From assembly GCA_020719945.1 (NCBI GenBank), contig DYPL01000008.1:1-59143 (forward strand): a stretch of DNA of 59,143 nucleotides. The letters are read 5' to 3'. Positions 1 to 59,143 of the stretch are shown piece after piece (within the stretch, counting starts at the first letter, position 1; each line of letters begins with the position of its first letter). Under the pieces are notes generated by a model. The model worked only from the letters and a program-made list of their open reading frames with translations. It did not search any database and had not been told where the DNA came from. The position numbers and the translations under genes were made by a program. This stretch comes from Turneriella parva. GTDB taxonomy: Bacteria > Spirochaetota > Leptospiria > Turneriellales > Turneriellaceae.

Positions 1-32
1 TTAAGAAAAGCTGTAACAGAATTGAGGATTGA

Positions 33-1796
<1,764 letters not shown>

Positions 1797-1861
1797 GTAA
1801 CATCTGATTAAGAAAAAAAGCATATCTTGACGGTGTATCTGCCAACCATATACTCTCCGAT

Positions 1862-3694
1862 ATGAGCCCTCTTCTCGATCAAAGAATCCCATGCGGAAAT
1901 CTGACCGCACAAAATGTAACAGACCAGAAAATTATTGTCAGCGGTTGGGTGTTCCGCTACCGCGACCAGGGGGGCGTTTTATTTGTCGATTTGCGCGACC
2001 GGTCCGGCATTCTCCAGATTGTTTTTGACAAAGCAGAAGGAGAAGAGTTATTAGCCCGGGCAGAGACATTGCGCCCCGAAGATGTTATTCTGGTTACGGG
2101 CACCCTTAGAAACCGCGCCAAAGAAGCCGTTAATCCCAAACTTAAAACGGGAGAGGTAGAACTTATCGTGCAGGATCTGCAATTGCTGGCCAAGGCCAAG
2201 CCATCACCCATTCCTCTCGATGAATATGACGACACATCCTCAGAGGAACATCGCCTTCGTTATCGCTTTCTCGATTTGCGCCGCGCTCCCATGCAGGAGG
2301 CTCTGCGCGCTCGACACAATTTTTACCGCTATATTCGTCGTTTTCTGGAAGACAACGATTTCTGGGAAATTGAAACACCTATTCTCAACAAATCCACTCC
2401 GGAAGGAGCGCGCGATTTTCTCGTTCCTTCCCGACTGAATCCGGGAGACTTTTACGCCCTGCCCCAGTCTCCACAAATTTTTAAACAGATTCTCATGGTG
2501 GGCGGCGCCGAGCGTTATTACCAGATAGCCCGTTGCTTTCGGGACGAGGATCTACGCAAGGACAGACAACCAGAATTTACCCAGATTGATATTGAAATGA
2601 GTTTTGTCACGAGCGAGACTGTGATGCGTCTCATGCAGCAAATGGTTCTCGGCGCGTTGGGCGATGTGTTTGGCGTAGCCACCCATCCCGAAATTGTCCG
2701 CATGAGTTATCGCGACGCCATGGAAAACTATGGAAACGATAAACCGGATATCCGGTTTGACATGCGCCTCACAGAACTGGGAGACTGGGTCTCTACAACA
2801 GAGTTTCAGGTATTCCAGAAAGCCGTAGCAAACCATGGGCGTGTAAAAGCCCTCCGCGTTCCGGGCGGTTCTACTCTCTCCCGCAAAGAGATCGATGATC
2901 TCACCCACTGGGTAACGCAGGATTTTAAGGCCAAAGGACTCGCGTGGATTAAACACACAGAAAACGGATTAGAATCTGTCATTACCAAATTTCTGCCCGA
3001 AGTATCCCAAAAAGAATTAATAGAACGTACGGGTTCTGTCCCCGGAGATATTATATTCTTTGCGGCGGACTCAGCTGATATTGTTTTTCCTACCTTGTCT
3101 GCTCTGCGTCTCAAAATGGGAGAACGCTTTGGACTCATAGAACCGGGATTCCGCGCTTTGTGGGTTGTCGATTTCCCACTCTTTGAAGAAGACAAAGAAA
3201 CGGGCGGAATTTCTTCGATCCACCATCCGTTTACGGCCCCGATAGAAGAAGATAAAGAAAAGCTTTTATCATTTTTGGATAAGAATATTCCTTCGCTCAC
3301 AAGAGAGGAGAAATTAGAACTTCTCTCTATTCGCTCCAATGCATATGACTTTGTTCTCAATGGAGTGGAAATTGGCGGTGGCAGTATTCGTATCCATGAA
3401 CAGCCAGTACAGCAGGCAATCTTCCAGCTTCTGGGAATCACGCCTGAACAGGCAGAAGACCGTTTTGGATTTCTGCTGAAAGCTCTGGAATATGGTGCGC
3501 CTCCGCATGGCGGACTTGCCTTTGGCGTAGACAGAATTCTCATGCTCGCTTTAGGGCGCAGCTCTATCCGCGATGTTATTGCTTTTCCGAAAACGCAAAA
3601 GGGCCAGTGTCTTATGAGCAGCGCACCCGACTCCGTGGATTTTAAGCAGTTGCGGGAACTCAATATAAAAAGTCTGGCAAAGCAGGAAAAATAG
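1862..3694 (+). CDS. aspS: Aspartyl-tRNA synthetase
   Basis: This class IIb synthetase charges tRNA-Asp. The 610-residue length is that of the bacterial type, with an N-terminal OB-fold anticodon-binding domain, a catalytic core interrupted by the bacterial GAD insertion, and a C-terminal core segment. Class II motif 2 (FRDEDLRKDRQPEF) and motif 3 (GLAFGVDRILMLALG) are intact, as is the late segment RDVIAFPKTQKG. Whether it is discriminating or also charges tRNA-Asn cannot be settled here, as no gatCAB gene is in the window. The next gene starts 3 bases after its stop, which suggests co-transcription. Its cognate tRNA-Asp(GTC) gene is elsewhere in this window, at 51119–51192. Confidence 0.97.
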   Translation: MSPLLDQRIPCGNLTAQNVTDQKIIVSGWVFRYRDQGGVLFVDLRDRSGILQIVFDKAEGEELLARAETLRPEDVILVTGTLRNRAKEAVNPKLKTGEVELIVQDLQLLAKAKPSPIPLDEYDDTSSEEHRLRYRFLDLRRAPMQEALRARHNFYRYIRRFLEDNDFWEIETPILNKSTPEGARDFLVPSRLNPGDFYALPQSPQIFKQILMVGGAERYYQIARCFRDEDLRKDRQPEFTQIDIEMSFVTSETVMRLMQQMVLGALGDVFGVATHPEIVRMSYRDAMENYGNDKPDIRFDMRLTELGDWVSTTEFQVFQKAVANHGRVKALRVPGGSTLSRKEIDDLTHWVTQDFKAKGLAWIKHTENGLESVITKFLPEVSQKELIERTGSVPGDIIFFAADSADIVFPTLSALRLKMGERFGLIEPGFRALWVVDFPLFEEDKETGGISSIHHPFTAPIEEDKEKLLSFLDKNIPSLTREEKLELLSIRSNAYDFVLNGVEIGGGSIRIHEQPVQQAIFQLLGITPEQAEDRFGFLLKALEYGAPPHGGLAFGVDRILMLALGRSSIRDVIAFPKTQKGQCLMSSAPDSVDFKQLRELNIKSLAKQEK

Positions 3695-3697
3695 AGT

Positions 3698-4630
3698 ATG
3701 GAAGAGCGGGACGAAAAAATCCGGTTGCTTCTCGAGTCGATTTTCTATGAATCACCCGAGATACCGGATCTTTATGAAAACCCGCACTACCACCATTTGC
3801 TCCAGTCAGGAGTTTCCTGGGCAGAAATCTACAGTGTTATTGATGAATATTTTACAGCCGATGGCCGTTTGTATTTAAGAGGTATAGAAGAACAGTTTAT
3901 CTTTGATTATGCCGGCCAGGAGCTGGCAAAATTGAATCTTCACGTTCGCCATAAAGTTTCTGAGTTGAACAGAGCAGCCTGGCTGCTTGGATTAATTGCC
4001 GCTCCGCATTCTACCTGGAAAAACTTTCAGATGGGTACAGACGATCTCGCGGAGCTCGTGAAAGTACGATTGTGGCGAAATGGAATACAAACCAGCCCCG
4101 CCGTTCTCGAAAGCAGTTCTGGAAATCCGGATTCCATTATGACTCTGCGCGAAGAGTACGCTGTTCTTGCCATTGAAGCCATTAATTCCGTCATTTACGA
4201 AACAATGGGATTAAACGGTAACGATGCGGCTTTTTCAAATCCTGATTCTCACTCTCTGCAGGCTCTGCTGCTCGGAAAATTTTACGGAACCCCTTTATCT
4301 CTTTCTGTCTTATATTTAATTCTCGCGCAAAAAAATAATCTGCCCGTTTACGGAGTCAATATGCCTCGCCATTTTCTGATAAAATGGGAAAGCAGCGACA
4401 CGGAATTTTTTATCAATCCGTTTAATAATGGCGTGGTTGTTCCCCGCCAGGATCTCTATAAACAGTTGTACGAACAGAATTATCCCATTCACCAGCAATT
4501 TTTTGAACCCTGCTATTACGATACGATGGTCAAGCGTAACATTGCAAATCTTACAATCCTGTACAGAACGCGGGGAGACGACAGAAAAGTTTCTTTACTC
4601 GATTCATTAGCTCGCAACATTCCCGTATAA
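3698..4630 (+). CDS. SirB1-like transglutaminase-fold protein
   Basis: The 310-residue protein carries the SirB1/transglutaminase-like core-2 signature in its last third: GKFYGTPLSLSVLYLILAQ followed by GVNMPRHFLIKW. In this family the region corresponds to a papain-like fold in which the catalytic cysteine is commonly absent. Here the position after the GTP stretch is Ser-Leu-Ser and I see no Cys in the segment, so an active peptidase is unlikely. The N-terminal 120 residues are helical and unassigned. It sits 3 bases downstream of aspS and is probably co-expressed with it. Cytoplasmic, as there is no signal peptide. The family assignment is good; the function is unknown. Confidence 0.75.
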   Translation: MEERDEKIRLLLESIFYESPEIPDLYENPHYHHLLQSGVSWAEIYSVIDEYFTADGRLYLRGIEEQFIFDYAGQELAKLNLHVRHKVSELNRAAWLLGLIAAPHSTWKNFQMGTDDLAELVKVRLWRNGIQTSPAVLESSSGNPDSIMTLREEYAVLAIEAINSVIYETMGLNGNDAAFSNPDSHSLQALLLGKFYGTPLSLSVLYLILAQKNNLPVYGVNMPRHFLIKWESSDTEFFINPFNNGVVVPRQDLYKQLYEQNYPIHQQFFEPCYYDTMVKRNIANLTILYRTRGDDRKVSLLDSLARNIPV

Positions 4631-4657
4631 ATATGATTTGACAAAGCGAAAGAAGAG

Positions 4658-5104
4658 ATGTATTTCCAGCCTATGCATCGCTACGCTGGCATTTTCATCC
4701 TCTTCCTTTCACTCGCAGGCTGTGGAAAAAAAGAACCGAATAACACGGCGCCAAATATAGGCGAGTATCCCGACTGGATTATTCAAAACAATCTCATTTT
4801 TCCCGATTCACAACATGCTGGATATAAGGATAAAAATATCTGGAAGACATTTCGTCCTCTTGCCGATGTGGAGCACTATTATAAAAACAAACTGACTGGG
4901 GCCGGGTTTAAGGAACTCACTCGACTTGAAATGTCTCAAGGGGTTCTGCTGCAATACCGCAAGGGGGGAGACACCATCAGCGTGGAACTGCGCCCTCTGC
5001 CCTATTCTTCCAATTCCCTCATTTCTCTTGGCTATTCTAAAGTTGACTACAGCCCACTGGAAGATAATGCTGAGAATAAAAAGGCTGGCCCGTTAGCGGA
5101 ATGA
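4658..5104 (+). CDS. Putative lipoprotein upstream of ftsQ
   Basis: This 148-residue protein has a lipoprotein signal: a short N-terminus, a hydrophobic stretch and the lipobox LSLAGC, with the lipidated cysteine at residue 22. A second in-frame ATG at 4673 would give a shorter, more typical signal peptide and is a plausible alternative start. The mature part has no cysteines or known motifs that I recognise. Its stop codon overlaps the ftsQ start (ATGA), so it belongs to the division-gene operon. A role in envelope or septum assembly is a guess from position only. Confidence 0.7.
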   Translation: MYFQPMHRYAGIFILFLSLAGCGKKEPNNTAPNIGEYPDWIIQNNLIFPDSQHAGYKDKNIWKTFRPLADVEHYYKNKLTGAGFKELTRLEMSQGVLLQYRKGGDTISVELRPLPYSSNSLISLGYSKVDYSPLEDNAENKKAGPLAE

Positions 5105-5829
5105 GCAGAAACCATATTTTTCTCCTTTCGGGAATTGGGTCAATCGTTCTTGGAATACTTCTCTATTTCTTCTTTATGCCGCTACCCGGCAACACCGAGG
5201 GGTGGACGGTGAAGGTAGAGGGAAACCGGCGGCTCGGCACCTCTGAAATCCAGAAGCTGGTTTTATATCTCATCCGCTCCTCGGATTCTTTTTCTTCTCG
5301 GGAATTGAAAAATGCTCTCATGTTGAATCCGTATATTCTGTCGGCTGAAGTTCACCTGTTACCGGGAAAAACGATCTCGATCAAAATTAAAGAAGCAGAG
5401 ATCACCTATTTAGAGCATTTAAACGAAATCGCAGAAAAGTCTGCCGATGGCCAGATCCTTCAGGAAAAGCTGTCTGGAATTGACAAAACAAACTTTTCAG
5501 AAATGCCTATTTTCTATTTGACGGACAGTACCGCACAGTTACCTACGGTCTTAGCCCAGAAAAGAGACATAATTCAGTTATGGAAGGAAACGCGGTATTT
5601 GTACGCTTTTCTCTGGCAGAGAGTCAGTGAAATCAGTCTTACTGCCGATGGTTCCGTGACCCTTTTTGCAGCAGCAAATCGGGCCAGCCTTAGACTGGAA
5701 ATGCCACTGAACAGACAGACTCTCCCCACGGTCTGGGCTGTTTTATTTTATCTGGAATCTTCGCGCAGCCAGGATTGGCTGGAGATAAGAATTCGGAAAC
5801 AGGATGCGGTTATTAAAAAGGTACATTAA
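5101..5829 (+). CDS. ftsQ: Cell division protein FtsQ/DivIB-like
   Basis: The architecture is that of FtsQ: a short cytoplasmic N-terminus, one membrane segment at about residues 6–27, then a POTRA-type domain (about 35–105; VKVEGNRRLGTSEIQKL … NPYILSAEVHLLPGKTISIKIKE). The remaining periplasmic part is divergent. FtsQ links the early divisome (FtsA/FtsZ) to the periplasmic septal machinery. Sequence identity within the family is generally low, so the position directly upstream of ftsA (no gap) and ftsZ carries much of the weight. It overlaps the preceding lipoprotein gene by 4 bases. Confidence 0.85.
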   Translation: MSRNHIFLLSGIGSIVLGILLYFFFMPLPGNTEGWTVKVEGNRRLGTSEIQKLVLYLIRSSDSFSSRELKNALMLNPYILSAEVHLLPGKTISIKIKEAEITYLEHLNEIAEKSADGQILQEKLSGIDKTNFSEMPIFYLTDSTAQLPTVLAQKRDIIQLWKETRYLYAFLWQRVSEISLTADGSVTLFAAANRASLRLEMPLNRQTLPTVWAVLFYLESSRSQDWLEIRIRKQDAVIKKVH

Positions 5830-7059
5830 ATGCACGAAGAAGAAGCCAGGATTATCACAGCTCTCGATATAGGTTCGGCCAAATCCGTCGCTCTCATCGC
5901 ACGTATTTTTCAGAATGGTGAGACAGAACTCATAGGCATAGGGATTGCTCCCTCTCGCGGGATTCGCACAGGGGCCGTTACCAATATTGAGCAGACGGTT
6001 CGCAGCATTCGGGAAGCCGTAGAAGAAGCCGAATCCATGGCCGGCCTGCCTATAGAAAAATCCGTTATCAACGTGACCGGTAAGCAAGTTCGGGGAGATA
6101 ATTCTTCAGGCGTAATCGCGATTACAAACAAAAACAGGGTTGTTACCCCGCAGGATATGTTCCGCGTTATCGATGCCGCCCAGGCTGTTCGTATTCCTGC
6201 CGATCAGGAGATTATGCACGTGCTTGCCCGCGAATTCAAAGTAGATGACCAGAATGGAATTCGCGATCCACTCGGTATGGTGGGCGTGCGCCTCGAGGCC
6301 GATGTCCACATTGTAACAGCATCTTCCACCCATTTGCAGAATACGGAAAAAGCTGTAGAACAAGCTGGAATTCACGTGGCGGGGCGAGTCTTGAGTGGAC
6401 TGGCAAGTTCGCAAGCTCTCCTTACCGAAGGGGAAAAAGATCTCGGTGTCGCCGTAATAGATATTGGGGCCGGTATCACTGATATCATCATTTATGTAGG
6501 AGGTGGCGTGGCTTTTACTTCCACAGTATTTCTCGGAGGTGCAATCATCACCCAGGATATAAGTATTGGTCTTAAAACTCCTGTAGAAGCTGCGGAACAT
6601 CTCAAAAAAAGACATGGCAGCGTTTACCTCGAATCCATCGATCCGGGTGAGCAGATAGAAGTTCCCTCTGTGGGAGACAGATTACCCCGCCTTACCAGCC
6701 GCAGAGAACTTGGAGAAATCATGGAAGCGCGAATGCGTGAAATTCTGGAACTTGTTCATGTAGAATTAATGAAATCTGGTAAAAAAAACTTGCTCGCTGG
6801 TGGAATCATATTTACCGGCGGCGTAGCCCTGACAGAAGGACTCATTCCTCTCGCCGAAGAAGTCATTGGCTTAGGCGCTTCCGTTGGGTTTCCGAAGGGC
6901 TTGTTGGGTATATCGGATAAAGTTTCTTCCCCCGTTTTCTCTACCGCTGTCGGCATTATTCGATACGCGGCACTCGATGGAGAAGACGACACAAAGAAAA
7001 ACAGCAAGGGGAAGGGATTTTTCGACAAAGTAAAAAACTGGCTTCAGGATAACCTGTAG
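5830..7059 (+). CDS. ftsA: Cell division protein FtsA
   Basis: This actin-fold ATPase tethers FtsZ to the membrane. Visible are the phosphate-1 loop (ALDIGSAKSVALIA), the phosphate-2 loop (VAVIDIGAGITDIIIY) and the adenosine motif (IIFTGGVALTEGL). The extreme C-terminus, KGFFDKVKNWLQDNL, is an amphipathic helix of the type that binds the membrane. At 409 residues the length is normal. The ATG follows the ftsQ stop directly, and ftsZ starts 8 bases after its stop. Confidence 0.96.
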   Translation: MHEEEARIITALDIGSAKSVALIARIFQNGETELIGIGIAPSRGIRTGAVTNIEQTVRSIREAVEEAESMAGLPIEKSVINVTGKQVRGDNSSGVIAITNKNRVVTPQDMFRVIDAAQAVRIPADQEIMHVLAREFKVDDQNGIRDPLGMVGVRLEADVHIVTASSTHLQNTEKAVEQAGIHVAGRVLSGLASSQALLTEGEKDLGVAVIDIGAGITDIIIYVGGGVAFTSTVFLGGAIITQDISIGLKTPVEAAEHLKKRHGSVYLESIDPGEQIEVPSVGDRLPRLTSRRELGEIMEARMREILELVHVELMKSGKKNLLAGGIIFTGGVALTEGLIPLAEEVIGLGASVGFPKGLLGISDKVSSPVFSTAVGIIRYAALDGEDDTKKNSKGKGFFDKVKNWLQDNL

Positions 7060-7067
7060 GAGGCATT

Positions 7068-8213
7068 ATGCTAGCATTTGAAGAAGAAAAATCACCGGCA
7101 GTGATACGCGTAGTCGGTGTTGGTGGCGCAGGAATGAATGCCATTGAAAGAATGGTGGGAATCAATATACAGGGTGTGGAACTCATTGCAATGAACACCG
7201 ACCTTCAAGTATTATCCCGCTCTTCTGCTCATAAAAAAGTTCATTTGGGAACAAAACTTACGCGGGGAATGGGCGCCGGTGCGAATCCTGAAATTGGTGA
7301 ACAGGCAGCTCTCGAAGACCGGGAAGAAATCGTTAATGCATTGCGTGGGTCTGACATGGTTTTTATTACTGCCGGGATGGGTGGCGGTACAGGTACGGGC
7401 GCTGCTCCTATCGTGGCAGAAATAGCACGAGAGTTAAAAGCGCTTACGGTGGGAGTTGTCTCTCTCCCTTTTAAAAGCGAAGGATTGCGCAAAATGGAAT
7501 CCGCAAGAAAAGGACAGGACAAATTGCGCGAAAAAACAGATACCTTGATCACCATTCCGAATGACTCCATTTTTAAGGTGATTGATCGCACGACAAATAT
7601 ACGTGTGGCCTTCAAGGCTCTCGATGACGTTCTAGCAAGAGCGGTAACCGGTATCTCTGATATCATCAATACAACGGGTTATGTCAATGTGGATTTTGCG
7701 GATGTCCGAACAGTCATGAGCAATAATGGCGATGCAGTCATTGGGCTTGGAGATGGAACCGGCAGCAGTCGAATCAACGATGCCCTCAATAAAGCTATCC
7801 ATCATCCCCTTTTGGAAGGTAGGAGCATAGAGGGTGCTACTTCAGTTTTGCTGAATGTTACGGGCAGTGAGGATTTAAGTCTGCATGAATTTAATGAGGC
7901 ACAGGAAAAAATTCACGATATGGTTTCCCGCGATGCACAGATCATTACTGGATTTGTAGAAAAGCCAGAAATGGAAGAGAACGTAATGATTACAGTGATT
8001 GCAACGGGCTTCCGTAAAAATGCAGCGACCGATAAACCTCCTGAGAAGTCTACTTCTGCATCCGGGGCGAGCTCCTCTGATGAGCTGCCCCCGAATATCT
8101 ATCGTATTCCACGGGATCCAGAAACGGTCCAGCAAGGACTAAATTTTCCCAGCATAGATCCTGGAATTGATTCCCTGCAGATTCCGGCATTCATGCGGAA
8201 AAAGAACGGCTAA
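7068..8213 (+). CDS. ftsZ: Cell division protein FtsZ
   Basis: Tubulin-like GTPase that forms the division ring. The signature GGGTGTGAAP lies at residues 105–114. The N-terminal GVGGAGMNAI nucleotide loop and the T7 loop (NVDFADVRTVM) with its catalytic aspartate are present. After a short variable linker (about residues 322–365, rich in Ser, Pro and Glu) the protein ends in LQIPAFMRKKNG, the conserved peptide that binds FtsA. A good AGGAGG-like site precedes the ATG. Length is 381 residues. It is the last gene of the division cluster, and a hairpin follows at 8231–8257. Confidence 0.98.
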   Translation: MLAFEEEKSPAVIRVVGVGGAGMNAIERMVGINIQGVELIAMNTDLQVLSRSSAHKKVHLGTKLTRGMGAGANPEIGEQAALEDREEIVNALRGSDMVFITAGMGGGTGTGAAPIVAEIARELKALTVGVVSLPFKSEGLRKMESARKGQDKLREKTDTLITIPNDSIFKVIDRTTNIRVAFKALDDVLARAVTGISDIINTTGYVNVDFADVRTVMSNNGDAVIGLGDGTGSSRINDALNKAIHHPLLEGRSIEGATSVLLNVTGSEDLSLHEFNEAQEKIHDMVSRDAQIITGFVEKPEMEENVMITVIATGFRKNAATDKPPEKSTSASGASSSDELPPNIYRIPRDPETVQQGLNFPSIDPGIDSLQIPAFMRKKNG

Positions 8214-8230
8214 AAAATACGTTTTAAGCG

Positions 8231-8257
8231 GCTGCGTCAATATTCCGTTGACGCAGT
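8231..8257 (+). terminator. Hairpin between ftsZ and comEC
   Basis: A perfect 9-bp inverted repeat, CTGCGTCAA / TTGACGCAG, with a 7-base loop lies 18 bases after the ftsZ stop. One extra G·T pair closes the base. There is no T-run after it on either strand, so it may be an mRNA-stabilising or attenuating stem rather than a strong intrinsic terminator. Confidence 0.5.
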
Positions 8258-8281
8258 GCAAATCATTTGGGATAATGCAAT

Positions 8282-10141
8282 GTGGCGTCTATACTGCTGG
8301 TTGCATATTATTTATCGGCAATTCTTTGGAGTGAGCATCGACCCGCTTCTATTCTGATTGGCGTTTTTTCCCTGCTGCTCTTTCTCTATCATTTTCGTAA
8401 TCTGGAAAGAAAATGGCTCCTTTTTCCAGTCCATCTCCTGTTTTTGCTTCTCGGTATAGTATGGGGAATTAGCTATGTACATTCTCATATTCTTCCTCAA
8501 GCATCCGTTCCGGCAACCTTCCACTATTCCGGTATTGCCACCATCGATTCTTTATCAACTAACTCTGCCATTCTTAAGCTGGATGCCTTAAAGTGGAGAA
8601 TCAAGAAACCAGCCGAGCTCGCTTTTTCCATACGGGGAGACTCCCTGAAGGTTTCCTGTACAGCGACAGCCTACTCCGGTTCCGACAATGTATTTACTTC
8701 GCTGGAAAAACTTCAGGGTATCGCGGGGCGATGCGAAGACGTACAAAAGGTGGAACTGCTCAAGGAAAAAGATTCCCTGAGCCAGCGACTTTACCGCCAT
8801 ATTTTTACAAAACTGGAATCTCCTTTTTCGCGCAGCGTGCTTCTCGCAGATACTTCAGCACTTGAACCATGGCAATTGTCTGCCTACCGCAATATGGGAA
8901 TTGCGCATCTCTTTGCGGCTTCTGGCCTGCACCTTGCACTTTTCTTCTCTCTCATTTATTTACCACTAAAATTTCTCTCTCTGGAAAGAACTGGCTATAT
9001 TCTGGCTCTTATTGCCTCTTTTTTCTTTCTGTATATTCTCGATTTTAATTTATCGTTATTGAGAGCATTTCTTTTTGTGTTTATTTATTTTATTCTGCGC
9101 GCACTGGATATTAGAACGGGATCTCTTTTTGTTCTACTTAATTCCGCTATTTTAAGCGAACTTATTTTTCCGGGGGGAATTTTCTCGGCTTCGTTTATTC
9201 TAAGCTATGGTGTAACAGCTGCTATTCTGTTCAGCTTTGCGTCCTGGAAAAAATATATTCCGCAACGGTGGCCAGACTGGCTAAAGGATCACACGGCGAT
9301 TACACTTTCTGCTTTTACTGGTTCCATCTTTTTTTCCTGGTTTTTCTTTGCTCAGGCGAATCCCCTTTCTTTTATATACAATTTTATTCTGGTACCAATA
9401 TCGTCTCTGCATTTACCTCTGGTGATCGGTTCCGTTTTTTTTCCATGGATGGATGCACTCACCAGACCAATCGAGCAGATCTTTGAAGCATCTGCGTATA
9501 TTCATTATCGCTATCTCCAATTACCGGGCAGAAACCCTCCAACTCTGGTTGTGTATGCCTGGCTGATTGTCGCTGGCATAATTTCTGTTTTATATCCACT
9601 CTCTGCCTACAGGCGCAGACACTGGATACTGCGAAAATACCGACTCATTCTTCCAGTATTGCTGGGCATCCCACTCGTATTTATGTTTCCTATTCCCTCT
9701 AAGGAAAGCGGTTATTATGTGTTTCCCTATGGCGTGGCAGAAATAGCGAACAAGGAAATGCGCTTCTATGGTTCACTGGCCTCCTTTGCAAATCTCAGAG
9801 ATCCCTTAACGAAAAGCTGTAGCCCGGTCAATTCGGTTCAGGCCCCGTTAGAATTGCAGCAGAACATGTCCCGATATTTTCCAAGCGTACAAGCGCTGTC
9901 ATCTTCTTCCCTGTATGGCGGAATATTGCAGACCCCTTCTGCTTGTTATTTTTTTTCGGCAAAGGCAGATCCTGCTGAGTGGAAAAAGATTTCGTGGTCT
10001 CACTGTAAAACGATGATCCTGCTGGAATCCAAAGCACAAAAACTTTCTGAAAAGGAATGGGAACCGTTCTTTCGCATGTTTGGTTTTCGGGGAAGTATTG
10101 AAAAAGCGGGATACGGAAAATGGATTTGCTCCTCAACGTAG
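8282..10141 (+). CDS. comEC: ComEC/Rec2-type DNA uptake channel, no nuclease domain
   Basis: ComEC forms the inner-membrane channel for single-stranded DNA in natural transformation. The 619-residue protein has two or three N-terminal membrane segments, then a soluble OB-like domain, then the competence domain with the diagnostic HLFAASGLH at residues 209–217 and many membrane helices to about residue 475. The C-terminal ~145 residues show no metallo-beta-lactamase HxHxDH motif, so this form lacks the nuclease-like domain. GTG at 8282 is the only reasonable start, because the overlapping ATG at 8280 is out of frame and soon stops. Its 3′ end overlaps the convergent gene at 10133 by 9 bases. 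Confidence 0.85.
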   Translation: MASILLVAYYLSAILWSEHRPASILIGVFSLLLFLYHFRNLERKWLLFPVHLLFLLLGIVWGISYVHSHILPQASVPATFHYSGIATIDSLSTNSAILKLDALKWRIKKPAELAFSIRGDSLKVSCTATAYSGSDNVFTSLEKLQGIAGRCEDVQKVELLKEKDSLSQRLYRHIFTKLESPFSRSVLLADTSALEPWQLSAYRNMGIAHLFAASGLHLALFFSLIYLPLKFLSLERTGYILALIASFFFLYILDFNLSLLRAFLFVFIYFILRALDIRTGSLFVLLNSAILSELIFPGGIFSASFILSYGVTAAILFSFASWKKYIPQRWPDWLKDHTAITLSAFTGSIFFSWFFFAQANPLSFIYNFILVPISSLHLPLVIGSVFFPWMDALTRPIEQIFEASAYIHYRYLQLPGRNPPTLVVYAWLIVAGIISVLYPLSAYRRRHWILRKYRLILPVLLGIPLVFMFPIPSKESGYYVFPYGVAEIANKEMRFYGSLASFANLRDPLTKSCSPVNSVQAPLELQQNMSRYFPSVQALSSSSLYGGILQTPSACYFFSAKADPAEWKKISWSHCKTMILLESKAQKLSEKEWEPFFRMFGFRGSIEKAGYGKWICSST

Positions 10142-11314
10142 CTGAGTCTGCCAGGAAAACCGCAAAGCTACGCGGTATGGGCTGGCAGAATATTTCCAGA
10201 CTCTCTGACCAATAAAATATCCCTGAAAGCTGCCATGTTTCCAGTACAATTGAAAGGCAGAGGAATCTTCGGGGCTCCATAATTCCTGCTCGCCAAAATA
10301 ATCTTCCCACGAAAAATCCTGAGGAAAAAATAACGGGTCTATGGGATAATACTGCCCTGTCGTGTTTCGTTGAACAGACAATGCAATTTTTATATCCCGT
10401 ACTGGAGAAACGCCTAAGCTTCCCGAAAACATGTTCTCATTTCGGGGAAAGTACGCATGCACAAAAAACGGCAGTGGCTCGAGAGAAATACCCGCACCGG
10501 GGAACAGAAATCCGCCCTCGCGATATATTCCATACCACCGAAAGGCATGGCTGGCACCACTCGTTTTAATTCTTGCCTGCCCGTCTCTGTCCGCATACTC
10601 AAAGCGATAATCCGTAGATTTTGAAATGCGAATTTCTGAAAAGCGGGAAAAGTCTTTATATATTTCTGCGGATAAAGGATACGTTTGTTCGTAATTAAAG
10701 TGGTACAGAGAAATCCAGTGATCCCCGTTTTTGAGAAAAACAGTCTGCTCATAGTTGCTTTCATCAAGAAAAAACAATTTAGCAAAGAAATACTTTTGAG
10801 ACCATTGCAGGCTTGCAGCTGGAATTTCTCTCTCCGCTTCGCTCATTAGCCAGTAGACAGAGGCGCCGGCATATCTGCTTTTCCAGTTTGCCGAAAGCAG
10901 CGAAGATTCCTGCCAGCCCTGCGGGGTTTGCGCACCGTATCGAAATCCCTCTACATTAAACACGGAGCCGCCGAGTGAAGCACGAACTCCAACGGGAGTT
11001 TCCCATGGCCAGCCTGCCGCGTTTCCACGGTAGGCTCGTTGCGATAAAAAAAATCCGCCCAAGGGACTTTCCGAAAGATTTCCTGAGCCGACAGAATACA
11101 TGTCTGACCTAAATAGGAAATTTCCGATTGCATGTGCTTCATCGCCAGACATGCCGCTGCCTGCCGAAAATTCAAAATTGTTTTCGGTTTCGTGTACAGA
11201 ATGCCATTGCCAAAATTTTTCAGCATAACTGCCCCCGCTGCTCTCCCATTCCATTGGCCAAAGCGGAAAGATAAAAATTAGTAGAAAAGCAGGTCTTATT
11301 AGTTTCGATAGCAT
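10133..11314 (-). CDS. Exported protein, probable outer-membrane beta-barrel
   Basis: The 393-residue protein begins with a signal peptide (LSKLIRPAFLLIFIFPLWP). The rest is rich in aromatic residues and in alternating strands such as WISLYHFNYEQ and YRFEYADRDGQARIKT, ending in the strand VALRFSWQTQLR. Together these look like a transmembrane beta-barrel. No family is recognised. It overlaps the gene upstream (311 residues) by 16 bases and is the last gene of a long minus-strand run. The barrel assignment is inferred from composition only. Confidence 0.6.
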   Translation of the reverse strand: MLSKLIRPAFLLIFIFPLWPMEWESSGGSYAEKFWQWHSVHETENNFEFSAGSGMSGDEAHAIGNFLFRSDMYSVGSGNLSESPLGGFFLSQRAYRGNAAGWPWETPVGVRASLGGSVFNVEGFRYGAQTPQGWQESSLLSANWKSRYAGASVYWLMSEAEREIPAASLQWSQKYFFAKLFFLDESNYEQTVFLKNGDHWISLYHFNYEQTYPLSAEIYKDFSRFSEIRISKSTDYRFEYADRDGQARIKTSGASHAFRWYGIYREGGFLFPGAGISLEPLPFFVHAYFPRNENMFSGSLGVSPVRDIKIALSVQRNTTGQYYPIDPLFFPQDFSWEDYFGEQELWSPEDSSAFQLYWKHGSFQGYFIGQRVWKYSASPYRVALRFSWQTQLR

Positions 11315-12234
11315 TTCCAGTTCCTCGCTGAGAGAATTTTTTGAGAATGTTCAGAGAGCATACAAACATCGCGTGTCTGCTGAAGTTTCCAGGCCTCGGC
11401 AGGCGGAAGACCCCAGCGCACGAGAAGCGAAAAGTCGGGAACCGTCGCGGGAGGTTTTGTCCGCACAGGTTTCACACTCTTATCTTTCCGGGCATTGGTT
11501 GCTGGATCTGTTTTCTTTGGAACCGATTCTGCAGATATCTGGTTGGGCCTTTGGAAGGAATAGCTAAGCTCTATCCCTGCATAGGCGGTAGAATCGGCAG
11601 GCAGAAGATATTCAATCCCCGCAGACAATCTACCGGCTAATCGATAACCGCCGCTAATGCCCATTCCAGCTTCTACAGGAAAAGAGATAATCCCAGCGTA
11701 AAAACCAAGCGGATGCTGGTAACAGGTAGAAAGTCGAATCCGGGTCTCTTCGGAATACAGCATACGAGAGGACAGCAAAAATGGGGATCCGGGGATTTGT
11801 ACCAATAAGCGGATTTCGGAACTTCCCAGTGAGTTCCAAAAAATGCGTGCGCTGGCGATCTCATTGTGATAGCCAAAGCCAATCCATGCGGATAGATCTG
11901 TTCTATCGTAGCCAATCTCTGGAAGCTCCGTTGCCTGGTACAATACGCCAGGAAAGAACTCATACTGTTTCCATGTGAAAGATGGAGCGACTCCGATCGC
12001 GTAGGATTCGTACAGGCTTCGATAACTTTCTTCCGACAATTGAACGTATCCTCCCGGAACAAACGAATTCCATTGCAATGGTAGAGAGTAGTGACTTTCG
12101 ATTATTTTTTCTGAAACCCCCGGCCCTTCCTGGGGAGCATTGGAATAGATTCTCAGTGAATCGCGAACAAGATCCTGTCCTTTCGTAAGGGTTGCAGAAA
12201 TGAAAAAAATCATGAGCAGAATTGTCTTTTTCAT
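11299..12234 (-). CDS. Exported beta-rich protein of unknown function
   Basis: It is 311 residues with a clear signal peptide (KKTILLMIFFISATLTKGQ). Residues about 55–235 are strand-rich with repeated Gly/Tyr patterns (GISGGYRLAGRLSAGIEYLL), as in a small outer-membrane barrel. A charged, proline-rich linker (about 240–265) leads to a compact tail with two cysteines. It overlaps both neighbours (4 bases with the 204-residue gene, 16 with the 393-residue gene), so the three form one translation-coupled unit. No homologous family is recognised. Confidence 0.6.
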   Translation of the reverse strand: MKKTILLMIFFISATLTKGQDLVRDSLRIYSNAPQEGPGVSEKIIESHYSLPLQWNSFVPGGYVQLSEESYRSLYESYAIGVAPSFTWKQYEFFPGVLYQATELPEIGYDRTDLSAWIGFGYHNEIASARIFWNSLGSSEIRLLVQIPGSPFLLSSRMLYSEETRIRLSTCYQHPLGFYAGIISFPVEAGMGISGGYRLAGRLSAGIEYLLPADSTAYAGIELSYSFQRPNQISAESVPKKTDPATNARKDKSVKPVRTKPPATVPDFSLLVRWGLPPAEAWKLQQTRDVCMLSEHSQKILSARNWKCYRN

Positions 12235-12845
12235 GGCACACTCCAGAAGAGGAGAAATTGACCATTCTCACGGTGAATAAAATACAATCCCGGCCTCAAA
12301 GAGAGAATTTCCTCTTCTGGCATCGATTGCCCAAGAATACGCCCGTATTTATCGGTCACGACATAGCGGGAAGCCTGGAGGTTAGCCTTCTGTAAACTCG
12401 ACCGCGTGTACACGGTCTGCGCGGCAGAATTTTCCGGCTCAGGATCTTCTTCTCCACTCCAGAAGTAATCGTCCGCTGAGTGCGGAAAAAAGTTGATTCG
12501 GCTGCTTCGCAAAACGAGTTGAAACAGGCTTGCCGGCATCCCGGATACACAATCTCCGCTCCAAAGGTCTGCTTCTCTCGCAGAAGAAAGCACTGACGAA
12601 TCCGAAATAGAACCGTAACAGACAAAGGATACGAGGTAACCGTCCCGCTTTAGCAAAACGTAATCCCCCGCAGGATTGAGAGGCAGATTGGGCGGGATGC
12701 TGTTAAAGCTGGCGACACCGCCGGAACTGTACACGGTATAACTGCCCGGCTCGGAGACCGTTAAGGTTTCCGAATCGGGTATGACGGAAAGGATGTCTGC
12801 TGCCGCAAGGGGCAGAGAAATCAGCAGTATTATTATATGTTTCAC
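12231..12845 (-). CDS. Exported protein with lamin-tail-like and T9SS-like C-terminal segments
   Basis: The 204-residue protein has a signal peptide (KHIIILLISLPLAAA). Residues about 45–80 (PLNPAGDYVLLKRDGYLVSF) resemble the end of a lamin-tail (LTD) domain. The last ~47 residues (YVVTDKYGRILGQ … LSLRPGLYFIHRENGQ) follow the D-x2-G-R … L-x2-G-x-Y spacing of type A Type IX secretion sorting domains. Both similarities are my reading by eye and need profile searches. It lies 16 bases after the stop of the large TPR gene and overlaps the next gene by 4 bases. Confidence 0.55.
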   Translation of the reverse strand: MKHIIILLISLPLAAADILSVIPDSETLTVSEPGSYTVYSSGGVASFNSIPPNLPLNPAGDYVLLKRDGYLVSFVCYGSISDSSVLSSAREADLWSGDCVSGMPASLFQLVLRSSRINFFPHSADDYFWSGEEDPEPENSAAQTVYTRSSLQKANLQASRYVVTDKYGRILGQSMPEEEILSLRPGLYFIHRENGQFLLFWSVP

Positions 12846-12861
12846 ATATTATAATACCGGA

Positions 12862-15741
12862 TCAATTTTCAATTGTTTCGATTTCTTCGATTTTTTTTAT
12901 AAAAAGACTCTGAGGAAACTCTGTTTTCAGTTTGTTTTTCATCCTGTCGCCATCCAAAGTCCTTTTTAATTTATAAAATGTATAGGCAGAATAATAGATT
13001 GCCTTCTCGTACAGATCGCTCCTGTCAGAAGCTGTGTATACAAGGCGTGCAAATTCTCTCTGGGCTTTCTCGTAATCTTCCATCTCCAGATAGAGTTCTC
13101 CGGTTTTTAGCATGGCATCTTTTTGCAGTGGATGTTCGGCTGCCGCCACTTGGAGGTAATAATCGAGAGCCTGTTCCCGGTTCCCCAGTCCTGAATACGC
13201 AGCCGCGATGGAAAATCTGGCTTCAGCAGAAAAAGACGGATTGGAACGCAAGGGGAGTAACGTTTCAACGGCGGCTTTATAGTCGCCTGTTTCTGTGAGT
13301 GCTTTTCCTCGAAATAACTGTACCTGTTGTCTCACATAGTCATCATCTACCGCGTTTTTATATTCTTCGGTCACGAAAATGGCAGAGGCAAAATCCCTGG
13401 TCATAAGTAACAACTGAAGATATTGGAGGAGCGCCTCACCTTTCCACGCTGCATCGCTTTTTTTCCCCGACGCCAGCATAGTGCGATAAATTCCCGTAGC
13501 AGTTGTAATATCTCCCTTTTCGGCAAGCATGGAAGCACGGGAAAGCTCCAGTTCTCCTCGTCCCGTATCCGGTACGATGCCTTCCATTTGTTTTAATATT
13601 TCCGATGCTTTCTCATATTGTTTTTGGCGTCGGTAAGCATCGGAGAGCTCACGGAGAATCTCAATTCGGTAAGACGAACCAGGGCGGCTGGCAGTTAATT
13701 GTTCGTAGACAGTATTTGCTTCTTCCATGCGGTTCATCTCTATGTACGAACCCGCCAGGATAAAGTGGGCTTCCTCTGCGTCGTCTCCCTGGGGATACAG
13801 TGAAAGATACCGGACTGAGGAAGCAGCGGCATTTTCAAATTTTTTCGCTCCGGAATCCATGCGGGCGATATCCATCACAGCTCTGGCATGGAAGATACCG
13901 TTTGCCGTAGAATCGTCTGTAATTGCCTGAAGAAGAGATCTGGCAGCTTCTGTCTCTCCCAGTCTGTAATGAGACCATGCCTGAAAATATCGGGCTTCCT
14001 GGATGCGCTTTCCTTCGGGAAAATCGTATCTGTAATGCATAAACCCTGCAAGGGACTTGTCGTAATTGCGGTTTCTATAATCAATCCAGGCAAGCTGAAA
14101 ACTCGCCTCCTGTGCCTCTTCCGGAAACTGTTCCTTTTTCTGAATCACGGCCTTGTATTCTGAGACGGCTTTGTCAAATCTCTGCAGATTGTATTCTGCA
14201 GATGCCAAGGCCATGCGTACCTGTATGATGCGTGTGTCCGTATTGGCAGTCTTAAATAGACTCCGGAATTGATCTGCGGAACGGGCATATTGTTTCATCT
14301 CAAAATAGGTCCAGCCTATCCCCATAGCGGCCTCAAAGGAACGCGCATGCGAGGGATAAAAACGAATCACTTTCTGGTAATTCTGGAGAGCGGAATCAAA
14401 ATCCGATGAATAATAATCTATCTCGCCTGCAAGATAATAGGCATCGGCGCGGAAAGGTGACGATGGAAATATTTTATGCAGTAGGTTTAAGCTCTGCTTT
14501 GCCTTGTTCGTCAATCCGGATCGATACAGCGACTGTGCATGCAGATAGGTCAGCTCGGCTTCGTCAGAATCCCCAGCTTTTGTCTGGGACAGGGCCGTCT
14601 CGTATACTTCCGCAGATTCTTCGTAACGTTTTAAGTTATACAACAAAGACGCTTTTTTAGAAAGGATTACCTGTTTTTCGCGGTTATCTTTTTGAACCTT
14701 CAATACCTGGTCGTACAGTTTCAGGATATCCTCTGCCCTGTTTTGTTTTGTCAAAATTTCTGCGAGAAGATCTGCTGCCGACGGGATGACAGATGCTTCT
14801 CCCGGCGCCGAAAAAACATTTCGCAGTGCTGTTTCTGCTTCGGATGGCCGACCAGCCGCGTATTCAATCTGTCCAATCCGAAAATAGACTTCCCTGCGTT
14901 GCGGATAGTCCAGATAGTCGTTTTCAATGCGCCGAAGATATTGCAGAGAGCTGGCAGAATCTTCGATCCGGGAAGCGCTTAAAGCGGCAAAGTACAGTGC
15001 TTCGGGGGCGTGGACAGAATCCGGGTAGGTCTCTGCTAATTCGGCAAACCGGTCTTTTGCGCTGGAAAAATTTCCCTCTGCGTATTCGCAGCGGGCAAAC
15101 CAGAAAGCAGCGGCATCCGAAAGCATGGCTGTATCGGCCCCTGCTATAAGGATTTCAAATTCTTTTTTAGCTTTTGGATAATCCTGGAGATTATACCATG
15201 CTATACCAAGCTGAAGACGCAAAGAAGCAATATTTTCAGCAGAGGGGTATTCCCGAATGGCTCTTTCAAAATCGGCTGTTGCCATATCATATTTCTTTTG
15301 CTCAAGATAGATGTACCCGCTCGAATGTAAAGCACGGGGAGCAAGCGAATGCTCGGGATATTCGCGCACAAAATTGTGATGCATCTGCAATGCCTGCGGA
15401 AGCTTGCCGCTGTAATAATGCGATTCTGCAATATAAAACTCCGCATTGGGAGCAAAAGGAGAATCTGGATAATCCCTGCCAAGCAGATTCAATTCAAAAA
15501 TTGCAGCAGGGTATTTGCCTTCGTAAAAATAGGTCAACCCGATATGGTAGGCAGAATCGTCTCCAAATTCTCCGAGAGGATCCTTGTGAACGATCTCCTG
15601 CAATAACAGTCTTGCCGTATAATAATCTTTTTCGTTAAAGGCAGACATGGCCGCCCGATAGGTCAGCCGCGCAGAAAAAGCCTGAGCATACAACAGAACA
15701 ACGGCAACGAGAAAGAGTAATATTTTTTTATATGGAATCAT
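12862..15741 (-). CDS. Large exported TPR protein
   Basis: This protein of 959 residues starts with a signal peptide (KKILLFLVAVVLLYAQAFSA) and otherwise consists of about 20 tetratricopeptide units in tandem. Typical ones read YHIGLTYFYEGKYPAAIFEL or AYYLAGEIDYYSSDFDSALQ. Some resemble the YbgF/BamD outer-membrane-lipoprotein type (YPDSPFAPNAEFYIAESHYY). There is no lipobox, so it is probably soluble in the periplasm or surface-associated. It would act as a protein–protein scaffold. It lies 37 bases after hslU and 16 before the secreted-protein trio, whose products are possible partners. Confidence 0.8.
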   Translation of the reverse strand: MIPYKKILLFLVAVVLLYAQAFSARLTYRAAMSAFNEKDYYTARLLLQEIVHKDPLGEFGDDSAYHIGLTYFYEGKYPAAIFELNLLGRDYPDSPFAPNAEFYIAESHYYSGKLPQALQMHHNFVREYPEHSLAPRALHSSGYIYLEQKKYDMATADFERAIREYPSAENIASLRLQLGIAWYNLQDYPKAKKEFEILIAGADTAMLSDAAAFWFARCEYAEGNFSSAKDRFAELAETYPDSVHAPEALYFAALSASRIEDSASSLQYLRRIENDYLDYPQRREVYFRIGQIEYAAGRPSEAETALRNVFSAPGEASVIPSAADLLAEILTKQNRAEDILKLYDQVLKVQKDNREKQVILSKKASLLYNLKRYEESAEVYETALSQTKAGDSDEAELTYLHAQSLYRSGLTNKAKQSLNLLHKIFPSSPFRADAYYLAGEIDYYSSDFDSALQNYQKVIRFYPSHARSFEAAMGIGWTYFEMKQYARSADQFRSLFKTANTDTRIIQVRMALASAEYNLQRFDKAVSEYKAVIQKKEQFPEEAQEASFQLAWIDYRNRNYDKSLAGFMHYRYDFPEGKRIQEARYFQAWSHYRLGETEAARSLLQAITDDSTANGIFHARAVMDIARMDSGAKKFENAAASSVRYLSLYPQGDDAEEAHFILAGSYIEMNRMEEANTVYEQLTASRPGSSYRIEILRELSDAYRRQKQYEKASEILKQMEGIVPDTGRGELELSRASMLAEKGDITTATGIYRTMLASGKKSDAAWKGEALLQYLQLLLMTRDFASAIFVTEEYKNAVDDDYVRQQVQLFRGKALTETGDYKAAVETLLPLRSNPSFSAEARFSIAAAYSGLGNREQALDYYLQVAAAEHPLQKDAMLKTGELYLEMEDYEKAQREFARLVYTASDRSDLYEKAIYYSAYTFYKLKRTLDGDRMKNKLKTEFPQSLFIKKIEEIETIEN

Positions 15742-15778
15742 AGATTATCCTCCGGGCACACTGTCAGGATGAAGAAAG

Positions 15779-17116
15779 TTACAAAATATAACGCGAGAGA
15801 TCCCGGTTCTCCACGATCGAGGCAAGTTTATTTTGCACAAATGCTCTGTCCACCTTAACTGTATCCATCCTGAATTTTTCGGGCTCAAAAGAAATGTCTT
15901 CGAGCAGTTTCTCCATGATGGTATGAAGACGGCGCGCCCCAATATTTTCATTCTGGTCGTTCATTTTTTCTGCAATTTCTGCTATGGTATCAATTCCGTC
16001 TTTGCTGTATTCAAGAACAATTCCTTCCGTAGAAAGAAGAGCCTGGTACTGTACTGTGAGAGCGTTGCGGGGGCTCGTAAGAATCGTAATAAAATCTTCT
16101 TTGCCGAGTGAATTGAGTTCTACGCGGATTGGAAATCTTCCCTGGAGTTCTGGAATTAAATCCTGCACGGAAGCAACGTGAAAAGCACCCGCTGCAATAA
16201 AAAGAACGTGATCGGTTTTGACCTGGCCAAAACGCGTATTGACGGTAGAGCCTTCTACGAGAGGCAGTATGTCTCTCTGTACCCCTTCTCGCGAAACCTC
16301 ACCCGATCCACGAGAAGATCTACTGGCAATTTTATCTATCTCATCGATAAAAATAATTCCCTGTTGCTCTGCCCGTTCTACGGCTTCCATGCGAATTTTT
16401 TCGGAGTCTACCAAATCATTAGTTTCTTTTTCGAGAAGAATTTTTCTTGCCATGGAAACGGGCAGGCGTTTGTTTTCTCTTTTTTTAGGGAGCATATCGC
16501 CCAAAATGGACTGCATCTGCTGCTCAAATTCTTCCATTCCCGGAGCGGCCATTACCTGCATTACAGGTTCGCGCGTCGGGGCAGGAATTTCTACTTCGCG
16601 ATCTTCCATTTCACCCGCCTGCAGTTTGCGACGAAACAATTCCCGAATTTCGTCCTCGGCAGTATCTTTTTCTCCCGGAGAAAACAGAAGATCGAGAAGC
16701 TTCTCTTCTACTTTTTTTTCGGCCTGTTCCTTCACCCGCTCTTCATGTTCGCTGCGAACAATCTTAATGGAAGTCATGACGAGATCACGTATCATGCTTT
16801 CTACGTCGCGCCCCACATAGCCCACTTCTGTATATTTGGTTGCCTCTACTTTTACAAACGGAGCGTTGACGAGTTTGGATAGGCGCCTAGCGATTTCCGT
16901 TTTGCCCACTCCGGTAGGACCCATCATGATGATATTTTTGGGATGAATTTCTTCCCGCAGCGGATCTTCTCCGAGAGCAAGCCGCCTCGATCGATTCCGC
17001 AGGGCAATCGCTACTGCTTTTTTCGCTTCTTTCTGGCCAATAATAAACTGATCGAGATAGGTTACAATTTCCGCTGGCGTCAGCTGACCAGCCAGTTCTT
17101 CTTTTTCTTTAGACAT
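15779..17116 (-). CDS. hslU: HslU ATPase subunit of the HslUV protease
   Basis: AAA+ unfoldase that feeds substrates into the HslV peptidase. The Walker A motif GPTGVGKT is at residues 66–73 and Walker B GIIFIDEI at 253–260. The HslU-specific I-domain lies between them (about 110–245, rich in charged residues). The C-terminal tail ends in SRYIL, the segment that docks into HslV and activates it. The 445-residue length is typical. It begins directly after the hslV stop, with no gap. Confidence 0.97.
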   Translation of the reverse strand: MSKEKEELAGQLTPAEIVTYLDQFIIGQKEAKKAVAIALRNRSRRLALGEDPLREEIHPKNIIMMGPTGVGKTEIARRLSKLVNAPFVKVEATKYTEVGYVGRDVESMIRDLVMTSIKIVRSEHEERVKEQAEKKVEEKLLDLLFSPGEKDTAEDEIRELFRRKLQAGEMEDREVEIPAPTREPVMQVMAAPGMEEFEQQMQSILGDMLPKKRENKRLPVSMARKILLEKETNDLVDSEKIRMEAVERAEQQGIIFIDEIDKIASRSSRGSGEVSREGVQRDILPLVEGSTVNTRFGQVKTDHVLFIAAGAFHVASVQDLIPELQGRFPIRVELNSLGKEDFITILTSPRNALTVQYQALLSTEGIVLEYSKDGIDTIAEIAEKMNDQNENIGARRLHTIMEKLLEDISFEPEKFRMDTVKVDRAFVQNKLASIVENRDLSRYIL

Positions 17117-17656
17117 TTATACCTCTTCAAGAGTAATGGAATGATTGGTGTATACGCAAACATCGGCGGCAATATTCAGGGATTCCAGAGCAATTTCGGA
17201 AACCGATAGACTGGAATGTTTCACGAGAGCGCGCGCCGCCGAAAGAGCATAATTGCCGCCGGAACCAATGGCTGCAATTCCGTCCTCTGGTTCTATGACA
17301 TCTCCAGTACCGGTAAGCAGGAGAACCTTTTTTCCATCCGTTACTATCATCATGGCCTCGAGGCGCCGCAACATGCGGTCGGTGCGCCAGTCCTTGGCAA
17401 GTTCTACCGCTGCTCTCTGTAAAATGCCGCCAAATGCCTGGAGCTTTTCTTCAAATTTTTCGAGAAGAGTGAGAGCATCTGCGGTCGCTCCTGCAAATCC
17501 CGCGATAATTTTGCCGCCAAAGATCCGGCGAACCTTGACTGCGTTGCCTTTCATAATGGTTTGTCCCAACGATACCTGGCCGTCTCCTGCCATGGCTGCT
17601 TTACCATCCCGTAGAATACACAGGATTGTTGTCGATCTCCATTGTTGGTCATTCAT
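17117..17656 (-). CDS. hslV: HslV peptidase subunit of the HslUV protease
   Basis: Proteasome-beta-like threonine peptidase, 179 residues. The N-terminus [18 protein letters not shown] places the catalytic threonine at residue 9 after a short 8-residue propeptide, and [22 protein letters not shown] matches the family. A GGGAGA site stands 5 bases before the ATG. It overlaps the xerC 3′ end by 8 bases and abuts hslU, giving the common xerC-hslV-hslU order. Confidence 0.97.
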
Positions 17657-18536
17657 ACTGTTCTCCCTTTTTTATCGCATGCGGATGAGCTTTTCGGTAC
17701 ACATCCCGCAGACGGTCTTTGGCTACATGTGTATAAATCTGCGTAGTAGATATACTCGAATGACCCAGTAATTCCTGCACATGTCGTATGTCCGCTCCTT
17801 CGTTAAGCATATCGGTTGCAAAAGAATGGCGCATGCTGTGGACTTTCACATTGGGACGCATTCCGGAAAGCAGCGATCGTTTTTGAAGGATATACAAAGC
17901 CCCCCGGCGGGAAAGAGTTCCTCCCCGAAGATTAATAAACAAATGCTCTTTCTCTGGAAATCGGGCTCTTTTCTGGAGTATATACTCTAATATTCTTTGC
18001 CTCGCAGCTGCGCCAATAAATGCAATGCGCTCTTTCTTTCCCTTTCCGCTCAATTTAACGGATTCGGATATGGCTCCGGCCTGAAAAATATCGCGTTCAA
18101 AAAGTGAAAGAGCTTCGCTGACCCGTGCTCCGGTTGAATATAAAAATTCGAGGAACGCCATGTCCCGCATCTGTAAAAATGAATTCTGGCCCGTATCATT
18201 TTCGAGTAAATGCTCCATTTCAATGGGTTTAATAATTTCGGGCAGCTTTTTAGAAAAGCCGCGTATTTTCGTTGATTCTACAGGGCTTTCCTGGCCCGTC
18301 TGTATTTCCTTGTACCGATAATAACTTTTAATGACCGACAATTTTCTTGCCTGGCTGCGCCGGTTCAGGGCAGGCTCAAAGGCAGACAGAAATGCGTACA
18401 CCGTTTTGGAATTCACCGTTTGAAGATTTTCTGATTCCAAAAATTGAAACCATTGCTCAAGATCCTTGCCGTAGGCGTCTATGGTGTGGATGGAATAGCC
18501 TTTTTCCACTGATAGGTGTTCCATAAAGTCATTCAT
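17649..18536 (-). CDS. xerC: Tyrosine recombinase XerC
   Basis: Site-specific recombinase that resolves chromosome dimers. From the ATG at 18536 it is 295 residues, the family norm, and this start has GAGGAAG about 9 bases upstream. An upstream extension of 17 residues to 18587 would lie inside topA and is less likely. All catalytic residues are present: R138 (TGARVSEAL), K165 (SGKGKK), H233-x2-R236 (HSMRH), H259 (LGHSS) and nucleophile Y268 (QIYTHV). The N-terminal SAM-like core-binding domain spans about 1–85. Its setting between topA and hslV argues for the chromosomal Xer role rather than a mobile-element integrase. XerC versus XerD is not decided by the sequence. Confidence 0.92.
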
Positions 18537-20685
18537 TTTTATTTTCTTCCTCGCTTGTTTCTTCCATGACATATTTACATTCCGCATTCTGGCAGGTCAT
18601 GGTAATACCGCTTTTGCGAACCTTCTGCCCCATGATGGAACCACATTTGGGACAGGTGCGCTCGGCAGGTTTATCCATCATGGAAAAATCGCAACCCGTG
18701 GTTGAATAGTTTTCACAGCCAAAAAAATCGCGCCCTTTTTTGGTCTTTTTGCGGATGACGTTTCCGCCGCACTGGGGACAAACTCCCAAAGGAATGCTTT
18801 CCGTATAGCGGCAGCCACCGACAAAATTGCTGCAACCAATGAAATACCCGTTTTTGCCGAGTTTTTTCAGCAGCTCATTTCCACACTGGGGGCATTTTCT
18901 ACCCATGGGTTCCCGGATCAGAAAGCTCTTATCTTCTATGGAAGATTCCGCTTTTTTTACCTCCTCTGCAAACGGGTTATAGAATACTGAAAGCATTTCG
19001 CGCCAGTCCTGGTTTCCGTTTTCTACTTCATCCAGTTTTTTTTCCATGCCGGCTGTAAATTCCAGATCGACAATGTCTGGAAAATTTTCTGCCATAACGG
19101 CGTTGATCACTCTTCCGAGAGGTGAAGCTTTTAACTGGCGGCCTTTTCGTTCAATGTAAGATCGTTTGTCTAACGTGGCAATAGTTGGCACATACGTCGC
19201 AGGGCGCCCAATACCTTCTTCTTCCATTTTACGGATCAGGGAGGCCTCGGTATAGCGAGGAGGTGGTTGGGTAAACTTACGCGTAGAAATCAGTTTCCCG
19301 GACTTCAATGCCTGTCCTTCTTCGAACGATGGAACAAATTTCTCTTTTTCGTCTCCAATGGGAAATACCTCGCGAAAGCCAGCATATTTTACATGAGAGG
19401 ATGTATATCTGAAAATATAGTTTTTTCCATTTGATGTTCCGGTTATTTCCAGTTTTGTCTGTTCGTCAATTCCTGATTTCATTTGTGAAGCAACAAATCT
19501 TCTCCAGATCAGGGAGTATATTTTGTACTGATCTTTTGTAAGAAATGGCTCCATTTTTACGGGCGTTCTACTGACATCGGTTACGCGGATTGCCTCATGG
19601 GCATCCTGCACCTGTTTCTGTTTTTTAAAATAGTGCTGTGGCTCATCAGGAAGATGCTCTTTTCCATATACTTTCTCGATATATCCGCGCGCCATGGCAA
19701 GGCCTGCATCGGATATACGTGTGGAATCCGTTCTCATGTAGGTAATGAGACCCACGACCTGTCCGCTGCCTATATCTACCCCTTCATACAGAGTCTGGGC
19801 AACCGACATTGTTTTTTGCGCCCGGAAAGCGAGCCGCGTAGATGCATCCTGCTGCAACCGGGATGTTATATAGGGAGCCGGAGGCATGATTTTTCTTTCT
19901 GTAGATTTTCGCTCACTCACCACATACGTGGCAGAGGATAGAGCCTTCTGTAGCAGTTCTGCTTCGACAGCGGAAGATATGTCGGCCTTGTTGCCATCTA
20001 TCGATGCAAGTCTGAACAGAGCCGTTGCATCTTTGGCACTTCCTCCTTCCTTGTTAAAGGGAAGGTCAAACTCCCAGAATTCTTTTGGCACAAAAGCGTC
20101 TATTTCGTTTTCTCTGTCTGCGATGATTTTCAGAGCGGCGGATTGAACGCGGCCCGCTGAAAATCTTTTGCTACCAAACTTTGTCTGGAGAACAGGAGAA
20201 ATACTGTAACCAACGAGCCTGTCGAGAATACGGCGTGCCTGCTGGGAGTTAACCCGCAGTGAGTTTACCTCGCGAGGATGGAGCAATGCGTTTTGCACCG
20301 CTTCACGCGTGATTTCATTAAACTCAATACGACGGATATTGGAATTAACCTCTTCAAACACTCTTTCGAGATGCCAGCTGATTGCCTCGCCCTCTCGGTC
20401 GGGGTCGGTTGCAAGAAGAATCGCAGATGCCTTTTTGGCACTCTTTTTGAGATCCCCAAGAATTTTTCCCTTGCCGCGTATGGTAATATAGCGCGGTTCA
20501 AACCCCTGGCCAATATCCACTCCAAGCGAGCTTTTCGGTAAATCGATCAGGTGCCCCTTAGACGATTGCACCTCGTAACCGGAGCCAAGGAAGCCAGACA
20601 GAGTTCGTATTTTGGCGGGTGACTCTACGATAACGAGGATTTTCTTTTCTTGCTTAACCGCCGGTACTTTCTTCTTTTCTGCCAT
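18529..20685 (-). CDS. topA: DNA topoisomerase I
   Basis: Type IA topoisomerase that relaxes negative supercoils, 718 residues. The TOPRIM domain opens with KKILVIVESPAKI and includes the acidic TDPDREGEAI motif. The active-site tyrosine lies in GLITYMRTDSTRISD. Three four-cysteine zinc-ribbon modules fill the last ~115 residues (CPQCGNELLK…, CPQCGGNVIR…, CPKCGSIMGQ…). The start is supported by GAGAGG before the ATG, even though it overlaps the preceding gene by 32 bases. Downstream it overlaps the xerC start by 8 bases. Confidence 0.96.
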   Translation of the reverse strand: MAEKKKVPAVKQEKKILVIVESPAKIRTLSGFLGSGYEVQSSKGHLIDLPKSSLGVDIGQGFEPRYITIRGKGKILGDLKKSAKKASAILLATDPDREGEAISWHLERVFEEVNSNIRRIEFNEITREAVQNALLHPREVNSLRVNSQQARRILDRLVGYSISPVLQTKFGSKRFSAGRVQSAALKIIADRENEIDAFVPKEFWEFDLPFNKEGGSAKDATALFRLASIDGNKADISSAVEAELLQKALSSATYVVSERKSTERKIMPPAPYITSRLQQDASTRLAFRAQKTMSVAQTLYEGVDIGSGQVVGLITYMRTDSTRISDAGLAMARGYIEKVYGKEHLPDEPQHYFKKQKQVQDAHEAIRVTDVSRTPVKMEPFLTKDQYKIYSLIWRRFVASQMKSGIDEQTKLEITGTSNGKNYIFRYTSSHVKYAGFREVFPIGDEKEKFVPSFEEGQALKSGKLISTRKFTQPPPRYTEASLIRKMEEEGIGRPATYVPTIATLDKRSYIERKGRQLKASPLGRVINAVMAENFPDIVDLEFTAGMEKKLDEVENGNQDWREMLSVFYNPFAEEVKKAESSIEDKSFLIREPMGRKCPQCGNELLKKLGKNGYFIGCSNFVGGCRYTESIPLGVCPQCGGNVIRKKTKKGRDFFGCENYSTTGCDFSMMDKPAERTCPKCGSIMGQKVRKSGITMTCQNAECKYVMEETSEEENKNE

Positions 20686-21673
20686 ATTTTTCCCTCTCTT
20701 CTTGAATTCTTTTTGTTATTGGTATAGTTTTAAATACTGCTTTTTTTCCGTCGGCCCGTTTCCAGACTGCTTCTTCCAGCTGCTTCAGGTGCATGCTGTG
20801 TCCCACCAGAGATTCCAAAGAATTCTGGAGAAGAAAAAAACCTGGAGGTACCCGCTTCACGAGCATGCGGCCTTTTTCCAGTGAACGAACCGGTAAGGGC
20901 ATATTCCTTGGCTGTCGCAAAAGAACGGAAATCATGCTTGCCTTTCCAACATCGGCCTGTTCCAGAATATCGGCAAATTTTCCCGATGCAGCAATTTTTT
21001 GAAACCAGTTGCGGTAACCATGGCGCGTAGAGAGCCAGCGAAGATAGCCGCTTCCTTTTTCCCGGTAAAAGGCATGGCCATAGCTGGGAATCAGTTTTTT
21101 CAGCAATGCATCGTCGGGAACTATCTCATCCGGAAAAGAGATGGCCGAAAGAACGACAATCTCTCCCTCTCTGAAACGATACCAGAGCAGCAGGGCCCAA
21201 ACCAGGAGGGATAGGAATCCTGCTCCATACAAAACCACGGCTGGCACCGGCGGTCGTCCGGGAGGCGTTGTCTTAAACGTCCATTGTACAATTCCAGACT
21301 CAGCTCGATGGCAGATGAGACAGGAATCTGGTGAAGCGATGGAGCGTGTGTACACATTTGCCTCTGGATTTTGCACAGTTTCTTTTTTCCATGAAATCGT
21401 GACAGGTATGCAACCTTCCCTAGGAGCACTTTCTGCCGTACAGTTGAGCAGAGGTTTCCACAGAAATGGTTCCGCTGCCGAAAGTTTGACAGTTTCAATT
21501 TCCCTTTGTCTGGCTTCTATCCGCGCTTCAAAATCCTCCATCCGTTTTTCGCTGGCGAGAGACAATCCACCGAGCGCAAAGAACAAAGCTGGAACGACTA
21601 AAAGCAAAAGAAAACGTTTTGAATCCCAGCGCCCGGGAAACCCTGTGTCTGAATATTTTTCTGCCGGTTTCAC
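20654..21673 (-). CDS. Membrane protein with a single haem-c motif
   Basis: It is 339 residues with two predicted membrane segments at about 21–40 and 143–165. The ~100-residue loop between them contains one CxxCH (C118-L-I-C121-H122), the covalent haem-c attachment signature. It also has two further cysteines in NCTAESAPREGC. The remaining ~170 residues would lie in the cytoplasm and match no family I know. A membrane-anchored monohaem sensor or electron carrier is possible, but no cytochrome maturation gene is nearby and a single CxxCH can occur by chance. It overlaps the sigma-factor gene by 4 bases (ATGA) and topA by 32. Confidence 0.65.
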   Translation of the reverse strand: MKPAEKYSDTGFPGRWDSKRFLLLLVVPALFFALGGLSLASEKRMEDFEARIEARQREIETVKLSAAEPFLWKPLLNCTAESAPREGCIPVTISWKKETVQNPEANVYTRSIASPDSCLICHRAESGIVQWTFKTTPPGRPPVPAVVLYGAGFLSLLVWALLLWYRFREGEIVVLSAISFPDEIVPDDALLKKLIPSYGHAFYREKGSGYLRWLSTRHGYRNWFQKIAASGKFADILEQADVGKASMISVLLRQPRNMPLPVRSLEKGRMLVKRVPPGFFLLQNSLESLVGHSMHLKQLEEAVWKRADGKKAVFKTIPITKRIQEEREKYGRKEESTGG

Positions 21674-22635
21674 TGCTGGTTTAAGAATACTTCGAGTTCA
21701 AGCCGACTGCCATAGTGGCGCAGCTTCATAAGGGTTTTCTTCTCTATCTGACGAACTCTTTCCTTCGACAGTTGAAATTTCTTTCCTGCCTGTGTGAGCG
21801 AAAGTCTCGGCTTGCCATTTAGTCCAAAGCGGTACTCGATAATTTTGCGTTCGCTGACGGTCAGTTCCTGGAGAATGGTATTGATGACCTCTTTAAGAGC
21901 CGTCGACATAACGGTTTCTTCTGGCGATTCGTACTTTGTATCTTGAACCATGGATATCTGCGTATTTTCAGAGTCGCCCGAAAGGGGAGCATCCAGAGAT
22001 ACATAGTCCGATGAAATCTGTTTTAACCACTGGACATCTTCTTCTGACATTTCTAGACGTTCCGCAACCTGTGCGAGCGTTGGCTCGTGGCCAAGCTGCG
22101 CTTCTAGTGCTTTCTGGACTTTGTCTATTCTGGCGAGGTCAATGGTCCGATTCATGGGCAGGCGAATCATGGCGGCCTTCTGGTTGATTGCGAGAATAAT
22201 GGCCTGCCGAATCCACCAGACAGCATAGCTGATAAAGTGATATCCCAGGTTGGGGTCAAAGCGTTCAGCAGCCTTGATGAGGCCCATGTTTCCCTCATTG
22301 ATTAAATCGAGAAGAGCAATCCCGTATTTCTGGTATTTTTTGGCAACCTGTACGACAAAGCGAAGATTGGATACGACGAGTTTGTTTTTTGCGTCCTGAT
22401 CATTATGATCGGCTATTTTGCGCGCGAGAGAGTCTTCCTCGGCGCGCGTCAAAAGAGGAATTTTGTTAATTTCTTCCAGATACCACTGTATACTCGATTC
22501 CGTATACGGAGCTTTTTCGCGCGACGGAACAAATCTGGCAGTGACTTCATTTTCATATACAGAATCCGGCTCTGGCAAATCCAGTGAGTCTGCTGGAAAG
22601 TCCTCTTCCCTGTCTGTGTCCTTCTCGTCGCCCAT
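21670..22635 (-). CDS. Sigma-70 family RNA polymerase sigma factor, RpoD/RpoS-like
   Basis: At 321 residues it has region 1.2 (about 45–80), region 2 (84–155, with YAVWWIRQAI for −10 recognition), region 3 (163–240) and region 4 (249–312, ending in the helix-turn-helix LSKERVRQIEKK). It lacks the long region 1.1 and non-conserved insert of a primary sigma factor, so it is either a short RpoD or a group 2 (RpoS-like) sigma. A GAGGAAAC site precedes the ATG. It heads the 12.5-kb minus-strand gene run and is divergent from the regulator at 22763. Confidence 0.88.
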   Translation of the reverse strand: MGDEKDTDREEDFPADSLDLPEPDSVYENEVTARFVPSREKAPYTESSIQWYLEEINKIPLLTRAEEDSLARKIADHNDQDAKNKLVVSNLRFVVQVAKKYQKYGIALLDLINEGNMGLIKAAERFDPNLGYHFISYAVWWIRQAIILAINQKAAMIRLPMNRTIDLARIDKVQKALEAQLGHEPTLAQVAERLEMSEEDVQWLKQISSDYVSLDAPLSGDSENTQISMVQDTKYESPEETVMSTALKEVINTILQELTVSERKIIEYRFGLNGKPRLSLTQAGKKFQLSKERVRQIEKKTLMKLRHYGSRLELEVFLNQQ

Positions 22636-22762
22636 TAAATTCTGTTTCCTCTTTATTCAACCATGTACGGTCAACATCTTTTCCTTGCCAGAAAGGCTAA
22701 AAGCCTGATTCTTAGACGAATAGCAGGGCTTGACGTTCAGACTCTACTGTTCAGGCTGCCCC

Positions 22763-24244
22763 ATGGTAACCGTCCAGATGATCTGCCGGGATGGAAGCAG
22801 GAGAAAATTCCTTAAAGAAACATTCTCTACTTCTACTTCGGCTCATGTTTCCGTTTCGGGAAATTTTCGCGATGGATTGCGCAATCTGGAGAAGAGCCAT
22901 TCTGATATTCTCATCGTTTCAATGGATGCGGAACAGGCGTTAGATGACACGTGGATAAAAAGACTGCGCCGGGCTTATGATTTACAGCAGGGAGAGATTG
23001 CCTTGTTGCTTATTGTTGCGGATCCCACGGGACAAAGTGCCGAATTGCAGCAATTTCTTGATTCCAACGAAACCCTTATACAGGATATTCTGTTTATTCG
23101 GGATGAAATTCCCGGCTATCTCCTGCATCATTTTCTTCTAAAAAATATTCACTTTTTACGGTATAGAAGATCGAACACTATTTTAAGGCAGGTAAATGAA
23201 TCGCTTTCTGTCTCGCAACCACAGTCTGATAAGGCAGATACCGATATTCTTCCACCATTCAGCCTGAATCTGGGGTACAGTAACGCCATGCAGCGCACTA
23301 TCGATAAACTGAATCGCGCAGCAGATACTAAACTGCCCGTCTTTATTATTTACTCACAGGGAAATGATCCACAGAGGGCTGCTTACTATATTCACTCCAT
23401 GAGCGACAGGAATAAGGAAGCATTTAGAACCGTAAAATTGCGGCCCTCTAACCCAAGACTCCAAGAAGCCATTCTGTTCGGAAAACGAACAGAAAATCCT
23501 TCTTTTGATCCATCACCCGAATTTCTCTCTCTGCAGCAAAAAGGAACTCTCTACATTGAGAACCTCCAGAACCTGGATTGGGAACTTCAGGGAAGAATGA
23601 TGCAGTGGCTGCAGTGGCAGGAAATGAGACCCGACAATGATAAACCTGCCGTAATTTTTTCCGTGCCGGAAAATGTTCAGGCCTATGTCCACGAAGGTAC
23701 CCTTCGCCAGGAACTGTATTACCGAATCCATTCTTTTCCTGTAAGAATCCCACCCCTATCTGAACGGTCCGAGGATATTATTTTCCTGATTGATCAATAC
23801 GCGCAGTGGATTTCGCGCAAACTGGGGCGCGAAATGGTTCTCTCAGCCTTTTTAAAAGAAGGTCTTTCCAGAAAGGCCTGGCCTGGCAACGAGAAAGAAC
23901 TGTTCCGATTTCTTTACCGACTTATCACGACGGCAGAAAGCAACCGCATTGATATTTTTCATCTGGCGGGTTTTATTCCGGAAATTGCCAGAGAAATCGC
24001 AGCAGAAGAAAAATCCCCCGGGTATACCAATCCCCCTGCGAGAGAACAGGGAAATCTGTTCTCTCCACCACCCAAAGCCCTTACTCTGGAAGATGTCGAG
24101 AAAGAACATATTCTGCGGGTGTTTGAAGAAAGCCGCCGCAATATATCGCAAACGGCCCGCCTGCTCAATATTTCCAGAAAAACTCTCTACGAAAAAATCC
24201 GTAAGTATTTACCGGATGAATTGCCGGGAAAAAGTGCCGGATGA
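22763..24244 (+). CDS. Degenerate NtrC-family (sigma-54 activator-like) regulator
   Basis: The 493-residue protein has the layout of a sigma-54 activator: receiver-like domain (about 1–120), AAA+-like domain (about 165–400) and a Fis-type helix-turn-helix (444–484, NISQTARLLNISRKTLYEKI). The ATPase signatures are lost. The Walker A position reads YSQGNDPQ instead of GxxGxGKE, the GAFTGA loop that contacts sigma-54 is missing, and Walker B reads GTLYIENL instead of GTLFLDEI. The LRQELYYRI arginines and WPGN are kept. It therefore probably binds DNA without remodelling sigma-54. Start: ATG 22763 fits the receiver strand; a TTG at 22730 is also possible, and neither has a good ribosome-binding site. 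It overlaps rsmD by 4 bases. Confidence 0.8.
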   Translation: MVTVQMICRDGSRRKFLKETFSTSTSAHVSVSGNFRDGLRNLEKSHSDILIVSMDAEQALDDTWIKRLRRAYDLQQGEIALLLIVADPTGQSAELQQFLDSNETLIQDILFIRDEIPGYLLHHFLLKNIHFLRYRRSNTILRQVNESLSVSQPQSDKADTDILPPFSLNLGYSNAMQRTIDKLNRAADTKLPVFIIYSQGNDPQRAAYYIHSMSDRNKEAFRTVKLRPSNPRLQEAILFGKRTENPSFDPSPEFLSLQQKGTLYIENLQNLDWELQGRMMQWLQWQEMRPDNDKPAVIFSVPENVQAYVHEGTLRQELYYRIHSFPVRIPPLSERSEDIIFLIDQYAQWISRKLGREMVLSAFLKEGLSRKAWPGNEKELFRFLYRLITTAESNRIDIFHLAGFIPEIAREIAAEEKSPGYTNPPAREQGNLFSPPPKALTLEDVEKEHILRVFEESRRNISQTARLLNISRKTLYEKIRKYLPDELPGKSAG

Positions 24245-24882
24245 AAGCATTTCTCAAAGTCATGCGGGGTTCCCTGAAGAATAAGGTTATTCCCCTGCCC
24301 CCGGCACACCATGGACACCAGAATGCGACGCCGTCGAAAATGAAGGAGGCAGCATTTCAAATTATTGAAAATCATATTATTCATCCGGAAAAGTCCGTAT
24401 TCTTGGATCTGTTTTCCGGATCAGGCCAAATGGGGATGGAAGCTATCAGCCAGGGATTTCTAAAAACCTGGTTTTCTGAAATGGAAAGTAATCGTATTAC
24501 TGACATTCGCTCCTGGCTGATAAAGCACTCTGTCACAGAGAAAGGTCTCGTGATGCGCTCCAATTCCTTTAAAAAACTCCTTACTTTTGTTAGTCAACCG
24601 CCAGAACTTACTCCACCCGCATCTACTCTCGATTTAATCATTTTTGCGGATCCTCCTTATCTCGAATCGGCTCCACTGAAACCTGCCTTTACTCTCACGG
24701 ATTCTCTGGTAAAACTGTCGTCTTTGGGCTGGAATTCTGCGCTGCTCATGGTGCAGGTTCCCAATTCCCGCCGCAGAGAAATTTCCCGTGCAGACTTTGA
24801 ACGTTTGTCTACTCATTTTACCAGAGTATATGATTATGGGAAAAATTCACTGCTCGTGAGGGAACTCTCTCCTAAAATATAG
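24241..24882 (+). CDS. rsmD: 16S rRNA (guanine966-N2)-methyltransferase RsmD
   Basis: The 213-residue class I methyltransferase has the SAM-binding motif FLDLFSGSGQMGMEA (residues 54–68) and the catalytic DPPY at 137–140. The N-terminal RGSLKNKVIPLPP … TPSKMKEAAF is the family's rRNA-binding opening. The ATG overlaps the preceding regulator stop (ATGA). Confidence 0.9.
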   Translation: MKAFLKVMRGSLKNKVIPLPPAHHGHQNATPSKMKEAAFQIIENHIIHPEKSVFLDLFSGSGQMGMEAISQGFLKTWFSEMESNRITDIRSWLIKHSVTEKGLVMRSNSFKKLLTFVSQPPELTPPASTLDLIIFADPPYLESAPLKPAFTLTDSLVKLSSLGWNSALLMVQVPNSRRREISRADFERLSTHFTRVYDYGKNSLLVRELSPKI

Positions 24883-24935
24883 CTTGTCATTTTCATGAGA
24901 ACCTTTTCCTTGGTTCATCGTCTCAGGAACAGGTT

Positions 24936-26699
24936 ATGAAAAAAAACAATATTCTCCTTATTTTGGCTCTTTGGCTTCCTTCCGCCGTTTTCTCTTTTTC
25001 ACCAGAGAATTATGCTTCCGCTGAAGATACATTCTACATTGAAGTAGAATCTTCTACCAAAGCAACGAACTATCTCAAAGACTTTCTCCTTGGATTGCTT
25101 GGTCCGTCTTCTGAAACCATCGTTGCCTCTGTTGCTGAACAGGCAAAAGAGAGAACTGGAGTGAATCCTCTTTCTTCGAAAGATCTTCTGACCATCGGCT
25201 TTGATCCCGCGAGTAAAATGAGCGTAACGGGAAACTTTGTTGTCAATCCCGAAGGACTTCTGGAAACGAAATACGTTCGCATCTATTTTCCTGCCAAAAA
25301 CAGTGACAAACTTTATGCATACATGTTGCAGCGTGCCAAAATGCCAGATGAAGCGGGGACCGTGCCCGCTATAACGGAGCATATTAAAGGACGACTCTTT
25401 GAAATTCCCGGAGAAACCCCCCTCTTCGTAATTAAAGGCAGCGATTTTATTGCTGCTTCTAATTCCAGACTGGGAGCTGTGTCCGCTGTAGAAATGAGCA
25501 AAAACAAAATTACAGATGCCGAGTGGTATGTGCAGGGAAAAAAAGAATTTTCTTCTGTAAAAGCGGTAGCATGGTTCTACATCAATCCCACGCAGTATAT
25601 GAATGCATTTTCTGCCTTCTCGGGAAGTCTTGGAAGCACGGAAACTCCCCGTGAGCTTTCGTTTTCTTCTGCCCTTATTCGCAAAATGCAGGCTGAGGTA
25701 GAGGAAAATATTGTCACTGCCGGTGGCTATTTTACGTTGAATAAATCGGGCATTGTCGGGCACTTTGTAGAAAAATACAAAAACGGATATCTTCAGTCTT
25801 CTGAAACCGCTCTCCACAAACTGATCAATCCTGACGCACCCAATTTATCTCTGGATTCTCATCCTGGCAGCCCTTTGCTGTACTTTATGGTAAAACTCAA
25901 CTTTGCCGGGTATCTGCAGTTTATCGAAGAATCGGTTCCAGAATTTAAGAAAGAGATGGAACGCACCTCGGAAGAAATAGCAAAAGAAGCAGGGCTTGAT
26001 TTGCGCAAAGATCTTCTCGCTCCCATCCACGGAAATTTTTCCATGACGGTTGCGGACATTCCTCCGGAAAAGGATCTCCAGAATCCTAATGCTTGGAATG
26101 GATTCTTCTCCATGGGGATAGCCAAAGGCAGCTCTAAAAATTATGTCATGCTTATCGAAAAAATCATGGCAGAAGAAAATGCCAAGCCAGAAGACAATAG
26201 AGACTTCTCCATAAAGAAAGGCAAGCAGGGAAAACACACTCTGTTTACAATAACATTGCGCGAAAAACAGCAACAGCTTAAATCCGAAGAAGAACTTGCA
26301 AACGAAGAACTCGACGGATTGAGCATGGATGAGGAATCTGCAACAGAAGAAGAATCAGAAGAACCCGCTCCTGTCGTCAAAGAAACCTTTGCGTATATCA
26401 TCATTACGGATACGGAAATCATAGGAACAACAAATCCGGCAGCTTTTGCCAAGATAGAAAAATCAAAGGAATCAACGCTCGCTGTCCGCAATTTTCCAAA
26501 ATCTGGCAAGTACTATACGGGAGGCATTATTGATATAGCTACCGTAGTTGCGTATGCAAAAACAAGTTCTTTCTCCATGTTTGTTGCACAGTATCTGCAA
26601 ATGGTTGAGAGAATCGATAAACTTACCGGTTATGCCAAAATTGATGGCGACAATTCCATCAGCAGATTTGAATTGCGCTTAAAACCCACTAAGAAGTAA
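24936..26699 (+). CDS. Exported protein of unknown function
   Basis: It is 587 residues with a signal peptide (KKNNILLILALWLPSAVFS). The body alternates helices and strands and has no cysteines that I noticed. A strongly acidic, low-complexity stretch lies at about 452–480 (EEELANEELDGLSMDEE…). It loosely recalls DUF3352-type secreted proteins, but I cannot confirm this. AGGAACAGG precedes the ATG. Its stop overlaps the start of the SpoIIE-type phosphatase gene by one base (TAATG), so the two are likely co-translated. Confidence 0.65.
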   Translation: MKKNNILLILALWLPSAVFSFSPENYASAEDTFYIEVESSTKATNYLKDFLLGLLGPSSETIVASVAEQAKERTGVNPLSSKDLLTIGFDPASKMSVTGNFVVNPEGLLETKYVRIYFPAKNSDKLYAYMLQRAKMPDEAGTVPAITEHIKGRLFEIPGETPLFVIKGSDFIAASNSRLGAVSAVEMSKNKITDAEWYVQGKKEFSSVKAVAWFYINPTQYMNAFSAFSGSLGSTETPRELSFSSALIRKMQAEVEENIVTAGGYFTLNKSGIVGHFVEKYKNGYLQSSETALHKLINPDAPNLSLDSHPGSPLLYFMVKLNFAGYLQFIEESVPEFKKEMERTSEEIAKEAGLDLRKDLLAPIHGNFSMTVADIPPEKDLQNPNAWNGFFSMGIAKGSSKNYVMLIEKIMAEENAKPEDNRDFSIKKGKQGKHTLFTITLREKQQQLKSEEELANEELDGLSMDEESATEEESEEPAPVVKETFAYIIITDTEIIGTTNPAAFAKIEKSKESTLAVRNFPKSGKYYTGGIIDIATVVAYAKTSSFSMFVAQYLQMVERIDKLTGYAKIDGDNSISRFELRLKPTKK

Positions 26700-28609
26700 T
26701 GTCTTGTCTCGTTCATAGAAAACGGGTAAAACTTTTTTCTGACCTTGCCATGCATGGCGGGGTCAGTTTTGTCTCCGAATTAAAATCCCTGTCCCCTCTC
26801 TGGAATGGGGATGACTGGATTTCTCTTTCGGAAGAAAGGCGGGGCCTCCAGGGATTTCTGCGGCACCCAGAATTTGCTACATGGATGCGCGAAGCGGGAC
26901 GCGAGGCCATGGCTCTTGCGATGTCTGCTTTTTCGGCTACGCCTTCCGAAATGGTTACTTTTCGGGAGTTGTTTTACAAAACTCCTGCTTATCTTCATCT
27001 ATCCATGACCTATCTGACCGTGTATCCGCAAACATCGGACAACGGAAAGAAATACCAGATCACTCTGCGGGGGCTGGAAGTTTGTCAGCCGGATGAAACG
27101 GATCTTTTTTTTATTCTGGGCCATCTCGATTATCTTCTCCATTTTTTTCAGTTGAAAAGATCTGTCGTCGCAGTAAAAAAAGTTCCTTTTGAACCATCGG
27201 AAACTCTGCTCTCTCAGAATCCCGATATTAAACAGTCGAGAAGTAAAATTACGATAACCCTGGAAATAAAGGAAGATCAGACAGAAGAATTTTCGGCAGA
27301 CCAGAAAATCAAGGCATACGATGCTTACGTGCATTCTGTCCTGGAAAAAACGCAGGAGCTGATTCGGGACAAAAGAGATCTCCATACAGCCATTGAATAT
27401 CTCAATGTTGCCAATGAACAGCTGGAACGCGAGCTGAGAGCCAATAAAAAGGAACTCATGCTTGCCCGGAATATACAGAAGGGATTTGTTCCCCCCCGCA
27501 TTCCAGACTGGCGCGGACTACAGTTCTGGGTTAAGTTTTTTCCCCTTACCGAGGTGAGTGGCGATTTTTATGACTACATTCCATTAGGTGGCCACAAGCT
27601 TGGTCTCGTTGTTTCGGATGCTTCTGGTCATGGCGTACCCGCTGCACTCATGACCGCAATCGGAAAACTGAGTTTTCGCAATCATAGATTAGATTCACCC
27701 GGCGAAATTTTTCGCAAGGTCAACCTTGATCTACTGCAATATGTTAAACGTGAAAGTTATTTGACTTCTTTTTACATGGTGATAGATTCTGATTATAATA
27801 TTCTCTACAGCAGTGCGGCTGCTCCTCCCCCAATAATTTTACGGTACAAAACAGGAACTACGGAAGAACTTCTCTCGCGTGGAACTCTGCTCGGAATGTT
27901 TCCGGATGCCGGTTCTCTGTTAAAAGACAGCAGCACGGCACTGGAGCCTGGAGATAAAATATTTATCTTTACCGATGGCTTCATCGAATCCATTAACACA
28001 AACGATGAACCATTCGGAATGGAAAGACTGCACGAAGCCATTGCCTCTACACGCTATATGGCGGTTCAGGAAGCATCCGAGCATGTGATGTCTGTGTACA
28101 ATCGCTTCATTCTTGGAACGGATCCGCGCGACGATGTCACAGTGATCACGGTGATGCTTAGCCAGCATACAGAAAGATTCAATCAACTCGTCTCCGATGC
28201 CCGCACGGCACAGCACGATAAAGATCTGGATACCGCATCTTCTCTGCTTGCCGAGGCTATTTCAATTTTTCCCAGACACCCCAATACGCTCTATCTGTAC
28301 GGAAAAGTGCTTGCCCAGAATGGAGAATATCCCCGAGCTATGGAAATACTACAGCATTACAACACCCTGCAACCATACAATGCTGACAGTTATACAATCC
28401 GCGCCTATTGCAGTTACAGATCAGGGTTACCAGAACTTGCGCGCGATGAACTGAAGCGTTCTCTTTCCCTGCGGACAGAAAACCCCATAGCCCTCTATAA
28501 TCTGATTGTGATCAGCAGAAAACTTGGATTTGAGGAAGAGGCAACGGAATACCTGCGGCAACTTAAAAAAATCCGCCCGAACTGGAAAAAAATTCAGTTT
28601 CTGTTTTAG
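26699..28609 (+). CDS. SpoIIE/RsbU-type PP2C phosphatase with C-terminal TPRs
   Basis: The 636-residue protein has an unassigned N-terminal domain (about 1–190), a coiled coil (about 210–260), a SpoIIE/RsbU phosphatase domain (about 258–485) and three or four TPR units (490–636). The metal-binding aspartates are in place: GDFYDY, VVSDASGHGVPAAL, FTDGFIES and RDDVTVITVML. Such enzymes usually dephosphorylate STAS anti-anti-sigma proteins in partner-switching cascades. No STAS or anti-sigma kinase gene is adjacent. The N-terminal part may be the sensor. Cytoplasmic. Confidence 0.88.
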   Translation: MSCLVHRKRVKLFSDLAMHGGVSFVSELKSLSPLWNGDDWISLSEERRGLQGFLRHPEFATWMREAGREAMALAMSAFSATPSEMVTFRELFYKTPAYLHLSMTYLTVYPQTSDNGKKYQITLRGLEVCQPDETDLFFILGHLDYLLHFFQLKRSVVAVKKVPFEPSETLLSQNPDIKQSRSKITITLEIKEDQTEEFSADQKIKAYDAYVHSVLEKTQELIRDKRDLHTAIEYLNVANEQLERELRANKKELMLARNIQKGFVPPRIPDWRGLQFWVKFFPLTEVSGDFYDYIPLGGHKLGLVVSDASGHGVPAALMTAIGKLSFRNHRLDSPGEIFRKVNLDLLQYVKRESYLTSFYMVIDSDYNILYSSAAAPPPIILRYKTGTTEELLSRGTLLGMFPDAGSLLKDSSTALEPGDKIFIFTDGFIESINTNDEPFGMERLHEAIASTRYMAVQEASEHVMSVYNRFILGTDPRDDVTVITVMLSQHTERFNQLVSDARTAQHDKDLDTASSLLAEAISIFPRHPNTLYLYGKVLAQNGEYPRAMEILQHYNTLQPYNADSYTIRAYCSYRSGLPELARDELKRSLSLRTENPIALYNLIVISRKLGFEEEATEYLRQLKKIRPNWKKIQFLF

Positions 28610-28645
28610 AGTTTTCATCCCGTATACAGCCTGTATTGCGGAACT

Positions 28646-30655
28646 GTGAAAAGCGCAGAAGAATATCCTGTTTCCGAATTATTTAATCGCAGCAGTTATA
28701 GAGCTCTGGTTGAGGAAATTCAATTCCTGGCCCATCAGTATTATGTCTTGGATTCTCCTTTAGTTGACGATGCTTTTTATGACGATTTGTTTCGTCTTTT
28801 ACAACGAGTAGAATCGCTGCATACTGATTTAAGAGACCAGGATTCCCCGTTAAAAAAAACAGGCGGTGAAATTTCGAAAGATTTTGCTCCCGTCCCGCAT
28901 GATCCGCCCATGCTGTCTCTGGACAATGCCCTCTCCCTCGATGAATTTTTGGTATTTGACGAACGCATCCGCCGTGAGACGGGACAGAGTCATCCGGAGT
29001 ACCACGCCGAACCCAAATACGATGGGCTTGCGGCAGAGCTTCTTTATCTGGATGGGATATTGCGCACGGCATCGACACGAGGAGACGGTTTTACAGGAGA
29101 AGATATAACACACACCATGAGGACAGTAGCCAATGTTCCATTGTCTCTTCGCAAAAAACCAGGGCGGTTATTAATTCGCGGAGAAGTAGTAATGAAAAAG
29201 CAGGACTTTTTAGATCTCAACGCAGAGCTCACAGAAAAAGGCAAAAAGAATTTTGCCAATCCCCGCAATGCCGCAGCCGGTTCTTTACGCCTGCAAGATT
29301 CTTCGGTTACGCGATCGAGGCGGCTGACATTTTTTCCTTATTCTGTGGCAACGATAGTGGGGCTCACTCTTCCCGAACTGCAGTCGGATATCTGGAATTC
29401 ACTTTTTCCTGAATTAGGTTTTCGTCCCGGAGAATTGTCTTTTCGTGGAGGAAGGGAAGAAATTCAAAAACAGTATGAAGCCGTTCAATCCAGTCGTTCG
29501 GGCATTCCCTTTGATATTGACGGCATTGTGGTAAAAATAAATTCTTTGAAAACACAACAGGAACTTGGCACTACGACTCGTTCACCTAAGTTTGCTATTG
29601 CCTGGAAATTTGCAGCCAGAGCTGGTTTCACGAGGGTCAATTCCATTGTCTACCAGACAGGGCGAACGGGCGTAATCACTCCCGTTGCCAATCTTGAACC
29701 AGTGACGATTGGTGGCGTTGTGGTTTCGCGTGCTACCCTGCACAACCAGTCGCAGATGGAAAAACTCGATATACGGCAGGGAGATACTGTAGAGATCATT
29801 CGCTCCGGGGACGTTATCCCAAGGGTTGTTCGCGTTGTCCCTGACGAAAAACATGCATCGCTGGAAGCGCCTGTTTTTCCCAAACACTGCCCCTCTTGCG
29901 GTGCCCCTCTCGTGAAAGAAGATATTTTTGTACGTTGTGCAAACCCGGATTGTTCAGGAAGAGTTGTTGCTCAAATTCAGTACTTTGTTTCGAGAGATGG
30001 CATAGATGTAGAGACACTGGGAGAAGAATGGGTTCAAAAATTCTATTCGGCTGGAATTATTTCGGATGTGGCAGATATTTTTGCGCTAACCAAAGAACAA
30101 ATTCTCCCCTTTGAAAAAATGGGCGAAAAACTTGCAGCTAAAATAATCGCATCCATCCATTATAGGAGAAGTATACCTTTTGCAATATTTCTTCGCTCGC
30201 TTGGTATTCCGGGAGTTGGCTCGCATATTGCGCAGATTCTCTCCGAAAATTCAGGTAATCTTGAAACCCTACTCGCCATGGATAAAAAGGAGCTCACGGC
30301 CATCCACGAAGTAGGCCCTGCTACAGCCCAAGCCATCGCAGAATTCAGGGACAATCCCCGCAATCGCAACCTTTTACAGAAATTCCGGAATTATGGCGTG
30401 GAACTGATTTCTCCTGCACCCAAAAAAGATTCTTCTTTTTTCGGAAAGACATTTGTGTTTACTGGAACCATGAAAAAGTTAAGCCGCACGGAGGCAGCCG
30501 AATTGGTGAAAGAAAGGCGCGGACGCGTATCTGGAGCAGTATCTGCTAAAACGGATTATGTTGTTGCCGGTGAAGCAGCTGGTTCAAAACTGGAAAGGGC
30601 TGAGCAACTGCAGCTTACTATCTTAACGGAAGAAGAATTTTTGAGCATGCTCTGA
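28646..30655 (+). CDS. ligA: NAD-dependent DNA ligase LigA
   Basis: Seals nicks in replication and repair. The 669-residue protein has the adenylation lysine K124 in AEPKYDGLAAEL, an OB-fold, a four-cysteine zinc finger (CPSCGAPL … CANPDC), helix-hairpin-helix repeats (SLGIPGVGSHIAQIL) and a C-terminal BRCT domain (FFGKTFVFTGTMKKLSR). The start is a GTG at 28646. Its length and domain order are standard. Confidence 0.96.
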   Translation: MKSAEEYPVSELFNRSSYRALVEEIQFLAHQYYVLDSPLVDDAFYDDLFRLLQRVESLHTDLRDQDSPLKKTGGEISKDFAPVPHDPPMLSLDNALSLDEFLVFDERIRRETGQSHPEYHAEPKYDGLAAELLYLDGILRTASTRGDGFTGEDITHTMRTVANVPLSLRKKPGRLLIRGEVVMKKQDFLDLNAELTEKGKKNFANPRNAAAGSLRLQDSSVTRSRRLTFFPYSVATIVGLTLPELQSDIWNSLFPELGFRPGELSFRGGREEIQKQYEAVQSSRSGIPFDIDGIVVKINSLKTQQELGTTTRSPKFAIAWKFAARAGFTRVNSIVYQTGRTGVITPVANLEPVTIGGVVVSRATLHNQSQMEKLDIRQGDTVEIIRSGDVIPRVVRVVPDEKHASLEAPVFPKHCPSCGAPLVKEDIFVRCANPDCSGRVVAQIQYFVSRDGIDVETLGEEWVQKFYSAGIISDVADIFALTKEQILPFEKMGEKLAAKIIASIHYRRSIPFAIFLRSLGIPGVGSHIAQILSENSGNLETLLAMDKKELTAIHEVGPATAQAIAEFRDNPRNRNLLQKFRNYGVELISPAPKKDSSFFGKTFVFTGTMKKLSRTEAAELVKERRGRVSGAVSAKTDYVVAGEAAGSKLERAEQLQLTILTEEEFLSML

Positions 30656-30675
30656 AACTCTGCACTGGTAACAAA

Positions 30676-31467
30676 ATGAAACAGGAATTAACACCCTTTA
30701 CGGATTATCTTTTAAAACGAAAAGAAACCAGGGGATATTTATTTGTCCCCTACCTGGCTCTTGGCGATCCTGACTGGCAGAGCAGTGAAGAAATTGTAGA
30801 TTTATTGATTCGCTCGGGAGCGGATACAATTGAGCTCGGCCTTCCTTTTTCGGATCCTTCTGCAGATGGGCCAGTATTGCAGAGAGCTTTTCGTCGCTCT
30901 TTATCTCACCCGTTTTCTCGGGAACTTGTTTTTCAATTTCTTGAAAAAATATCCAGAAAACATCCGGATTTCAAATTCAGCGTTATGGCCTATGCGAATC
31001 TTTTTCATGCTGCCGGCTTTGACGAAATGCTTAAAAGACTCTACACTTTGAATGTTGGTGGTGTCATTGTACCAGACGTACCTTTAGAAGAGGCTCCCGC
31101 ACCCGCCCCGAATCGTCCAGACTGGATTCAGTTTATTACCCCCACTACCCGGCCAGAAAGGCTGAAAGCAATTGTCTCGGTGGCAAGGGGATTTATTTAC
31201 CTCGTTTCTCTGAAAGGAACGACGGGCCAAAGTGGCTTTACTCTTGAGCCGCTCCGCAAAACAATCCAGACTATCCGCAAACAAACTAGGGTACCTATTT
31301 TAGCCGGTTTTGGAATTCGCAGCGCAGCCCACGCACAAGAGGCTGCCACGGTTGCAGATGGATTTATCATCGGTTCACGGATTCACGAAATCATCGAAGA
31401 AAATCTTTCCAACCATTCTATCATGAAACAACAACTAATTGAAGAACTGAAGGGAATATTGCCGTAA
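30676..31467 (+). CDS. trpA: Tryptophan synthase alpha chain
   Basis: A TIM-barrel enzyme that cleaves indole-3-glycerol phosphate. The signature IELGLPFSDPSADGP carries the catalytic Glu53 and Asp64, and ILAGFGIRSAAHAQE the phosphate-binding loop. Length is 263 residues. No trpB or other trp gene is adjacent, which is unusual because trpB and trpA are normally neighbours and act as one complex. It lies between ligA and pepA on the same strand, only 20 and 51 bases away. Confidence 0.93.
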   Translation: MKQELTPFTDYLLKRKETRGYLFVPYLALGDPDWQSSEEIVDLLIRSGADTIELGLPFSDPSADGPVLQRAFRRSLSHPFSRELVFQFLEKISRKHPDFKFSVMAYANLFHAAGFDEMLKRLYTLNVGGVIVPDVPLEEAPAPAPNRPDWIQFITPTTRPERLKAIVSVARGFIYLVSLKGTTGQSGFTLEPLRKTIQTIRKQTRVPILAGFGIRSAAHAQEAATVADGFIIGSRIHEIIEENLSNHSIMKQQLIEELKGILP

Positions 31468-31518
31468 CACTGGAAAAATATTTGGCGTCCTGTCCTTCCA
31501 TTTTTTGCTGGATTTGTT

Positions 31519-32991
31519 ATGAAAGGAAAAACGTCCGCAAATGATTATCTGCACTTTGCAGAACTTGCCATAGAAATTGTACCCGATTCTATCGGCAAAG
31601 ACGAAGTTACGATTGTATTTACAGCTTCCCAGGAAGGAACCTCCCTGTTAGATAATTATCCCTGGTTCAAAGGCGAGCCCGGGGAATCGGTTCAGGCCCC
31701 CCGCCGCTGGCATTACGGCATAGGGAAACTGGCCGAACTCGACGAAATAAAAGCAGGGGAAATATTGTTTCAGGCACTTAGCGACGCCGCTACCCGATTA
31801 TCTTCTGCGAATCTTCAACTGCCTTCTGCTTTTTATTCCCGTTTCTCTCCCGAGAAAACAGCCAATATGATTGCCATGGCTGCCGCAGGAGCCGGCGCTC
31901 CGGTGGACAGAATGAAGAGCAAACCCTCCTCAGAAAAAGTAATCCTTAAGAAAGCAGGAGTGCTCGTTCCGAAAACCTATGAAACCCGCTTTGGCGAAGC
32001 CCTTAAAAAATACTCTATCCAGGCGCGCTATACCACTGGCATGCGCTCACTCCAGGTCTTGCCATCGAATGTTGTGTATTCCGATACAATTCTGGAAAGA
32101 GCAAAAGAAATTGCTCAAATTAACAAGTTAAAAATCACCATCTTTGGAAAAGCAGAGCTGGAGGCCATGGGTGCGGGTGGAATTCTCTCTGTCAACCAGG
32201 GAAGTCGTCGCGAACCAGCCATGGCAGTTCTCGAATATTCTCCGAAAGGAGCGCAGAAAACCCTTGCAATGGCCGGAAAGGGCGTGACATTTGACACGGG
32301 TGGAATTTCTATTAAACCATCCGAAAAAATGCATGACATGAAATATGATATGTCGGGCGCTGCTGCCGTTCTACATGCCATTGGAGCCGCTGCAGCCATG
32401 GGAGTCAATACGAGAATTATTGCAGCCATTGGTCTGGTAGAAAACAAACCGGACGGTTTAGCCCAAAACCCTGGAGATGTATACCGTTCCTTGAAAGGCC
32501 ATACAGTGGAAGTGCAGAACACGGATGCAGAGGGGCGCCTGGTTCTTGCCGACCTGCTCACCTATCTCGAGAAAGAATACAATCCGGATCTCATTGTAGA
32601 CATGGCGACTTTGACAGGTGCCTGCGTGATCGCCCTGGCATATCATTACGCTGGTCTGTTTACGCCATCTGACGAAACCGCTAAAACGATCGAAAAAGCG
32701 GCAAAAGAATCGCTGGAACCGGTCTGGCGGCTCCCCGTAGATAGAATTTACCGGGAAATGCTGAAATCAGAAATTGCAGACTTTAACAATATTGGAAGCA
32801 GATACGGCGGGGCATCGAGCGCAGCGGCCTTTCTATCTGTTTTTCTCGATCATCCCGAAAAATGGGCACACATCGATATAGCCGGCACCGGAATGATCGA
32901 TAAAAATATTGGATTATATCAGGCGAATGCCAGCGGATATGGTGTCCGTCTGCTCACCAGAATCGCTGAATTAATGGCAGGAGAAAAATAA
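31519..32991 (+). CDS. pepA: Leucyl aminopeptidase (M17 family)
   Basis: The protein is a cytosolic di-metal aminopeptidase of 490 residues. The M17 signature NTDAEGRL is at 334–341. Metal and catalytic residues K254 and D259 (GKGVTFDTGGI), K266, D277 (KYDMSGAA), D336, E338 and R340 are all visible. The N-terminal ~150 residues are the variable domain. Its stop overlaps the mtnP start by one base (TAATG). Confidence 0.93.
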   Translation: MKGKTSANDYLHFAELAIEIVPDSIGKDEVTIVFTASQEGTSLLDNYPWFKGEPGESVQAPRRWHYGIGKLAELDEIKAGEILFQALSDAATRLSSANLQLPSAFYSRFSPEKTANMIAMAAAGAGAPVDRMKSKPSSEKVILKKAGVLVPKTYETRFGEALKKYSIQARYTTGMRSLQVLPSNVVYSDTILERAKEIAQINKLKITIFGKAELEAMGAGGILSVNQGSRREPAMAVLEYSPKGAQKTLAMAGKGVTFDTGGISIKPSEKMHDMKYDMSGAAAVLHAIGAAAAMGVNTRIIAAIGLVENKPDGLAQNPGDVYRSLKGHTVEVQNTDAEGRLVLADLLTYLEKEYNPDLIVDMATLTGACVIALAYHYAGLFTPSDETAKTIEKAAKESLEPVWRLPVDRIYREMLKSEIADFNNIGSRYGGASSAAAFLSVFLDHPEKWAHIDIAGTGMIDKNIGLYQANASGYGVRLLTRIAELMAGEK

Positions 32992-33872
32992 TGAAAAAAG
33001 CGGAAATAGGCGTTATTGGTGGTACGGGAGTATATGCTCTCGAAGGATTGGAAATTATAGAAAGGATATACCCGGATACCCCTTGGGGAAAGCCTTCCGA
33101 TGAAATTACCATTGCTGCATTCACGAATGGCGAAAAAACATTGCGCATCGCCTTTTTACCCCGGCATGGAAAGGGACATTTCATTACTCCAGGCAATATC
33201 CCGCAAAAGGCGAACCTCGCCGCATTGAAAATGCTGGGTGTAGAAGAGATCATTGCTTTTTCTGCTGTTGGTTCTCTCAAAGAAGAAATTGCTCCAGGCC
33301 ATTTTGTTCTTCCCACTCAGATTATTGACCGCACGCGCCACAGGCAAGATTCCTATTTTGATGGCAGTATTGTCGCACATGTTTCTCTGGCAGATCCATT
33401 TAGCGAAGGACTTGCCGAAATTCTTGCCGAATCTGCCAGAGTATCGGGCGTCCAACTACATCGGGACGAAACCCTGATCTGCATGGAAGGACCGTCTTTT
33501 TCCACCCGTGCAGAATCAAAACTTTATAAATCCTGGGGAGCCGGCATTATCAATATGAGCGTATTGCCGGAAGCCAAGCTCGCCCGCGAACTGGAAATGT
33601 GTTACCAGATGGTATGCATGTCTACCGATTACGACGCTTGGAGAGAAGAGGAAGAAGCTGTGGGAGTGGATTCGGTTATGGCTGTCGTCAAAAAAAATTC
33701 GGGAAAAGCGCAGGAAATTTTGCGCAATGCCCTTCCCCTGCTCGCTCAAAGACATCCTCTTCCGGGACCGGCAAAAAAAGCCTTGTCATTTGGGATTATG
33801 ACAAATCCTGAAAAACAAAAGCCGGAAGACAGAGAAAAAATGAAACAGGTTCTGCCACAATACTTTGTATGA
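32991..33872 (+). CDS. mtnP: 5′-methylthioadenosine phosphorylase
   Basis: It splits methylthioadenosine to adenine and methylthioribose-1-phosphate in methionine salvage. The purine nucleoside phosphorylase family fold is evident (IGVIGGTGVY, RHGKGHFITPG). The base-recognition segment INMSVLPEAKLARE … STDYDAW has the two aspartates typical for 6-aminopurines, which favours MTA over guanosine/inosine phosphorylase. It is 293 residues. It overlaps queG by 4 bases. The methionine-cycle gene metK is in the same window but not adjacent. Confidence 0.88.
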   Translation: MKKAEIGVIGGTGVYALEGLEIIERIYPDTPWGKPSDEITIAAFTNGEKTLRIAFLPRHGKGHFITPGNIPQKANLAALKMLGVEEIIAFSAVGSLKEEIAPGHFVLPTQIIDRTRHRQDSYFDGSIVAHVSLADPFSEGLAEILAESARVSGVQLHRDETLICMEGPSFSTRAESKLYKSWGAGIINMSVLPEAKLARELEMCYQMVCMSTDYDAWREEEEAVGVDSVMAVVKKNSGKAQEILRNALPLLAQRHPLPGPAKKALSFGIMTNPEKQKPEDREKMKQVLPQYFV

Positions 33873-34807
33873 CACTGACCTGGGCAGATTTACAGCTTCT
33901 TGCCGAGCGGGCCAGCCAACAGGGGTTTGCAGAATCTGCCTTTTTTCGATTGTCGCAACCGTCTGCCCGGTTTCAGGAAATCTTTGCAAAATATCTTTCT
34001 CAAAAACTGCACGCAGGAATGAATTATCTTGAAAACCCTGCCAGAATGCACCCCGAGTCCGTTCTCCCGGGAGCCCAAACGGGAATGGCGCTGTTGTTTC
34101 CCTATCGTACGCAGGCTGGTGAAATCGCTCTGCGATCTGCCAAACAATACAGGATTGCACGCTATGCTTTAGGACGCGATTACCATAAATTCCTGAAAAA
34201 GAAAATGAAACAGATAGCAGAGGGATACAACGCGCGGGGAATCACGGACTCGGCTCCCTTTCCTGAACGCTATTATGCAAGATTGGCCGGACTTGGGTTC
34301 ATTGGTCGCAATGGAATGCTCATCCATAAGGAGCATGGAAGTTATTTTTTTCTTGCGTTTATTCTCTTCCCTTCAGAGCTTCCGAATGATGTTGACAATC
34401 AAATACGGGAGTTGGCACATCCTGATTTTATGGAGTGTGGAATCTGTACTGCCTGTCTCAAGTCCTGTCCATCCTCTGCCATACTCCCCGGTGGCCTCAT
34501 AGATTCGGAAAAATGTATTTCGTACCAGACCATTGAAAAGAAAGTACCACCAGTCTTCCAGGGAAAAAAGCATAATTATATTTTTGGTTGCGATATATGC
34601 CAGCAGGTTTGTCCTTACAACAAGGGAATTCCTCTTCCGAAAGTCGCAGAAGAGATGCAGCCTACGGCAATTTCTCTGCAATTATTGGAGGGAAATACAG
34701 ACCTTCGAGAAGATAGTTTGCACGGGACAGCTTTACAAAGAAGAAAGCCTGAGGGGATACAGTCGAATGCAATGCAGATTGATAACTTGCTGAACAATAA
34801 AAAGTGA
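33869..34807 (+). CDS. queG: Epoxyqueuosine reductase QueG
   Basis: It is the cobalamin- and Fe-S-dependent last step of queuosine formation in tRNA. The two 4Fe-4S motifs are present: C190-x2-C193-x2-C196-x3-C200, and C241-x2-C244-x3-C248 with the extra ligand C216. The catalytic Asp127 lies in ITDSAPFPERYYA. The 312-residue length matches the form without the C-terminal HEAT repeats. It overlaps mtnP by 4 bases and stands just upstream of two tRNA genes. Confidence 0.93.
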   Translation: MTLTWADLQLLAERASQQGFAESAFFRLSQPSARFQEIFAKYLSQKLHAGMNYLENPARMHPESVLPGAQTGMALLFPYRTQAGEIALRSAKQYRIARYALGRDYHKFLKKKMKQIAEGYNARGITDSAPFPERYYARLAGLGFIGRNGMLIHKEHGSYFFLAFILFPSELPNDVDNQIRELAHPDFMECGICTACLKSCPSSAILPGGLIDSEKCISYQTIEKKVPPVFQGKKHNYIFGCDICQQVCPYNKGIPLPKVAEEMQPTAISLQLLEGNTDLREDSLHGTALQRRKPEGIQSNAMQIDNLLNNKK

Positions 34808-34846
34808 TTGACGGCATGATGCCAAAAAAGAAAGTGGTTTAGACAT

Positions 34847-34919
<73 letters not shown>

Positions 34920-34924
34920 AATAC

Positions 34925-34998
34925 GGCGACGTAGCTCAGCCGGTTAGAGCAACGGAATCATAATCCGTGTGTCCGGGGTTCGAATCCCTGCGTCGCTA
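34925..34998 (+). tRNA. tRNA with CAT anticodon, probably elongator Met
   Basis: A 74-base cloverleaf lies 5 bases after the initiator tRNA. Acceptor GGCGACG/CGTCGCT (G1·T72 wobble), D stem with C11–G24 as in elongators, and anticodon loop ATCATAA with the uncommon A32. CCA is not encoded. The body resembles elongator tRNA-Met; a tRNA-Ile2 that is later modified to lysidine cannot be wholly excluded. Confidence 0.9.
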
Positions 34999-35070
34999 AG
35001 TTGTTACTGCACAGTTCATTGCCATGCAGAATTTTCTTTACGCAAACAGTGATATTCTTCACAGAGACGC

Positions 35071-35931
35071 ATGCGAAACAAACTGCTTCTGGGATTGGTG
35101 GTTGTGCAATCCCTGTTTTCTCAAAATCACTGGGATTCGGTCATTTCTGTTAAGCCGGAGGGTTTAACAGCTGTTTTTGGAAATGATGTCAACATTCGCT
35201 CCAGACCGAATCTAAAAGCTTCTATCATATATTCTGCCAGAGCCGGTGAACAACTGACTATTCTCCAGAAAACCGATGAGCTTTTTACATTGCAGAACAA
35301 TAAGGAATACTGGTATGAAGTAATAACGCCCAAAGGCAAAGGATTTGTCTGGGGGGGGTTACTCAGTGACGCAGGTTTTAAGCTTGGCGAAAATACTCTG
35401 CTGGTGCGCAACTTGGGCGTTCAAAACAAAAAAATGGAACTCCATCTGGTTGACGAAACTGGCAAAACGCTCGACAGAAAAGAAATCGAAACCGGGCCCA
35501 TTTCCAGACAACCGCAGGAGGGATTTGTATTTTCCACACGCGAGGGGAAACTTTTCCATCCAGCCATACCGCATCTTTTTTCTATTCAATACTTTATATT
35601 CTCTGAAATCGAGTATGGTCAGTTTCACGAACGCTTTTTCAGCATCGATTCAAAGGGAAAGCTGAAAGAACACTTTGTATGGTATCCATCTTTTTGCGAC
35701 CCACCCGCTTGTATGGAAGCTGAACTGCTGCTGCCCGGAGAATCTTCGCGAAAATTTCCAGAATTGAAAGAACACAAAATTTCTGCCGACAGGAACACAA
35801 TTCGGTCTGTCGTTCGTTTTTTTAACTCCGATACCGACCAGACAGAAAACTATTCGATATTCGATTACACTTGGGATGGAAACGGATTTGTGGTGAGCGA
35901 ACCCACTAACCCGATGGCAACACATCCATAA
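35071..35931 (+). CDS. Exported protein with bacterial SH3 domain
   Basis: The 286-residue protein starts with a signal peptide (RNKLLLGLVVVQSLFSQ). Residues about 32–95 form a bacterial SH3 (SH3b) domain: GNDVNIRSRPNLKASII … WYEVITPKGKGFVWG. The rest is strand-rich, with one cysteine pair (CDPPAC), and is unassigned. SH3b domains often bind peptidoglycan or proteins in the periplasm. It follows the tRNA pair and converges with the radical-SAM gene, overlapping its 3′ end by 26 bases. Confidence 0.72.
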   Translation: MRNKLLLGLVVVQSLFSQNHWDSVISVKPEGLTAVFGNDVNIRSRPNLKASIIYSARAGEQLTILQKTDELFTLQNNKEYWYEVITPKGKGFVWGGLLSDAGFKLGENTLLVRNLGVQNKKMELHLVDETGKTLDRKEIETGPISRQPQEGFVFSTREGKLFHPAIPHLFSIQYFIFSEIEYGQFHERFFSIDSKGKLKEHFVWYPSFCDPPACMEAELLLPGESSRKFPELKEHKISADRNTIRSVVRFFNSDTDQTENYSIFDYTWDGNGFVVSEPTNPMATHP

Positions 35932-37195
35932 AGGCAGATACAGAAAACACTGCCTTTCCCGCCCCGGGTTCGCCGTAACCGGGAGGTACGGAAAGCTTGT
36001 AAGAAGCGTGAAGATCTCTGTAACCGCGCAGCAGCTTTAAATAGTACTCCAGCGGGGCTGGCTCACTCTGGCCCAACGGAGTGAATGGCTCCGGCAACCA
36101 GGTAGTAAAGCGAGGAGAAATTCCGTGGCTCATAAAATAGTCAACGCCCTCGAGCGAAGAGGCAACAGCCTTGTCGACTTCTGTAAAACCAACGGGCTGA
36201 GCCATTTCTACGCCAGCTACAAAATTGGGGATTACGTTTTCGGGACCAAAAACTTTTGCAGAATCTATCACTCTGCGGATCCATGTGTCGCGTCCAATAA
36301 AACGTTCTTTACCTGGACAGATTTTAGGAAATAATTCGGGGGACCAGACTTCGTAATTTGGGTGATAGATCTGAACGCCGACATCTTTTGCGCGAAGCAG
36401 ATCTTCCATTTCCCATGCCTGTGTTACAATTTTGGAAATCCATCGACCGGGAAATTTTGCATTGATGGCTGCGGCATATTCCAGATAAAAATCCGCCTCG
36501 TTCTTTCCTTTTAATTCGGTAACAACGGAACCACCTGTGATGGTATATGCTTTTGCCGTTGTATCGTACTGGTCAATACCAGAAAGTGCCTCGAGTATCT
36601 GCTCTATGGATTTTACACCCGAATACGGCCGACCGGTTTTTTTCTGCTGTCTCCAGTTATGGTTTATATCACAATACTGGCACTCTTCTTCTTTCCCAAA
36701 ATACTGGCAGTTTCGAAAGACGGTTAAGTATATGAGGTAACCCCACTCTATCACGGGAGCTAATTCGCCAATCGGCTTGTCCAAATTGGGATACTTCTGT
36801 TTGTAATATTCCGGGATGGGTGGAAACTCTACGCTGGCAATTTCTTCCCCTGAATAGAACAACGACAGAATGTGCTCAGTATTGACTGCCACTTTGTATG
36901 GAGATTCCGGATTAATGCGAACAGAAATAACGGTAGGCAGCAAACCATGCGGCCCACCCGATATACGGATTTCTTCCGGAGCTTTCCAGTTTTCGCCGAG
37001 AGCCATATCGGAAAGCGGAACGCGATCAAAAGTAAAAATAAAATAGTCTTTGGTTTTATAGTTTTGATCGCGAAAAGCCTCTTCGGCAAAAGCAATGCCT
37101 TGCCGAAGAATATCCTGTTTATAAACAACCTCAAAGGGAAGATCCGAAAATGAATCTTCCCAGAGTTTACGCAATGCGGAAGCGCTGGCAAACAA
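35906..37195 (-). CDS. Radical-SAM protein with C-x8-C-x2-C cluster motif
   Basis: The 429-residue protein looks like a radical-SAM TIM-barrel enzyme. The three cluster cysteines are C163, C172 and C175 (RNCQYFGKEEECQYCD), giving C-x8-C-x2-C instead of the standard C-x3-C-x2-C. A glycine motif TITGGSVVTELKG follows at the SAM-binding position. No other cysteine-rich auxiliary-cluster domain is evident apart from a late PKICPGKERF. The substrate is unknown. It starts 16 bases after the glycogen phosphorylase stop, which suggests a common transcript, but no functional link is obvious. Confidence 0.75.
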   Translation of the reverse strand: MFASASALRKLWEDSFSDLPFEVVYKQDILRQGIAFAEEAFRDQNYKTKDYFIFTFDRVPLSDMALGENWKAPEEIRISGGPHGLLPTVISVRINPESPYKVAVNTEHILSLFYSGEEIASVEFPPIPEYYKQKYPNLDKPIGELAPVIEWGYLIYLTVFRNCQYFGKEEECQYCDINHNWRQQKKTGRPYSGVKSIEQILEALSGIDQYDTTAKAYTITGGSVVTELKGKNEADFYLEYAAAINAKFPGRWISKIVTQAWEMEDLLRAKDVGVQIYHPNYEVWSPELFPKICPGKERFIGRDTWIRRVIDSAKVFGPENVIPNFVAGVEMAQPVGFTEVDKAVASSLEGVDYFMSHGISPRFTTWLPEPFTPLGQSEPAPLEYYLKLLRGYRDLHASYKLSVPPGYGEPGAGKAVFSVSAFMDVLPSG

Positions 37196-37211
37196 CAGAG
37201 TTAGTCCCTTG

Positions 37212-39758
37212 TTAAGCCCAGCGGATAAAGCTTGGTTCCAACGGTCTCAGCATGGCGGAGTTTTTGGGAGTAATGCGTACTGTATAATTGTATCCACCAG
37301 CCTTTTTGACATCCGCCGTAGCAGTATACACAAATACTCCGTTTTCTTCGCGATCAAATTCCATGGGCACAAGATGCTCTGTCTCAAATTCACCCAGCAG
37401 TCCATCGCGGGAAAAGACAAGGCAGACAGAGACATCTTCCTGGGTAAGTTCGCTGAGAGAAGCGCGGGCCGTAACATTCAGAAAATGGGCTTTTTCCTGC
37501 GTGTGAGAAAATTCAAGAACCTTGACGCCCTTCCACTTCTGTTCAACCTTTCTTCTCCACGTTACAAATTCGTGAAGGCCCTTGAAACGATCCTTGACGA
37601 GCAATAAATACGTTTCGCCAGCGTTGAAATAAAATTTTTCCGTGTACTCTTTTACCATGCGGTCTGTATGGTAAACTGGGACCAGGTTATGCATGGCCTT
37701 TTTGATCATGGCTGTCCAGTGGCGGGGAATTCCATCGGCTCCTCTGTTATAGAATGTGGGCAGTACGTCGTCTTCCAGAATACTGTACAACGCCAGACTC
37801 TCCACGTAGTCCTGATAATCGAGATCCGCATATTCCTCACCACCCCCAATGGACCAGCCAAGCCCCGGCACAAATGCCTCGGCCCACCAGCCATCCAGAA
37901 CAGAAAGATTTAGACCACCGTTTGGGGAAACTTTCATTCCACTCGTTCCTGAAGCCTCATGTGGACGACGTGGATTGTTGAGCCACACATCGACCCCCTG
38001 GACGAGATAGCGCGCCATGCGAATATCGTAGTTTTCCAGAAAAACTATTTTATTTTTGATTTCCTCATCTCTGGCAAAGTGAACAATTTCTTTGATGAGT
38101 TTTTTTCCTTCCATGTCGCGCGGATGAGCCTTACCTGCAAAGACAAACTGAATAGGTCGCGTTTTATTGGTAAGGAGTTTTTTGAGGCGATCTCTGTCAC
38201 GGAATAAAAGCTGCGCCCTCTTATAGGTAGCAAAGCGGCGGGAAAATCCAATCGTGAGAGCTTCTGTATCGAGCACATTATCTGCCTCGCGAATTTTTTG
38301 AGGAGATGCGCTCATCTTTTTCATGTGCGAACGAACGGTTCCACGAACATATCCAACCAGCCTTTCCCGCAAACGTTCTCTGGCTTTCCAGAGTTCTGTA
38401 TCGGGAACGCGCTCAATCTTTTCCCAGTAATCCAGCTGGTCACCTTTTTGCATCCAGTCTGGTCCCAGATAGCGGCGATACAGACGTTCCATTTCGTCAG
38501 AAATCCAGGACGGAAGGTGTATTCCGTTGGTCACAAAATCAATGGGAACTTCGCGGGGTTCGAGTACTTCCCATACCTCATGCCACATTTCCCGGGCTAC
38601 TTTGCCATGGAGACGGGAAACTCCGTTAGAAAAAACGGCCATGCGCAGAGAAAATACAGTCATACCAAAATATTCGCTCGCCTCGTGCTGGTGAATACGA
38701 CCAAGATCCAGAAACTGATCGAGTGGAACTTTAAATGCCTGAATATATGGTTCAAGATAGCGGGATACCAGAGAATCCGGAAAAACCTCGTTTCCAGCCG
38801 AAACAGGGGTATGCGTAGTAAATACGGTGCTCGCCTTAACCAGTTCGCGTGCTTCTTCGTACAGAAGGTCGTCTTCCATGATAAAGCTGCGGATGCGTTC
38901 GAGAGCAGAAAAAGCGGAGTGTCCCTCGTTCATGTGGACAACGGTGGGAAACAGACCCATCTTCTTGAGTGCCCGGATTCCACCAACACCCAAAAGGAGT
39001 TCCTGCTGGATTCGGTGCTCTGTATCGCCACCATATAAGATATCGGTGATTTCTCTGTCTACCTGTGAGTTTTCTGGAATATCGCTGTCGAGCAGGAAAA
39101 TGCGAACCCGGCCTACATCGACCTGCATGATTCGTGCGTAGACTTTTCTTCCCGGAAAATCTACGTCTACCTTGATTTCTTCGCCTTTTACATCTTTAAC
39201 AGAATGTAGGGCAAGAGAATACTGATCGAGTGCCGGATAATCTTCCTGCTGCCATCCGTCCTCATTGAGATACTGCTGAAAATAGCCTTTATGATAATAG
39301 AGACCAACTCCCACGAGTGGCAGACCAGTATCACTGGCAGATTTCATGTGATCGCCGGCCAGAATACCCAGACCACCAGAATAATTGGGGAGAGATTCAT
39401 GAATTCCAAATTCAGCACTGAAATAGGCAATGAGATGTTCATTTGCTTCGGGAAATTTTTTCTGAAACCAAGCCTTTCTGGTGAGATAATCCTGCATGTC
39501 AATATAGACAGCCTGCATTTTCATGAGAAACGCATCGTCGTTTGCCAGCTCTTCGAGTTTTTCTGGCTCCAGTTCTGCAAGCAAGCGAATTGGATTGCTG
39601 GAGACGCGGTTCCATACATCAATATCAATGCTCTGAAAAAGTTCTATAGCTTCGGAATTCCATACCCACCAGAAATTTTTGGATATATCTACAAGCGGTT
39701 TGAGTTTGTCGGGAATAGATGGGCGTACCTGAAAGGACTTGCGGTTTCTTTGCTGCAT
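37212..39758 (-). CDS. glgP: Alpha-glucan (glycogen) phosphorylase
   Basis: GT35-family enzyme that releases glucose-1-phosphate from glycogen or maltodextrin. It is 848 residues, of the compact bacterial/archaeal type (about 700–850 residues) with an N-terminal DUF3417-like segment (KPLVDISKNFWWVWN). The pyridoxal-phosphate lysine is K609 in EASGTSGMKVSPNGG, and AYFSAEFGIHESLPNYSGGLG and FTTHTPVSAGNEVF are conserved active-site stretches. No other glycogen gene lies nearby. Confidence 0.93.
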   Translation of the reverse strand: MQQRNRKSFQVRPSIPDKLKPLVDISKNFWWVWNSEAIELFQSIDIDVWNRVSSNPIRLLAELEPEKLEELANDDAFLMKMQAVYIDMQDYLTRKAWFQKKFPEANEHLIAYFSAEFGIHESLPNYSGGLGILAGDHMKSASDTGLPLVGVGLYYHKGYFQQYLNEDGWQQEDYPALDQYSLALHSVKDVKGEEIKVDVDFPGRKVYARIMQVDVGRVRIFLLDSDIPENSQVDREITDILYGGDTEHRIQQELLLGVGGIRALKKMGLFPTVVHMNEGHSAFSALERIRSFIMEDDLLYEEARELVKASTVFTTHTPVSAGNEVFPDSLVSRYLEPYIQAFKVPLDQFLDLGRIHQHEASEYFGMTVFSLRMAVFSNGVSRLHGKVAREMWHEVWEVLEPREVPIDFVTNGIHLPSWISDEMERLYRRYLGPDWMQKGDQLDYWEKIERVPDTELWKARERLRERLVGYVRGTVRSHMKKMSASPQKIREADNVLDTEALTIGFSRRFATYKRAQLLFRDRDRLKKLLTNKTRPIQFVFAGKAHPRDMEGKKLIKEIVHFARDEEIKNKIVFLENYDIRMARYLVQGVDVWLNNPRRPHEASGTSGMKVSPNGGLNLSVLDGWWAEAFVPGLGWSIGGGEEYADLDYQDYVESLALYSILEDDVLPTFYNRGADGIPRHWTAMIKKAMHNLVPVYHTDRMVKEYTEKFYFNAGETYLLLVKDRFKGLHEFVTWRRKVEQKWKGVKVLEFSHTQEKAHFLNVTARASLSELTQEDVSVCLVFSRDGLLGEFETEHLVPMEFDREENGVFVYTATADVKKAGGYNYTVRITPKNSAMLRPLEPSFIRWA

Positions 39759-39799
39759 GTACTCAGGTACGATTTATACGATAGGGGTAAAGTAAAAAA

Positions 39800-40633
39800 T
39801 TAAACAGAAACTTCAAATTCTCTCAATGCATAGTTCAGAGTCGTCTTTTTATCGGTAGATTCCTTTCTTTTCCCAATGATAAGCGCAGCCGGAACCTGAA
39901 ATTCACCTGCAGGAAACTTTTTGGGAATACTTCCAGGTATGACGACGCTGTTTGAGGGCACATAGCCAAAATAGACCTGTGTCTGGCTGCCACTCACATC
40001 GATAATTTTGGTACTGGAAGTGAGAATCACCCCGCTTCCCAGAACTGCCCCCGTCCCAACGCGAACGCCTTCCACGACGACAACTCTGGAACCTAAAAAT
40101 GCATGATCTTCAATTATAACTGGTTCTGCTTGCGGTGGTTCTAAAACTCCGCCAATGCCGACCCCTCCAGACAGGTGGACACTTTTTCCCACCTGGCCGC
40201 AGCTACCAACAGTAGCCCAGGTATCGACCATTGTGCCCGTAGATACATAGGCACCAATATTGACATACGATGGCATCATAATGGCGCCCGGCTCTAAAAA
40301 AGAACCGTACCGGGCGACGCCGGGTGGTACCACGCGAACTCCATTCAAGCGGTGGTTTGTTTTAACGGGGATTTTGTCCCAAAACGCCAGATCACCCGCC
40401 TGCATCTCTTTCATTTCCATAACGCCAAAATAGAGGAGAATTGCCTTTTTGATCCAGACATTCACCTTCCAGGGAGATTCCGGGGTTCCTCCCGGTTCAG
40501 CAACGCGAACCTTCCCAGTATCGAGCAGCTCCATGGTTTGAAGAACAGCTTCCCTGACGGCGCTTTCTTTGAGAATTTCCGGCTTTTCCGGTTTAATTTC
40601 GTATGCTTCTTCTATGATTTTTTCAAGACTCAT
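39800..40633 (-). CDS. dapD: Tetrahydrodipicolinate N-succinyltransferase
   Basis: It catalyses the succinylation step of lysine and diaminopimelate synthesis. The 277-residue protein has the helical N-terminal domain and a left-handed beta-helix of hexapeptide repeats (FLEPGAIMMPSYVNIGAYV … VDTWATVGSCGQVGKSVHLSGG). Its start overlaps the nuoI stop by one base. It is the only dap gene in the window. Confidence 0.95.
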   Translation of the reverse strand: MSLEKIIEEAYEIKPEKPEILKESAVREAVLQTMELLDTGKVRVAEPGGTPESPWKVNVWIKKAILLYFGVMEMKEMQAGDLAFWDKIPVKTNHRLNGVRVVPPGVARYGSFLEPGAIMMPSYVNIGAYVSTGTMVDTWATVGSCGQVGKSVHLSGGVGIGGVLEPPQAEPVIIEDHAFLGSRVVVVEGVRVGTGAVLGSGVILTSSTKIIDVSGSQTQVYFGYVPSNSVVIPGSIPKKFPAGEFQVPAALIIGKRKESTDKKTTLNYALREFEVSV

Positions 40634-41151
40634 CAGATTCTCTCTCCAATCAAAGGCCCACCTTTTTTTTCCAGCATGTCTTCTTTGTTGCGGATAAATT
40701 TATCTCGATGATCCGCAGGCATGGGAATTCCGCCATCCAGATAAATGGCGCCTTTAGGACAAGCTTCTTCGCAGAGACCGCAAAAAATGCAGCGGAGCAA
40801 ATCTACCTGAAACACTTTGGCATATTTATCTTCCGGGTGCAGATGCGCTTTTTCCGGTGGGACCTCTGCCGCTTCTATCAGGATGGCATCTGCCGGACAT
40901 GACCACTGGCAGCAAAAACATGCCGTACAACGCTCGCGGTCTTCCTCGTCCCTTTTTAGCGTATGAAGGCCACGGTACCTGTTAGAAATTGGTCGAGTTT
41001 CCTCCGGATACCGAATAGTTACCGCTTTGCCTAAAATGCCGGTTTTAAAAAAGGCTCCCAGCGTAACGAGCATTCCGGCTCCTATGGAATAGAAGTAATT
41101 TTTTTCCAGAAACTTCCATTTATATTTTTCATGTACTTTAACGATTGCCAT
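40633..41151 (-). CDS. nuoI: NADH-quinone oxidoreductase subunit I
   Basis: Ferredoxin-like complex I subunit carrying two 4Fe-4S clusters: C75-x2-C78-x2-C81-x3-C85 and C121-x2-C124-x2-C127-x3-C131. I place the start at the ATG at 41151 because AAGGAG stands 6 bases upstream. The longer form from 41193 adds 14 residues without a site. This gives 172 residues. It lies 73 bases after nuoG. The other complex I genes are not in the window. Confidence 0.92.
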
Positions 41152-41203
41152 TTTCTTCTCCTTGCGAACTGTTGTTAGCGCTGCTTCCTGCAATGCTCCT
41201 TAA

Positions 41204-41220
41204 CTGTTGTTTTTCAACAG
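41204..41220 (-). promoter_or_regulatory. Small hairpin between nuoG and nuoI
   Basis: A perfect 6-bp stem CTGTTG/CAACAG with a five-base loop lies in the 73-base gap between the nuoG stop and the nuoI start. On the minus strand the loop is AAAAA and no T-run follows, so it is more likely an mRNA processing or spacing element than a terminator. Confidence 0.3.
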
Positions 41221-41224
41221 CCTG

Positions 41225-42790
41225 TTAATTTCGGGCTAATTCCGCCTTACCCGTCAGGGAAGCGAGAACCTCGGAAGCCGTTTTCAATCCTTTTACTGGT
41301 TTCAGAACAGGAATCGATTTTCTCGTTTGGCCATCGTGGCGCGTATACGTGGCTTCCATTTCTGGAAACGCCATTACCGGCAAAGACGCGAGAGCCTTCT
41401 TCGTGGCAGCAGATTCGTGTGTAGAGACCAGAATTGTTTTTTTCCAGAGATCTTTTTGTTCAAACAGTTTAAACAGTTCTGAACTTTCTATTTCTCTGGT
41501 TGCGTCAAAAGCATAGGGAGCAGAAAACTCATTGAGCACGATGATAAGATCTACATGGCTGAGATAATCCTCCCACCCATTGCGCTCGCCAATAGAGACA
41601 GCTTTGCTGTCTAAGAGTTTTTTGCTGTTGGGCCTACGATCCACCATCATGAGGAAATCGGCCTTTTCAGCAAATCGATTCTCCCACATGGGTGTCTCTG
41701 TTCTAAATTCCCAGGCGACATCTTTAGAAGAATTTCTCCATTCACTTACTTGCAACTGAATCGCGTCTACTTCTTCGTTGGATAAAGTGCTGCCTCCCAC
41801 TATGGCTACTTTGGAAGCATTGTGGAGATTTTCTGCAACCTGCGGAAGAATATCAGCAGATTTGCCCGGGTGGCCTTTCAGTAAATACGCATGCAATCTG
41901 TTGCGCGAAAACTCGTGAACAGAAAAACGACCGGTGTCGCAAATGAAGTAATTGGTTTCTTCCGGATTTTTAGGCGGCATGTAACGATAGAGCTCATTAT
42001 TTTTTACATTCGTGGTAACATGGCAAAGCTCCGAACAACCGTGGCAAATGGACTGTTTTGCATCGTACCACCACACGCGGGACTGGAACAATGTATTTTC
42101 GTTTAGAAATGCTCCCACAGGGCAAATATCTGCGAGAGCTCCCTGGTAATTGGTGTCGAGCAGAGGTCCAGACGAGGCATCGATAGGCGTGTAACCAATC
42201 ACGGTTTCGCTGCCGCGCTCCTGCAGTTCCAGATCGTCGCGACCGACAATATCGCGTTCAAAGCGAACGCAGCGATAACACAGAATACAGCGGTTATGAA
42301 CGATTCGCAGATTTGTTCCAATTTTCTCTACCGGATGATTGCGCTTATGTTCACGGAAACGGCTGCCCGAATCGCCAACGGAAAATGAATAATCTTGGAG
42401 AGCACATTCACCCGCCTTATCGCAAACCGGACAGTCAAGGGGATGGTTGATGAGCTGAAACTCCATGACTCCCGCACGTGCAGCCTTTGCCTTCTCACTG
42501 TTTACGTTTACGTACATTCCTTCCGTAACAGGAGTGTTACAGGCAGCCTGCATTTTGGGATTAAGAATTACAACAGGATTACCAGACTGGTCTTTCAGTG
42601 TCTTCTTTGTTACAGGATCCACCTTGGCCGAACCGGTCTCTACCATGCACAAACGGCACATTCCAACGACTTCCAGCTTGGGGTGATAACAGAAGTGAGG
42701 TACACTCACTCCTACGTCTTTTAAGGCATCTATGAGATTCTTCTTCTCGTTTACGAGAACCTCTTTTCCATCGACTGTAATTTTAACCAT
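41225..42790 (-). CDS. nuoG: NADH-quinone oxidoreductase subunit G, short form
   Basis: Complex I electron-transfer subunit of about 521 residues. The cluster motifs appear in order: 2Fe-2S (HFCYHPKLEVVGMCRLC … ACNTPV), the His/Cys 4Fe-4S region (DCPVCDKAGECALQDY), a second 4Fe-4S (RCILCYRCVRFERD) and the Fe4S4 motif CHGCSELCHV before the molybdopterin-like domain. That last domain is cut to about 250 residues (E. coli NuoG is about 900 in total). The start is taken at the ATG at 42790 (MVKITVDGKE); the ATG at 42799 adds three residues. No clear ribosome-binding site is seen for either. Confidence 0.9.
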   Translation of the reverse strand: MVKITVDGKEVLVNEKKNLIDALKDVGVSVPHFCYHPKLEVVGMCRLCMVETGSAKVDPVTKKTLKDQSGNPVVILNPKMQAACNTPVTEGMYVNVNSEKAKAARAGVMEFQLINHPLDCPVCDKAGECALQDYSFSVGDSGSRFREHKRNHPVEKIGTNLRIVHNRCILCYRCVRFERDIVGRDDLELQERGSETVIGYTPIDASSGPLLDTNYQGALADICPVGAFLNENTLFQSRVWWYDAKQSICHGCSELCHVTTNVKNNELYRYMPPKNPEETNYFICDTGRFSVHEFSRNRLHAYLLKGHPGKSADILPQVAENLHNASKVAIVGGSTLSNEEVDAIQLQVSEWRNSSKDVAWEFRTETPMWENRFAEKADFLMMVDRRPNSKKLLDSKAVSIGERNGWEDYLSHVDLIIVLNEFSAPYAFDATREIESSELFKLFEQKDLWKKTILVSTHESAATKKALASLPVMAFPEMEATYTRHDGQTRKSIPVLKPVKGLKTASEVLASLTGKAELARN

Positions 42791-42849
42791 ACAGTCCATG
42801 TCAGAGTATAGATTTATTTTGTAAAGATATTCTATGAAGTTGCATTATG

Positions 42850-43296
42850 TCAGGACAAAATATTGACGAGAAGACCGCGAATTTCGCCCATCCAGCGCAA
42901 CGATAAAGCTATATCTGGCCTTCTTCGCAATAGAGTACGGTACATTTCTGCCAGTTTCTGATCTATTTCATGAACCACTCTCACTTCGCTCTGGTTTTTT
43001 CCGGAATAGGTTTTTGTGACAAAAGATCGAGAAAGTAAATGCTCTGTCAAGGCACGCAAATGTTTGCGATACTCTTCAAAGGCAGAAAGATCCGGTGAAC
43101 CTGCAAATCTTCTCTCCGATTCTTCAAAGTTTCTTTTTAACAGATCGAGTTCTTTTTCACTCTTTCTGGTTGAATCTTCTATTGCAAAGAGTTCAGAAAA
43201 ACTAACGCCGGACGTTGTTGGGGTAGATGAGGATGCTCTTCCAGAAGCAATAGATTTTCTGGGTGTAGAATCCAGTCTGGTTTGAAATCTGATCAC
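42850..43296 (-). CDS. YaaR/DUF327 family protein
   Basis: The C-terminal half matches the DUF327 (YaaR) family: EVRVVHEIDQKLAEMYRTLL … SLRWMGEIRGLLVNIL, where the family has the ending GEIRGLLVDLY. Starting at the GTG at 43296 it is 148 residues, the family norm, and does not overlap the bactofilin gene. A TTG at 43368 would add 24 residues inside that gene. The family occurs in Firmicutes, Thermotogae and spirochaetes; its molecular role is unknown. It is the third gene of a likely M23–bactofilin–YaaR operon, so a role in cell shape or the envelope is inferred. Confidence 0.78.
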   Translation of the reverse strand: MIRFQTRLDSTPRKSIASGRASSSTPTTSGVSFSELFAIEDSTRKSEKELDLLKRNFEESERRFAGSPDLSAFEEYRKHLRALTEHLLSRSFVTKTYSGKNQSEVRVVHEIDQKLAEMYRTLLRRRPDIALSLRWMGEIRGLLVNILS

Positions 43297-43324
43297 TCCC
43301 TGTGTATCGGATGATTTGAAAAAA

Positions 43325-43669
43325 CTATTGCAAATATTTTTGAATTTTAGCGCGTCCCTGGAATTCAACGCCCTCTTCTACGACAAGGTTAGATGCGACA
43401 ATATCTCCGAGTACCGTGCTTCCGGGCAAAAGCTGCACGCTGTTAGATGCAAAAATGTTTCCCTCTACCCGGCCCGATACAATGACATCATTGGCATGGA
43501 TGTTGGTTTTTACGACTCCAGTTTCTCCCACGACGACGCGCCCCCGGCACTGTATCACTCCGGAGAAAGCTCCATCGATGCGAATAGATCCACTAATGTG
43601 AAATTCACCGGAAAACGAGGCATCTTCCCCAATGATTGTTCTTATTGTATCGGTTACTGTTTCTGGCAT
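43325..43669 (-). CDS. Bactofilin
   Basis: This 114-residue cytoskeletal protein has the bactofilin beta-helix: repeated glycine-bearing turns as in IRIDGAFSGVIQCRGRVVVGETGVVKTNI and GRVEGNIFASNSVQLLPGSTV, flanked by short tails. Bactofilins polymerise without nucleotides and organise peptidoglycan enzymes; in Helicobacter and Leptospira they affect helical shape. It starts 7 bases after the M23-like gene, the partner it probably works with. Confidence 0.93.
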   Translation of the reverse strand: MPETVTDTIRTIIGEDASFSGEFHISGSIRIDGAFSGVIQCRGRVVVGETGVVKTNIHANDVIVSGRVEGNIFASNSVQLLPGSTVLGDIVASNLVVEEGVEFQGRAKIQKYLQ

Positions 43670-43676
43670 ACTGACC

Positions 43677-44726
43677 TTAAAGCACGAAACTGAGATACGG
43701 TTCCGGATTCACTGCGTCAATGCCGATATGGATTTCGTAGTGGAGCAGCGTTTCTTCCTGGGATGCGCCCATAAAACCAAGTGTTTCTCCCTTTACTACT
43801 TTTTCATTGGGGGAAACCGTGACTCGATCTAAGCCGCTGTATACGGTCTCATAGCCATAATTGTGGCGTACCTTTACGAGCCATTCTGTCTCGTTTTTGC
43901 GAAAAATACCAACGACCACGCCAGGAGCCGTAGAATTTACTTCTGCCCCGGGAAAGGTGGATATATCGACACCGCTATTATAAATAACGCGATAGTCAAC
44001 CGCAGAACGGACAGTCCCGTACGGGTTTATAATGGAACCTGTGACCGGCCAGAGTGTAGGCGTGTTGCGGATCATTTTTTCTCTTTTTTTAAGGAAAGCA
44101 TCGAGTCCGCGAATTGGTTTTTCGGAGAGTTTAATATCATTGAGAATTCTGTTGAGAAGATAAATCTCTACAGGTATATCGTGGGCTTCCTGCTTTGGGG
44201 GCAGTTCCAGCATGCGTGCAATTTCACTGCTCAGCTCTTCTCCACCCTGACCGAACAAAGCCTGCGCGGCGGCTTCCCCTTCTGTAAGAGCATACAGGCC
44301 TTCTACTCCCTGTCTAAGCTGGCTGAAAGAGTCTCCCATTTCCTGAATTTCTCTGCGTATCCTCGCAAACTGAACCCGGGCATCTTTCTGCGAAATTTTC
44401 ATTTTATCGACCTTCACAACGGTAGTGTTATGGTTGATAATGAAAGAGGAGGAAACCATGATGACAAAAAGAACAGAGCCCACTATTATTCCAAGTTTTA
44501 AGTTGCTTATATGAAAATTTTTAACACTGCGTTCATCGTGGGGAATGAACATGATGGTAAGGCGCTCTTCGTTTTTTTTCCGAAGATACAGGCTGATTTT
44601 TTTCTGTGTTTCCTTAATAAAGGACGAGACAGCAGCACCTGGGTTTGTCTTCTTTTTTTTAAGGGGAATTTTCTCATCCACTATTTCATGGATGAGTATT
44701 TCTTTGGGTTGTGCCTTTTTTTTCAT
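43677..44726 (-). CDS. M23 (LytM)-like protein with degenerate active site
   Basis: The ATG at 44726, with GGGAAAG upstream, gives 349 residues; an ORF start at 44759 adds 11. There is a basic cytoplasmic part (1–75), one membrane segment (about 77–98), a coiled coil (about 105–150) and a LytM domain (225–349). Compared with LytM, the HxxxD motif is N250-S-G-V-D254, the catalytic His of the TVYxHL strand is Gly298, and HxH is L327-L-H329. Zinc binding and catalysis are therefore probably lost, as in the EnvC/NlpD type of regulatory LytM protein. It is the first gene of the bactofilin cluster. Confidence 0.85.
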   Translation of the reverse strand: MKKKAQPKEILIHEIVDEKIPLKKKKTNPGAAVSSFIKETQKKISLYLRKKNEERLTIMFIPHDERSVKNFHISNLKLGIIVGSVLFVIMVSSSFIINHNTTVVKVDKMKISQKDARVQFARIRREIQEMGDSFSQLRQGVEGLYALTEGEAAAQALFGQGGEELSSEIARMLELPPKQEAHDIPVEIYLLNRILNDIKLSEKPIRGLDAFLKKREKMIRNTPTLWPVTGSIINPYGTVRSAVDYRVIYNSGVDISTFPGAEVNSTAPGVVVGIFRKNETEWLVKVRHNYGYETVYSGLDRVTVSPNEKVVKGETLGFMGASQEETLLHYEIHIGIDAVNPEPYLSFVL

Positions 44727-44867
44727 ACTTTCCCGCGAACATTGCGCGTTCGCATCCACTCCCTGTCAATACAAATCTTATTGGAATCTATGCAACCCGG
44801 AGACAGGTATGTCTTTGGGTTTTACAAATACAATTTGACACAGTCCGCTCTGTGCACAGCGTGATGA

Positions 44868-45557
44868 GTGCTTTTCGATTTTCATACGCACGGCAAACGA
44901 AATCAGGGTGCCCTTACATCGCTGTTCCCCGAAGAATGGGCCGTTAACGCCAATGGCAAAGGCCTGGTCAGCATCGGGTTTCATCCGTGGTATGTAACTG
45001 AAAAAACGGAAAGCGATCCCTTTTGGAATACGCTGAAACAGCTCGCAGTAGATGGACAAATCGATGCCATAGGTGAAACAGGATTGGACCGCCTGCGCTA
45101 CAGCTCGCCGATAGAAATACAGACCAGGCTATTTGGGCAGCACAAAGAACTGGCGGAAGAGACAAATTTGCCACTGATCATACACTGCGTTAGATCCTTC
45201 AGCGACATATTAGCTCTCCGAAAAAAATACCCCAAAAATACATGGATCATGCACGGCTTCATTGGGAACGAATACGAAATCAAACAGGCAATTGAAAAAG
45301 ATATAAAACTATCTCCTGGCATTGCACTTCTTCTCATGAATGGAAACCAGAACCACAAACTCTTTGGGAATCTTCGTATAATCCCCCCGGAGTTTTTGTA
45401 TCTCGAAACGGACGCAGTTCCCGGAATTTCGATAGGACAAATCTATTCCATAGCAGAAAAGAACATGGAAATTCCAATAGACGCATTAGCAAAACAAATT
45501 CAATCCAATCTTTTCAGAGATTTTCCACGCTCAAGGGAGAAACTGATCCATGGATAA
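44868..45557 (+). CDS. TatD-family metal-dependent hydrolase
   Basis: The 229-residue protein has the TatD/amidohydrolase metal sites: LFDFHTHG (H6, H8), AIGETGLDRL, LPLIIHC, IMHGF and ETDAVPG. It is shorter than TatD itself (about 260) and most like the short YchF/TatD-like hydrolases. The start is a GTG at 44868. The gene overlaps tcdA by 8 bases. DNase or other phosphoesterase activity is assumed from the family. Confidence 0.82.
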   Translation: MLFDFHTHGKRNQGALTSLFPEEWAVNANGKGLVSIGFHPWYVTEKTESDPFWNTLKQLAVDGQIDAIGETGLDRLRYSSPIEIQTRLFGQHKELAEETNLPLIIHCVRSFSDILALRKKYPKNTWIMHGFIGNEYEIKQAIEKDIKLSPGIALLLMNGNQNHKLFGNLRIIPPEFLYLETDAVPGISIGQIYSIAEKNMEIPIDALAKQIQSNLFRDFPRSREKLIHG

Positions 45558-46260
45558 CTGGCAGCAAAGAACCATTCTATTACTCGGCGAGGAAGCCCAC
45601 AAAAAACTGCAAAGAGCTTCCGTACTCGTGCTCGGAACAGGCGGGGTGGGTAGTTTTGCTGCGGAATTTCTATTGCGGGCCGGCGTGGGAAAACTGATTC
45701 TCATGGATGGGGACAGGGTGGAACACACCAACAGAAACAGGCAAGTACAGGCCCTTGCAGGAAACACAGGAAAATTCAAGGCAGACGAACTTTCCTGCCG
45801 CCTGCAATCCATTGCCCCCGAATCAGAAATTCTTTCCCTCCCGCATTTTTATGAAGGTGAACCATCCATCGAAAACGTGATGGGACAGTTTCAATTTGCC
45901 GTAGATGCCATTGATTCCGTGGACAGCAAGACAGCCTTTTTACAGCAAATGGTGGGTCTCGATATTCCCGTCGTTAGCTCCATGGGTGCCGCCGGAAAAG
46001 TGAAGCCAGAAATGATTCGAACAACAGATCTTTTTAAAACTGAAGGCGATCCCCTTGCCCGCAAAATGCGGAAACGATTGAGAGAGCTCGGCATCCATCG
46101 GGAAATTCTCGCAGTATACTCACCGGAACCCGTCAACGAAAATGCCTTTCTACGATCAGAAAAAGGAGTCGAAGCAATCGGTACGATCAGTTACATGCCG
46201 GCTGCCTTTGGCGCCCATGTTGCTGCAGGCATGATAACAATTATTCTGGCGGGGGATTGA
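45550..46260 (+). CDS. tcdA: tRNA threonylcarbamoyladenosine dehydratase TcdA-like (ThiF/E1 family)
   Basis: This E1-like ATP-dependent enzyme has the nucleotide loop VLGTGGVGSFAAE (residues 28–40) and the MDGDRVEHTNRNRQ substrate-adenylation motif, followed by D-A-I-D (VDAIDSVDSK). At 236 residues with the ending RKMRKRLRELGI … GTISYMPAAFGAHVA it fits TcdA (CsdL), which cyclises t6A in tRNA, better than MoeB or ThiF. It lacks zinc-binding cysteine pairs. It overlaps the TatD-like gene by 8 bases and converges on the next gene with a 20-base overlap. Confidence 0.85.
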   Translation: MDNWQQRTILLLGEEAHKKLQRASVLVLGTGGVGSFAAEFLLRAGVGKLILMDGDRVEHTNRNRQVQALAGNTGKFKADELSCRLQSIAPESEILSLPHFYEGEPSIENVMGQFQFAVDAIDSVDSKTAFLQQMVGLDIPVVSSMGAAGKVKPEMIRTTDLFKTEGDPLARKMRKRLRELGIHREILAVYSPEPVNENAFLRSEKGVEAIGTISYMPAAFGAHVAAGMITIILAGD

Positions 46261-47452
46261 CAGAGCCAGAAAGCTTCCAGTTAAACAACAGCCGGTAAGC
46301 CTCCCTCCTCTCCCCTTCGGTACGATAAATCTTTTGGGATAGAATCATGTCGGCATAGCCAATGGCCGCCTCTTCCTTTCCAGACCGCCAGGCAGTTTCT
46401 GCTAATGCCATAAGATAAATATATTCTTTTTCCAGATCGCGGATATTTAAATCGTACAAAGTGTCATAGAGAATCTTTGCTTCTTCCCGCGAAACCTCCC
46501 CGGCTTTTAATCCCGAAAGGCGTATATACTCAAGAAGATAATATTTGTCGCCCGTGATTGTAAATGTGCGGAAATTTTCATCGCGAAGCTCGTCGATATT
46601 GCCAGACAACGCTCGTTTTCGTTTATGGGATTCCCGAAGCAGAAACAAATATTCGTTATCACGATACAGTCTAAACAGGGCAGTCTTATAGATCATTTCC
46701 GGGAGCGGTTCTTTTCCTTCTTTGTAAGACATATAAATTGCCTGTTCTTCTTTGTATTCGCGATAATGAACGGCTCTCTCCCACCAAAGGGCCGATCGAT
46801 CAGAAAGGCAGGCGGCCCGGCGAACAAGCTCCCGAAGAGTGAGCGCGGTTACAGAATCAGGCTTATAGCGCAAAACAGGAAAAATCACCGTTTTGTCTAT
46901 ATCCATGAGTTTTTCGCGCAAACGGGCCTGGTTCAGAAGCACGGGTTTTTTTCCAGCAACCGGATTGCCCTGCTTATCACGAATATCGGCAAGGGCCTGG
47001 ATCTTTGCCTGGGCTTCAAAGATTTCCCTCGCAGAATCTGTTTCGGTAATAGACGGACATTGCGAAGATAGATCCGAAAACAGCTGATACATTGCTGTCC
47101 GCCGGGATTCATCTGTAAGCTCCTGCCACGTACGATTATGTTCTATGCGAAAGCGGAACTTTTTATCAGTTGGCTTGATTTGATAAGTAGAAAGAGCTAG
47201 GGCCGAAACATCGCGCAAGGCCTGATGCATGAAACGGGTAGCTTTATCCGGTTGTTCGCGAAAGCCATAAGGCTTATATCCATACGTCTCTGGCCGATCA
47301 AACTCTTTAAATCCACCAAGCGCTTCCACCGTATCCAGAAAAAAGAAACGGGCTCGGTAAACACCCGAAAAAATGAGAAGCGCTGCAAACAATAGAAATC
47401 CGTAGCGGGTTATGGGATTGCGCCATAAGTCACGCAGCGCCATTAAAAGCAT
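46241..47452 (-). CDS. Membrane-anchored protein of unknown function
   Basis: It is 403 residues with one membrane segment near the N-terminus (about 16–33) and a long helical, highly charged soluble part. The last ~100 residues look TPR-like (YLMALAETAWRSGKEEAAIGYADMIL). It could be a periplasmic or cytoplasmic scaffold. It begins 5 bases after the thioredoxin stop, so the two are probably co-transcribed. No family is recognised. Confidence 0.6.
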   Translation of the reverse strand: MLLMALRDLWRNPITRYGFLLFAALLIFSGVYRARFFFLDTVEALGGFKEFDRPETYGYKPYGFREQPDKATRFMHQALRDVSALALSTYQIKPTDKKFRFRIEHNRTWQELTDESRRTAMYQLFSDLSSQCPSITETDSAREIFEAQAKIQALADIRDKQGNPVAGKKPVLLNQARLREKLMDIDKTVIFPVLRYKPDSVTALTLRELVRRAACLSDRSALWWERAVHYREYKEEQAIYMSYKEGKEPLPEMIYKTALFRLYRDNEYLFLLRESHKRKRALSGNIDELRDENFRTFTITGDKYYLLEYIRLSGLKAGEVSREEAKILYDTLYDLNIRDLEKEYIYLMALAETAWRSGKEEAAIGYADMILSQKIYRTEGERREAYRLLFNWKLSGSVNPPPE

Positions 47453-47457
47453 GTGGA

Positions 47458-47802
47458 TTATTCAAACAGAATGCTGTATGGGCGGGCCAGTTCAGCATCG
47501 AGTTCGTCGACTCCTAAATATCGATTTTTTCTGGAGACTTCGTTTCCACCAAAGAAAGTTAATATGGTCGGAATAGTAAATATACTGTTTTGCCCGGCTA
47601 TTTCGGGCGTTTTTTCTATGTCAACATAGTAGAACGGAACTTTCGGATATTTTTTATCCAGCAGTTCGCGTATCTTGGGTTTCAGCACTTTACAGACATT
47701 GCACGCATCGTTGGAAAAATACACGAGTGCAGCATCTGCTTCTGCCGTCAGTAAGCGAAATTCATCAAGGGATTGTATAATATGTTCATCGGGGTTGTGC
47801 AT
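47458..47802 (-). CDS. Thioredoxin-family protein
   Basis: This 114-residue single-domain thioredoxin fold has an active site C34-N-V-C37 (NDACNVCKVLKPK) in place of the usual CGPC, and the cis-proline loop FTIPTILTF. There is no signal peptide, so it is cytoplasmic. The atypical C-N-V-C sequence points to a specialised reductase or thiol-binding protein rather than the main thioredoxin. It is followed after 5 bases by the membrane-anchored gene. Confidence 0.82.
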   Translation of the reverse strand: MHNPDEHIIQSLDEFRLLTAEADAALVYFSNDACNVCKVLKPKIRELLDKKYPKVPFYYVDIEKTPEIAGQNSIFTIPTILTFFGGNEVSRKNRYLGVDELDAELARPYSILFE

Positions 47803-47864
47803 ACAGCCTTTCGTATAAAGAGCGGTACAGAAATCAAGGATTATTTGCGAAGGGATTTGTTTCG

Positions 47865-47944
47865 CAGTTTTGGTAAGGGCCCTACCCGGGCAGGGAATTC
47901 AGCCGGCAGAGAATCATTTGCAGATAGAACGGCAGTAGTTCTAT
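47865..47944. repeat. Intergenic element, copy A
   Basis: About 80 bases in the 198-base gap upstream of the thioredoxin gene align with 54312–54392. Shared blocks, in order, are a hairpin GCCC-TACCC-GGGC (47879–47891), AGGG, CCGGCAG (47903–47909), GAAT, TTGCAG (47918–47923) and GTTCTAT (47938–47944). In this copy GTTCTAT also closes a perfect 7-bp stem with ATAGAAC (47924–47930). Confidence 0.45.
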
Positions 47945-48000
47945 AATTTACCTGTGTAAAATTTGAACGCGAAGCGAGCTGAAGGCATTTTTTTTTGAGC

Positions 48001-49857
48001 TTACTTAGATTTCATGTACTGCTGCGTTCTCGTAAGAGCAGATCGAGCCTGTGCATAATTGGGAGCTAAACGCAATGCAAGCTGGAAAGAGAGCACGGCG
48101 CCTTCAATATCCTGATTATTGTACTGCACTATGCCAAGCGAATAGGCTTCGCGGGCAGCCAGTGGAATCACGTCCGTAGGGGAAGCCGTATCGGCTGTCG
48201 ATCTGCCTCGAATACGAGACATCAGAGTTCGGGCTTTTACATACTGTGGATCGGCAGCGAGAATGGCCTCAGCAATCTGCAAAGCGCGCTCTGGCTTGCT
48301 TTGGTAAATCGTGAAGGCTTCGGAATACATTTCGTCCAGCTTTGCCTGCGAAATTCCCGATTCTCTTTTGGGCAGAGGGGCTGAGCCTGCAAGAATTTCT
48401 TTCCGTAGCGAATTTATTTTTTCGTCTTCGGGTGCAATCTCATAAGCAAGATTGATAATGCGCTTTGCTTCGGGAGGATTTGTTTTTCGGAAGGTCTGAG
48501 CCTGGGAAACCAGAGTCCGAAGAATTTCTTCGCGTGCTTCCGGTTTCTGCATAATGTTGGCAGCGAGAAAGTATTTGTTGGCAATGCGGTTTCGCGGGAA
48601 GATATTCTTAATCTCGTTAAAGAATATCTTGGATTCCTCATAGCGTTTATCCTGGTAAGCCTGCAGTCCCTGCTGGATCAGAGTTTGAACAAAATCGTAA
48701 TAGGGGGAATCTTCGGGAACAATTTCGGCTTCGAGCAGTTCCATATTCTCGCGCGCAGTCTTTTGCAGTTCGGAAGACTGGCGAATGAGCTCTTCATCCT
48801 TATACTTTCTGGCGATGCTAAGTGCTTCTTCAAAGGAGGAAACCGCTTCCCTGTATTTTTCTGTGGTGAGCTGATAAAGTCCCTGGTTATATACTTTGGA
48901 CAATTGCTCCATTTCTTTTTCGAACAGCTCTCTTTCGTAGCGATCCTTTTCTTCTTTCGTCTGCGCAATCAGAGTTTCCCAATCGTACAGTTTGGGCGAA
49001 ATATTTTTTCCCATGTCAAACTGTTCAATCGCTTCGTCGAATTTTTTGCTTTTGCGCAGGCCCATGGCCGAGCTGTAGTATTCCTGGGCAAGCTCTTTGC
49101 GGGAAGCTTCTTCCCTTTGTTTGCGTACAATCGTTTTGAGTTCGTACTGCCTCACAAGGGCCATTTCGTTGCCTGGGTTCAGTTTCAGAATTTCTTCGTA
49201 GCGAGCGAGAGCTTCAATAAAACGACCGCTGTTTTCCAGAGATTTTATTTCAATGAATAGTTTTTCCAATCTACCGGATAACTGATCCGCATTGTACCGC
49301 TGGTTGGCCTCACTGTACCCTTCAGAAGCCTCCGGCGATTTTGGCGCCATTTCGATGGCACTAGCAAATGTGCGCAAAGCGTCCTCATTCTTTCCTTGAG
49401 CAAGGAGGGCCTTCCCTTCTTCGATTAACTGCAATACAATGTTTTTTTCTGCCTGGGAGAGGCCTTCATAGGGCTTATTCTTTTTTTCTTTTTCATGGAG
49501 ATCGCGCCTCAATTCGGCAATTCCGGGATAATAAGGCGAGGCAATTTCGGCCTCATAAATGAGTTCAAATGCCTGGCTGAATCGATTTTTTTCTGCCAGC
49601 AATAGGGCTTTATCCAGATTTGTTTTAGCGAACAGATTTTGCTCGGCAGATTCTGCGTAAAAAATGGCTGCATCGTCGTTTTCGGGATGTTCCATGAGGT
49701 AGTCTTCGAAGAAAGCCTCTGCCTGTGGATAGCGCTTCTGGTAAAAAAGGGATACTGCCTCATCGTATGAGAGTCCCTTAACCGCCCAAACCTGGCCGAC
49801 CAGAAAAAGGAACAGGATGAATCCTTTCCAGAAAATTTTTTGCGCGAGAGATAGCAT
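48001..49857 (-). CDS. Exported TPR protein
   Basis: Of 618 residues, the first ~25 form a signal peptide (KIFWKGFILFLFLVGQVWA). At least ten TPR units follow, e.g. LFYQKRYPQAEAFFEDYL and ALRTFASAIEMAPKSPEA, with coiled, charged stretches between them. The last units (GIVQYNNQDIEGAVLSFQLALRLAPNY) are very regular. It is probably a periplasmic scaffold. The TPR units make it a likely protein-complex builder, but the partner cannot be told from its neighbours (ispH upstream, thioredoxin downstream). Confidence 0.8.
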   Translation of the reverse strand: MLSLAQKIFWKGFILFLFLVGQVWAVKGLSYDEAVSLFYQKRYPQAEAFFEDYLMEHPENDDAAIFYAESAEQNLFAKTNLDKALLLAEKNRFSQAFELIYEAEIASPYYPGIAELRRDLHEKEKKNKPYEGLSQAEKNIVLQLIEEGKALLAQGKNEDALRTFASAIEMAPKSPEASEGYSEANQRYNADQLSGRLEKLFIEIKSLENSGRFIEALARYEEILKLNPGNEMALVRQYELKTIVRKQREEASRKELAQEYYSSAMGLRKSKKFDEAIEQFDMGKNISPKLYDWETLIAQTKEEKDRYERELFEKEMEQLSKVYNQGLYQLTTEKYREAVSSFEEALSIARKYKDEELIRQSSELQKTARENMELLEAEIVPEDSPYYDFVQTLIQQGLQAYQDKRYEESKIFFNEIKNIFPRNRIANKYFLAANIMQKPEAREEILRTLVSQAQTFRKTNPPEAKRIINLAYEIAPEDEKINSLRKEILAGSAPLPKRESGISQAKLDEMYSEAFTIYQSKPERALQIAEAILAADPQYVKARTLMSRIRGRSTADTASPTDVIPLAAREAYSLGIVQYNNQDIEGAVLSFQLALRLAPNYAQARSALTRTQQYMKSK

Positions 49858-49907
49858 TCTATAGTATTATTATCGATTCAATCGGTATCAAAATAAACGG
49901 TTAGAGT

Positions 49908-50855
49908 TCATTTTACGCCCGTTTCCCGTAGAATGGCCGGAAGCAGAAATTCCGTTTTCTCTTTCACGAACTCGGTTTCTTGGACGACAGAAAAGTGAAA
50001 AGTATTACGCAAAAGATCCACCAGATCGGAAACGATATGTTCCGGAGCTGAAGCTCCCGCCGTAATCCCAACCGTTCTAATATTTTCGAGTTCTTCTGGC
50101 TTTAAGTCCCGCCCCGAATCAATCAAAAGAGATTCTTTTCCATTGCGGACGCCAAGCTCATACAGGCGCTTTGAATTCGATGAGTTCGATGATCCCACTA
50201 CGATCAGCATATCGATTTCCGCAATGACAGCTTCTATAGCCTGCTGCCGATTCGTCGTCGCATAACAGATATTGGAGGCTCCTGGATTCTCCATGTCTGG
50301 AAATTTATCTTGGAGTCGTTTCAGAATCGCTGCCGTATCCGCTAGAGATAACGTGGTCTGTGTAAGGTATACCTTTTTGCCTTCGGCTGGCAAATCCAGG
50401 GAATCGGCATCTTCTACTGTTTCCAATAGAATCATCTGTCCGGGAGCTTCTGCCATGGTCCCAATCGTCTCCGCATGGTTGCGATGACCAATATACAGGA
50501 TCGTGTAGCCTTCCGAAGCAAATCGTTTGGCGGCATTGTGAACCCGGGTTACCAGTGGACAGGATGCATCGATCACCTGAAGACCGCGCCGTTTAGCGCT
50601 TTCAATATAATCTTGAGAGGCCCCGTGGGCACTGATAATAAAGGGAGCCCCGGCTGGAATTTTATCCACATCCTCTTCAAAGACGACTCCTCTGTTCTGG
50701 AACTCGGACACCACATGGCGATTATGAACAATTTCATGATTCACGTACACCGGTACTCCAAAGCGATTCAGAGCTATATTTACAGATACAATAGCCCGCT
50801 CTACGCCCGCACAAAATCCGCGAGGGGAAATCAGAATAATTTTCTTTTCCTGCAT
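49908..50855 (-). CDS. ispH: 4-hydroxy-3-methylbut-2-enyl diphosphate reductase IspH
   Basis: Last step of the methylerythritol phosphate pathway to isoprenoids. The 315-residue protein has the three cluster cysteines C15 (PRGFCAGVERA), C99 (DASCPLVTRVH) and C197 (NICYATTNRQ), the histidines H44 and H47 (VHNRHVV), and the catalytic glutamate in HAET (E129). It is a complete IspH. Confidence 0.95.
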   Translation of the reverse strand: MQEKKIILISPRGFCAGVERAIVSVNIALNRFGVPVYVNHEIVHNRHVVSEFQNRGVVFEEDVDKIPAGAPFIISAHGASQDYIESAKRRGLQVIDASCPLVTRVHNAAKRFASEGYTILYIGHRNHAETIGTMAEAPGQMILLETVEDADSLDLPAEGKKVYLTQTTLSLADTAAILKRLQDKFPDMENPGASNICYATTNRQQAIEAVIAEIDMLIVVGSSNSSNSKRLYELGVRNGKESLLIDSGRDLKPEELENIRTVGITAGASAPEHIVSDLVDLLRNTFHFSVVQETEFVKEKTEFLLPAILRETGVK

Positions 50856-50985
50856 TGTGGACCAGTCAGAGAAGCAGCGTCAATGCGTCTTTCATTTCTC
50901 TATTTGAGGTAAGCTATTCAGTAACCTCTGAAAAATCCGTGGACTTTTGCCTTCGGCCCGCTTCGCATTCACTGCGCCACTTCGC

Positions 50986-51027
50986 AAACCGCGAAGAAAT
51001 TACGGGGGCGAGTTCTCTTCGCGGTTT
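50986..51027. repeat. 12-bp perfect inverted repeat
   Basis: AAACCGCGAAGA at 50986–50997 pairs exactly with TCTTCGCGGTTT at 51016–51027 across an 18-base loop (calculated free of mismatches). A T-run does not follow on either strand. It could be an RNA hairpin or a protein-binding site. Confidence 0.55.
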
Positions 51028-51065
51028 CCCGGTACAAAAATGCTATGTGCTCACTGGCGCATTGA

Positions 51066-51092
51066 ATAAAAAAGCCGGTGATAACACCGGCC
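51066..51092 (-). terminator. Intrinsic terminator of tRNA-Asp
   Basis: On the minus strand a perfect 7-bp GC-rich stem (GCCGGTG/CACCGGC, 51074–51091, loop TTAT) is followed by TTTTTTATT. It lies 27 bases beyond the tRNA-Asp 3′ end and fits a Rho-independent terminator of that gene. Confidence 0.85.
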
Positions 51093-51118
51093 TGGTCAGT
51101 TTACTTGATCGTTTTTTG

Positions 51119-51192
51119 CGGGGCAGACGGGGCTCGAACCCGCGACATCTTGCGTGACAGGCAAGTACTCTAACCAACTGAGCTACTGCCCC
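51119..51192 (-). tRNA. tRNA-Asp (GTC)
   Basis: A 74-base cloverleaf folds with acceptor GGGGCAG/CTGCCCC, D stem GCTC/GAGT, anticodon stem CTTGC/GCAAG around CTGTCAC, and a T arm GCGGG-TTCGAGC-CCCGT. The discriminator base is G73, an identity element for aspartate. CCA is not encoded. Confidence 0.95.
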
Positions 51193-51294
51193 CCTGAAGC
51201 AAGATTGAAAAGCGAATCAGGCAGTCAACAAAAAAATGAATTGTTTTTACGGGCTTTCTATTTACCAGATAAAGCGAAAAAACAGAGAGTCCTT

Positions 51295-52137
51295 ATGCGT
51301 CCCCTATTAGTCTTCGCCGCTGGTTTTGCTGCCGTATTTGCGCAGGGAATACAAGACACTCTCGCAGAAAAATTTTTTCAGGAAGGCGATTATTATCGCG
51401 CTGCCACGGAGTATGAACGGCTTGCCCTCGAAAATCCCGAACTCAGAGATATTGCCATTCTACGCAGTGCCGAATCTCTCGTTGCCGGTGGATACAGTGC
51501 AGAAGCAATTCGTCTGCTATCGTACCCATGGCCAGATACATTTCGCGATCGCAGAATTTTTCTCACAGGACAGGCTTTGTTTGCTGAAAATCCGCAGAGG
51601 GCAGCAGAATTTCTGTACCATTCGAGCAGCGAAGTTCACCAGCGAGAAGGTCTGTTACTGTTGGTCTCGCAGCGCGCTTTAACACAGCCCCAAATTCCCA
51701 AATCGGTGTTCCAGGCTCTACAAGATCTTACAGAGCAACACAGGCAGCAAACCGAATACCGGAACGAATTAAAATCCGTAGATGCAGAAAAACTCTACAG
51801 CGCGCAACCCTGCCTGAACAAACGCAATCCCTTCTTCCCGGCGCTTCTAAACGCGGCACTTCCGGGATCCGGGTATGCAATGTACGGAAAATGGGGAACC
51901 GGAATTACTGCTCTGTTGGCCGTTGGTGCGCCCGCCATACTATCCATGGCAGCCTTTGCCAATGATGAGCCTGTAACGGGAGGTGTGCTGGCAGGTATCA
52001 GCCTTCTGTTTTACGGGGGAAATGTGTACGGAGGCTGGAGAGAGGCTGAAGTATATAACACCACAAAAAGAGAACAATTCAGCAGGGAATTGCTCTCTCT
52101 CAGGGCGCTGTACAGATTTTATTCTTCTTCGGACTGA
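51295..52137 (+). CDS. Exported TPR protein with C-terminal membrane helices
   Basis: From the ATG at 51295 the 280-residue protein has a signal peptide (RPLLVFAAGFAAVFAQ), a few TPR-like helices (FFQEGDYYRAATEYERLALENP), then a glycine-rich region LLNAALPGSGYAMYGKWGTG and two hydrophobic segments (about 195–240) of the kind seen in DUF5683-like proteins. An upstream ATG at 51154 is rejected because it lies inside the tRNA-Asp gene. The 3′ end overlaps the convergent infC by 19 bases. The function is unknown. Confidence 0.65.
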   Translation: MRPLLVFAAGFAAVFAQGIQDTLAEKFFQEGDYYRAATEYERLALENPELRDIAILRSAESLVAGGYSAEAIRLLSYPWPDTFRDRRIFLTGQALFAENPQRAAEFLYHSSSEVHQREGLLLLVSQRALTQPQIPKSVFQALQDLTEQHRQQTEYRNELKSVDAEKLYSAQPCLNKRNPFFPALLNAALPGSGYAMYGKWGTGITALLAVGAPAILSMAAFANDEPVTGGVLAGISLLFYGGNVYGGWREAEVYNTTKREQFSRELLSLRALYRFYSSSD

Positions 52138-52742
52138 TCCGGAGCTGATACTTCTTCCTCGTCGGCAGACTTGGAGGAACCGCCTGTCTTTTTGCCTTTG
52201 GGACGAATGACAAGAATGATTTGTCTTCCTTCGAGGACTGGTTTTTTATCCAGCGTGCCAACGTCTTCGAGAAGACCGACCAACTCCATGAGCTTTTCTT
52301 TACCTATTTCTGTGTGGGCCATTTCCCGACCACGAAAACGCATGGAAACCTTAACCTGGTCTCCCTCTTCAAGAAATTCGCGCGCAAGCTGTGTTTTGCG
52401 TTCAAAGTCACCCGTATCAATTTTGGGACCAATTTTGACTTCTTTTATATGAATGACTTTCTGCTTTTTCTTGTTTTCCTTGTCTTTCTTGGTTTTCTCG
52501 AATTTAAATTTGCCGTAGTCAATAATCTTGACAATGGGTACATCTCCGGCTTTGGCGATCTCAACAAGATCTACATTTCCTTCTTTTGCTCTGGCAAGCG
52601 CTACCGATGTTTTTATGAGCTCTGCTCCATCATCGGTTACGAGCCGAACTTCCGGTTCTGTAATCTCTTCGTTGATACGGTTTTCCCGGGCGGGAGCTCT
52701 GCCCCTGAAGCCGGGCTTTTTCTTGGGATATTGTGCACGCAT
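52119..52742 (-). CDS. infC: Translation initiation factor IF-3
   Basis: IF-3 has two alpha/beta domains joined by a lysine-rich helix; here the N-domain opens with ENRINEEITEPEVRLV, the linker is KFKFEKTKKDKENKKKQK and the C-domain is VKVSMRFRGREMAH … EGRQIILVIRPK. The 207 residues include a longer acidic C-terminal tail (KSADEEEVSAPDQSEEE). The start is ATG rather than the rare ATT/ATC of many infC genes. The usual neighbours rpmI and rplT are missing downstream, and the gene follows metK instead. Confidence 0.95.
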   Translation of the reverse strand: MRAQYPKKKPGFRGRAPARENRINEEITEPEVRLVTDDGAELIKTSVALARAKEGNVDLVEIAKAGDVPIVKIIDYGKFKFEKTKKDKENKKKQKVIHIKEVKIGPKIDTGDFERKTQLAREFLEEGDQVKVSMRFRGREMAHTEIGKEKLMELVGLLEDVGTLDKKPVLEGRQIILVIRPKGKKTGGSSKSADEEEVSAPDQSEEE

Positions 52743-52743
52743 A

Positions 52744-53901
52744 TTATTTAAATACCGCTACTTTGTCCGTGCGTTCCCATGTAAAGGAATCCCCGGTTCT
52801 ACCAAAGTGCCCGTAAGAGGCGGTTGGCAGATAGATTACGTGGCGCAACTGCAATGTCTCGCGAATGCCGCGCGGCGTCATATCGAAGTTTTCGCGGACG
52901 AGCTTTTCTATTTCTGAATCAGGAATTTTTCCCGTACCAAATGTGTTTACCACAATGGAAACCGGTTCGGCCAAGCCAATCGCATAGGCCACCTGTATTT
53001 CACACTGGCTGGCAATTCCCGAAGCAACTATATTCTTGGCGATATAACGCATCATATAGGCCGCAGAACGGTCCACCTTGGACGGATCTTTTCCGCTAAA
53101 CGCTCCACCACCGTGGCGCGCATAACCGCCGTATGTATCGACAATGATTTTTCTTCCCGTGAGACCACAGTCTCCGTCCGGGCCACCTATCACAAAGCGT
53201 CCGGTAGGATTGATATAAAAGCGAACGTTCTGAATCAGTTCCGCAGGAATTTCTTTGCGAAGGACTTCTTCTATCACGGCTTCTTCTACCTGCTCATGCG
53301 TGACATCGGGATTGTGCTGGGTAGAAACAACGATGGTTTCTATGGCAACCGGTTTACCGTCTGTGTAGCGAACCGATACCTGTGCTTTTGCATCGGGGCG
53401 AAGGAATGCTATGGCTCCGGATTTTCGTTTTTCAGAAAGCACGCGCAAAATGCGGTGAGCATAACTGATGGGCATGGGCATTTTTTCTTCGGTTTCGTTG
53501 TTTGCATAACCGAACATCATTCCCTGGTCACCAGCTCCTTCTTCTTTATGGAGGCCCTCGCCCGTAACTCCCTGGGCAATATCGCGCGACTGGGCGTGCA
53601 GAAGAATCTGTACTTCTGCCTTTGCATTGTCAAAGCCGATATCCGAATGGGTATAACCTATATTCCCGGTTACTTGCCGGATAATGCGTTCGAGCTCAGC
53701 TGGTTCTACCGGGACAGAGGATGAGACCTCGCCCGCAAGGGTGACATGGTTTGTCGTAATGAGGGTTTCTGCCGCAACGCGCGCAGCCGGATCCCGTGAC
53801 AGATACGCATCTAAGACGGCGTCGGAGATCTGGTCTGCAACTTTATCGGGATGCCCTTCCGAGACGGACTCGGACGTAAACAAATAACTTTCTTTTTTCA
53901 C
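52744..53901 (-). CDS. metK: S-adenosylmethionine synthetase
   Basis: Makes SAM from methionine and ATP. The 385-residue protein has the signature [16 protein letters not shown] and the [16 protein letters not shown] phosphate-binding loop near its C-terminal third. Its length is typical. infC begins one base after its stop codon, so the two are likely on one transcript. The SAM made here serves the radical-SAM, RsmD and ThiC proteins of this window in a general sense. Confidence 0.97.
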
Positions 53902-53947
53902 TAAACCTGTTTTCTACAATAACTCAAACAGAAAACATTTTTTTTCA

Positions 53948-54262
53948 CTAACGGGCATGGGTAATGCGGTTCAAAATGAGGAGAGTAAGGTAACTTCCTG
54001 TGCCGGCAGAAATAATGTCCACATTCGTCAGACAAAACCGGCCTTCTCCACTGCCAAAACAAAATCCATTTAGAAAGACATCGATCACGAACTTGAGAAC
54101 CGGATGCAGTAGAAACATTCCCAGAATGGCACCAATCGTGGCAAGAACCCAGCCGCTCAAAAATCCTCCGAAAAGTTTTTTTCGCAGGATTCTCAAAAAG
54201 AGCCAGCTGAAAAAAGCGCCAATGGCAATATACATTGCCGAATCTTTTAACCATTCTATCAT
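53948..54262 (-). CDS. Small integral membrane protein
   Basis: From the ATG at 54262 (MIEWLKDSAMYIA) it is 104 residues with three hydrophobic segments (about 12–23, 34–52 and 75–97) and two or three cysteines. An upstream ATG at 54292 would add 10 residues; neither has a visible ribosome-binding site. It lies 46 bases upstream of metK on the same strand. No family is recognised. Confidence 0.5.
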   Translation of the reverse strand: MIEWLKDSAMYIAIGAFFSWLFLRILRKKLFGGFLSGWVLATIGAILGMFLLHPVLKFVIDVFLNGFCFGSGEGRFCLTNVDIISAGTGSYLTLLILNRITHAR

Positions 54263-54292
54263 GGAATGAGTATCGGAATATTCTCTGCGCAT

Positions 54293-54645
54293 CTGAAAAA
54301 GTTTTCGGGCGACCCAAATACGGAAGCCTTACCCAGGCAGGGCTTTGCATCCGGCAGGAATTACCTTGCAGCAGGATTCACGATTGTTCTATGCATTTCA
54401 TCTGGAAGAATAGGCCTTCTTTTCAAATTGCGGGGCCGGTGCGCTGTGTTGAGGCGTTCCCCCCTCGCATAAGAATCTTTCGCTCAAAGGCCCGATGGCA
54501 GACATGAAAGCGGTCGCACGTGTGGCGAAAAATATTGTCCGTTAGGCGACACATTCCCCCGCGCGACAGCGCAACCTGTATTCCGAAAAAATGCAAATCG
54601 TCATTATATACTTGTCAGTGAGAAAGCAAATTCATTTCTTTATCC
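54293..54645. other. 353-base intergenic region upstream of cimA
   Basis: There is no credible coding region. The left part (54312–54392) is intergenic element copy B. A −10-like TATACT at 54607–54612 has no convincing −35 partner. No T-box (AGGGTGG-N-ACCGCG) or other known riboswitch signature was seen. A leader for cimA is possible. Confidence 0.4.
54312..54392. repeat. Intergenic element, copy B
   Basis: It is the counterpart of 47865–47944. It has the hairpin GCCT-TACCC-AGGC (54326–54338), AGGG, CCGGCAG (54351–54357), GAAT, TTGCAG (54366–54371) and GTTCTAT (54386–54392). Spacings between the last three blocks are identical to copy A. The hairpin arms differ by one pair but still pair (G-C to A-T), as expected for a conserved structure. 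Confidence 0.45.
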
Positions 54646-56184
54646 ATGAAAATCAGTCCACGACGTATTGAAATCATGGACACCACTCTGCGCGATGGTG
54701 AACAGACTCACAACGTATCCTTTGCTCCGGGAGAAAAACTGCAACTTGCAAGAATTCTTCTCGGCATTGTCAATGTGGACAGAATTGAAGTAGCCAATGC
54801 CCGGGTGTCTGCAGGAGAAAAAGAATCCCTGACCAGAATCACCGACTGGGCTCTTCGCGAAGGCGGCGAATCCATGCTCGGCAGAGTGGAAGTACTCGGC
54901 CTGGTCGATGGTGGCAAATCTCTCAACTGGATTCACGAATCCGGGGGCCGCGTAATCAACCTGCTCACCAAAGGCTCTTTGAAGCATCTTGCCGGACAAC
55001 TTAAAAAAACACCGCAGGAACATTTTCGCGACATTGAAGCAGAATTAAAAATTTCCGATACCCTTGGCATTTCTGTAAATGTCTATCTCGAAGACTGGTC
55101 CAACGGCTACCGCGATTCCAGAGAATATGTGTACCAGATGATCGATTTTCTTTCTGGAACAAAAGTCAATAGAATTATGCTGCCAGATACGCTCGGTGTT
55201 TTGTATCCCTCCCGCGTTGCAGAAGCTTTTGAAGACCTCAGCCAGAAATATCCCAAATTCCATTTTGATTTCCATCCCCACAATGATTATGGTCTAGGGA
55301 CAATCAATTCTCTGGAAGCTGCGCGTTCCGGAGCAAAGGGTCTGCACGTGACTGTGAACACGCTGGGAGAGAGAACCGGCAATGCTTCCGTGGCAGAGGT
55401 AATTGCCGGAATCCACGATCATCTGCATTTCCAGACAGGAGTAAAAGAAGACTCGCTGTATATGGTGTCGCGCATGGTAGAGACGTTTTCTGGAAAACGC
55501 CTCGCTGCCAATGCGCCCATCGTGGGGGAGGACGTCTTTACACAGACTGCCGGCATCCATGCGGATGGCGACAAGAAAGGAAATCTGTACCACAATCCTC
55601 TGACTCCTTCCCGCTTTGGTCGAAAGCGTTCGTACTCTCTGGGGAAACTGGCAGGAAAAGCCTCTCTCGAAAAAAATCTGCATGACCTAGGCATCGAGCT
55701 TTCAGAAGAGAATCTCAAAAAAGTACTCACAAGAATTGTCGAACTTGGAGACAATAAAAAAACCGTTACGGTAGATGATCTGCCCTTTATTATTTCTGAC
55801 GTTCTAAAAACACCGGTAAACCAGAACATTACCATTGACCAGGCTGTTATTACATCGGGAAAGGGATTTTCTCCGGTCTGCTCCCTGGTGCTTACCTTCA
55901 ACGAAAAAGAATATTCCGTACAGGGAAGCGGAGACGGTGGTTACGACGCATTTTTTCAGGCTCTGCAAAAATTCGCCAATGAAGCCTCTTTGTCTCTGCC
56001 TCGTCTGGTAGACTACGAAGTGCGCATTCCACCCGGTGGACGAACATCCGCCATTGTAGAATGTACCATCACTTGGGAGATTTCCGGCGAAAAAATTTTA
56101 TCGACAAGGGGGGTAGATCCTGATCAAACGATTGCTGCTGTACGAGCAACGGAGATAATGCTCAATCGACTGCTGGAAAACTAA
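54646..56184 (+). CDS. cimA: (R)-citramalate synthase, Leptospira type
   Basis: Condenses pyruvate and acetyl-CoA to citramalate, entry to isoleucine without threonine. At 512 residues it has the HMGL-like TIM barrel (TLRDGEQTHNVSF with R16 and D17; HPHNDYGLG) and the C-terminal regulatory domain. Aligned by eye with the Leptospira interrogans enzyme, the residues that select pyruvate are kept: Leu84, Leu107 and Tyr147 (Leu81, Leu104 and Tyr144 in that enzyme). This favours citramalate over 2-isopropylmalate synthase. NAD kinase follows 2 bases after the stop. The start ATG has no clear Shine–Dalgarno site. Confidence 0.9.
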   Translation: MKISPRRIEIMDTTLRDGEQTHNVSFAPGEKLQLARILLGIVNVDRIEVANARVSAGEKESLTRITDWALREGGESMLGRVEVLGLVDGGKSLNWIHESGGRVINLLTKGSLKHLAGQLKKTPQEHFRDIEAELKISDTLGISVNVYLEDWSNGYRDSREYVYQMIDFLSGTKVNRIMLPDTLGVLYPSRVAEAFEDLSQKYPKFHFDFHPHNDYGLGTINSLEAARSGAKGLHVTVNTLGERTGNASVAEVIAGIHDHLHFQTGVKEDSLYMVSRMVETFSGKRLAANAPIVGEDVFTQTAGIHADGDKKGNLYHNPLTPSRFGRKRSYSLGKLAGKASLEKNLHDLGIELSEENLKKVLTRIVELGDNKKTVTVDDLPFIISDVLKTPVNQNITIDQAVITSGKGFSPVCSLVLTFNEKEYSVQGSGDGGYDAFFQALQKFANEASLSLPRLVDYEVRIPPGGRTSAIVECTITWEISGEKILSTRGVDPDQTIAAVRATEIMLNRLLEN

Positions 56185-56186
56185 AA

Positions 56187-57077
56187 ATGAACCGCGTGAT
56201 TCTCATCCACAAGCCAACCGGTGTTCAGCTCTACGAAGGAACCGGATTTATTGACACAATTGAAAAGGGTTCTCCAGAATACTTTTCCAAAATGCAAAAA
56301 GTTCATGATCACCATCTGCGCTCTCTGGATTCTCTAGTGTCCATTCTAACCAGTATTGGTATATCTCCCGAAGTGTACCGTAGAGACGATGCCCTTCCCG
56401 TTCTCGAAGAGGCAGATTTAATTGTATCACTTGGAGGAGACGGTACTTTCATTACCGCTTCCCACAGTTTGCAAAAGACTCCCATTCTTGGCATTAACTC
56501 GGTACCTTTTTCCAGCATTGGACACTACTGCTCTTTGTCGATCCATGGAACTGAAAGTTTTCCTTATATCCAGAGTACACTGGAAAGAATTGTCTCCGGA
56601 AAAGAAGAACCCGAAAAGATGACAAGACTCCAGTTGTTTGTTTCGGGAAAACCGCTACCCATTCCCGTTATTAATGATGTGTTGATTGCCGAAAAAAGTC
56701 CTGCTGCTACATCCCGTTATGTTCTTTTCTATAAGGGAAAATACGAAATGCAAAAATCTTCGGGAATATGGCTGGCTACAGCCACCGGTTCTACAGCAGC
56801 TTTCCGATCTGCTGGCGGAACACCCTTTGGAGACGATTGCCAGGCAGAGGGACGCCGCTTTGGATTCATTGTCCGAGAACAGTATAATTTTGGAAGAGAA
56901 TCCATACGCGCCGGCACAGTAGAGAAACCCGAAGATTTTCATCTTGTATCGGGAATGCCTAGTGGGAGGCTGTTCCTGGACGGCTCTCACAGTGAGTTTG
57001 AACTTACACCGGGACAGGAGCTGCGCATTGATTTTTACGAACACTCGCTGCGCGTATTCCGGGGAGCTTTATCTTAA
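56187..57077 (+). CDS. nadK: NAD(+)/NADH kinase family protein
   Basis: Phosphorylates NAD to NADP. The 296-residue protein has the diacylglycerol-kinase-like GGDGT at residues 83–87 (SLGGDGTFI), the NAD-binding ND at 163–164 (INDVLIAEKSPA), and GIWLATATGSTA in the position of the family's GxGPTGSTAY. The last is diverged (T-A-T instead of T-P-T). It is a distant member, so the NADK role is likely but not certain. It starts 2 bases after cimA. Confidence 0.82.
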   Translation: MNRVILIHKPTGVQLYEGTGFIDTIEKGSPEYFSKMQKVHDHHLRSLDSLVSILTSIGISPEVYRRDDALPVLEEADLIVSLGGDGTFITASHSLQKTPILGINSVPFSSIGHYCSLSIHGTESFPYIQSTLERIVSGKEEPEKMTRLQLFVSGKPLPIPVINDVLIAEKSPAATSRYVLFYKGKYEMQKSSGIWLATATGSTAAFRSAGGTPFGDDCQAEGRRFGFIVREQYNFGRESIRAGTVEKPEDFHLVSGMPSGRLFLDGSHSEFELTPGQELRIDFYEHSLRVFRGALS

Positions 57078-57131
57078 CGTGTAAGCAAAAAACTCCTCTT
57101 TAGACAGAAAAAAAAATCCGACATAAACACC

Positions 57132-59135
57132 ATGGCGAACCAGAATCGCATTTTTGATATTGAGGACGAGTACGTTCCTTCCCAACCGGAAGCTCCACGC
57201 GGGAGCAACTCTAAGGTATTCATCATTATTTTGTCCGCTGTTCTACTGGCAGGAATACTGGCCGGTGGAAGCTACTTTTTCCTTAAAGGAATGAAAAAAG
57301 AACATTCGGGAAAGTCGCGTCTCGATTTACCGGAAAGCCTTGAGAAACTCGAAAGCCAAAAAAAAATGCCGGACAGCATGCCAGAAGATCCCGACCTGCA
57401 GATTGCTGTTAGACAGTACCGGCTTGGTTATACCGAAGCGGCCAAAAAACTTTTCTCTGATATTATCGAGAAAGAGAAACCAGATTCTGTAAAATCTCTC
57501 GCTCTAACCTATCTGGGTATTATCTCCGACGATGAAGGGCGTTTTAACCTGGCCATCGATTTTTTCCGGAGGGCTATAAAATTTCAGTCCGATAATTTTC
57601 ATGCTCATTACAATCTCGCTATTGCGTATCGCCACAGAGGTATGTTCCGCGAGGCTATGGAGGAACTGGAGATTGCCGGAAAACTCAGACCAGACCAAAT
57701 TTCTGCCAGCATAGCAAAAGGCGAACTCCAGTATGAACAACAGAACTACGATGCTGCACTCGACACATTCCAAGGAATCTATAAAGAAGATAAAAGCCCT
57801 AATGCTTTGTACAACATGGGAATCGTCTATAAAAAGACTGGCAAAATGGCCGAGGCAAAATCTTCTTTTCTCGATGCGTTAAATCTTGCCGGAGCTGGAG
57901 AAGTAGCCTGGAAATCGGCATCGCAGCTTGGCATTCTGCACGCCACACAGGGGGATCTGGATAATGCAAAATACTATTTTGAAACAGCCATAAAACTTGC
58001 TCCCGCCAATGCCAAATATCATTACAATCTGGCACTTGTACTTCACCAGAAAAATGAAAACGATGCAGCGATTTTTCATCTCAATCGCGCCGTTGAGTTA
58101 GGAAGCAATAATCCGGAAATCTATGCCTATATTGGTCGGCTTTATACTGGTCTCGGCCAAACAGAAAATGCGGCGGCTACTCTCGAAAAAGGACTCAAGG
58201 ACTACCCCATGCATCCGGAACTGCGCAAACAATACGCAGATTCTCTTTTGGCCGCAGGGCGCTACCCAGAAGCCGAATCATGGCTCAAAAAAATGTACGC
58301 ATCTTCTGCCTCTACCCTCGAACGCGCAGAAATACTATATAATTTAGGACAGGTATACCAGGAACTGAAAGATTTTGAAAATGCCGTTACCGTACTCGAG
58401 CAAAGCCGCACGCTCAACCCCGGAAAGGAGGAGACTCTTGTGGCTCTTGCCGATGCCTATTCCCAGACGGGCGCCAATCACAAAGCCATAGCATTGTATC
58501 GCGAGGCTACTAAAATCAATCCTGATAACATTACGCTGCTGCGGGCCCAGGGGCGCATGTTTGTAGAACAGGGACTAATGGCAGAAGCAGAGGATACCTT
58601 TGAAAAGCTGGTAGAAAATCGCCTGAGAACCTCGGAAGACCTGCACTATGCCTACCAGTTTCTTGGCGATATTCACCGAAAAAGAAACCAGTGTGAAACG
58701 GCCATACCCTACTACCAAAAGAACGAAACTGTTCGCGAAAAAGATTACGCCTACCAGTCGTATATCGCCCAGGCAGAATGTTACCTCATCCTAGATAAAC
58801 CTGCTTTGTCTGCTCTCGAAAAAATTGAGCGCGCTGTGGCCATCAAACCGGATACGCTGGAGCCACGCATTCTCCTCGCCCGTGCTCTGGTGAAAGAAGG
58901 TTCCGGTGTATCGGGCGACCGTGCTCTCGAAGAGCTGACCCTCGCCATTGAAAAAGGTGGAACCCCCGAACTCCTTTCCCAAGCAATTTCTCTTCGCGGA
59001 ATTCTCTGGTATAAGCAGGGAATATACAACAAAGCGTTGGACGATTTTAACCGTGCGTTGGAACTCAATCCTAGCAATCCGGAAGCTTTCCAGAATCGAA
59101 AGGCTGCTCTGGCAAGATTAGAGGAGAGTTATTGA
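57132..59135 (+). CDS. Membrane-anchored TPR protein
   Basis: The 667-residue protein has a short cytoplasmic N-terminus (DIEDEYVPSQPEAP), one membrane segment at about 27–50, then at least twelve canonical TPR units, e.g. ALTYLGIISDDEGRFNLAIDFF and ALYNMGIVYKKTGKMAEAKSSF. The C-terminus carries a very typical unit, GIYNKALDDFNRALELNPSN. It is probably a periplasmic scaffold anchored in the inner membrane. The stop TGA overlaps an ATG for the next gene. Confidence 0.8.
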   Translation: MANQNRIFDIEDEYVPSQPEAPRGSNSKVFIIILSAVLLAGILAGGSYFFLKGMKKEHSGKSRLDLPESLEKLESQKKMPDSMPEDPDLQIAVRQYRLGYTEAAKKLFSDIIEKEKPDSVKSLALTYLGIISDDEGRFNLAIDFFRRAIKFQSDNFHAHYNLAIAYRHRGMFREAMEELEIAGKLRPDQISASIAKGELQYEQQNYDAALDTFQGIYKEDKSPNALYNMGIVYKKTGKMAEAKSSFLDALNLAGAGEVAWKSASQLGILHATQGDLDNAKYYFETAIKLAPANAKYHYNLALVLHQKNENDAAIFHLNRAVELGSNNPEIYAYIGRLYTGLGQTENAAATLEKGLKDYPMHPELRKQYADSLLAAGRYPEAESWLKKMYASSASTLERAEILYNLGQVYQELKDFENAVTVLEQSRTLNPGKEETLVALADAYSQTGANHKAIALYREATKINPDNITLLRAQGRMFVEQGLMAEAEDTFEKLVENRLRTSEDLHYAYQFLGDIHRKRNQCETAIPYYQKNETVREKDYAYQSYIAQAECYLILDKPALSALEKIERAVAIKPDTLEPRILLARALVKEGSGVSGDRALEELTLAIEKGGTPELLSQAISLRGILWYKQGIYNKALDDFNRALELNPSNPEAFQNRKAALARLEESY

Positions 59136-59143
59136 TGGTGTTG
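59135..59143 (+). CDS. Start of next gene (partial)
   Basis: The TPR gene's TGA overlaps an ATG at 59135 (TGATG). The window ends after three codons, so nothing can be said about the product. Confidence 0.3.

Follow-up and report, generated by a model that had tools for sequence, protein, structure and literature searches.

The window analysed here (contig DYPL01000008.1, 59,143 nucleotides) encodes a regulator that we regard, with a probability of roughly two in three, as a repurposed NtrC-type enhancer-binding protein (bEBP): a sigma-54-independent DNA-binding protein that carries a dead AAA+ scaffold and is co-expressed with the methyltransferase RsmD. Alignment of its orthologues shows that all nucleotide-handling residues and the GAFTGA loop have been lost across the whole clade, and comparison of the loci shows that the regulator and rsmD form a conserved two-gene unit. 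The family is a clade-wide natural experiment in the use of an NtrC-type AAA+ domain after loss of ATP binding, hydrolysis and sigma-54 contact, and supplies a set of dead homologues. The original prediction had offered a repressor, an anti-activator and a sigma-70 regulator as possible roles; among these, sequence comparison favours a plain DNA-binding regulator. It had missed the strongest context, namely that rsmD invariably follows downstream and that the family is confined to one spirochaete order. The features are listed in Table 1.

Table 1. Features of the regulator-rsmD unit (positions in the window)
Feature	Position	Strand	Basis
TTGACG box, 27 nt upstream of the start codon; may be the -35 element for regulator and rsmD	22730..22735	+	Recurs in relatives; putative role
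NtrC-type regulator, predicted ATPase-dead, 493 aa	22763..24244, stop codon included	+	ORF, Pfam, orthologues
Pseudo-receiver domain, residues 1-145, (beta-alpha)5 and long last helix	22763..23197	+	AlphaFold secondary structure
Degenerate AAA+ core, residues 168-332	23264..23758	+	Sigma54_activat 1.3e-16; Foldseek to NtrX, NtrC1, FleQ, VpsR
Former Walker A, YSQGNDPQ, residues 197-204	23351..23374	+	Aligns on GESGTGKE
Site of deleted L1/GAFTGA loop, residues 241-250	23483..23512	+	Alignment block
Former Walker B, GTLYIENL, residues 261-268	23543..23566	+	Aligns on GTLFLDEI
AAA+ lid, residues 334-406; Lys378 replaces sensor II Arg	23762..23980	+	AAA_lid_14 3.8e-10
Linker motif R(E)...LF, residues 427-433, conserved	24041..24061	+	R427, L432, F433 invariant 14/14
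Fis-type HTH, residues 441-482, best conserved part	24083..24208	+	HTH_8 in 14/14 members; dN/dS 0.045
rsmD, putative 16S rRNA m2G966 methyltransferase; overlaps regulator by ATGA; FLDLFSGSGQMG and IFADPPY intact	24241..24882	+	Adjacency; TIGR00095

Domain architecture and predicted fold

The reading frame of the regulator is uninterrupted, and coding on the opposite strand was rejected, because the reverse-complement frame that was examined is riddled with stops. Three Pfam families of NtrC-type proteins match above cut-off: Sigma54_activat (PF00158, residues 171-327), AAA_lid_14 (PF25601) and HTH_8/Fis (PF02954, 3.3e-13). This homology and the Foldseek matches bear out the claim of descent from a true activator, and the YYRI and WPGN remnants that had suggested it are present. 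The receiver-like, AAA+-like and Fis-HTH parts read from the DNA were likewise recovered, the AAA+ core, lid and HTH by Pfam and the receiver-like part by the (beta-alpha)5 fold of the AlphaFold model. The model supports describing the N-terminal part more exactly as a pseudo-receiver. Response_reg has no Pfam match above cut-off in the window regulator and matches only weakly in 2 of the 14 family members. Read by eye, the sequence of this part lacks the acidic pair of a phosphorylatable response regulator and has Ser53 at the phospho-Asp site, where most relatives carry Asp.

The AlphaFold2 model, for which nine orthologues served as input (mean pLDDT 75.9, pTM 0.60), runs from the (beta-alpha)5 fold through a long helix, the AAA+ core and the lid to the HTH, which follows a low-confidence linker; the arrangement of the domains is uncertain, and the linker (pLDDT below 50 at residues 415-438) is probably flexible. 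The R(E)...LF motif within it, in the window and in orthologues, is a possible protein-interaction motif. The three-domain fold is predicted to be retained, and a Turneriella-type member from the most diverged branch has a similar predicted layout (pLDDT 77.2, pTM 0.46). Foldseek matched the model to NtrX, NtrC1, VpsR, FleQ and LuxO, and the AAA+ core reached target-normalised TM-scores of up to 0.85 against single domains. The best matches, NtrX (PDB 5m7n/5m7p) and NtrC1 (1ny5), have the same receiver-AAA+-HTH layout; they bind nucleotides, whereas the window regulator lacks the motifs.

Loss of the ATPase and sigma-54 motifs across one order

The strings YSQGNDPQ and GTLYIENL stand where the original prediction had read them, and GAFTGA is gone, as it had stated: alignment to canonical NtrC-type proteins revealed no GAFTGA-like sequence after LFG (residues 238-240). 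The alternative that intact motifs lie elsewhere in the protein fell away, since a scan of the whole chain found no G-x4-GK, GAFTGA-like or GT[LIV]F[LI]DE string. The regulator has none of the marks of a functional sigma-54 activator (bEBP or EBP54), that is, Walker A GxxxxGK[ED], the L1 loop GAFTGA and Walker B hhhhDE, and its sensor I and sensor II residues are missing as well.

The same holds for the family. Against 47 canonical proteins, which were chosen for Walker A and GAFTGA and serve as a reference rather than an unbiased census, the family has lost the Walker A Lys (47/47 canonical, 0/14 family) and second Gly (47 versus 0), and the Walker B Asp (47/47 versus 1/14) and Glu (47/47 versus 0/14). 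At positions assigned with PspF and NtrC1 as guides, the sensor I Asn is found in 44/47 canonical proteins and 2/14 family members, the second R-finger Arg in 47/47 and 4/14, and the sensor II Arg in 47/47 and 2/14. GAFTGA is absent from all 15 members examined; the L1 loop of every member is shortened or has unrelated sequence in its place, and the Turneriella-type members lack even the GTLF lead-in to Walker B. Such identical losses in all 15 members, set against near-universal retention in the canonical bEBPs of the phylum, point to more than chance. Three other residues are fixed in the family (14/14 each): the first R-finger Arg315, in the segment FR-x-[DE]-L; Trp273, which is not among the six commonest residues at its position in the controls; and Gln316, found in 1/47 controls. 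Because Arg315 is invariant although ATP binding looks lost, there is a hint that some inter-subunit ring contact survives.

Remodelling of the sigma-54 holoenzyme, as known, requires ATP hydrolysis and GAFTGA, and the regulator therefore cannot remodel it by this mechanism. The automatic label "sigma-54-dependent regulator" is wrong for genes of this family.

The family consists of 14 full-length members, the window regulator included, and two partial ones (one truncated by a contig end, the other a C-terminal fragment alone at a contig edge), distributed over three families of one Turneriella-like order. Full-length orthologues come from the same genus (93% identity), from other genera of the window's family and from two further families within the order (25-31% identity). 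A profile search of 296 genomes of the phylum gave 626-685 bits for family members, followed by canonical bEBPs at 257 bits and below. The maximum-likelihood tree of the 14 members and the 47 canonical proteins has one branch that splits the two sets, with a support of 100/100, so that one origin suffices for the degenerate family. An earlier impression that Turneriella-type genomes (g5) lack the regulator was wrong; their more diverged copy, upstream of rsmD, was first found by synteny. A genome of a fourth family (G013, 80% complete) gave no family match.

The spirochaete flagellar sheath family FlaA is matched three times in the source genome (2.4 Mb, 146 contigs) and not once in the 14 control genomes, and we infer that the window comes from Spirochaetota, from a Turneriella-like order; in the NCBI taxonomy, Turneriella belongs to Leptospiria. 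A sister genome (L008, DYKF01000001.1) is publicly titled "Caldithrix sp." but looks like a Turneriella-like spirochaete, and the title is probably a taxonomic mislabel because the genome has the FlaA sheath genes that the controls lack.

The motif loss is clade-wide and old, and the gene is maintained under purifying selection. For the window gene compared with its 93% orthologue, dN/dS comes to 0.172 overall, 0.19 in the AAA+ domain, 0.094 in the lid and lowest in the HTH (Table 1), from small counts of 32 nonsynonymous and 50 synonymous changes; in every deeper pair, the HTH is again the most conserved domain. Since the overall value falls within the range of the neighbouring genes (0.06 to 0.20), the regulator is not a pseudogene. 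Divergence outside the HTH is fast, with the 25-31% identity within the order, and might suggest a decaying pseudogene or an assembly artefact. We reject this reading, which has almost no likelihood, on the conserved clade and the dN/dS: the ORF is open in all genomes, the synteny is long-standing, and the family-specific residues W273 and Q316 are invariant. The alternative of functional relatives with a recent pseudogene in the window is excluded by the same data. The original prediction had proposed that conserved motif loss with an intact HTH in related genomes would support a repurposed regulator, and this is what the family presents, with HTH_8 in 14/14 members and motif loss in 15/15.

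Comparison with other NtrC-type regulators

Loss of GAFTGA alone is already known. A survey found about 110 homologues with minor GAFTGA deviations and named TyrR, DhaR, HupR, VpsR and YplP as defective (PMC3162934), and bEBPs without GAFTGA reportedly act on sigma-70 promoters, in some cases with no ATP hydrolysis (PMC10274813). The window regulator, with GAFTGA lost and the HTH intact, appears from its sequence to fall in this class, represented by VpsR, TyrR and Caulobacter NtrC. Like the NtrC proteins of Caulobacter and Rhodobacter, VpsR, TyrR, HupR and DhaR, it combines the NtrC-type layout with a deleted or altered L1/GAFTGA and a retained HTH (PMC10274813, PMC3162934), and, as for the GAFTGA-deficient bEBPs, sigma-54 activation is not expected of it. 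Unlike them, the window family has also lost Walker A, Walker B, sensor I, sensor II and the second R-finger, and this throughout the order. For TyrR, Walker A/B motifs have been described (PMC6375630), and the Caulobacter and Rhodobacter NtrC proteins depend on a phosphorylatable receiver Asp (PMC10274813). In the open-access literature searched, we found nothing close to bEBPs that lack Walker A as well, nor any order-wide loss of all nucleotide-handling residues combined with an invariant rsmD partner.

VpsR (PDB 7v2b), reported as a sigma-70 regulator, is among the closest folds and shares the receiver-like, AAA+ and Fis HTH parts. The two proteins are 19% identical, the rsmD unit is a feature of the window regulator, and the likeness is one of fold, nothing in the analysis having pointed to c-di-GMP or phosphate sensing by the window regulator. 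VpsR is cited as sensing both and as acting on sigma-70 promoters (PMC10274813). Since the structural matches include VpsR and FleQ, the former nucleotide pocket might bind another small molecule, such as c-di-GMP, that controls DNA binding as in these proteins. We consider such a ligand sensor very improbable, because the pocket residues vary even within the family, which argues against one conserved ligand there.

The source genome retains rpoN and one canonical bEBP (722 aa, with two N-terminal GAF-like domains and intact motifs), so sigma-54 work can be done elsewhere. With both present, the regulator might have an indirect role in sigma-54 control. As an anti-activator, the dead subunit would join the hexamers of the single canonical bEBP or compete for its DNA sites, damping sigma-54 transcription. 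We think this unlikely. The coexistence of one canonical and one degenerate copy in most members of the order and the invariant Arg315 agree with it, but neither sensor II nor the second R-finger Arg has been kept, the two proteins differ in their N-terminal domains and are not sisters in the tree, and the regulator shares no gene context with sigma-54 genes.

The regulator-rsmD unit and its surroundings

The next gene after the regulator is rsmD in 13/13 checkable loci, including the window; the two genes overlap by 4 nt in eight of them and are 0-25 nt apart in the other five. The product of the window gene matches TIGR00095 at 1.2e-13, below the curated cut-off; across these loci, RsmD has the DPPY motif in 13/13 and the Gly-rich motif I in 10/13 by the pattern used. 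The genes upstream of the regulator vary between genomes, and no neighbour other than rsmD is invariant. A divergent sigma-70-family gene and topA-xerC-hslVU stand upstream in several genera of the window's family, and Turneriella-type genomes have aroE-like and shikimate-kinase-like genes (named from sequence). In three genomes outside the order (L125-L127, sister order), rsmD sits among different genes, with no family member close by. Co-expression of the regulator with RsmD is the best-supported reading of this arrangement; adjacency of the two genes is no proof that they are functionally linked. Through this unit, modification of 16S rRNA in spirochaetes may be tied to a Fis-type regulator, a connection that can be tested.

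That rsmD is the sole invariant neighbour, that the 4-nt overlaps suggest translational coupling and that the R..LF linker motif is conserved could also mean that the regulator acts chiefly in support of RsmD or of ribosome assembly, as a protein partner or through RNA binding, for instance, with an HTH that binds RNA or is only locally autoregulatory. This appears quite unlikely: the recognition helix of the HTH is still the typical [IS]RKTLY, and rsmD of the sister order has no such neighbour.

In the repurposed DNA-binding regulator that we favour, the protein would no longer bind or hydrolyse ATP or contact sigma-54, judging the pocket from the alignment. The pseudo-receiver and dead AAA+ domain would serve as a dimer or oligomer scaffold, possibly for a ligand or protein partner, and the HTH would bind DNA, probably including the promoter of the regulator-rsmD unit. 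As a repressor or architectural factor, the regulator may thereby control transcription of the ordinary sigma-70 type. By analogy with what dusB-fis may achieve for Fis, co-expression with RsmD would make its abundance follow ribosome production.

Fis is a small protein (about 98 aa) whose HTH stands alone. The window regulator does not fit this nucleoid-associated, short stand-alone HTH dimer, as it has 493 aa and two further folded domains. The dusB-fis operon joins an RNA-modification gene to a Fis-type protein and is autorepressed by Fis (PMC7482072). In both systems, an NtrC-related Fis HTH protein accompanies an RNA-modification gene, with which it is co-transcribed in dusB-fis; the parallel is one of analogy, not operon homology, since the window unit has rsmD instead of dusB, the gene order is reversed, and the receiver and AAA+ domains remain. 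An origin of Fis from NtrC is the claim in the title of Morett and Bork 1998, cited in PMC7482072. Rather speculatively, a "Fis-like" protein might here have arisen from the NtrC family for a second time, independently of Fis: an NtrC-type ATPase would have become a DNA-binding factor with a global or ribosome-linked role, fixed with rsmD and with its completely dead AAA+ body still attached.

The TTGACG box lies exactly 27 nt upstream of the regulator in six loci of three families and 30-32 nt upstream in three others, and no Shine-Dalgarno sequence was seen before the regulator start; the fixed distance and this absence suggest a leaderless regulator-rsmD transcript. A TTG start at 22730 (504 aa) is not favoured, because the same box stands upstream in relatives where stops close that frame. 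Upstream of several window genes (1862, 8282, 22763), a TTGAC(G/A) box stands at about 27-30 nt from the start codon and a Shine-Dalgarno sequence is missing, which suggests that leaderless transcripts may occur in this lineage. The region upstream of aspS reads TTGACG-N16-TATACT-N7-ATG.

The sigma-70 family gene of the window (21670-22635, minus strand) is divergent from the regulator. It adjoins it in several genera of the window's family, at 68-78% identity, and does not do so in the other families of the order. Further downstream, 26699-28609 (plus strand) encodes a single 636-aa protein with a SpoIIE-like PP2C phosphatase domain and C-terminal TPR-like repeats (named by eye); the sister species has a 92% identical version, and the one in L059 is 48% identical.
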